From Mariniphaga sp. (GTDB taxonomy: Bacteria; Bacteroidota; Bacteroidia; Bacteroidales; Prolixibacteraceae), in the NCBI GenBank assembly GCA_025355585.1, contig JANXZJ010000128.1, forward strand, positions 1 to 32,801: a stretch of 32,801 nt of DNA, written 5' to 3'. The notes beneath the pieces were generated by a model. It did not search any database. It was not told the DNA's origin and saw only the letters and a program-made list of their open reading frames with translations. Positions within the stretch are counted from its first letter, which is position 1, and each line of letters begins with the position of its first letter. The position numbers and the translations under genes were made by a program. Positions 1 through 32,801 of this stretch are shown here, in pieces.

Positions 1-1866
1 CGGACAAAGGCAAAGTCAATTATCAATATTGACTGTCAGTTTGGTCTTGAAGCCGGATTACAACTCAAAAAACAAAATCCCGATGCCCGTTTGATTGTCT
101 GTTCAATGGGGCCGCAATCTTTCGAAGTAGCTTTACGCACTGCAATTTCGATGGGTTATGATGAGGCATACCTTTTATCCGACCGTAAATTAGGCGGTAG
201 TGATACTTATGCCACAGGATTGGCAATTTCAACCATGCTCAAACATTTAGGTTTTGCCAAAGACTCAAAAGAACCTTTTATCGTGTTGGCAGGCCGTCAA
301 ACCAGCGATGGTGATACCGCCCACGTTCCTTCACAGGTTGCTGAAAGCTTAGGCATTCCGCAAGCTACTTTTGTTGAAAGTGTAAAATCGGATGGCGAAG
401 GAAATGTAATTGCAAAACGCATTATCGAAGGTGGATATCAGATGATGAAATTGCCGATGCCTTGTGCCATCTCGCTGACTCCCACAGGAATTCCTCCGCG
501 GAATCCGTCACTAACCGGGGCAATAAAAGCACGTAACGCTCAAATTACTGTTTTCGGTATAGCTGATATCGGACTTGGAACCGAGAAGATCGGGTTAAGC
601 GGATCACCTACCATTGTATCAAATGTGGTGAATATAGTGAGCGAAAGGGCCCCTATAACAATGTCTGTAGGACATGACGATATAGTGCTTGTTGACAACC
701 TGATTTCCAACTTCAAAAAAGGAGGAAATGTGCTTGAGAAGAAGGAAGCAGCAGAAAAAAAGGTTTCTGAGGCTCCCGATTTCCCTTATTACGACAACAG
801 AAACGGCGCAAAAGGTATCATTACCTGGGCTGAAATAGCCAATGGAAAAATTACTCGTCCTTCAATCGAGATACTCACTCCGGCACGTAAATTGGCGAAT
901 GAATTGGGAAACGACACCAAAATCATGACGCTGCTGATTGGTAAAAATGTAAAAGATCAGGCAAAAATCCTGTTTGAACATGGCTCGGATGAGGTAATCG
1001 TTGTAGAAGATGACAAACTGGAAGAATACCTGGTACTTCCTTTCTCATCTATTTTTTACGAGGTAATTAAAGAACGTAATCCTGAAATTGCCCTGTTTGC
1101 AGCTACAACTTCAGGTCGAGAACTTGCACCCAGAATTGGAATGAAAACCGGCAGTGGGGTTACAGCTGACTGTACCGGACTCGAAATTGGTGAATATATC
1201 AACCGCAAAGAAAAGCTTATCAATAAACCGATTCTTTTTTCACGCCGGCCAACTTATGGGGAGAGTAAACTTGCTACAATCTTGGGATTTGTTTATCCTC
1301 AGATTTCAACTGCGCGCGCCGGAACCTTTGAAGTCCCTGCCAAAATGGAAGGGCGCACAGGTGTATTATCGACATTCAAACCAACACTGACTGACAATGA
1401 ATTCACGGTAGAAATTCTCAAAACAGTTCGTGGCGAAGGTGGGTTACAAAACCTGTTTGAAGCTGACATAGTGGTTTCAGGTGGCAGGGGAACTACCGGC
1501 GATGGTTTGGAATTGATTAAGAAACTGGCTGATGCATTGAGAGAACAGGGTGTAAAAGCAGAATGGGCTTGCAGTCGTGTAGTAGTTGATGAAGGATTTG
1601 CAGAATATGCACATCAGGTTGGACAAACAGGAAAAACGATTCGCCCGAAAGTATACATTGCAGTGGGTATTTCAGGAGCAATACAGCACCTTGCTGGCAT
1701 GAAGGAGTCCGAAAAAATCATTGCCATTGACCATAACCCCAAAGCATCCATTTTCCATTTTGCTGATTTTGGAATTGTTGGCGAATACCAGGATATTTTA
1801 CCAGAATTGATTGAAAGGGTAAAGGGTGGTTTTACATTCGGTATTGAGCCGAAAAAGCAATTGTAG
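1..1866 (+). CDS. Fused electron transfer flavoprotein, beta then alpha subunit (5' partial)
   Basis: Electron-transfer flavoprotein carrying both subunits in one chain; it would shuttle electrons between flavin dehydrogenases and a quinone or other acceptor. The frame is open from base 1, so the N-terminus lies outside the window. The first ~230 residues are EtfB-like, including the beta signature around AKRIIEGGYQ...LPMPCAIS (about nt 410-480). A charged linker rich in K, E and A (about nt 730-810) leads into an EtfA-like part starting near GIITWAEIANGK. The C-terminal FAD-binding domain shows SGGRGTTGDG and the alpha signature YIAVGISGAIQHLAGM (about nt 1654-1701). No stop or restart separates the halves, so this is a true fusion rather than two adjacent genes. 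A weak hairpin follows at 1900-1918. Partner dehydrogenases are not in the window. Confidence 0.93.
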   Translation, partial: RTKAKSIINIDCQFGLEAGLQLKKQNPDARLIVCSMGPQSFEVALRTAISMGYDEAYLLSDRKLGGSDTYATGLAISTMLKHLGFAKDSKEPFIVLAGRQTSDGDTAHVPSQVAESLGIPQATFVESVKSDGEGNVIAKRIIEGGYQMMKLPMPCAISLTPTGIPPRNPSLTGAIKARNAQITVFGIADIGLGTEKIGLSGSPTIVSNVVNIVSERAPITMSVGHDDIVLVDNLISNFKKGGNVLEKKEAAEKKVSEAPDFPYYDNRNGAKGIITWAEIANGKITRPSIEILTPARKLANELGNDTKIMTLLIGKNVKDQAKILFEHGSDEVIVVEDDKLEEYLVLPFSSIFYEVIKERNPEIALFAATTSGRELAPRIGMKTGSGVTADCTGLEIGEYINRKEKLINKPILFSRRPTYGESKLATILGFVYPQISTARAGTFEVPAKMEGRTGVLSTFKPTLTDNEFTVEILKTVRGEGGLQNLFEADIVVSGGRGTTGDGLELIKKLADALREQGVKAEWACSRVVVDEGFAEYAHQVGQTGKTIRPKVYIAVGISGAIQHLAGMKESEKIIAIDHNPKASIFHFADFGIVGEYQDILPELIERVKGGFTFGIEPKKQL

Positions 1867-1967
1867 TTATGGGTAATGATTTTGGCAGAGTTACAGTGAC
1901 TGTTCATCGGAGGAACAGAATAATCCATCTCTCGCATGGATCAGATTCATTTCTGACTGATTTTGTT

Positions 1968-3143
1968 CTAATCGTTGCTAAGTTTCTTTTCCTTTGCCCC
2001 TTTGATACAGGCATTCATGAAAGATTGATAGTCAATGAATTGGCTGTACAATAGTTTGAAAGAAGAGCAGTCCGATCCGGACCGGTCCAGCGGACAACGT
2101 TCTTTACGTACTTCTTTCATTAAACCCGAATTCCAAATGTCCAAAAATGAATCATCGCAAACATTACCCAATGCATTCTCATCAAAAAGGCAATATTTGA
2201 CATCCCTGTTTGAATCAATGTAAGCTGCAACCGTGCCGCATGGACAGGACTCCTTAAATGAATTAAAATATTGACTGTCAATTGATAAATTTGATCGGCC
2301 CGGAAGTGTGTACAAGCAAGGCTGGGTAATTTCAACAACCGTTTTGTTCCCTTTTGACGACTGGATTAAGTCGTACTGGGCATTTGCCATCTCTTCACCT
2401 GAAATGAGTTCATGAACCAATCTCCCTTTTGCCCGCCCATCGGGGAACAAAACCCTGAATTTGAATTTTGAAACGCCAAGTGACGAAACAAACTGGTAGG
2501 TTTTGACCACATCATTCAAATTTGAATGGCACAAGGAATACCTGACAGAAACATCCATCCCGGCTTTAATGGCAATTTCAATGGCTTCAATAGTTTTGTT
2601 GAATCCCATACCATCGTCGCGCAACCAGCTATGAAAAGTATCCCATTTATTCTGATAATCATCCTCGTAACCAGAATCGCCCGATGAATCGAGACCGATT
2701 TGAATCCTCGTAACACCTGCCTCTTTCAATTCTTTGCATATTTCCACATTCAATTCCTATCCTCTTGTAACCAGCCGGACCCTTACCCCTAAAGACTTTG
2801 CGAACCACAAGATATTCAGCACCTTATTAATTTCATTCAGCGGCTCTCCGCCTGTCAGTGTGATCCTATCCATTTCCGGGTTTAACGTATGTACCTCTCT
2901 TATGATTTGGATGAAATCATCTGACGAAAGCCGGTCGATATCTTTTCCTGATTGATTGTAACAGTGCCTGCGAGCCACCATTACATTTACGGGTAACTGC
3001 AAATCTAAGTTCGTCTGGTATAATAGGTTGTGCTTCCGTGAATTACTTCCTTTAAAATCCGCTTACTTCCCTTTTATACTCTTTGGGAAGTCTAAAGGAT
3101 TCAATTGTCCATCAATAAATTGTCAGGAAAAATTACTTTGCAT
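1968..3143 (-). pseudogene. Degenerate radical SAM/SPASM-like protein
   Basis: Remnant of a radical SAM enzyme of about 390 codons. Reading leftward from ATG at 3143, the frame has stops TGA (3125-3123), TAA (3065-3063) and TAG (2759-2757). A one-base loss near 3041-3043 and a one-base gain at 2972 compensate each other. Between these two indels the shifted frame reads ...LRFAVTRKCNGG, and removing the extra base gives CNGGCRHCYN, the 4Fe-4S CxxxCxxC motif. Downstream sequence keeps the family's TLTGGEPL motif and a cysteine-bearing C-terminal section (SCPCGTVAAYID...KYCLFDENALGNV) like a SPASM/twitch domain. The parts 2757-3002 and 1968-2753 still look like genes on their own, but neither would be functional. 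All three stop codons occur, so recoding of one codon does not rescue it. The substrate is unknown. It is divergent from the also damaged gene at 3477. Confidence 0.88.
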
Positions 3144-3476
3144 CGAATTGATTCTTTTCGTAACTTTATACACTGGTAGCTGATAAAAATATGAAATAAA
3201 AGTACAAATTTTTGCAGACAACCTATTCTCAACCAACGAATAATGTGGTTCGCTGAATTGCTTTACAACAACCTTAAAAATGGCATCGAAACCTGACCAA
3301 CTGACAAAGCAGATGCGTTCGAACGTTTTCCTCCAAATGTTCTAAACAAGAGGATGGAAATACCGTACTTTTTGCGGTGTCTTCGACTTTTCAGATATAA
3401 GTCTTAACCCTTTAGGGAGGAGAATATCTTGAATCGTATTTTAGAAACTTGAACAAAGGATTCAGAAAAAAAAGTC
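3144..3476. other. Intergenic region between two divergent damaged genes
   Basis: About 330 bases between the radical SAM pseudogene and the CrtC-like gene. It should have held both promoters. A 20-codon reading frame from 3280 (MASKPDQLTK...) and other short open stretches show no family I recognise. No clean TAnnTTTG box, hairpin or RNA gene was seen. An AAAGGA sequence about 15 bases before 3477 could serve as a weak ribosome-binding site. Confidence 0.4.
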
Positions 3477-4315
3477 ATGTATGAGGAAGAGAAAAAGTGC
3501 ATGTTGGGTAGGAATTTCCACCTAAACAAATGGTTTCTCGACTTTACTGGCGAAAACGGAGAGACAATGATTTTCTATGTTGTAAAACTTACATGGCATG
3601 GTTTGACAACTACTTACACGAGTTGGTTACGTTATGATAAAACATCCGGAGTACGCCTGAAATCCAGATTTCGCAATGTTCAGTTTCCGGAGAGGCACAA
3701 TAACCTGATTAGTTGGAGCGATTCAAAATTCGGAGTATCAGGAACGTGGGAGTCCTTGGCTGAAACGATTCAAACCCGTTTATTTGATTTGGAAGAAGGT
3801 TACTTTGATTGGAAATGCGACCAGCCTGCCTCAAAAGTCCAATTGCGAATAAATGACCGGGTGTTGGAAGGAAGAGGTTATGCGGAACAATTAATTCTCA
3901 CCGTTCCACCATGGAAAATTCCGATGGACGAATTGCGTTGGGGTCGTTTTGGTTCGGATGGAATCAACATTGTTTGGATTGAACTCACAGAAAAAGAGAA
4001 GCGGCAATGGCTTTGGCTGAACGGAGCGAAAATAGAAAACTGTATCATTGAAGATGATCACATTACAATGCCGGCCAAAGACCTGGTCTTGAAGCTTGAT
4101 CGTGGAGTCGTACTTGAATCGGAGAAAAAGACTTTTCGGTAGTTGCGAAACTGATCCGCTACATTCCGGGATTCAGCAAGTTAATACCTTTAAATTTCTT
4201 AATGGCTGACGAAATTAAATGGCTCAGTAAAGGGGAGTTTCAGGCACAAGGCAAGACGATTGCCGATGGAATGGCGATACATGAACTGGCAAATTTCAAA
4301 GCTTTTCAACCATGA
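3477..4315 (+). pseudogene. CrtC/AttH-like lipocalin-fold protein, frameshifted
   Basis: Resembles the hydroxyneurosporene synthase (carotenoid 1,2-hydratase)/AttH-like family, which has a two-lipocalin-domain fold. Recognised parts are HLNKWFLDF, TSWLRYD, GYAEQLILTVPPWKIPMDELRWGRF and the C-terminal KWLSKGEFQAQG...MAIHELANF. The upstream frame stops at 4142 (221 residues). The missing C-terminus (KLIRYIPGFSKLIPLNFLMADE...) continues at once in the -1 frame from 4130 to the TGA at 4313-4315. The junction is GAG AAA AAG ACT (A5 at 4125-4129), so either one base was lost in the A-run or the ribosome slips back at G-AAA-AAG. Its restored stop overlaps the ABC ATPase start as ATGA, which shows where the intact gene ended. 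The biochemical role is unknown, and the link to a transporter does not prove carotenoid chemistry. Confidence 0.8.
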
Positions 4316-4911
4316 TTCTGAAAGTGGAAAATATTTCCAAAGCCTTTGGGAAGAACAAAGTCCTACAGAATGTCTCCTTTGAAATGAATTCATCTTTATT
4401 ATATGGAATTGTAGGCGAGAACGGATCGGGAAAATCAACGCTTTTGAAAATCATTGTTGGCGAATGGAAACCGGACCATGGAAATATACTGGTTGAAGGC
4501 AGAGTTGGGTATTGCCCGCAGAAAACATTGCTATTCTTTCAACTTACAGTAGATGAAAATTTAAGGTACTTCGCTGCAGCCTATGAAATGGGAAATGCGG
4601 AACTATTCAGCCGAAGTGAATCATTGATGAATATTTTCAATTTCAGAAAATACCGAAAGGAGAGAATTTCCAATTTAAGCGGCGGAACACAACAAAAACT
4701 GAATCTTGCGATTGCGCTGCTCCATCAACCTAAATTGTTGATTCTCGACGAGCCTTATAATGGGTTTGACCGGGATACTTACTTTAGGTTCTTGGATTAT
4801 ACGAATCAGCTTCGGAAGGAGGGGTGTGCCATACTTGTTGTCACACATTTTCTCCCTGAAAAGGACCGGTTTGACAAAATTTTTAACCTTGAAGAAGGAG
4901 AGCTAATATGA
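4312..4911 (+). CDS. ABC transporter ATP-binding protein
   Basis: ATPase subunit of an ABC transporter, 199 residues, small but complete for a stand-alone nucleotide-binding protein. Walker A GENGSGKST is at residues 35-43, the Q-loop Gln near 70 (YCPQK), signature LSGGTQQK at 122-129, Walker B LLILDEP at 142-148, and the switch His at 179 (VVTHF). It starts in an ATGA overlap with the restored end of the CrtC-like gene and ends in an ATGA overlap with the permease start at 4908, so the three were translationally coupled. The cargo cannot be read from the sequence. It is the only gene of the cassette without visible damage. Its permease partner is truncated, so it probably no longer drives transport. 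Confidence 0.9.
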   Translation: MILKVENISKAFGKNKVLQNVSFEMNSSLLYGIVGENGSGKSTLLKIIVGEWKPDHGNILVEGRVGYCPQKTLLFFQLTVDENLRYFAAAYEMGNAELFSRSESLMNIFNFRKYRKERISNLSGGTQQKLNLAIALLHQPKLLILDEPYNGFDRDTYFRFLDYTNQLRKEGCAILVVTHFLPEKDRFDKIFNLEEGELI

Positions 4912-5369
4912 GCGCAAAGAGAATCATAACCGCACTTTATATGGTTTTGAGAATGCTGCTTAGGCGAAGAATCATTCTTGTCGTGCTCGTGGTTATTCCT
5001 GTTGTATTTCTTACCATCGTTGAATTAACTGCTCCGACAAGGTTTATCCCATTCAGGCTTGCTTCACTTGATACAAGCGTTTTAATAAGAGAAAGCCTGA
5101 AGAAAATTGCCCTGGTATTTTTTGCCGTAACCTCTTCCGGCTTCCTTGTATCTTTGCTGGCACTCAATCTCGTTCAGATCGAAAACGATGTTAACCGCCG
5201 GCTTGTTATCTGCGGGTACAATCCTTTTGAACTGCTGATTTCCAGCTTGCTTGCCCTTCTCCTGATGATTCTGACAATAGCTGTTTATATTGGTTTGCTC
5301 ATCAACTCATTCGTTTCAGTAAGGCATCTTCCAATGTTGATTTTCAATAAATTTACGGGTAAATTGTAA
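4908..5369 (+). CDS. ABC-2-like permease, probably truncated
   Basis: Hydrophobic protein of 153 residues with three predicted membrane segments, at about residues 21-40, 66-90 and 107-132. Position and ATGA coupling to the upstream ATPase mark it as the membrane subunit of that exporter. Permeases of this kind usually have about six membrane segments and 230-280 residues. Here the reading frame leaves hydrophobic sequence abruptly at ...SVRHLPM and ends in LIFNKFTGKL. No continuing membrane segments appear in the other two frames after 5340, so the second half seems deleted rather than shifted. I infer a non-functional remnant. A short half-size permease that dimerises is possible but less likely given the damage in the neighbouring genes. 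Confidence 0.65.
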   Translation: MSAKRIITALYMVLRMLLRRRIILVVLVVIPVVFLTIVELTAPTRFIPFRLASLDTSVLIRESLKKIALVFFAVTSSGFLVSLLALNLVQIENDVNRRLVICGYNPFELLISSLLALLLMILTIAVYIGLLINSFVSVRHLPMLIFNKFTGKL

Positions 5370-5424
5370 TTCTTTGGTAAGAAATTCCAAAATTGAAAAA
5401 CAAATAAGATGAAAACCTTTTAAA

Positions 5425-5453
5425 TTGAAATGAGAGTATTACTTTTATATTTT
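5425..5453 (+). promoter_or_regulatory. Candidate Bacteroidota promoter for the sugar isomerase-like gene
   Basis: TTG at 5425-5427, 18 bases, then TATATTTT at 5446-5453, one mismatch from TAnnTTTG. It would give a leader of about 32 bases before the ATG at 5492. The region is AT-rich, so chance matches are possible. Confidence 0.4.
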
Positions 5454-5491
5454 CAGCGCAAATTAAATTTAAACTCAAATAATTAAAAACT

Positions 5492-6397
5492 ATGCAAAAC
5501 AGACGGGATTTCTTAAAAATTTCAGCTGCAGGATCGGTTGGTATGATGTTATTAGGTGCTGCCGGATTAAAATCAGGTAGTGCGATTGACCGCAAAAGCT
5601 TTGGTGTTGGTCTCCAGCTTTATAGTATTCGTGATGCGATGACAGCTGATGTTCCCGGGACATTGAAAAAAGTTTCGGCCTTGGGCTACGTAAATCTTGA
5701 ACTTGCGAATTATGCGGAAGGCAAGTTTTATGGTTACGCACCCAAAGAATTTAAGAAGATTGTTAAGGACTTAGGCATGGTATGTTATAGTAGTCACTCG
5801 CAGGTTGAGTCAGCAAATATTACCATGGATAAAGCTAAACTAATGGCTGAAGCACATGCCGAAATTGGCGTTAAGTATTGTATTAAACCCTGGATTGAAG
5901 AGCCCGACCGTAATGTCGAATCATATAAAAAGATGATTGCAGACTGTAATGAAGTGGGTAAAATTATGAAAGGCGTTGGTATTCAGTTCGGATATCATAA
6001 CCACAATTTTGAATTCCTCAAGACCAACGGTATAGTACCTTACTATGACATTTTCTTAAAGGAGATGGATGCTGATCTGATCACGATGGAATTAGACCTT
6101 TTCTGGGCTTGTAAAGCTGGTCAGAATCCGGTAGAGATGTTCAAAAAGTATCCTGGTAGATTCCAGCTTCTCCATTTTAAAGATATGAAGACAAATCAGC
6201 CACCGTTCTTTACCGTGATAAAAGATGATATTTGCAGTGTTGGCGAAGGTGTGATTGATTTCAAGAAGATCCTCGCAGCAAAAGCCATTGCCGGAACGAA
6301 ATGTGTCATCGTTGAAGATGATAATCAAGGTAATGGAAAACCTTTTGAAGGGATTGAAACCAGCATCAAGAATGTTACTACAAAAATCCTAAAATAA
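5492..6397 (+). CDS. Tat-exported sugar phosphate isomerase/epimerase-like protein
   Basis: Xylose-isomerase-like TIM-barrel protein of 301 residues. The N-terminus has a twin-arginine export signal (NRRDFLK at residues 3-9) followed by a small hydrophobic stretch (GSVGMMLLGAAG), so the folded, probably metal-bound, enzyme is likely sent to the periplasm. Family landmarks are VGLQLYSIRD at the first strand, GYHNHNFEF mid-chain, LDLFWACKAG, LLHFKDMK and the late VIVEDDNQ segment, which supply the usual metal-binding Glu, Asp and His residues. The substrate cannot be assigned; exported relatives in Bacteroidota often sit among carbohydrate genes. It is monocistronic, with its own promoter candidate and a terminator at 6412-6446 shared with the convergent peptidase gene. 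Confidence 0.9.
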   Translation: MQNRRDFLKISAAGSVGMMLLGAAGLKSGSAIDRKSFGVGLQLYSIRDAMTADVPGTLKKVSALGYVNLELANYAEGKFYGYAPKEFKKIVKDLGMVCYSSHSQVESANITMDKAKLMAEAHAEIGVKYCIKPWIEEPDRNVESYKKMIADCNEVGKIMKGVGIQFGYHNHNFEFLKTNGIVPYYDIFLKEMDADLITMELDLFWACKAGQNPVEMFKKYPGRFQLLHFKDMKTNQPPFFTVIKDDICSVGEGVIDFKKILAAKAIAGTKCVIVEDDNQGNGKPFEGIETSIKNVTTKILK

Positions 6398-6411
6398 GAT
6401 TGAAAACCTTT

Positions 6412-6446
6412 AAAGGTCCAGACCAATCGGTTTGGACCTTTTTTTT
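6412..6446. terminator. Bidirectional rho-independent terminator
   Basis: Inverted repeat with AAAGGTCCAGACC (6412-6424) facing GGTTTGGACCTTT (6429-6441) around a four-base loop AATC, followed by a T-run. The A-rich left flank makes it usable from the other strand too. It lies between convergent genes that end at 6397 (+) and 6449 (-). Confidence 0.88.
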
Positions 6447-6448
6447 GG

Positions 6449-7702
6449 CTATTTAAATTTCTTTAATAACTCTTTTACTGCATCCTTGTGTACCGTAAAT
6501 CCCATCATTTTCAGTTTGATGTAATCTTCGTGAAAGAAATAATACCCGAAATTAGGATTGTCTGAACCTACATTTCTTGATCCGGAACTTGAATCCTTGA
6601 TGAGGAACCAATCTTTGCCGGAACCCTTGTAATTTTCGAGGTAGCCAATCAGTTGCATTCCATGATCATCGGTGGTTGTTTCGTTCGAAAACCTGAACTG
6701 ACGGGCATCTTCATTGATATAAGCTGAAGGAATGTCATAATCAGGAATCAAAGCACAATTGGTTTCGCGGCTGAAACCCGATTCAGACACATCACCACCA
6801 ATGCTCATCGTATACCCGCTTTTAATGGCTTTTTTGAGCGCATCCATAAAATCATCAAGCGGAACATTGTAGTATTCTTTATTGTGCCACCAGTTGTCTG
6901 TCACTTTGTATTCAACCTGCTGCCAGTAAGGTTCCTGCTTGTACGATAGGATTTCCACATAATCATCCGGATTGATTTTCAGGTAATCTTTAAGATAAGT
7001 TTTTGGTGTGAAAGTTTTGCCATCCACCACAAATTCGGTTGGCGGAACTCCAATGTAGTGGTTCATAATTGATTTGATGGTTTCCAAACCATATTCTACA
7101 TTCCAGGCATTCGATGTTTTCATTGAATTCAGGAAAGCGGTCATCTCTTCCACCATTTTTGCATGACTGTGAAACTTCCGTCCATCGATTAATCCGGTGA
7201 AGGATTCATCGGGAACAGCGCCATAAATTTTCATGATACGGGCCACCGCATTACCTTCTGATCCTTCAGAGAATACTGAGTTTCCTCTCTTTTCAATAAA
7301 CCGGCGGGCTTTTTCGATGTATTCACAATACGCAGTATAAATCTCAGAAATTTCTACTTTTTTGTTTTGCAGGCGCAGCACTTCCGATTCGTAGAAGGAG
7401 GTCGTTGAAAAGCTCCAGCAAGTTCCGGCATTTCCCTGCGACTGGGTTGTATTGCTCCAGACAGTTTTGTACAAAGCCTGATTGTTAGGTAAATTCATGC
7501 CTGACTGATCCATCACAAAGCGCTTGTACGGTTCTTTTTCTGCCTGTTTTTCTTCAATGGCACTCACATCCTTCAGAATCGACTCGATGTAAAAACCTTT
7601 ACCTTTCACTTCCGTAATTATTTTGCCTTTGCTTACATTTTGGGCCAGACTATTTAAAGTCAGCACGGCAAACAAACCAATGGTTAACAATATTTTGTTC
7701 AT
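6449..7702 (-). CDS. Secreted C1-family (papain/bleomycin hydrolase-like) peptidase
   Basis: Cysteine peptidase of 417 residues with a Sec signal peptide (MNKILLTIGLFAVLTLNSLAQ, residues 1-21), so periplasmic or secreted. The active-site block QGNAGTCWSFS places the oxyanion Gln at 89 and the nucleophile at Cys95. The catalytic His is at 347 (DDHGMQLIGY). Its overall plan, with a long insertion between Cys and His, resembles aminopeptidase C/bleomycin hydrolase-like C1 members. At the usual third catalytic position (the N of NSWG) the sequence reads IKDSSSG, so Asp370 stands where Asn is expected. That could be a tolerated family variant or reduced activity. The gene is single, with a TATATTTC box at 7726-7733 and the shared terminator at its 3' end. 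Confidence 0.87.
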   Translation of the reverse strand: MNKILLTIGLFAVLTLNSLAQNVSKGKIITEVKGKGFYIESILKDVSAIEEKQAEKEPYKRFVMDQSGMNLPNNQALYKTVWSNTTQSQGNAGTCWSFSTTSFYESEVLRLQNKKVEISEIYTAYCEYIEKARRFIEKRGNSVFSEGSEGNAVARIMKIYGAVPDESFTGLIDGRKFHSHAKMVEEMTAFLNSMKTSNAWNVEYGLETIKSIMNHYIGVPPTEFVVDGKTFTPKTYLKDYLKINPDDYVEILSYKQEPYWQQVEYKVTDNWWHNKEYYNVPLDDFMDALKKAIKSGYTMSIGGDVSESGFSRETNCALIPDYDIPSAYINEDARQFRFSNETTTDDHGMQLIGYLENYKGSGKDWFLIKDSSSGSRNVGSDNPNFGYYFFHEDYIKLKMMGFTVHKDAVKELLKKFK

Positions 7703-8034
7703 TTTTCTGGTTTTTTTTGAAGTGCGAAATATAGATCAAACTTTTCAGGTTCTTGCTGAAGAATATCAGGTTTTAGGCGTGGTGCTAAAGGGCCGTTGTG
7801 GCTGAAGATTTTCGGTTTTTTGGGCACCTGTTCCAACGCTTAAATAGTTTATATTCTGGTATTGATAGGTGCAACTATTTACTTTTGAATTTACCCTATG
7901 AGCCCAATTCGTTCATTTGGTGTAAAAATTCAACTAAAGTTAAATAAGAAACAGCTATAGGATTTCTTGTTTTTTTAGTTTACATTTATAGACCGATAAA
8001 CAAAATAAGTTAAATTTTTAACAATACAGGCCTT
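7703..8034. other. Divergent intergenic region
   Basis: About 330 bases between the C1 peptidase (minus) and the exported small protein (plus). On the minus strand TATATTTC at 7733-7726 is one mismatch from TAnnTTTG and gives a very short leader. On the plus strand TACATTTA at 7981-7988 is a weaker match about 47 bases before the ATG at 8035. No other gene, repeat or stable hairpin was recognised. Confidence 0.35.
7726..7733 (-). promoter_or_regulatory. -7 box candidate for the C1 peptidase gene
   Basis: TATATTTC on the minus strand, one mismatch from TAnnTTTG, 23 bases before the ATG at 7702. No -33 TTTG was found at the right distance. Confidence 0.3.
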
Positions 8035-8364
8035 ATGAAAACGACAGGAATACTTCTTTTAATCTTATTGTTCGTCCCATTTCTATCAATTGCAGGAGAT
8101 ATTTATGGAACAATAAAAGGGGATGATGGAAAACCATTGATTAATCAGGTTGTCCAAATCATGCAAAATGACAAAGTATTGGCCTCCGCAACAACTGATG
8201 CAAACGGCTACTTTACAGTAACATTAAAAGAAGTAGGGAAATTTAAACTTGAAGTTGCCGGATACAAGGATGCTAGTTTTGAGGTTTTTTCCTCAAACAA
8301 GTCAACTCGTTACAATTTATTGATGAACAAAGCTGGTGACAAATGGATACTGAAAAGCCTCTAG
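8035..8364 (+). CDS. Small exported protein with carboxypeptidase regulatory-like (beta-sandwich) domain
   Basis: 109 residues. A Sec signal peptide covers about residues 1-21 (MKTTGILLLILLFVPFLSIAG). The rest is a single Ig-like/carboxypeptidase-regulatory domain: IYGTIKGDDGKPL...VVQIMQNDKVLASATTDANGYFTV...GKFKLEVAGYKDASF. The GxDGKPL and TDANGYF turns are typical of such domains at the N-terminus of SusC/TonB-dependent receptors and in peptidase appendages. Here the domain stands alone, so a binding or scaffolding role outside the inner membrane is likely. Its last 22 bases overlap the next gene, so the two are almost certainly cotranslated. No enzymatic motif is present. Confidence 0.75.
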   Translation: MKTTGILLLILLFVPFLSIAGDIYGTIKGDDGKPLINQVVQIMQNDKVLASATTDANGYFTVTLKEVGKFKLEVAGYKDASFEVFSSNKSTRYNLLMNKAGDKWILKSL

Positions 8365-9287
8365 TTCCCAAAAAGGAAAAACGCGATTTATGGGATAAGA
8401 TACAAATTGTCATGCAACCTATTGGTGGCCTGATTACCGCGCTGACAATAGCATTGGTAAGTTATTATGGTTCTTCATATCTGAATAACAAACAGAACAA
8501 TGAAGCCAAAATAAGTCTCTATACTCAATTGATGAGCAGTCGGGAACAATCAGAAAGCGCCCTAAGGAAAGATATGTTCAACTCGATTCTTGGTACCATT
8601 CTAAAAGATTCCCATTCATTGGATGAAAATATCCTGCAACTCGAATTGCTGGCCTATAATTTCCATGAGTCGCTCAACCTGATGCCCCTTTTTGTTTACA
8701 TGAGCAGGCAAATTGCTTTAGAAAAAAACATCCAGCTCAAAACAGATTACCAGAAGCGGTTGTATAAAATGGCGGGCGATGTTATTTCGAAGCAAATTTC
8801 GAGCCTTGAAGGTGCCGCTGCCAGGGAGACGATGTTTATTAGTTTTCCTGGTGATTCCATCAAGTATAAACCTGGACTTTCTCAGGATTTTGCGATGGAT
8901 TGGAAAGATTCTAAGGTGTTTTATGATACGATCAAAGTTGGAAACACAAATAGTGTTTATAAAAGAGTTGTATTTCTAAAAGCCTCTGGATTTAATGTGG
9001 ACGAAAAAACTGTGAATGTGAGGCTGGATATTGAAACCTCACTAAACAACAAGTTTATTAACATGGTAACTCAGGAATTCACGATAGATTATTTTCAGTT
9101 TCCAATGATTGACAATACGCGCCTTTCCAATGATATGCGTTGTGCAGTAGTGATGCGTGATTTCAGCTTTCCCAATTTTGTCGAAGTGGATATTCTTTAT
9201 TTTCCTGGTTCTCATTCAAGCCTGAAAGAAAAACCTTATTATGATGATGTTGTGAAAAAGCTTTTAATGAACAAAGAGGGTAATTAA
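8343..9287 (+). CDS. Single-pass membrane protein of unknown function
   Basis: 314 residues, family not recognised with confidence. A basic, proline-containing N-terminus (residues 1-22) is followed by one membrane helix at about 29-47 (GGLITALTIALVSYYGSSYL). A long mostly helical region with charged heptad-like spacing then runs over about 50-160 (SLYTQLMSSREQSESALRKDMF...LELLAYNFHESLNL). The C-terminal part (about 170-314) looks beta-rich. The basic N-terminus suggests the N-terminus faces the cytoplasm and the large C-terminal part lies outside, though this orientation is inference. The start overlaps the preceding exported protein by 22 bases. A strong terminator at 9339-9372 closes this two-gene unit. 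No catalytic motif was seen. Confidence 0.75.
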   Translation: MDTEKPLVPKKEKRDLWDKIQIVMQPIGGLITALTIALVSYYGSSYLNNKQNNEAKISLYTQLMSSREQSESALRKDMFNSILGTILKDSHSLDENILQLELLAYNFHESLNLMPLFVYMSRQIALEKNIQLKTDYQKRLYKMAGDVISKQISSLEGAAARETMFISFPGDSIKYKPGLSQDFAMDWKDSKVFYDTIKVGNTNSVYKRVVFLKASGFNVDEKTVNVRLDIETSLNNKFINMVTQEFTIDYFQFPMIDNTRLSNDMRCAVVMRDFSFPNFVEVDILYFPGSHSSLKEKPYYDDVVKKLLMNKEGN

Positions 9288-9338
9288 TATTGAATTCGTG
9301 TTTGATCACTGCCGTCGGTTTTCGGAGAGTATAAAACA

Positions 9339-9372
9339 AAAAAGGCTGAAATCATTCGATTTCAGCCTTTTT
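9339..9372 (+). terminator. Rho-independent terminator
   Basis: Perfect 15-bp inverted repeat: AAAAAGGCTGAAATC (9339-9353), loop ATTC, GATTTCAGCCTTTTT (9358-9372). It lies 51 bases after the stop of the two-gene unit ending at 9287. Confidence 0.9.
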
Positions 9373-9484
9373 AAGCTCCCCTTTCATTCGAAAGTTGCAA
9401 TAGATTCAATTTCTTGTTAGTGATCCAAGATAAGCTTTAATCTGTTGTTATATTGGTCAATAGATGTGATTCAAGTCTAAATAA

Positions 9485-9595
9485 TTTAGAAACGATGGCC
9501 ACTGGCAAAATTTCACACGCATTGTACGCGATTATTCGGATGAACGAAAAGGATTTGTTATTTGGAAAGATTTGCTTGAAGAAATATTGGTGTAA
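9485..9595 (+). pseudogene. Possible orphan 3' gene fragment
   Basis: Open stretch of 36 codons plus a stop, preceded by a stop (TAA 9482-9484) and lacking a convincing start. It reads FRNDGHWQNF...RKGFVIWKDLLEEILV. Composition and the ordered W, F and charged pattern look protein-like, as in the C-terminal end of a lost gene. No family is assigned. The rest of the 9373-9754 gap holds only the Fic promoter and AT-rich sequence. Confidence 0.25.
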
Positions 9596-9638
9596 ATTTC
9601 AAATGCAGTGAAAGCATAAATCAATTGTATTTCTATCG

Positions 9639-9669
9639 TTTGTTAATTGTTTTATTATTGTTATATTTG
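9639..9669 (+). promoter_or_regulatory. Canonical Bacteroidota promoter for the Fic gene
   Basis: TTTG at 9639-9642, exactly 19 bases, then TATATTTG at 9662-9669. This matches the Bacteroidota sigma-ABfr consensus TTTG-N19-TAnnTTTG in full. Transcription would start near 9676, giving a leader of about 80 bases before the ATG at 9755. Confidence 0.75.
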
Positions 9670-9754
9670 TATTGACCTGTTTGATAGTAATATTTAGGGT
9701 GAAAGGTTAAATCGTGAATTTGCGTTCGTTAATTCATTAAAGTAAATATATCAA

Positions 9755-10918
9755 ATGTCAGAAGCCAGATTTGTACATTATGATTTGAAGTTAGTAGAAC
9801 CGTCGTTTAGTTCTTCGCTGACTGATTTAATCATTGAATTAGATTATTTACGTAAGAAACCTCTTGGTGGTTCAACGCACCCAAAAGTGTTCTTTCAGTT
9901 GAAACACATTTTTCATACGTTGGAAAGTATTGGTTCGGCCAGAATTGAAGGAAATAATACAACCATTGCAGAATATATTGAAAATAAACTAGAAAAGTCT
10001 GAAAATGTTCCTTCGGGGATTAAAGAAATTCAAAATATTGAGAATGCGATGTCTTTTATTGAGGAGAATGTAAAGGATTATCCGATTAACAGAGCTTTTA
10101 TATGTGAAATGCAAAAGATGGTTGTTGACGGATTGTTGCCTCCACCCAATGGCGAAGGTGACTATACTGCAGGAGAATATCGGAAGATTAATCTGAAAAT
10201 TAATAAATCAAATCATCAACCTCCTGATTGGATAAGGATTGAAGATTACATGAAAGAGTTATTTGACTTTATTCAAAAGGATGATAGTACAAAGTATAAC
10301 CTGCTTAAAGCGGCAATTGCTCATCATCGATTTGTTTGGATACATCCTTTTGGTAACGGTAATGGAAGAGTGGTTCGCTTGTTAACTTATGCGATGCTAG
10401 TCAAAACAGGATTTAATACTAATGTTGGAAGGATAGTAAATCCAACAGCTGTATTTTGTAGTAATAGAAATGACTATTACAATCACCTGTCAGAAGCCGA
10501 CACCGGAACTGATGCCGGTATATTGAGTTGGTCAGAATATGTACTAAAAGGGTTAAAAGAAGAAATTGAAAAAATCGATAAGTTAACGGACTATGATTTT
10601 TTGAAGAAGGAGATATTGCTACCTACAATTAGTTATTCATTAGATAGGAAATACATTACGGATATAGAAGCTAAGATTTTGAAAAGGGTCTCCGAAAAAC
10701 AGGTTGTTCAAGCATCGGATATTAAAGAATTTTTTATCGGCAAAGCTGATGCTGAGGTTTCCAGACAAATCAGGAGACTTATTGATAGAAATATGCTTGT
10801 TTCCGAGAAGGAAGGATCTAGAAAGTATGTTATTAGATTTGATAACAGTTTCCTTCTTCGAGGTTTCATCAAATCGATAGGAGAAAAAGGTTTTCTGCCG
10901 ATGCGGGATATGATCTAA
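9755..10918 (+). CDS. Fic family protein (predicted AMP-transferase)
   Basis: 387 residues. Fic proteins usually move AMP from ATP onto a hydroxyl side chain of a target protein. Order of parts: an N-terminal Fic_N-type region with the inhibitory helix motif SARIEG at residues 61-66 ([S/T]xxxE[G/N]), the Fic core with the complete active-site motif HPFGNGNGRVVR at 197-208, and a C-terminal winged-helix-like region (about 300-375, ...VVQASDIKEFFIGKADAEVSRQIRRLIDRNMLVS). With the inhibitory Glu in the same chain before the core, this is a class II, self-inhibited Fic protein. The intact His supports adenylylation rather than another transfer. No separate antitoxin gene flanks it. The target is unknown, and the wHTH could bind its own promoter region. 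Confidence 0.92.
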   Translation: MSEARFVHYDLKLVEPSFSSSLTDLIIELDYLRKKPLGGSTHPKVFFQLKHIFHTLESIGSARIEGNNTTIAEYIENKLEKSENVPSGIKEIQNIENAMSFIEENVKDYPINRAFICEMQKMVVDGLLPPPNGEGDYTAGEYRKINLKINKSNHQPPDWIRIEDYMKELFDFIQKDDSTKYNLLKAAIAHHRFVWIHPFGNGNGRVVRLLTYAMLVKTGFNTNVGRIVNPTAVFCSNRNDYYNHLSEADTGTDAGILSWSEYVLKGLKEEIEKIDKLTDYDFLKKEILLPTISYSLDRKYITDIEAKILKRVSEKQVVQASDIKEFFIGKADAEVSRQIRRLIDRNMLVSEKEGSRKYVIRFDNSFLLRGFIKSIGEKGFLPMRDMI

Positions 10919-11055
10919 TCATCAATTTTACTGGAAGCCACCCCAAAATCTAACAATTCTCATTGTCAAAAGGGGAGAGTTGCAACCATGTCGTTCACCG
11001 CACCGATCCGTGTATTGCTTAAGAGTACCAAGCTCTTAGAAGAGTGTAAAAACAA

Positions 11056-11081
11056 AAAGGAGGTCGATTTCGACCTCCTTT
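11056..11081 (-). terminator. Terminator of tRNA-Asn
   Basis: 11-bp perfect stem AAAGGAGGTCG (11056-11066)/CGACCTCCTTT (11071-11081), loop ATTT. Read leftward it is followed by TTTTTGTTTTT, giving a strong terminator seven bases past the tRNA 3' end. The remaining sequence between the Fic stop (10918) and here holds only a weak TAAGAG/CTCTTA hairpin near 11030. Confidence 0.85.
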
Positions 11082-11087
11082 CCTGTA

Positions 11088-11164
11088 TGGCTCCTCAGGT
11101 AGGACTTGAACCTACGACCTACGGATTAACAGTCCGCCGCTCTAACCAACTGAGCTACTAAGGA
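11088..11164 (-). tRNA. tRNA-Asn (anticodon GTT)
   Basis: On the minus strand the 77 bases fold as a full cloverleaf. The acceptor stem is TCCTTAG (11164-11158) with CTGAGGA, the D-arm is AGCTCAGTTGGTTAGAGC, the anticodon loop CTGTTAA carries GTT (complement at 11128-11130), and the T-arm is GTAGG-TTCAAGT-CCTAC. The discriminator is G, and the CCA end (11088-11090) is encoded. A TATTTTTG -7 box lies at 11217-11210 and a terminator follows directly, so it is an independent transcription unit. Confidence 0.97.
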
Positions 11165-11209
11165 ATACATTTAATATTTGCCTTGTCACTTATTTCTTCT
11201 AAGGCGTTG

Positions 11210-11217
11210 CAAAAATA
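11210..11217 (-). promoter_or_regulatory. -7 box for tRNA-Asn
   Basis: TATTTTTG read on the minus strand matches TAnnTTTG. It is placed to start RNA about 40 bases before the mature tRNA 5' end. No clear -33 TTTG was found, and the region is AT-rich. Confidence 0.4.
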
Positions 11218-11240
11218 GTAAGATTTTCAATAATCTGAAA

Positions 11241-11248
11241 TATATTTG
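11241..11248 (+). promoter_or_regulatory. -7 box for the PfkB-family kinase gene
   Basis: TATATTTG matches TAnnTTTG exactly and lies 27 bases before the ATG at 11276. The -33 region is not clear. Confidence 0.45.
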
Positions 11249-11275
11249 TAAAATAATCTGAAAATAATCTTTGTA

Positions 11276-12256
11276 ATGAGTAATTTGAAAATACTGGGAA
11301 TTGGGAATGCGCTTGTTGATATTATGGTCTTAGTTGATGATGATCAAATTATCAGCTATTTAAATCTGCCTAAGGGTGGAATGACGCTGGTGGATGGTGA
11401 CCTTTCGGCCATGATTCAAAAAGAGATTTCACATATGGATATTAAAATTGCCACAGGTGGTTCTGTCGCAAATGCCATAAATGGGATCGCCGGGCTTGAT
11501 GTTGCGTGCGGATTTGTTGGTACAATCGGACGGGATGACCTTGGTTTGTTATTCAAAAACGATATGCTCAAACGCGGAATCGAGGTGAAGCTAAAAGAAA
11601 ATGAGTTTCCGACCGGTCGTGCAGTCGGTTTTGTGAGCCCGGGCGGTGAACGAACTTTTGCGACTTACCTTGGCGCTGCCGTAGAAATGGGACCCGATGA
11701 TATAAATCCGGAGCTATTTGCAGGTTACGATCTGTTTTTTATAGAAGGTTACCTGGTTTTTAACCAGCCTTTAATTATGGCTGCTGCTTCGGCTGCGAAA
11801 TTGGCGGGACTTACAATTGCTCTCGATCTTGCCAGCTATAATGTAGTTGAGGCCAATTTGGATATTTTAAATGAATTGGTTGATAACTATATAGATATAG
11901 TATTTGCAAACGAGGAGGAAGCAAAATCATTTACCGGATTGCAACCCGAAGAAGCACTTAAAAATCTGGCCACAAGATGCGATATTGCAGTTGTAAAAGT
12001 TGGAAAGGAAGGTGCCTTTGTCAGGCAAGGAGATCGGGAATGGCATATACCTGCATTTGAAACTACTGTGATCGATACTACGGGTGCAGGGGATTACTTT
12101 GCTGCAGGTTTTTTGGCCGGACTGGCAAATGGATGTGATCTTGGGAAATGCGGTGTAATTGGGTCAATAATGGCCGCAGAGGTAATACAAGTTGTCGGTG
12201 CGGAGTTGGATGACAGCCGGTGGGCAGAAATAAAAAAACTGGCTGAATTGATTTAG
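11276..12256 (+). CDS. PfkB-family kinase, adenosine kinase-like
   Basis: Ribokinase/PfkB sugar or nucleoside kinase of 326 residues, full length for the family. The N-terminal signature is GNALVDIM (residues 10-17), the substrate-side Gly pair region is ATGGSVANAINGIAGL (59-74), the strand motif VGTIGRDDLG is at 81-90, and the C-terminal PfkB signature DTTGAGDYFAAGF is at 267-279 with catalytic base Asp273. Sequence feel and length are closest to adenosine kinase-type PfkB proteins common in Bacteroidota, which phosphorylate adenosine to AMP. Ribokinase or another sugar kinase cannot be excluded. It may be followed in the same transcript by the repeat ORF at 12296, with no terminator between them. 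Confidence 0.88.
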   Translation: MSNLKILGIGNALVDIMVLVDDDQIISYLNLPKGGMTLVDGDLSAMIQKEISHMDIKIATGGSVANAINGIAGLDVACGFVGTIGRDDLGLLFKNDMLKRGIEVKLKENEFPTGRAVGFVSPGGERTFATYLGAAVEMGPDDINPELFAGYDLFFIEGYLVFNQPLIMAAASAAKLAGLTIALDLASYNVVEANLDILNELVDNYIDIVFANEEEAKSFTGLQPEEALKNLATRCDIAVVKVGKEGAFVRQGDREWHIPAFETTVIDTTGAGDYFAAGFLAGLANGCDLGKCGVIGSIMAAEVIQVVGAELDDSRWAEIKKLAELI

Positions 12257-12295
12257 ACAATTTATAGTCTCCAGTAAGTATTAAAAAGGCCACTG

Positions 12296-12577
12296 ATGCA
12301 CTCAGGTCTTGTCACCAACTCTTCAGAACCTGAGGCAAAGCAGGCAGAGCGGCCCACTAAAATCACAGAACAATGTGCAAACTTGTCAGAACAGCGCGGT
12401 AACATCACAGAACAGCGTATGAACATGACAGAGCAGCAGGCAAACATGACAGAGCGGCAGGTGAAGAGGGCAGAACGGCCCACTAACATCGCAGAACAGC
12501 ATACAAACTTGATAGAACGATGTGCAAATCTTACAGCGCTAACTCCTAACCTGATAGAACATCGCTCAGATCAATAA
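12296..12577 (+). CDS. Heptad-repeat small protein encoded by a 21-bp tandem array
   Basis: 93 residues, no known family. After nine residues the protein is twelve consecutive heptads of the type TEQRANM, including AERPTKI, TEQCANL, TEQRMNM, TEQQANM, AERPTNI, AEQHTNL and IERCANL. Glu-Arg/Gln occupies positions 2-3 and a hydrophobic residue usually closes each unit, giving a hydrophobic residue every seventh position in a very polar, helix-friendly chain. A purine-rich AAAAAGG lies about seven bases before the ATG, so translation is plausible. It follows the kinase stop by 39 bases and is closed by a 17-bp terminator-like palindrome. Because the unit lacks stops in more than one frame, the minus strand is open too, so the array could matter as DNA or RNA instead. 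Confidence 0.45.
   Translation: MHSGLVTNSSEPEAKQAERPTKITEQCANLSEQRGNITEQRMNMTEQQANMTERQVKRAERPTNIAEQHTNLIERCANLTALTPNLIEHRSDQ
12323..12574. repeat. Twelve-unit 21-bp tandem repeat array
   Basis: Twelve imperfect direct repeats of exactly 21 bases without spacers. Most begin with (A/G/T)CAGA(A/G)C and end with AAC(A/T)T(G/C)-like sequence. Units 2 and 8 share CGGCCCACTAA, and units 3 and 10 share ATGTGCAAA, which points to internal duplication followed by divergence. All length changes keep the reading frame, as expected for coding selection or for unit-by-unit copying. Confidence 0.9.
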
Positions 12578-12586
12578 AATTCTTTT

Positions 12587-12630
12587 AAGAGGAACTATTT
12601 ATCATGTAATCGGGATAAATAGTTCCTCTT
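12587..12630. terminator. 17-bp perfect palindrome between convergent units
   Basis: AAGAGGAACTATTTATC (12587-12603) and its exact reverse complement (12614-12630) around a ten-base loop. T-runs on either side are short, so it is a weaker terminator than those at 6412 or 9339. It lies just after the repeat ORF and 13 bases from the end of the convergent beta-glucosidase gene. Confidence 0.7.
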
Positions 12631-12643
12631 GATTTTAGTGTTT

Positions 12644-14824
12644 CTATTGGACCACAATTTTTACTGTTTGACAGATATCACCTGAAGATGTTCCCAGGTG
12701 AAATAGAAAATCGCCGGGTTCTACCGTCCACCCCTTGCGGCTTTCGTCATAAAAGGCAAGATCGGATACTTTAACCAACAGCTCAACAGTTTTGGTTTCG
12801 CCGGGTTGTAAGAACACCTTTTCAAAACCTTTCAACTCTTTGGTCGGGCGCATGACAGAGCAAACCGGATCGCTCACATAAAGTTGTGCCACTTCAGCTC
12901 CTAATCTTGATCCACTGTTTTTGACGATGAATTTCACATGAACGATTTCATCTTTACCATAAATCATTTTATCAGTGTTCATCCCTGAAAGCTCAAAGGT
13001 GGTATATGATTGCCCATATCCAAACGGGAATTGCGGTACAATCTTCTTCGTGTCGAACCAGCGGTAACCCACAAGAATATCTTCCTCGTAATTAACCTTC
13101 AGGTTTCGACCGGGGAAGTTTCCCAACGCATGAGCAGGTGATTGCTCGAGGGAAACAGGTATTGTGAAAGGCATTTTGCCCGATGGATTTACTTTGCCAC
13201 TAAGCACATCGGCTACCGCATTCCCGGCTTCCATACCTCCAAACCAGGCCCAAAGTATGGACGGAACGCGTTGAACGATACCGGTAAGTTCGACAGGCGA
13301 ACCAGCAATTATAACCACAATTGTGCGTGGGTTTACCTTGGCCACCTCGCGGATCAACGTCTCTTGTCCGTAAGGCAATTTCATATCTTGTTTGTCAAAC
13401 GATTCTGTGTCGAAATCGTGGTTCAGTCCGCCAAAAATAATGGCTACATCTGATTTTTTTGCAGCCTCAACGGCTTCATCAATCAGTTTCCAGTCTACTT
13501 TATTACTATTTGACTGACCAATATTGCTACCTTCTTTAAAGGCTGATTGTTTTTCGTAGCCCTGAACAAATCTGATTTTCAAGCTGCTTCCAAACTTTTT
13601 GGTCAGTGCTTCAAGCGGAGTGATTTCATACAAAGGCTTAATTTCTGAGCTTAATCCACCGCTCGTGTGTTTGCGGGTGGCGTTGTCGCCGATCACAGCA
13701 ATCGATTTCAGTTTAGAGAAGTCAAGTGGTAAAACGTTACCCTTGTTTTGAAGTAATACAATCGCTTCGGCAGCCGAATTGTAAGCTGCTTTTTGATGCT
13801 CAGGCGTATTCATCGAACCCTTTTCTCGCGTTTTGTCACCGAGCATTTTTGTTTTCAGCATTACCCGCAACACGTTGGAAACTTTTTCGTTTACAATAGC
13901 AATTGGCACTTTACCCTCTTTGACTGCTTTGATTAGTGGATTTGCAAAATACCATTCATTATAATCCTTGATATCGGTGCCCATTTCAAGATCGAGGCCC
14001 GCCAGCGCTGCTTTCACTGTGCTATGAGCCGCATTCCAGTCAGTCATCAGGACTCCATTAAATCCCAGCTCTTTGCGGAGGATCTGGCGGTCGAGGTATT
14101 CGCTTTCGGAACACCAGTCGCCGCGGAACTTATTGTAGGCAGCCATCACAGTAAGCGCGCCACCTTCTTCTACAGCAGCCTTAAAGCCTGGCAGATAGAT
14201 CTCGTGCAACGCGCGTTCGCTCATCGTTACATCAACCAGAACGCGGTTTTCTTCCTCGTTGTTGGCCAGAAAGTGTTTCACGCTGGCGGCAACATCTTTG
14301 GATTGAAGTGCTTTGATGTAAGGCACAGTCATTGCAGAGATAAGGAATGGGTCTTCACTCAGGTATTCGAAATTGCGTCCACAGAGTGGCGAACGGATAA
14401 TATTGATACCCGGCCCGAGTAATACATCTTTTTTACGGAAACGCGCCTCTTCCCCAAGCACAATACCACGTTCTTGCGCAAGTTTTGGATTCCAACTGGC
14501 TGCCAAAGCCGTTCCCGGAGGGAAACAGGTGGCTGAATCTGTTGTCCATCCTGAATAACCCCAGTCGTGACGGTTAATCTCCGCACGAACACCGTGAGGA
14601 CCATCAGACAAAGCCCATTCGGGAATGCCGAGACGTGGTATCCCGGTCACATAAAACTTGGAGTTACCATGAAGTAAACCCACCTTCTCTTCGATGGTCA
14701 TCTTTTTGATCAGTGACTGGATCTTTTTCTCCAGAACGGATTCGGGGGTTTTGGCTTTTTGTGCCTGTACCGCTCCGCTTATCAGCAGAAAAAGTGAGAG
14801 CATTCTTAACATCGATTTTCTCAT
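12644..14824 (-). CDS. Glycoside hydrolase family 3 beta-glucosidase-like enzyme
   Basis: Secreted/periplasmic glycosidase of 726 residues with a signal peptide (residues 1-21, ending VQAQ). It has the two-domain GH3 core: the N-terminal barrel has SDGPHGVR (73-80), the KHF motif at 183-185 in VKHFLANNEEENR, and the nucleophile Asp262 in GVLMTDWNAAHS. The second alpha/beta domain follows (about 360-560), and a C-terminal fibronectin III-like domain (about 610-720, ending in RKGWTVEPGDFLFHLGTSS) completes it. No PA14 insertion is present. Beta-glucosidase is the usual activity of this layout, but xylosidase or others are possible. It starts 45 bases after the tyrS stop on the same strand and could be partly cotranscribed with it, although the functions are unrelated. 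Confidence 0.93.
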   Translation of the reverse strand: MRKSMLRMLSLFLLISGAVQAQKAKTPESVLEKKIQSLIKKMTIEEKVGLLHGNSKFYVTGIPRLGIPEWALSDGPHGVRAEINRHDWGYSGWTTDSATCFPPGTALAASWNPKLAQERGIVLGEEARFRKKDVLLGPGINIIRSPLCGRNFEYLSEDPFLISAMTVPYIKALQSKDVAASVKHFLANNEEENRVLVDVTMSERALHEIYLPGFKAAVEEGGALTVMAAYNKFRGDWCSESEYLDRQILRKELGFNGVLMTDWNAAHSTVKAALAGLDLEMGTDIKDYNEWYFANPLIKAVKEGKVPIAIVNEKVSNVLRVMLKTKMLGDKTREKGSMNTPEHQKAAYNSAAEAIVLLQNKGNVLPLDFSKLKSIAVIGDNATRKHTSGGLSSEIKPLYEITPLEALTKKFGSSLKIRFVQGYEKQSAFKEGSNIGQSNSNKVDWKLIDEAVEAAKKSDVAIIFGGLNHDFDTESFDKQDMKLPYGQETLIREVAKVNPRTIVVIIAGSPVELTGIVQRVPSILWAWFGGMEAGNAVADVLSGKVNPSGKMPFTIPVSLEQSPAHALGNFPGRNLKVNYEEDILVGYRWFDTKKIVPQFPFGYGQSYTTFELSGMNTDKMIYGKDEIVHVKFIVKNSGSRLGAEVAQLYVSDPVCSVMRPTKELKGFEKVFLQPGETKTVELLVKVSDLAFYDESRKGWTVEPGDFLFHLGTSSGDICQTVKIVVQ

Positions 14825-14869
14825 CTTAAATTCGATTATTGGATTTTATTCCTTAGGGTTTAAATTTTT

Positions 14870-16165
14870 TCAAACTGCGATCAGAAGAAAGTAATTCTTC
14901 TTCCCTTTTTGAACCAGAATGTATTTGTCTCCGATTAGTTTCGATAATGCTATTGTTTCGTCCGGACCTTCGACTTTTACTTTATTAACAGCTACTCCGC
15001 CTCCTGCAATAGTACGTCGGGCTTCCCCTTTTGATGGAAAAACGGAGGTTTTTTCTGCCAGCAAATCGATGATATTAATTCCGGTTTCCAATTCAGTTTT
15101 GGCAATTTCGAACTGAGGAACACCTTCAAAAACAGACAAGAAGGTTGCTTCATCCAATTTGCGCAAAGTTTCTTCGGTTCCTTTTCCAAAAAGAATCTCC
15201 GAAGCTTCGACAGCTAAATTGTAATCAGCCTCCGAATGAACCATGCAGGTAACTTCTTTGGCGAGAACCTTCTGAAGCTGGCGCAAATGTGGTGCTTGTT
15301 GATGTTCTTCAATGAGTTGATCGACCGTTTCTTTTGGCAAAATGGTAAATATTTTGATGTATTTTTCCGCATCAACATCCGATGTATTTAGCCAAAACTG
15401 GTAGAAAGTGTATGGTGATGTTCTCTCCGGATCAAGCCATACATTACCTGATTCTGTTTTTCCGAATTTTGTACCGTCGGCTTTTTTAATCAATGGACAA
15501 GTGAGTGCAAAGGCTTCACCACCTGCTTTCCTGCGGATAAGTTCAGTTCCAGTGGTGATATTTCCCCATTGATCGGAACCTCCCATTTGTAATTTGCAGT
15601 TCTTTGTTTCGTAAAGGTGAAGAAAGTCAGTTCCCTGTACGAGCTGATAAGTAAACTCGGTGAATGACATACCTGCTGCGCCGCTTTCGGGATCGAGCCG
15701 TTTTTTGACAGAATCTTTCGCCATCATATAATTGACGGTGATGTGCTTGCCAATGTCACGAATGAAATTCAGAAAGGTGAAATCCTTCATCCAGTCGTAA
15801 TTATTGACCATCTCAGCAGCATTTTCGCCTTTTGATTCAAAATCAAGAAACTTCGAAATCTGAACTTTCAGGCATTCCTGGTTATGACGCAATGTTGGCT
15901 CATCCAGAAGATTACGTTCCTGTGATTTGCCAGACGGATCGCCGATCATGCCCGTTGCACCACCTACCAAAACGATGGGTTTGTGCCCTGCAAGTTGGAA
16001 ATGTTTGAGCATCATTACGCCTACGAGGTGCCCGATATGCAAAGAGTCAGCGGTTGGGTCAATCCCCACGTAAGCCGATGTAACCTCTTTTTTCAACTGT
16101 TCTTCCAATCCGGGCATCATGTCATGGATCATGCCTCTCCAGGTCAATTCTTCAACAAAATTCAT
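14870..16165 (-). CDS. tyrS: Tyrosine--tRNA ligase
   Basis: Class I aminoacyl-tRNA synthetase charging tRNA-Tyr, 431 residues, normal length. The HIGH motif is at residues 43-46 ([11 protein letters not shown]), the substrate motif GGSDQWGN at 195-202, and the KMSKS equivalent is KFGKT at 233-237. A C-terminal S4 RNA-binding domain (from about 355) contains [17 protein letters not shown]. The start at 16165 gives the expected [15 protein letters not shown] opening. A TATCTTTG -7 box at 16287-16280 predicts a leader of about 110 bases. I saw no T-box structure in that leader, and none is expected in Bacteroidota. The downstream beta-glucosidase may receive read-through. Confidence 0.97.
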
Positions 16166-16279
16166 TTTGTATTGTAGTTAAATAATTATAATTCAATTTT
16201 ATAGCTAAATCCGGACAAATAATTGAACCTGCTGCAAATGATTAATTTGCTGTATGTTATTAAGAATCGAAATAGTCTG

Positions 16280-16287
16280 CAAAGATA
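16280..16287 (-). promoter_or_regulatory. -7 box for tyrS
   Basis: TATCTTTG on the minus strand matches TAnnTTTG. A start near 16275 leaves a leader of about 110 bases to the ATG at 16165. No good -33 element was found at 19 bases. Confidence 0.5.
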
Positions 16288-16339
16288 CAATTTCCGATTT
16301 AAATGATTTTTTCTTTTTTTGCTATTGAAGGTGTTGTAA

Positions 16340-16738
16340 CTAAACAACTGAATTGAATTCCATTCCAATTCTGTGAATACCTTCAATTATTTTTATTCGT
16401 TGTGCAGGACGTGGAATCCTATGACCGGTTGTATAATGTCCTAGTTGGCGTTCATTGATTCCTGTAACACGAGCCAAAGCCGAACGGGTAAGAATACCAT
16501 CGAAATAGTGAAGCAGCGCTCTTATATTCAATTCGAATTCTAATTCGTAATCGGCTTGTAATGTTTTAGGTATCTCGTCTCCATCAGCCTTCATTGCCTC
16601 TAAATGCCAGACTAACGATTCGGTATATGCTTTTTTTACGCCTTCCAAGGTTTTGTGGGTAGCCACGCAGCCAGGAACCTCATTGCTTCCGGCGCCATAG
16701 TTATCCAACCAACTTATTTGAACTTTAATCTTTTCCAT
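16340..16738 (-). CDS. hicB: HicB-type antitoxin
   Basis: Antitoxin of a HicAB type II system, 132 residues. The N-terminal part (1-65) has the HicB partial RNase H-like pattern: KVQISWLDNYGAGSNEVPGCVATHKTLEGVKKAYTESL. The C-terminal part (about 80-125, LTRSALARVTGINERQLGHYTTGHRIPRPAQRIKIIEGI) is a helix-turn-helix that would bind the operator upstream of hicA. It lies 26 bases downstream of the toxin gene in the toxin-first order typical of this family. It neutralises the toxin and, with it, represses the operon. The window alone cannot show whether the pair is active. Confidence 0.87.
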   Translation of the reverse strand: MEKIKVQISWLDNYGAGSNEVPGCVATHKTLEGVKKAYTESLVWHLEAMKADGDEIPKTLQADYELEFELNIRALLHYFDGILTRSALARVTGINERQLGHYTTGHRIPRPAQRIKIIEGIHRIGMEFNSVV

Positions 16739-16764
16739 GATTATGTATTTTGTTACGGATCAGA

Positions 16765-16959
16765 TTATCTCCAACCCGCTTGTTTAAAAATAATGTTTAA
16801 AATGAACTGTTCCAGAGTATCGCTGGGTTTACCATTTACCGTGACTTTACCTTTTTTAGTTGGGTGTTTATATTGTCGATGACTTCCTTTTTGATTCTGC
16901 AAATACCATCCGTCATCGCTAAGCATTTTCAGAATTTCAAAAACCTTTAGCTTCTTCAT
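16765..16959 (-). CDS. hicA: HicA-type toxin (mRNA interferase)
   Basis: Toxin of 64 residues with a double-stranded-RNA-binding-like fold that cleaves mRNA in a translation-independent way. It shows the family pattern MKKLKVFEILKMLSDDGWYLQNQKGSHRQYKHP, with the catalytic His at residue 27 in GSHRQY, then KGKVTVNGK and a closing ILNIIFKQAG helix. Many relatives have a His after the VTV strand where this protein reads NGK; the main active-site His is kept. It is first in the operon, followed by hicB, and its promoter overlaps an 18-bp inverted repeat at 16986-17003. Confidence 0.87.
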   Translation of the reverse strand: MKKLKVFEILKMLSDDGWYLQNQKGSHRQYKHPTKKGKVTVNGKPSDTLEQFILNIIFKQAGWR

Positions 16960-16981
16960 CTGCTGTTTTAATTAGACGCAA

Positions 16982-17003
16982 CAAAGATAGTATGAATACT
17001 ATC
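16982..17003 (-). promoter_or_regulatory. hicAB promoter and overlapping operator
   Basis: On the minus strand TATCTTTG (16989-16982) is an exact TAnnTTTG box 22 bases before the hicA start. An inverted repeat GATAGTAT-GA-ATACTATC (16986-17003) overlaps it. Bound HicB would block polymerase directly, the usual arrangement for toxin-antitoxin self-repression. Confidence 0.65.
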
Positions 17004-17186
17004 AATTGGATCATTCCTTTTTTTTAAATTTTTAAGTGAATCAAGTACTAAATCGTGGGGCACTCAGTTTAATTTGGCTTGGCCAAACAATCTCCTTCAG
17101 TATTTCCGGAATGGTTTGTGGTTATACATCCGGATTATGATTTCAGTTTTAAATGTGCTATTTTTCGGACTTCAAATACAATTCAA

Positions 17187-18290
17187 ATGAAAATGACCGG
17201 ATTTCAAATCAAATCGATGTTGCTGTTGGCCATCGTATTCCTGATGACATTTCATGGGCAGGCACAGCATCGTCTTGTGTTGCTTCATCCAACAGTGAGC
17301 AACATCGAAAATATGGAATGGATGGTTGAAAATAGGATCATCGACATTCCTGATGTTGAGATGGTGGGTGTTTACTATGCGAAAGAAGCTTATGATTATT
17401 CTGCCTCTGAAAAGTACCTGACTGAACATTCGCTAAAGAATTACCAACTTCGTAAAGTTGAGGGTGATCTTAAACCAGGGGATATTTACCGTGAAAACAG
17501 TTGTACCCCGGCTTTCCGAAAATTGTTTGAAGAGTCAGATGCGGTTCTTTTCTTTGGAGGTCCGGATATACCGGCAGCTATTTACGGTGAAGAGCAAAAC
17601 CTACTGACAGTTGTCACCGATCCGTATCGACATTATTTCGAGACCTCGTTGTTTTTTCACTTGATTGGAGGGAGTCGAAACGTGGACTTCAAACCATTTT
17701 TAGCAGAAAAACCAGATTTTATCATCCGGGCTTTTTGTCTGGGTATGCAAACCATGAATGTGGCAGCCGGAGGAACACTCGTTCAGGATATACCGCTGGA
17801 AATTTATCATTTAAATACGTTGGAAAAAGTTGCCGCTCAACCCGTTGAAAACCAACATCGCAGTTATACGACACCATTGTATCCACTTGATGATCTTTGG
17901 GGCGGAAATTTTCATCCAATCAGTATCTCAAAATCCGGGTATCTCAGCGAAATTGCCGGGCCTTCGGGTGTCACTATGCCTAAGGTGTTGAGTTATCATC
18001 ATCAGGCTGTTGGTCAGATTGGGGCAAGTCTGACCGTAATCGCAACATCAATTGACGAGAAGGTGATTGAAGGATTGCAACACGTTAAATTTAAGAATGT
18101 TGTAGGTGTTCAATTTCACCCCGAACCTTCGGTGCTGTATAATTCCGAATCAAAATTAATGACCGTAGCCGGGAGTCCTTTCTCTCCCAATGAGCTATTG
18201 GTCAAATCTAACAGCCTCTCATTTCACAAGTCGTTCTGGAAAGATTTTTCCGAAAAAGTGAAACAAAACAAGAAGGTTGAAAAGAATTAG
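17187..18290 (+). CDS. Secreted class I glutamine amidotransferase-like (peptidase C26-type) protein
   Basis: 367 residues from the chosen start. The frame is open from an ATG at 17079, but starting at 17187 puts a clean signal peptide (MKMTGFQIKSMLLLAIVFLMTFHGQAQ) at the N-terminus, so that start is preferred. The class I amidotransferase triad is visible: nucleophile Cys in AFCLGMQTMNVAAGG (residue 184 from this start) and His/Glu in VGVQFHPEP (311 and 313). An FFGGPDIPAAIYGEE segment resembles gamma-glutamyl-GABA hydrolases (C26), and YHHQAVGQIG matches the same group. It is probably a periplasmic gamma-glutamyl hydrolase, substrate unknown. A TATTTTTC box about 20 bases before the start is a weak promoter candidate. 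It is convergent with cvpA, nine bases away. Confidence 0.85.
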   Translation: MKMTGFQIKSMLLLAIVFLMTFHGQAQHRLVLLHPTVSNIENMEWMVENRIIDIPDVEMVGVYYAKEAYDYSASEKYLTEHSLKNYQLRKVEGDLKPGDIYRENSCTPAFRKLFEESDAVLFFGGPDIPAAIYGEEQNLLTVVTDPYRHYFETSLFFHLIGGSRNVDFKPFLAEKPDFIIRAFCLGMQTMNVAAGGTLVQDIPLEIYHLNTLEKVAAQPVENQHRSYTTPLYPLDDLWGGNFHPISISKSGYLSEIAGPSGVTMPKVLSYHHQAVGQIGASLTVIATSIDEKVIEGLQHVKFKNVVGVQFHPEPSVLYNSESKLMTVAGSPFSPNELLVKSNSLSFHKSFWKDFSEKVKQNKKVEKN

Positions 18291-18299
18291 AGGGGTAAA

Positions 18300-18827
18300 C
18301 TAGATGGTAATGCTTTTGAATGGTGGAGGGGGCGTTTGCACTTTTTCAGCTTTCAGGAAAGGAAGTATATTGGGTGCCATGTTTTCAATCGGACCATACA
18401 GCCTTGATTCCAACTTTGATTTCTCAGGTATGATTGTAATCGTAAAATTCTCAATTTTTGAGATAATGATCATCAGAATACTCAGGATAAATGCTGCTTT
18501 TAAAGCTCCGAAAATACCACCTGCAATTCGGCTGAAAATACTGAGTGCGATGGCTTGTATGAATTTTTCGGTAAGTGTCGCAATCAGATGAACCACAATG
18601 ACTACAAAAATAAAAATCAGGATAAATGCCGCCAGTCGCATGGAGTCGTTGCTCCATGTCAGGTATTTTGACAACCATTGCTGAACAAGACCTGAAAATT
18701 CAACACCGGCCCATATTCCCAATATTAATGAGACGATTGAGGCCAGTTCAACAAAAAAACCATTGACGAAACCCTTGATAGTAGCGCCAACAATAAGAAT
18801 CACAAGAACGATATCTAACACATTCAT
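18300..18827 (-). CDS. CvpA family membrane protein
   Basis: 175 residues with four predicted membrane segments (about 1-20, 26-48, 62-86 and 103-125). The opening MNVLDIVLVILIVGATIKGFVNGFFVELASI has the family's Asp and Gly-rich first helix pair, and AGGIFGALKAAFILSILM the typical late helix. CvpA proteins are inner-membrane proteins linked to colicin V production and envelope homeostasis, with poorly defined function. A short, proline-rich tail ends the protein. It is divergent from the GH3-type gene at 18942 and convergent with the amidotransferase-like gene. Confidence 0.88.
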   Translation of the reverse strand: MNVLDIVLVILIVGATIKGFVNGFFVELASIVSLILGIWAGVEFSGLVQQWLSKYLTWSNDSMRLAAFILIFIFVVIVVHLIATLTEKFIQAIALSIFSRIAGGIFGALKAAFILSILMIIISKIENFTITIIPEKSKLESRLYGPIENMAPNILPFLKAEKVQTPPPPFKSITI

Positions 18828-18941
18828 GAGAAGAATTATTTTAAATTTGTAGCAATAAATTTATTAAAATTATCTTAAGCACTCTGCTAATTTGCGGAAA
18901 ATTACTAAATTTAATCCGAATAATTCAAATTATTAAAGAGC

Positions 18942-20465
18942 ATGGCCATTGTCAATTCGATTATCAACTGGATCAACTATAAACGCATTTACGAAATCGA
19001 TCTCTACAGGGAACATGCCCGCGAGATACAGGAGGAGGTGCTCTTTAATCTACTGAATACTGCAAAAAGTACCGAATGGGGTGAAAAATACGATTACGCA
19101 AACACTAAATCATGGGAGTCCTATAAAGAGAATGTACCAGTCAGCCGATATGAGACAATTGAACCTCTTATCAACCGTATGATTCAGGGTGAAAGAAATG
19201 TTCTTTGGCCTGGTTCAATGAAATGGTTTGCCAAATCTTCGGGAACAACCAATGCCAAGAGTAAATTTATTCCTGTTTCGAAAGAATCGCTGGACGATTG
19301 TCATTTCAGAGGAGGGAAAGACGTGCTTGCCATTTACTATCGCAATTACCCGGAAGCTTCATTGCTTTCAGGTAAAAGTCTGACTTTGGGCGGTAGTCAT
19401 CAGATGTCAAATATGAGTAATAACGCCTATTATGGTGATCTTTCTGCGATTATGATAGAGAATCTTCCATTTTGGACCGATTTTCATCGCACACCACCTA
19501 CTGATATCGCCCTGATTCCTGAGTTTGAAGAAAAGATTGCACAAATCACCAAAACGGCCATCAACGAAAATGTTACTTCGCTTGCCGGGGTTCCTTCGTG
19601 GTTCCTGGTACTTTTACGGTACATTCTTGAATATACCGGCAAATCGAATATCCTCGAAGTGTGGCCCAATCTTGAACTTTTCATGCATGGAGGAATTGCC
19701 TTTGATCCGTACAGGGAGCAATATAAACGCATTATTCCTTCAGCAACAATGAATTATATGGAGACCTATAATGCGTCGGAGGGTTTCTTTGCAATTCAGG
19801 ACGATCCCGGAAGTGCTAATATGCTATTGATGCTGGACTATGGTGTCTTCTACGAGTTTATCCCGGCATGCAATGTTGAGGATGAGTATCCGGTAACAAT
19901 TCCGTTGTGGGAGGTGGAGATAGGAGTCAATTATGCGATGGTGATCTCCACAAATGGAGGACTTTGGCGCTACATGATTGGCGATACGGTGAAGTTTTCC
20001 TCCAAAGATCCTTATAAACTGAGGATTACTGGCAGGACAAAACATTTTATCAATGCTTTTGGCGAAGAGGTGATTATCGATAATGCAGAAAGAGCCATCA
20101 AAGAAGCATGCATGGCTACAGGTGCAATTATCAGTGATTATACGGCAGGGCCGATCTTTATGAGCGAAAGTCAGGCAAAAGGGGCTCACGAATGGCTGAT
20201 AGAATTTGATACGAATCCTGACAATCTGGAAAAGTTTATAAAGATTCTTGATCTGAAATTACAGGATTTAAACTCAGACTACGAGGCCAAAAGACACAAA
20301 AATGCCACCCTCGAAATGCCACATGTATTGGCTGTTGCCGCCGGAACTTTTATACAGTGGATGCGCGAACGCGGAAAGGTGGGTGGTCAAAATAAAGTAC
20401 CACGATTGTCAAACAACCGGGAATATCTCGATGGTTTGCTTCGGATTCATGAGACATTAAAATAA
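18942..20465 (+). CDS. GH3-type (auxin-responsive promoter family) acyl-adenylating enzyme
   Basis: 507 residues, a bacterial member of the GH3 family within the ANL acyl-adenylate superfamily. Despite the same label it is unrelated to glycoside hydrolase family 3. Motifs: the phosphate-binding FAKSSGTTNAKSKFIPV loop (around residues 95-112), YNASEGFFAIQ (around 277-287), GLWRYMIGDTVKF (around 341-353), and ITGRTKHFINAFGEEVIIDNAERAI, which carries the hinge and the late Glu. Plant members join amino acids to acyl hormones; bacterial substrates are unknown. The deoxynucleoside kinase follows after 15 bases, so they form an operon. Confidence 0.9.
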   Translation: MAIVNSIINWINYKRIYEIDLYREHAREIQEEVLFNLLNTAKSTEWGEKYDYANTKSWESYKENVPVSRYETIEPLINRMIQGERNVLWPGSMKWFAKSSGTTNAKSKFIPVSKESLDDCHFRGGKDVLAIYYRNYPEASLLSGKSLTLGGSHQMSNMSNNAYYGDLSAIMIENLPFWTDFHRTPPTDIALIPEFEEKIAQITKTAINENVTSLAGVPSWFLVLLRYILEYTGKSNILEVWPNLELFMHGGIAFDPYREQYKRIIPSATMNYMETYNASEGFFAIQDDPGSANMLLMLDYGVFYEFIPACNVEDEYPVTIPLWEVEIGVNYAMVISTNGGLWRYMIGDTVKFSSKDPYKLRITGRTKHFINAFGEEVIIDNAERAIKEACMATGAIISDYTAGPIFMSESQAKGAHEWLIEFDTNPDNLEKFIKILDLKLQDLNSDYEAKRHKNATLEMPHVLAVAAGTFIQWMRERGKVGGQNKVPRLSNNREYLDGLLRIHETLK

Positions 20466-20480
20466 AAACTAAATACAAGT

Positions 20481-21116
20481 ATGAAAAAAGAAGCTGCTAC
20501 AATGCACATCGCAATTGCCGGAAATATCGGGGCCGGGAAAACCACCCTTACGGGAATTCTAGCCAAACATTTCGGATGGGAAGCGCATTACGAAGAGGTG
20601 GACGGGAATCCATATCTGAATGATTTTTATCACGATATGCAGCGCTGGTCGTTCAATTTGCAGGTTTATTTCCTCAACAATCGGTTTAGTCAGATCATCG
20701 ATTTCCGCCATTCCGGCAAAACAGTGATTCAGGATCGTACGATTTATGAAGATGCCGAAATCTTTGCACCTAACCTTCACGAAATGGGTCTGATGAGTAC
20801 CCGCGATTTCGAGACCTATCACACGCTTTTCGACTTGATGGGAAAGTTGATTCAGGCTCCCGATCTCATTATTTATCTTCGTGCATCCATCCCAACGCTC
20901 GTTCAGCAAATTCAAAAAAGGGGGAGGGATTATGAAGAAACCATCCGGCTCGATTATCTGAAGCAACTGAACCAACGCTATGAAGCGTGGGCAACACGGT
21001 ATCATCTTGGCAAAATGCTGATTATAAATATTGACGAACTTAATTTTGCTGAAAATAAAGAAGACTTGAGTAAGGTGATCGACCGTATCGACGCCCAGCT
21101 GCACGGACTTTTTTAG
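20481..21116 (+). CDS. Deoxynucleoside kinase
   Basis: 211 residues, dNK family (deoxyadenosine/deoxyguanosine/thymidine kinase 2-like); phosphorylates deoxynucleosides for nucleotide salvage. The P-loop is GNIGAGKTT at residues 14-22 and the DRT/ERS-like motif (IQDRTIYEDAEIF) has Asp85-Arg86. The lid region RGRDYEE and the preceding YLRASIPTLVQQIQKR segment are typical. The start at 20481 adds MKKEAAT before the conserved MHIAIAGNIGAGK, so an alternative start at 20502 is possible. It lies 15 bases after the GH3-type gene, so cotranscription is likely. Confidence 0.92.
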   Translation: MKKEAATMHIAIAGNIGAGKTTLTGILAKHFGWEAHYEEVDGNPYLNDFYHDMQRWSFNLQVYFLNNRFSQIIDFRHSGKTVIQDRTIYEDAEIFAPNLHEMGLMSTRDFETYHTLFDLMGKLIQAPDLIIYLRASIPTLVQQIQKRGRDYEETIRLDYLKQLNQRYEAWATRYHLGKMLIINIDELNFAENKEDLSKVIDRIDAQLHGLF

Positions 21117-21211
21117 GTGGCAAGCTGAGTGTGAAAACAAGACAGCAAATTGATTTGTTTAGATTCTGTGTTGAATATTAGTTTTTTAGCACTGAAATAA
21201 TTTTATCTATC

Positions 21212-21316
21212 TAACCCCGTGTAAGCGATTGCAGAGCGCTTATTCCGGGGTCAGATATGCAGCACAATCAGGGTGCATCTGCAGGTAAATTGAAACGATT
21301 TCTCTGTATGCGCCAT
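21212..21316 (+). repeat. Two-hairpin element, copy A (upstream of hutH)
   Basis: About 100 bases. Hairpin 1 has outer stem ACCCCG (21214-21219)/CGGGGT (21246-21251) and inner stem TAAGCG (21222-21227)/CGCTTA (21237-21242). Hairpin 2 is GGTGCAT (21272-21278)/ATGCGCC (21308-21314), including a G-T wobble, with a 29-base loop containing TAAATTGAAA. Copy B at 26232-26335 shares the layout, spacing and conserved blocks. Confidence 0.7.
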
Positions 21317-21483
21317 TAATCGAAGCCTCTGCCATGTTCTAAGATAGCTAATTGGTTTAGAGATAGGAAAACGGGAAGAAAGTAAAAAAGAGATTATAAA
21401 CAAGATTTGTAAACGAATAGTGAAAAATAGTTGCTTCCTGTAAGCTTAAACCTTCTTTTTAACTACTTCAATAACATATTTAT

Positions 21484-21505
21484 AAGCCGGGTAATTCCGG
21501 CTTTT
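21484..21505 (+). terminator. Terminator-like hairpin upstream of hutH
   Basis: AAGCCGG (21484-21490), loop GTAATT, CCGGCTT (21497-21503), followed by TT. It ends 97 bases before the hutH ATG. It could end the upstream kinase transcript, or act as an attenuator in a hut leader that includes copy A. Confidence 0.6.
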
Positions 21506-21601
21506 GTCATTTGTAGATCTCTAAATAATTCGTAGGATTATGCCAGAATTGAACTGTTGCAAACTTGCGGCAAAATTCTAAACTAATACCTCTGGATTGT
21601 T

Positions 21602-23194
21602 ATGAAACAAATAGATAAAAAGAGCCGAAATTCCTTCTGTTTTGGTGAAGATACACTTACCGTTGGTTTGGCACTCCAAATGGCAGCCGGTAAAGTTGTC
21701 GGATCCATTGGTCCTTTGGCAACCGAAAGGATCGTGAAAAGCCGGAAAATCGTTGATGACATCGTCTCAAATCATGAAATAGTTTATGGCATCAATACCG
21801 GATTCGGTCCGCTTTGTACAACAATTATCTCGGAGGTTGATACCAAAAAACTTCAGCTTAACTTATTAAAGAGCCATAGTGTAGGAGTTGGTGATCCGAT
21901 TAGTCCCGGGATTGCCAAACTGATGATGATCCTCAAAGTACACGCATTGGCGAAAGGTTATTCGGGCATTGAAATGAAGACGCTTGAGAGGATTTTATGG
22001 CATATTAATCAGGATGTTATACCTGTTGTTCCATCTCAGGGTTCGGTTGGCGCTTCGGGAGATCTGGCACCGTTGGCCCATCTCTTTCTCCCGTTGACTG
22101 GTCTTGGAAAGGTTTATTACAAAGGTAAAGTGACCGAAATGGCTTATCTTTTAAATAAACTTGGAATGGCTCCTGTGGAACTTGGTGCCAAGGAAGGCCT
22201 TGCACTTATCAATGGTACTCAATTCATTGCAGCGCACGCTGTAAAGGTTATAGAGCGATTGCAGAACTGCCTCGATAACGCCGATTTAATTGCAGCCATG
22301 AACCTTGAGGCCATGTTAGGTTCAGTGAAAACCTTCTCTTCCGAATTGCATGACTTAAGGCCTTATCCGGGAATAATTTATGTGGCTGAACGCATGAGAA
22401 TGCTTATTGGAGAATCGGAGATTGTGCATTCACATAAAAACTGTTCACGACTTCAGGATCCCTATTCTTTGAGGTGCATTCCCCAGGTTCACGGAGCATC
22501 CCGAAATGCATGGCTTCACCTGAAAGAGCTGTTAAACATTGAGTTAAATTCGGTTACCGATAATCCGATTATTCTGGAGGATGGACGTTCGATCAGTGGC
22601 GGAAGTTTTCATGGACAGCCGTTGGCAATGGCGCTCGATTACGTCACCGTTGCAGCTGCAGAATTGGGGAACATTGCAGATCGTCGCATCTATTTGTCTC
22701 TCAATGATACAATTGAAGGTTTACCTAAACTGCTTATGCGCGAAACCGGGTTGAATTCCGGGTTTATGATTCCGCAATATACTACGGCCGCTTTGGTAAG
22801 CGAAAATAAAAGCTTGTGCTTTCCTGCAAGTGCCGACAGTATTCCTACCTCGTTAGGACAGGAAGATCATGTGAGCATGGGTTCGATCAGTGGCCGAAAA
22901 GCGCTGATGGTGATTGATAACCTTGAGAAAATACTGGGGATTGAACTTTTTTGCGCAGCACAGGGATTCGATTTCAGAAAACCACTCAAATCGGGCGGAA
23001 TTATCGATGCGTGTCATCGGTTTGTCAGACAGACCATTCCTTTTGCCGAATCGGATCACATCATGTCAGAAGAAATGAATAAGGCGATCGATCTTGTCAA
23101 AAATAAAACGTTGGTGACTGTTTCCGGAAATGCAGCTAAAAAATTGAAAATCAATCTTAAAAACGAGCAACATGAACTATTCGGAATTTATTAA
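21602..23194 (+). CDS. hutH: Histidine ammonia-lyase
   Basis: Removes ammonia from L-histidine to give trans-urocanate, the first step of histidine use. 530 residues, normal length. The self-formed MIO cofactor comes from Ala151-Ser152-Gly153 in [14 protein letters not shown]; Tyr62 in [11 protein letters not shown] is the active-site Tyr region. NGTQF (around 204-208), SVTDNP and the later QDHVSMGS block are further family landmarks. Its last 23 bases overlap the start of hutU, so the two are translationally linked. The gene lies downstream of the two-hairpin element copy A and a terminator-like hairpin. No HutC-type repressor gene is nearby. Confidence 0.97.
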
Positions 23195-24845
23195 AAAATA
23201 TGCCATCCATCCCAATTATAAAGCTCCGACAGGAAATGTGTTACATGCCAAATCGTGGCAGACGGAAGCACCTTTGCGGATGCTACTCAACAACCTCGAT
23301 CGCCAGGTAGCTGAAAATCCCGAAGAACTGGTGGTTTATGGCGGTACAGGCCAGGCAGCGCGGAACCCTGAAGCTTTGCTGCAGATCATTAAATGTCTGC
23401 TCGAACTGGATGAAGATCATAGTTTGTTGGTTCAATCTGGCAAAGCAGTAGGTATTGTCAGAACCCACCCCGAAGCTCCCAGGGTTTTTATTGCAAACAG
23501 CAACCTTGTTCCGGCCTGGGCGACGTGGGATCATTTCGAAAAACTGAAAACCGAAGGGTTAATGATGTATGGCCAGATGACAGCCGGAAGCTGGATATAT
23601 ATTGGAACACAGGGAATTCTGCAGGGAACATACGAGACGTTTGTAGCCTGTGGCGAGAAATATTTCAAGGGTGACCTGAAACATAAATTGCTTGTTTCCG
23701 GTGGACTAGGCGGAATGGGCGGAGCCCAGCCTTTGGCCGCAACAATGGCCGGAGCAACATTTCTTGGTGTCGATATAGATCCCGAGCGCATAAAAAAGAG
23801 GTTAAACTCGGGATATATTGACCATATTTCTTATTCCTATGATGAGGCGATTGCTTTGGTTATGAATGCAAAAGAAAAAGGCAAGGCCATTTCTGTCGGG
23901 CTGGTGGCTGATATTGGTGATACGCTCGAACAGTTGCTGATTGACGGAATCGTTCCCGATGTTGTTACCGATCAGACTTCTGCCCATGACCCTTTGCATG
24001 GATATGTACCGAACGATCTTACGTTGCTCCAGGCAAAGGCGCTTCGGAAAGATGATCCGGAAAAATACAAGGAATTGTCGATGAAGAGCATGGCGCGACA
24101 TGTCAGTTTGATGCTCGAAATGCAGCGACAGGGGAGTATTGTGTTCGATTATGGAAATAACCTTCGCGAAATGGCCAGACAAGGTGGCGAAATGAATGCC
24201 TTTGACTTCAACGGGTTTATTCCTGAATTTATCCGTCCGCTCTTTTGTGAAGGAAAAGGACCTTTTCGTTGGGTCGCATTATCGGGTGATCCTGAAGATA
24301 TCCGAACAACCGATCGCGCGTTGATTGACGCATTTCCTGAAAACAAACATATAATCAGCTGGTTACAGAAGGCTGAATCGGGCGTTGAATTTCAGGGGCT
24401 GCCGGCAAGGATTTGCTGGCTGGGAATGGGCGAGCGCGAAAAAGCCGGAGTAATTTTCAATAACCTTGTGAAAGAGGGAAAGGTAAAAGCCCCAATAGTA
24501 ATTGGGCGCGACCATCTCGATTGCGGATCAGTGGCGTCACCCAACCGTGAGACCGAAAAAATGATGGATGGAAGTGATACCGTTTCAGACTGGCCGCTGT
24601 TGAATTTGATGGCCAATACAGGTGGCGGTGCAACCTGGGTCTCCTTCCATCACGGCGGAGGAGTCGGTATGGGCTATTCACAACATGCAGGTATGGTAGT
24701 TGTTGCTGATGGAACCGAAAGGGCTGATGCCTGTATCCGTCGGGTGTTGTACAACGATCCCGCAATGGGAATATTCAGGCACAACGATGCCGGATATCCT
24801 GAAGCGCAGCAGAATTTGAAGAAATTTGATCTTGGTTTTAAATGA
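23172..24845 (+). CDS. hutU: Urocanate hydratase
   Basis: Adds water to urocanate to form 4-imidazolone-5-propionate using tightly bound NAD+ as electrophile. 557 residues, near the usual ~550. Landmarks: YGGTGQAAR at residues 56-64, the Gly-rich NAD-binding [13 protein letters not shown] (around 176-188), [14 protein letters not shown], the active-site Cys region [16 protein letters not shown], and [13 protein letters not shown] near the C-terminus. The ATG at 23172 lies inside the hutH end (23-base overlap in another frame). It gives the standard N-terminus, so the overlap is accepted as real. Followed by hutI after 59 bases. Confidence 0.97.
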
Positions 24846-24904
24846 AATAAGGATTCCGGAAGATTGGAATCTTTGATAACAGCTTATTCAGTCAATTGTA
24901 AACC

Positions 24905-26143
24905 ATGCTTAAAGCTAAAATAATCGGTCCCTTTTCCCAGCTTTTAACGATGGACAATATTCCGTTGAAAGGTAGTGTGAATGACACCCAACTTGAAATC
25001 ATTCTGAATGGTGGGGTAATTGTCTGCGATGGAAAAATAGTGAAAATCGGGAATTTCGATCAGCTTTGTTTCGAGGTCGGAGATTTGGATATTGAACGTA
25101 TTGAAAAAGATATGGTTGCAATGCCGGGAATGATAGATCCGCACACCCATATTTGCTGGGCAGGAAGCAGGGCAAAGGATTATGCGCTCCGGTTAGCCGG
25201 GAAAAGTTACCTTGAAATTGCGCAGAGCGGAGGTGGAATAGGCGATACGGTGGCAAAAACAAGGACTGCAAGTGCAAACGAACTTGAAGCAATGCTTACT
25301 CAACGAGCAACTAATCATCTCCTTAATGGAATTACTACTATTGAAGTAAAAAGTGGCTATTGTTTAAACACCGAAGGCGAGATTAAATTGCTTGAAGTAA
25401 TTCGGAATGTAAATCAAAAACTCCCGGTTGATCTTATCGCTACTTGTCTGGCAGCTCACATAAAGCCTGTTGACTTTATAGGCAGTTCCACGGATTATTT
25501 GAAAATAGTTGTTAGTGAATTGCTTCCTGAAGTAATGAAACGGAATCTTTCCAATCGGGTAGATATCTATATTGACAATGGGGCATTTACAAAAGGCGAA
25601 GCAAGAATATATCTTAACAATGCAAAGAATTTAGGGTTTGATCTGGCTGTTCATGGTGAGCAGTTCCAGGCTGGCGGGGTTTCATTGGCCTGCGAGTTGA
25701 GTGCTCTTTCTGTTGATCATCTTGAAATGGTTCAGGATCAGGAAATCAAAATGCTGGCGGCGTCTAAGGTGATTCCGATTGTCCTTCCAGGTGCTTCGCT
25801 GGGTTTAGGCTGTCAGTTTGCCCCGGCCCGGAAGCTTTTGGATGCAGGTTGTTCGCTTGCTGTTGGTTCTGACTGGAATCCGGGTTCGGCCCCAATGGGC
25901 GATCTTTTATTACAAACCGCAATTTTGGGTATCTTTGAGAAAATGACCATGGCTGAATCGTTGGCTGGCATCACTTTTAGAGCGGCGGCCGCACTTGGTT
26001 TGACTGACCGTGGCATTTTAAGAAATGGTTTACTGGCAGATATGATCGGTTTTCCGACCTCCGATTACCGCGAAATACTTTATAACCAGGGAAGTTTAAA
26101 ACCTTCAATGGTTTGGAAAAGGGGAGAAATTGTGAAGGGGTGA
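24905..26143 (+). CDS. hutI: Imidazolonepropionase
   Basis: Hydrolyses 4-imidazolone-5-propionate to N-formimino-L-glutamate, the third step of the pathway. 412 residues, amidohydrolase superfamily. Metal ligands are visible as His80 and His82 (MIDPHTHICWAG), His250 (AVHGEQF) and Asp323 (VGSDWNPGSAP). The substrate loop RLAGKSYLEIAQSGGGI (96-112) is typical of HutI. It is third in the hutH-hutU-hutI order with a 59-base gap upstream. It is followed by a weak hairpin at 26207-26223 and the two-hairpin element copy B before ftcD. Confidence 0.96.
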   Translation: MLKAKIIGPFSQLLTMDNIPLKGSVNDTQLEIILNGGVIVCDGKIVKIGNFDQLCFEVGDLDIERIEKDMVAMPGMIDPHTHICWAGSRAKDYALRLAGKSYLEIAQSGGGIGDTVAKTRTASANELEAMLTQRATNHLLNGITTIEVKSGYCLNTEGEIKLLEVIRNVNQKLPVDLIATCLAAHIKPVDFIGSSTDYLKIVVSELLPEVMKRNLSNRVDIYIDNGAFTKGEARIYLNNAKNLGFDLAVHGEQFQAGGVSLACELSALSVDHLEMVQDQEIKMLAASKVIPIVLPGASLGLGCQFAPARKLLDAGCSLAVGSDWNPGSAPMGDLLLQTAILGIFEKMTMAESLAGITFRAAAALGLTDRGILRNGLLADMIGFPTSDYREILYNQGSLKPSMVWKRGEIVKG

Positions 26144-26206
26144 CTTTGAGAGGGAGTAAGATAGAGACTTAGAGAAGGAATCCATAATTTATTGACATAT
26201 AGGTCA

Positions 26207-26230
26207 TAACACTGAAAGTGTTAAATTTTA
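26207..26230 (+). terminator. Weak terminator candidate after hutI
   Basis: TAACACT (26207-26213), loop GAA, AGTGTTA (26217-26223), then AATTTTA. The short AT-rich stem and broken T-run make it a weak candidate. Read-through into ftcD is likely. Confidence 0.35.
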
Positions 26231-26231
26231 A

Positions 26232-26335
26232 TAACCCCGGGTAAGGAGGAACGACGCAACCCGGAGTGAAAATAAAGGATAGACTTAAGGCGCATCTGGA
26301 TGGCTAAATTGAAATATTAAAGTTGTATGCGCCGC
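26232..26335 (+). repeat. Two-hairpin element, copy B (upstream of ftcD)
   Basis: About 100 bases. Hairpin 1 is ACCCCGGGT (26234-26242)/ACCCGGAGT (26259-26267), with one mismatch. Hairpin 2 is GGCGCAT (26289-26295)/ATGCGCC (26327-26333), perfect, with a 31-base loop containing TAAATTGAAA. From hairpin 1 start to hairpin 2 end is 100 bases, against 101 in copy A. It ends about 80 bases before the ftcD ATG, same strand. Confidence 0.7.
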
Positions 26336-26415
26336 AAATTGAAATTTAGGATAAGTTTAAAGCTATAAATATCAGAACGAAGTAGTTTATTAGAAAATAG
26401 ATATAAGATTTAATT

Positions 26416-28101
26416 ATGAAGCAACTAATCGAATGCGTCCCAAATTTTTCAGAAGGGCGTGATCTTTCAATTATAAAGCAAATAACCGATGTCATCGAAA
26501 GTGTTAATGGGATCAGGCTGCTGAATGTCGATCCGGGTTATGCGACAAACCGGACGGTCGTTACTTTCGTGGGTGAACCTGAGCAGGTTGTCGATGCTGC
26601 TTTCAGGGCGATTCAACGGGCTTCAGAACTGATTGATATGCGGTATCACAAAGGTGAACATCCCCGGTTTGGTGCGACGGATGTCTGTCCGTTTATACCG
26701 GTGTCGGATATCACAATGGAAGAGACCATTGAATATGCCCGGCTTTTGGCAAAACGAGTTGGAAACCAATTAAATATTCCGGTCTATTGTTACGAATTTG
26801 CTGCCTTTGAGGAGAAACGTCAGAGTTTGGCAAGTTGTCGTGCCGGTGAATACGAAGGGTTGGCGGAGAAGATGAAAACGGCTGAATGGCAACCCGATTT
26901 CGGTCCGTCGACTTTTAACGAACGTTCCGGGGCAACAGCTATCGGGGCAAGAAATTTCCTGATTGCTTACAACGTTAATTTGAATACAACCTCGGTGCGG
27001 CTGGCAAATTCGATTGCTTTTGATATCCGTGAAGCAGGCCGTATCAAGAGGGAAGGTGATCCCATCACAGGAAAAATCATCGTGGACGAACATGGCGAGC
27101 CTGTAAGGATTCCGGGGACATTGAAAAAAGTGAGGGCCATCGGGTGGTTTATAAAGGAATATGGGATTGCACAAATATCTATTAATCTGACAGATATTAC
27201 GACAACTTCTGTCCACCAGGCTTTTGATGAGGTGTGCGAAAGAGCGCATGACCGTGGAATCCGTGTTACTGGTTCGGAGTTAATTGGGATGATCCCATTG
27301 CAGGCGATGCTCGATGCCGGAAAATATTTTCTCCAAAAGCAGCACCGGTCTGTTGGAATTCCCGATCACGAAATTATTAGGATTGCTGTGAAATCTTTGG
27401 GACTTGACGAATTGGCACCCTTCGATCCCGATAAGAGAATCATTGAATATTTTCTTAAAGATAAAGGCAGTAAGCTGATTGATTTATCATTGACTGATTT
27501 TGTCCACGAAACAGCCTCTGATTCACCTGCTCCGGGTGGTGGTTCTGTTGCCGCTTATGTAGGTGCGATGGGTGTAGCGCTGGGTTCAATGGTTGCTAAT
27601 CTGACATCGCATAAAAGGGGATGTGACGATCGATGGGAGGAATTTTCCGTGTGGGCCGAAAAAGGAAAGGTGATATATGAAGAATTGTTGAAGCTGGTTG
27701 ATAAAGATACAGAAGCTTTTAATCAGATAATGGAGGCTTTCAAATTGTCAAAAGAAACACCAGTTGAGATTGCTGCCCGGAAGAGTGCCATTCAGGCGGC
27801 TACGAAAAATGCAATTGAAATACCGTTTAGAGTGATGCAAATCTCCTATGATTCAATGGAAATAATTGAGGCAATGGCAGAAATTGGGAATCCAAATTCA
27901 GTGACCGATGCAGGAGTCGGGGCATTGTGTGCAGTAACCGCGGTATCGGGTGCATACCTCAATGTTTTGGTCAATGCCAAAAGTTTCAACGATCAGGAGG
28001 CGATTCAGACGATTATGAATGAAGCTGGTACAATAGAAGTTCAGGCTAAAAACCGCTGCGAGAAGATTCAATCCATCGTCAGGAAAAAACTTGATATTTG
28101 A
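26416..28101 (+). CDS. ftcD: Bifunctional glutamate formimidoyltransferase/formimidoyl-THF cyclodeaminase
   Basis: 561 residues, two enzymes in one chain. The N-terminal domain (about 1-325, opening MKQLIECVPNFSEGRD, with YHKGEHPRFGATDVCPF) moves the formimino group from formiminoglutamate to tetrahydrofolate, releasing glutamate. The C-terminal cyclodeaminase (about 353-560, opening LTDFVHETASDSPAPGGGSVAAYVGAMG) releases ammonia and leaves 5,10-methenyl-THF. Length and order match vertebrate-like FTCD, also known in Bacteroidota. It closes the pathway, so no hutG or hutF is needed. It is separated from hutI by 272 bases holding copy B, so it may have its own promoter or leader. Confidence 0.96.
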   Translation: MKQLIECVPNFSEGRDLSIIKQITDVIESVNGIRLLNVDPGYATNRTVVTFVGEPEQVVDAAFRAIQRASELIDMRYHKGEHPRFGATDVCPFIPVSDITMEETIEYARLLAKRVGNQLNIPVYCYEFAAFEEKRQSLASCRAGEYEGLAEKMKTAEWQPDFGPSTFNERSGATAIGARNFLIAYNVNLNTTSVRLANSIAFDIREAGRIKREGDPITGKIIVDEHGEPVRIPGTLKKVRAIGWFIKEYGIAQISINLTDITTTSVHQAFDEVCERAHDRGIRVTGSELIGMIPLQAMLDAGKYFLQKQHRSVGIPDHEIIRIAVKSLGLDELAPFDPDKRIIEYFLKDKGSKLIDLSLTDFVHETASDSPAPGGGSVAAYVGAMGVALGSMVANLTSHKRGCDDRWEEFSVWAEKGKVIYEELLKLVDKDTEAFNQIMEAFKLSKETPVEIAARKSAIQAATKNAIEIPFRVMQISYDSMEIIEAMAEIGNPNSVTDAGVGALCAVTAVSGAYLNVLVNAKSFNDQEAIQTIMNEAGTIEVQAKNRCEKIQSIVRKKLDI

Positions 28102-28145
28102 TAAAATTCAGATTCAAAGAACAATAACCCAATCCTATTTGTAAC

Positions 28146-28191
28146 CTTAATATATTCTTAATATAAACTTCTTAAGATGGGGTTATCTTTG
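28146..28191 (+). promoter_or_regulatory. Metal-efflux operon promoter with 11-bp-spaced direct repeats
   Basis: CTTAATATA occurs at 28146-28154 and again at 28157-28165; a partial third copy CTTCTTAAG follows at 28168-28176, all 11 bases apart. An exact -7 box TATCTTTG lies at 28184-28191, 19 bases before the ATG at 28211. Direct repeats one helical turn apart immediately upstream of a core promoter are typical of OmpR/PhoB-family response-regulator sites. Confidence 0.5.
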
Positions 28192-28210
28192 TCCAATTAA
28201 TTTTGAATTA

Positions 28211-28600
28211 ATGATGTTTGGTTCGAAGCTTAAATACTTCATGGGTAAATCATTAAGTGTTCTCCTGTTGATCCTCTTTTTAGGATATTACAGTAGTATC
28301 ACCTTTTTTACCCACAGCCATATCATCAACGGGGTTGCGATTGTTCACTCCCATCCTTTTAATTCGGACAAAAGGGGAGATTCTTCCACTGCCCCTCATA
28401 ATAGTAAAGAGTTGGTGATCATTCAACTATTGTCTGAGTTTTTCACTACATTTTTTGCGTTCTCTTTTGCAATCCTCCTCTTCCGTGCTTTATTGTATAA
28501 GATACCCCTCCTTTTTCCAAATGAGGGGTATGCAGAACCGGGTGGTTATTGCACATCTCCGCTTCGTGCTCCGCCTTTTGAAATGCTATTTCTAATTTAG
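28211..28600 (+). CDS. Small His-rich membrane protein leading a metal-efflux operon
   Basis: 129 residues, no named function. Membrane segments lie at about 14-33 and 77-97. Between them is a short loop with paired histidines (THSHIINGVAIVHSHPF; His35, 37, 46, 48, and His63 later) that could bind metal outside the inner membrane. The C-terminus is proline-rich (SPLRAPPFEML). Its position directly downstream of the operon promoter and 89 bases before the adaptor gene suggests a metal-sensing or metal-handing role for the efflux pump. This is inference from histidines and context. It resembles small proteins seen at the head of similar operons in other Bacteroidota. Confidence 0.72.
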   Translation: MMFGSKLKYFMGKSLSVLLLILFLGYYSSITFFTHSHIINGVAIVHSHPFNSDKRGDSSTAPHNSKELVIIQLLSEFFTTFFAFSFAILLFRALLYKIPLLFPNEGYAEPGGYCTSPLRAPPFEMLFLI

Positions 28601-28689
28601 AGTATTAATATATTATACTTCTGTTAGTTACGGTCCATTGCTTTTTGGAAAAGCAGTTTGGATGATTATGCATTTCAAAATAAATTAAA

Positions 28690-29793
28690 ATGAAACAAGT
28701 TATGCTTATTTGTATTGCGTGGCTGGCTATATCATGTCATAACAATGCAACACCAGTATCCTCCGTAAATTATACCATCAACGGGGATACGACTATTATT
28801 CCCGAAAACTCCAATCTGAAAGAAAAGATTAAGACAATGCCTGTTAGTTCAGCGCTTTATAAGCATAAGTTATCAGCTTCGGGCGTCGTGAAGGCAATTC
28901 CCAACAATTATGCTCAGATTGCGTCACCTTTTGCCGGACGGATTATAAAATCATTTATCAAATTAGGTCAGCGTGTGGCTGTGAATGCTCCAATCTTTGA
29001 AATCAGCTCCCCATCTTTTTTCGAAGCAGGGAAAGCTTACTATCAGTCGAAGCAGGAGATGCAACTTACTGAAAAGAATCTGCGGCGACAACAGGACTTG
29101 TTAAAGAATGGCGTTGGTATACAGAAAGACCTGGAGGAGGCAGAAGTAACATTTGAGTTAAGTAAACGGACGTACGAGAATTCAATTGCCAGTCTGAAAG
29201 TTTATCATGTTAATCCTGAAGAACTGGTTTTGGGTCAGCCCTTGATCGTTCGTTCGCCGATAGCAGGCGAGGTTATTTCCGATAATATCGTGATCGGACA
29301 GTACTTAAGGGAGGATGCAGGTCCCGTGTCAATTGTTGCGGAACTCGGCAAGGTTTGGGTTGTTGGCCAGGTAAAGGAAAAGGATATCAATAATATACAC
29401 GAATCTGACGAGGTGGAAATCGCCGTTGCCGGGATGCCTGGTCTAAGTATTCACGGTGTGGTTTATCATATCAGCGAAATGCTCGATGAGGAAACCCGAT
29501 CTGTGGAGGTTTTTATTGAATGTGAAAATAAGGGTCGTAACCTGAAACCAGGTATGTATGTGACGGCTCAGTTTTCTGAAATCGCCGACAATTCAATCCT
29601 GATACCCTCAAGTGCTGTTCTGCAACTGGAGGAGAGTAGTTTTGTTTTTGTAAAAACAAAGGGGAACGGTTATCTGAAAAGATTGATCCAAACCTCGGGT
29701 ACCGATAACGACCGGGTCATTCTTAAATCGGGATTAAAATCTGGTGAAGAGATTGTTACGGAAGGTGGTTTTTATTTACTTGATGCCAAATAA
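28690..29793 (+). CDS. RND efflux periplasmic adaptor (CusB/CzcB-like membrane fusion protein)
   Basis: 367 residues. A short hydrophobic N-terminus ending LAISC (Cys16) looks like a lipoprotein signal, so the adaptor is probably lipid-anchored. Domain order fits membrane fusion proteins: a barrel-sandwich half (SASGVVKAIPNNYAQIASPFAGRIIKSFIKLGQRV), a helical hairpin (about 115-165, YYQSKQEMQLTEKNLRRQQDLLKNGV), the second lipoyl half (LIVRSPIAGEVISDNIVIGQYL), a beta-barrel (VWVVGQVKEKDINNI) and a membrane-proximal end (LIPSSAVLQLEESSFVFVK). It links the inner-membrane pump encoded next to an outer-membrane channel, not present in the window. The pump gene starts eight bases after its stop. 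Confidence 0.92.
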   Translation: MKQVMLICIAWLAISCHNNATPVSSVNYTINGDTTIIPENSNLKEKIKTMPVSSALYKHKLSASGVVKAIPNNYAQIASPFAGRIIKSFIKLGQRVAVNAPIFEISSPSFFEAGKAYYQSKQEMQLTEKNLRRQQDLLKNGVGIQKDLEEAEVTFELSKRTYENSIASLKVYHVNPEELVLGQPLIVRSPIAGEVISDNIVIGQYLREDAGPVSIVAELGKVWVVGQVKEKDINNIHESDEVEIAVAGMPGLSIHGVVYHISEMLDEETRSVEVFIECENKGRNLKPGMYVTAQFSEIADNSILIPSSAVLQLEESSFVFVKTKGNGYLKRLIQTSGTDNDRVILKSGLKSGEEIVTEGGFYLLDAK

Positions 29794-29801
29794 TCCAACT
29801 T

Positions 29802-32801
29802 ATGCACGGAATTATTTTATTGGCTATCCGGAAAAGATGGATAATGGTTGGTTTATTTGTTATGATATCCATCATCGGATTTTATTCATGGCAGCAACTC
29901 TCAATTGAAGCGTACCCTGACATTGCCGATGTTACGGTTCAGGTAATTACCCAGGTTCCCGGGCTGGCAGCAGAGGAGGTCGAACAACAGATCACGATTC
30001 CGCTTGAACGTGAGCTGAATGGCTTGCCCGGACTACATGTGATGCGAAGCAAAAATGCTTTCGGGTTATCTAATATCATCCTTGTTTTCGAAGATAAGAC
30101 CGATGATTACTGGGCCCGTCAGCGTGTTCAGGAGCGGTTGGCCGGCGTAACACTTCCATATGGTGCTGTTCCCGGTTTGAATCCGCTGACTTCACCAACA
30201 GGGGAAATCTATCGTTATATCATCGAAAGCAAAAGTCATGACCTCAGGGAATTAACCGATTTGAATAAATGGGTGATCATTCCAAGGTTGAAACAGGTAA
30301 CGGGAGTGGCTGATGTGAGTAACTTCGGTGGAATTTCAACTCAATTTCAGATCGAGATTGATCCTGTGAAGCTGGAACAATATCACCTTACCCTGTCAGA
30401 CGTTTCAGATAAAATCGGAAAGAACAATACCAATGCCGGTGGAAGTATGCTTTACAGGGGCGATCTGAGTTATGTAATTCGGGGCATCGGTCTCGTGAAA
30501 GATTTGGATGACCTTGGAAAGATCGTTGTTAAAACGGAAAAAGGGGTCCCCATCTTTGTAAAAGATCTTGGAGACCTGAGATATGGAAATCTGGAACGCA
30601 AAGGGGTGCTGGGTTTTTCAGACCGGACCCGGAATTACGACGATGGTATCGAAGGTACCGTACAGATGCTCAGGTACCAGAATCCATCGAAAGTGCTCGA
30701 AGAGGTCCATAAATCAGTTGATGAACTCAATAACGATATCCTACCTGAGGGTGTTAAGATTCATCCTTTTATGGATCGGACTGATTTGGTAGGTACTACT
30801 CTGAATACAGTCTCACATACCTTGCTCGAAGGAATTCTCCTTGTCTTGATTGTTTTGATCGTTTTCCTTGGAAGCTGGCGTGGCGCTTTATTGGTGGCCA
30901 TCACGATTCCAATATCATTGCTCATCGCATTCCTTTTAATGCTGGTAACCAATATCCCGGCCAATCTTCTCTCGCTGGGGGCAATCGATTTTGGGATTAT
31001 CGTCGAAGGGGCAATTGTGATGATGGAAACGATCCTAAAGAAACGCGAAGATCATCCCGACAGGGAGTTGGATGAAAAATCGATCGTTGAAAGAACTGTT
31101 GAGGTGGCTAAACCTGTTTTCTTCTCGTCAATCATCATCATCACAGCTTATTTACCCTTGTTTGCTTTCGAAAGGGTGGAGAAAAAACTCTTTACACCAA
31201 TGGCATTTACGGTTGGATACGCTTTAATCGGCGCTTTGGCAGTAGCGCTGTTCCTGATTCCAGGATTGGCCTATGTCCTCTATAAAAAACCGCAAAAGAC
31301 CTATGAGAATAAATGGTTAGGAAAGCTTTCTGAGATCTATAACCGGCAGACAAAAAGGATCATCGCAAAACCAAAATCGGTATTTGCACCGTTAGGATTC
31401 ATTTTAGTCGCCGCCACGATTTTAACAATCATGGTGGGGAAAGATTTCCTTCCCCAATTAGACGAAGGCTCGATATGGTTGCAGGTGCAGTTGCCAGCAG
31501 GATTATCGCTCGAAAAAGCGAAGTCGATGAGCGATACCATGCGTACGCAATTGATGAAGCACGAGGAAGTAACTTATGTAATGGTTCAAACAGGGCGTGA
31601 TGATCAGGGCGTTGACCCTTTTTCATTTTCCCATCTTGAATGTTCGATAGGTTTGAAACCTTATAAAGAATGGAAGAACGGCAGGAAGAAAAGTGACCTG
31701 ATTGCTGAGATGTCGAAGGAACTCGAAGCCATGCCGGGATATTCTGCCGGATTTTCGCAACCAATTATTGATATGGTGATGGATCAGATTGCCGGAACCC
31801 ACAGCGATCTGGCTGTTAAGGTTTATGGTGAAGATCTGAAAGAGAGCCGGCGCGTTGCCGAAGATGTTCTGACGGTTCTAAAAACAATACCAGGCGCTGT
31901 AGATCTGGCCATTGATCAGGAGCCGCCTTTACCCCAGTTACAGATTCGCGCCGATCGTGATAAGATTGCACAATACGGATTGAATGTTTCGGATGTGGCA
32001 GAACTGGTTGAAGTTGCCATAGGCGGGAAAGCCATCTCTCAGATTTTTATCGGGAATAAAGTTTACGATGTGATTTGCCGCTACACTGAAAACAGCCGGA
32101 ATACCCCTGAGAAAATCGGCAACCTGATGCTTACCTCCGGGACGGGAGCCAAGATTCCACTTTCACAAGTGGCAGATATTAAACTTAGTACGGGAGCAAG
32201 CGCTATTACTAGAGAGATGAACAAGCGGTATGTCACACTGCGGGTTAACCTGCGCGGCATCGATCTGACAGAATTTTTGAAAGATGCACAAAGGAAAATC
32301 GCTAAAAATGTGAAGTACAACCACGAAAAATGCAATATCAGGTGGAGCGGACAATTCGAGAACCAGAATAGAGCTTATTCCCGATTGGGATTAATTGTCC
32401 CGTTGGCGTTGTCGATCATGTTTTTACTGTTGTTTGGAGCCTTTGGTACTTTCCGTCAGGCCGGTTTACTCATGTGTGCTGTGCCGCTGGCACTCTTTGG
32501 AGGAATGCTTGCATTGAATGTGCGTGGAATGACCTTAAATGTCTCATCCGCTGTCGGATTCATTGCGCTGTTTGGTGTTTCCATTCAGAATGGCGTCATC
32601 ATGATTTCCCATATCAATGCCCTTCGAAAGCATGGGATGGTATTAAAAGAGGCCGTGATCAATGGTGCACACCACCGGTTTCGGCCTGTCCTGATGATAG
32701 CTATTGTGGCGGTGCTTGGATTATTACCTGCATCGGTTTCTACCGGAATTGGCTCGGATGTACAGCGTCCATTGGCAACCGTCATTGTTTATGGTCTGCT
32801 A
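29802..32801 (+). CDS. CusA/CzcA-type heavy-metal efflux RND pump (3' partial)
   Basis: Proton-driven inner-membrane pump of the HME-RND group, exporting cations such as Cu/Ag or Co/Zn/Cd/Ni. The frame is open for exactly 1000 codons to the window end; family length is about 1030-1050, so only the last few dozen residues are missing. The start MHGIILLAIRKRW leads into the first membrane helix. Periplasmic porter loops follow (EAYPDIADVTVQVITQVPG, PLTSPTGEIYRY). The membrane-4 proton-relay motif reads AIDFGIIVEGAIVMMET, against the usual DFGxIVDGAV...E, so the second acidic residue is Glu rather than Asp. The specificity-linked second half opens FLPQLDEGSIW. Metal choice cannot be fixed from what is visible. 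Confidence 0.95.
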   Translation, partial: MHGIILLAIRKRWIMVGLFVMISIIGFYSWQQLSIEAYPDIADVTVQVITQVPGLAAEEVEQQITIPLERELNGLPGLHVMRSKNAFGLSNIILVFEDKTDDYWARQRVQERLAGVTLPYGAVPGLNPLTSPTGEIYRYIIESKSHDLRELTDLNKWVIIPRLKQVTGVADVSNFGGISTQFQIEIDPVKLEQYHLTLSDVSDKIGKNNTNAGGSMLYRGDLSYVIRGIGLVKDLDDLGKIVVKTEKGVPIFVKDLGDLRYGNLERKGVLGFSDRTRNYDDGIEGTVQMLRYQNPSKVLEEVHKSVDELNNDILPEGVKIHPFMDRTDLVGTTLNTVSHTLLEGILLVLIVLIVFLGSWRGALLVAITIPISLLIAFLLMLVTNIPANLLSLGAIDFGIIVEGAIVMMETILKKREDHPDRELDEKSIVERTVEVAKPVFFSSIIIITAYLPLFAFERVEKKLFTPMAFTVGYALIGALAVALFLIPGLAYVLYKKPQKTYENKWLGKLSEIYNRQTKRIIAKPKSVFAPLGFILVAATILTIMVGKDFLPQLDEGSIWLQVQLPAGLSLEKAKSMSDTMRTQLMKHEEVTYVMVQTGRDDQGVDPFSFSHLECSIGLKPYKEWKNGRKKSDLIAEMSKELEAMPGYSAGFSQPIIDMVMDQIAGTHSDLAVKVYGEDLKESRRVAEDVLTVLKTIPGAVDLAIDQEPPLPQLQIRADRDKIAQYGLNVSDVAELVEVAIGGKAISQIFIGNKVYDVICRYTENSRNTPEKIGNLMLTSGTGAKIPLSQVADIKLSTGASAITREMNKRYVTLRVNLRGIDLTEFLKDAQRKIAKNVKYNHEKCNIRWSGQFENQNRAYSRLGLIVPLALSIMFLLLFGAFGTFRQAGLLMCAVPLALFGGMLALNVRGMTLNVSSAVGFIALFGVSIQNGVIMISHINALRKHGMVLKEAVINGAHHRFRPVLMIAIVAVLGLLPASVSTGIGSDVQRPLATVIVYGLL

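Follow-up and report, generated by a model that had tools for sequence, protein, structure and literature searches.

The two copies of a hairpin element in the hut locus are very probably members of a dispersed repeat rather than parts of a hut-specific RNA, and the fuller reading towards which we lean is that they are REP-type units which Y1 transposases disperse and which are retained as transcribed hairpins between cistrons. In the window (the whole 32,801-nt stretch that was analysed), copy A lies at 21214–21314 and copy B at 26234–26333, on the same strand and with 101 bases in A and 100 in B between the outermost stem ends, in agreement with the original prediction. The surprise was that most of the copies examined sit between neighbouring genes and point in the same direction as these, as if they were working in messenger RNA. 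The features around the two copies are as follows.

20481–21116, + strand: dTMP-kinase-like gene upstream of copy A (match below the curated cut-off)
21190–21197, + strand: HP0 remnant of copy A, CACTGAAA, partner arm lost (alignment with copy B and other genomic copies)
21214–21251, + strand: HP1 of copy A, ACCCCG/CGGGGT with inner stem TAAGCG/CGCTTA (sequence, fold)
21272–21314, + strand: HP2 of copy A, GGTGCAT/ATGCGCC, loop motif TTGAAA (R1 match)
21502–21532, + strand: promoter-like TTTTG-N19-TAATTCG, after copy A and before hutH (9-row alignment)
21602–23194, + strand: hutH, downstream of copy A (TIGR01225)
24905–26143, + strand: hutI, upstream of copy B (TIGR01224)
26208–26222, + strand: HP0 of copy B, AACACTGAAAGTGTT, then tail AAATTTTAATAA (sequence; the module recurs in other copies)
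26234–26267, + strand: HP1 of copy B, ACCCCGGGT/ACCCGGAGT, one mismatch (sequence, fold)
26289–26333, + strand: HP2 of copy B, GGCGCAT/ATGCGCC, loop motif TTGAAA (R1 match)
26334–26344, + strand: 3′ box of copy B, GCAAATTGAAA, after HP2 (column counts, 133 distinct HP2 copies)
26416–28101, + strand: ftcD, FtcD plus cyclohydrolase-like domain, downstream of copy B (TIGR02024 above cut-off; the second domain matches NF045657 below that model's cut-off)

The blocks said to be common to the two copies were found in both by sequence and alignment, and the HP2 stem, GGTGCAT/ATGCGCC with one G-U in A and GGCGCAT/ATGCGCC in B, keeps its pairing as had been noted. Stem 1 (HP1) also pairs in both, with the qualification of one mismatch in B, and upstream of it stands a third hairpin (HP0), absent from the original prediction, which is intact in B and a remnant in A. 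R1, a model of HP2 built from five sequences that include copies A and B themselves, matches A at 21269–21316 (58.4 bits, E 1.8e-10) and B at 26286–26335 (64.1 bits, E 6.5e-12). A strict pattern, TAAATTGAAA..TGTATGCGCC, matched only copies A and B across the 4.09-Mb, 84%-complete genome, and its reversed control matched nothing, so that the likeness of the two is not due to chance. The fold of copy A is far better than those of shuffled versions of it (z −4.2; none of 200 reaches it), and that of copy B is not (z −0.7; 48 of 200 reach it). The GCA of the 3′ box is kept across HP2 copies (column counts, 133 distinct copies).

The full unit is modular and comprises three hairpins, namely HP0 with an AATATT.GTAG-like tail, HP1 (CCCCGGGT/ACCCGGGG) and, after about 20 nt, HP2, with the 5′ part and HP2 each replaceable by unrelated hairpins. 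The HP1 pattern gave 47 matches in eight of nine genomes (both strands counted; reversed-pattern control 0) and was followed by HP2 in 20 of 31 distinct contexts and, at equal distance, by an unrelated CCGTCCG/CGGACGG hairpin in eight. REPs bear an unpaired GTAG or CGTC tag at one end. Here the tail AATATT[TG]GTAG occurs upstream of HP2, at one mismatch or fewer, in 14 of the 133 distinct copies; in the majority, HP1 is preceded by AATAA in place of GTAG. For comparison with MITEs, which carry inverted repeats at their two ends and a target-site duplication, HP0 and HP2 share no sequence likeness, and in the genomic copies compared neither is the inverted form of the other. No base-exact empty site was found at tmk-hutH, hutI-ftcD, the array of genome G018 or era-der: the flanks of the first two are too diverged for the comparison, the extra unit of the array substitutes for other sequence without a clean insertion, and at era-der the entire intergenic region differs between carriers and non-carriers, with contents that alternate by eye.

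The element had been described as placed only in the hut locus, which is true of the window and fails genome-wide, where places matched by the HP2 model number 11 (E ≤ 0.001), 22 (E ≤ 0.1) or 24 (E ≤ 1). Across its bacterial family, 61 of 140 genomes have a match at E ≤ 0.1; E-values were computed per genome and about 14 of those 140 may be chance matches, for which reason we also give the count at E ≤ 0.001 (43 of 140, counted by eye from the table). The repeat has so far been seen only in this family, with a match in none of 394 other genomes of a draw from the phylum (E ≤ 0.001; the kinship of 374 genomes of the draw is not listed). The genes flanking the copies of the genome itself have mixed functions (Pfam; 36 proteins scanned, five without a match), and those downstream do not belong to one pathway. 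The alternative offered originally, a mobile dispersed repeat, thus proved largely right, given some 20 genomic copies, patchy orthologous presence and functionally mixed flanks.

Copies lie in sense orientation between co-directional genes. The 124 HP2 copies examined for orientation, orthologues from related genomes included, comprise 105 between two called genes, 16 that overlap a called ORF (ORFs being called by length) and three with a missing flank; 89 are sense to both genes and three run against both. Among the 105 copies outside ORFs with both flanks called, 97 follow a co-directional gene (the 89, plus eight sense to the upstream gene only). The genome itself gives 14 against 1, or 15 against 1 with the second unit of L150 counted and L156 left out. 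GTAG-tail palindromes scored as lacking HP2 divide 14 against 11, or 16 against 13 once HP2 calls that seem false are reassigned, which by inspection are 5 of the 17 palindromes scored as having HP2 (L257, L341, both of L342, L344+). PMC3733652 raises the old question of whether REP-type repeats act as RNA; with 89 of 92 tandem cases pointing with the genes and the HP2-less GTAG-tail palindromes not doing so, it could be tested in a cultured carrier.

Presence at orthologous sites is patchy. In g18, the main carrier genus, 14 of 21 genomes lack the element at era-der, and its presence there is scattered on the der tree (six changes for seven carriers, a number matched or undercut in 313 of 500 shuffles), HP2 tags with three to four substitutions having been excluded from the carriers as chance matches. 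Over 127 orthologous pairs, which are non-independent, identity is 96.2% in the HP2 stem, 73.6% in its loop, 72.9% in the spacer and 85% in the coding flanks; the high stem value is biased, since detection needs a good stem and, in some pairs, the two members are distinct units of an array. One paired change has occurred in place (GGTGCAT/ATGCACC in G066 and GGCGCAT/ATGCGCC in its orthologues), and orthologous sites also hold broken pairs, one in HP2 (G064) and one in HP1 (G071).

Spread by Y1 transposases is probable, because many Y1 genes here have palindromes with the tail of HP0 on their flanks: ATATT.GTAG matches 38 times in 48,350 bp around 50 distinct Y1 genes, 19 of which have at least one, and not once in 29 HutH loci (126,334 bp). 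The motif Y---Q--HH, present at 27 of the 30 Y1 loci fetched, puts these putative partner proteins, by motif only, in Y1 subclass 1.2, for which Table 1 of PMC6006769 has "no" under REP. Transposases of this kind, listed without REPs, would thereby gain a candidate palindrome partner. Downstream of one Y1 gene (L200, genome G045) lie a full HP0 plus HP2 (51.4 bits) and two inverted HP0-type palindromes, and upstream of it a weak HP2 match (15.3 bits, E 0.25); a second Y1 gene with HP2, in G119, has it about 900 bp upstream. Given that R1 matches are rare at Y1 loci (one of 30 in the fetched flanks, a further 30-locus set adding only L200 again), the HP2 partner transposase is a candidate only. 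We posit that Y1/HUH transposases (IS200-like, Y---Q--HH) would spread the hairpins in trans and, with less certainty, that copies would persist mainly where they are transcribed in sense, folded RNA between cistrons being tolerated or perhaps useful, for instance as a barrier in mRNA processing or stability by which the upstream and downstream messages would meet separate fates. Intercistronic REP sequences of the malE-malF type act on mRNA stability. The present hairpins resemble these in standing between operon genes whatever the gene function, and differ in their strong orientation and sequence-conserved HP2.

An RNA-level role for the repeat falls somewhat short of probable in our estimation; one of a gene-unspecific kind is possible, because the orientation in sense and the conservation of the stems exceed what a passive repeat would easily explain. 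One such reading, in which an RNA-binding protein or RNase would recognise the element in sense RNA only, across a regulon of unrelated genes, we regard as possible but doubtful. It would fit the orientation, the distance from the HP2 end to the next start (median 65 nt in the 89 copies sense to both genes), and the conserved TTGAAA loop, 3′ GCA and 5′ AA around the sequence-conserved stem. At pairs 9 and 10, pairing on the sense strand is kept by G-U (87) more than by A-C (16), although these variants may represent two lineages rather than many events; against it, the 7-bp stem has no strand preference (10 G-U, 8 A-C), and most g18 genomes do without the element at era-der. Equally tentative is a strand-locked mobile operon element, in which hairpin cassettes spread by subclass-1.2 HUH enzymes, a little-studied branch listed without REPs, would settle between operon genes, be selected as transcribed RNA parts that set the expression of cistrons separately, and exchange their 5′ and 3′ hairpins as modules.

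On a par with the RNA element is a passive mobile repeat without host function, whose antisense copies would be lost inside operons because HP2 read in antisense resembles an intrinsic terminator. The eight bases before HP2 include at least five A in 103 of the 133 distinct copies, which an antisense RNA would carry as a U-tract, and the scattered presence at era-der would also suit such a repeat. The sense equivalent (at least five T in the eight bases after HP2) occurs in 0 of 133, and a sense-strand intrinsic terminator is rejected. However, the orientation bias is equal in copies without the A-run (22 sense to both genes against 1) and with it (75 against 2), so that a purge of antisense terminators is unsupported as its sole cause; antisense copies would moreover be expected to survive at operon ends, yet they are rare, and the orthologous stems look conserved, with the detection bias given above. 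The two strands of HP2 are about equally stable (sense is favoured in 58 copies, antisense in 75), and minimum-energy folding of the 5′ part discriminates poorly, reaching −10 kcal/mol or lower in all 133 real sequences and in 127 of the 133 shuffled ones (medians −23.0 and −16.1 kcal/mol). Two further identities were rejected by eye: an integron attC site, as the terminal boxes expected of one are absent, and a promoter inside HP2, whose spacing misfits the promoter consensus.

Transcription-linked insertion, in which the transposase would insert the top strand where transcription leaves the non-template strand single-stranded and so yield sense copies without selection, is improbable. It would account for the frequency of a co-directional upstream gene, but the HP2-less GTAG-tail palindromes of the same genomes are unbiased, a control that is imperfect because many of these palindromes flank Y1 genes.

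As for the cis-regulatory RNA (riboswitch or leader) originally proposed to tie ftcD to hutHUI, two same-strand copies beside hut genes, each foldable as two hairpins, are outweighed by some 20 more at unrelated genes and by an R1 scan of hutH or ftcD loci from relatives (53 scanned among 112 loci) that found HP2 before a hut gene only at L033 (hutH), so that a hut-specific device is refuted and we give it next to no credence. Matches mostly upstream of hut or folate/amino-acid genes would have spoken for it; the HP2 model matches stand beside genes of mixed function, and a profile of whole copies A and B matched, beyond its own copies, only L033 and L043 among the 112 loci. Neither copy reaches a gathering score in Rfam, whose one match in the window is a tRNA, and all matches in relaxed searches around both fall far below those scores. 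Between copy A and hutH, moreover, stands the conserved motif TTTTG-N19-TAATTCG, presumably of promoter type and putative, with TAATTCG in eight of nine aligned rows and TTTTG in six (TTTTA in three), two of the rows (L004 and L035) being one genome.

Returning to the REP-type repeat, it resembles REP and BIME sequences with their RAYT (TnpA-REP) transposases (PMC3733652, PMC2817692, PMC6006769) in its short palindromes dispersed in extragenic space (22 places here at E ≤ 0.1), its modularity, its location mostly between co-directional genes and rarely in divergent gaps, the GTAG beside the palindrome in some copies, and the many Y1 transposase genes with GTAG-tail palindromes on their flanks in the same genomes. 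It differs in copy number, which PMC2817692 puts at usually over 100 per genome for REPs, and which is 22–24 here and at most 22 in any of the 140 family genomes under stricter filters. It differs, too, in its three-hairpin unit, its frequent fixed 3′ hairpin and strong sense orientation, its tail 3′ of HP0 (hairpin-AATATT.GTAG) where REP has a 5′ foot, and its Y---Q--HH proteins of subclass 1.2. Like REPINs and Y1-derived MITEs (PMC3116915), it forms non-autonomous units of at least two palindromes, and symmetric REP(+)-hairpin-REP(−) units are present at L342 and L344 in the same genomes; unlike them, the unit of the window is asymmetric. PMC8040213 describes structured-RNA candidates from Bacteroidetes in human microbiomes, 20 of which, according to its authors, may be REPs or another class of structured RNA; palindromic and in several cases from Bacteroidetes, these are set beside our repeat by description only. 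At leuB, where 30 loci were fetched and three (L369, L375, L377) excluded from the orthologous-site comparison, the element also stands before the gene in G063 (L131) and G047 (L125), outside the fetched leuB loci.

Two copies of a hairpin element on one strand, with shared blocks at defined places, had been claimed for the hut locus, and sequence and alignment confirmed both the copies and the blocks. The relevant features of the window, with spans for the copies from first to last stem, are:

21214-21314, same strand as copy B: copy A, upstream of hutH
21502-21532, before hutH: promoter-like TTTTG-N19-TAATTCG
26234-26333, same strand as copy A: copy B, upstream of ftcD
11091-11164, minus strand: tRNA gene, the window's only Rfam match at gathering score

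Compared with shuffled sequences, the fold of copy A stood far above its shuffles (z −4.2) and that of copy B did not (z −0.7), and Rfam gave no family at gathering score for either copy. A strict loop pattern matched these two places only in the copies' own genome (reversed-pattern control, 0).

The element is not tied to hut. Within the family, HutH matched at E ≤1e-100 in 44 of 60 genomes, from which 30 loci were fetched, and 80 FtcD loci were taken from named genomes; the gene order olsH-like, tmk-like, hutH, hutU, hutI, ftcD is kept in close relatives with loci long enough, the nearest named relative being Mariniphaga sp. isolate Bin2_8 (L033, 95.8% HutH identity). We scanned 53 of the relatives' hut loci (15 HutH, 38 FtcD) at E ≤1 with R1, a model of the 3'-most hairpin (HP2) built from five sequences including both copies, and found HP2 before hutH in L033 only and before ftcD in none, with two further copies ~3 kb beyond ftcD in a second locus, L043. 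A whole-copy profile from both copies, run on 112 loci at E ≤0.5, matched nothing beyond its own two sources apart from L033 and L043. Of the original note, the hut-only placement and the first of its two readings, a regulatory RNA tying ftcD to hutHUI rather than a mobile repeat, thus did not hold, as HP2 precedes a hut gene in one of 53 relatives' loci and other copies lie at unrelated genes. Functionally unrelated genes flank the copies in the own genome, including ABC proteins, SpoU methylase, MarC, CstA, glycoside hydrolases, PhoU with a phosphate-binding-type protein, PhoH, UvrB, acetate kinase, an isopropylmalate/citramalate-synthase-like protein with LeuB, and others. The promoter-like sequence before hutH is largely conserved in relatives (TAATTCG in eight of nine aligned tmk-hutH rows, two of them from one genome, and TTTTG 19 bases ahead in six), and by the Bacteroidota promoter consensus it is the likely hutH promoter. 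Since it lies between copy A and hutH, copy A is probably outside the hutH leader. In the hutI-ftcD gap of relative L036, which corresponds to that of copy B, a regex scan found a different REP-like palindrome with a GTAG tail (AATATT.GTAG-like) and a weak HP2-like hairpin that R1 does not report.

R1 placed the element in its own genome 11 times at E ≤0.001, 22 times at E ≤0.1 and 24 times at E ≤1. Across the family, 61 of 140 genomes in 12 of 23 genera matched at E ≤0.1 (per-genome E-values, so that ~14 may be chance), and 43 of 140 at E ≤0.001, as counted from the result table. In a phylum draw of 395 genomes at E ≤0.001, with the kinship of 374 not listed, the sole match was the own genome; the element has therefore so far been seen in Prolixibacteraceae only, and R1 rarely matches by chance. 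Tandem arrays of four (L166) and three (L167) HP2 units occur in two genomes, spaced ~218-244 bp apart. We recognised no description of the element in searches of one open-access library, including the portions consulted of PMC12306157, PMC2817692, PMC8040213, PMC3733652 and PMC6006769; in those portions, RepRanger (PMC12306157) tabulates three Bacteroidota species with no mention of Prolixibacter or orientation, and PMC2817692 has no mention of Bacteroid.

Copies compared side by side contain a third hairpin, HP0, at the 5' end (e.g., CCCTGAAAGGG or CTCCGGAGGAG), and the unit reads HP0, a tail (AATATnAATAA or AATATT.GTAG), HP1 (arms CCCCGGGT/ACCCGGGG), ~20 A-rich bases, HP2 (stem GGCGCAT/ATGCGCC enclosing TTGAAA) and GCA. 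Among 133 distinct HP2 copies, HP1 lies within 140 nt upstream in 86, a GTAG tail in 14, both in 3 and neither in 36, most of which have another palindrome there by eye. Conversely, the HP1 pattern (47 matches in eight of nine genomes; reversed control, 0) occurs in 31 distinct contexts in the fetched loci, followed by HP2 in 20, by the unrelated hairpin CCGTCCG/CGGACGG at equal distance in 8 and by neither in 3, two of these being reverse readings of the palindromic HP1 and one a decayed HP2. At the era-der site of genome G070, a different 5' module accompanies a retained HP2 and the sequence 3' of it. As the 5' part and HP2 both alternate with other hairpins, the unit is modular at both ends. 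In genome G056, where R1 has no match at E ≤0.1, four loci (L221, L228, L235, L242) have HP1 followed by CCGTCCG/CGGACGG.

Y1 transposases (HUH, IS200-like; PF01797) were present in all 12 genomes searched, and 27 of 30 fetched Y1 loci carried the Y---Q--HH motif of subclass 1.2, for which the REP column of Table 1 in Quentin et al. 2018 (PMC6006769) says "no", whereas palindromes flank Y1 genes of this subclass here. ATATT.GTAG matched 38 times in 48,350 bp around 50 distinct Y1 genes, at least once at 19 of them, many of these loci being relatives of one protein (that of L200) and hence not independent. In 29 HutH loci, 126,334 bp in total, it did not occur. At L200, HP0 and a weak HP2 (15.3 bits, E 0.25) lie upstream of the Y1 gene, and two inverted HP0-type palindromes and, further on, a full HP0 with HP2 (51.4 bits) lie downstream. 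HP2 occurred in the fetched flanks of one of 30 Y1 loci, a second set of 30 adding the same locus only. In genome G119, a different Y1 gene is preceded by HP2 at a distance of ~900 bp. Because HP2 is near so few Y1 genes, the putative Y1 link rests mainly on HP0-type palindromes and their tail. Y---Q--HH genes at L190, L208, L211, L248, L253 and others are flanked by GGTGCAGCGCACC-type palindromes with a ATATTTGTAG tail, and L342 and L344 hold symmetric units (GTAG-tail palindrome, ~24 nt, long central hairpin, inverted palindrome) that are likely Y1-derived MITEs.

Orientation was scored with a simple ORF caller for 124 copies, of which 21 came from the own genome and two sets of 43 and 60 from others: HP2 ran with both flanking genes in 89 (medians of 65 nt from HP2 to the next start and 162 nt from the previous stop), against both in 3, between convergent genes in 8 and divergent genes in 5, while 16 overlapped an ORF, on its strand in 11 cases and on the other strand in 5, and 3 lacked one flank. 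Comparison gaps of at least 150 bp at 23 FtcD loci were tandem in 48, convergent in 10 and divergent in 26 of 84. A similar tandem excess and divergent deficit is described for REPs (PMC3733652); strand-locking, present in the HP2 repeat, is not reported for REPs in that paper's genome-distribution section. As a control, GTAG-tail palindromes of the fetched loci for which no HP2 was scored ran 14 with, 11 against, 7 convergent and 7 divergent (4 in ORFs, 3 without one flank), and 17 scored as having HP2 ran 11, 2, 3 and 1. On inspection, 5 of these 17 HP2 calls were false, including both "against" cases, giving corrected counts of 9 with and 0 against for HP2-bearing palindromes versus 16 and 13 for the others, a control weakened by the many palindromes that flank Y1 genes. 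A natural idea is that antisense copies within operons are lost because antisense HP2 resembles an intrinsic terminator, as it does in 103 of 133 copies (sense strand, none); however, the bias is as strong without an A-run (22 to 1) as with one (75 to 2), and such loss is therefore insufficient to explain the orientation. HP2 pairs 9 and 10 show G-U 87 times versus A-C 16 times, pointing to the sense strand, although their variants may follow two lineages, and over the seven pairs of the stem the two kinds are nearly balanced (10 versus 8). We therefore favor a repeat that Y1 transposases would spread and whose copies would persist as sense RNA hairpins between cistrons; an RNA role as such is proposed tentatively, falling slightly nearer to doubtful than to probable.

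Evolutionarily, 137 copies gave 127 pairs from different genomes with both coding flanks homologous, in which the HP2 stem was identical at 96.2% of 1778 sites. Identity was 73.6% for the loop, 72.9% for the 20-nt spacer, 72.6% for the next 48 bases and 85% for the coding flanks, part of the stem excess being ascertainment because copy detection needs a good stem, the pairs are non-independent and some compare different units of one array. A less biased check searched with the gene downstream of the element and took the 30 best-matching loci. The element was present between era and der in 7 of 30 (7 of 21 in g18, the main carrier genus, and 0 of 9 outside), where the arms of HP2 never differ from the pattern by more than one mismatch; the other 23 of these loci had no recognisable HP2. 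At leuB it was present in 2 of 27 loci examined (own genome and G116), with further carriers (G063, G047) outside the fetched loci. When mapped on a tree of der from 23 genomes, the seven carriers required six changes, a number reached or undercut in 313 of 500 shuffles; at the two sites a copy is thus, in most cases, either intact or absent, and gains and losses are scattered. The era-der gap seems to be a repeat hot spot. Five loci without the element there (L382, L384, L388, L396, L398) hold other palindromes of GCCCCTCCC..GGGAGGG type. Broken pairs were seen once in HP2 (G064) and once in HP1 (G071), and HP2 pair 3 was C-G in 122, T-A in 4, T-G in 5 and C-A in 1 of the 133 copies, with a paired change in place in G066 (GGTGCAT/ATGCACC).
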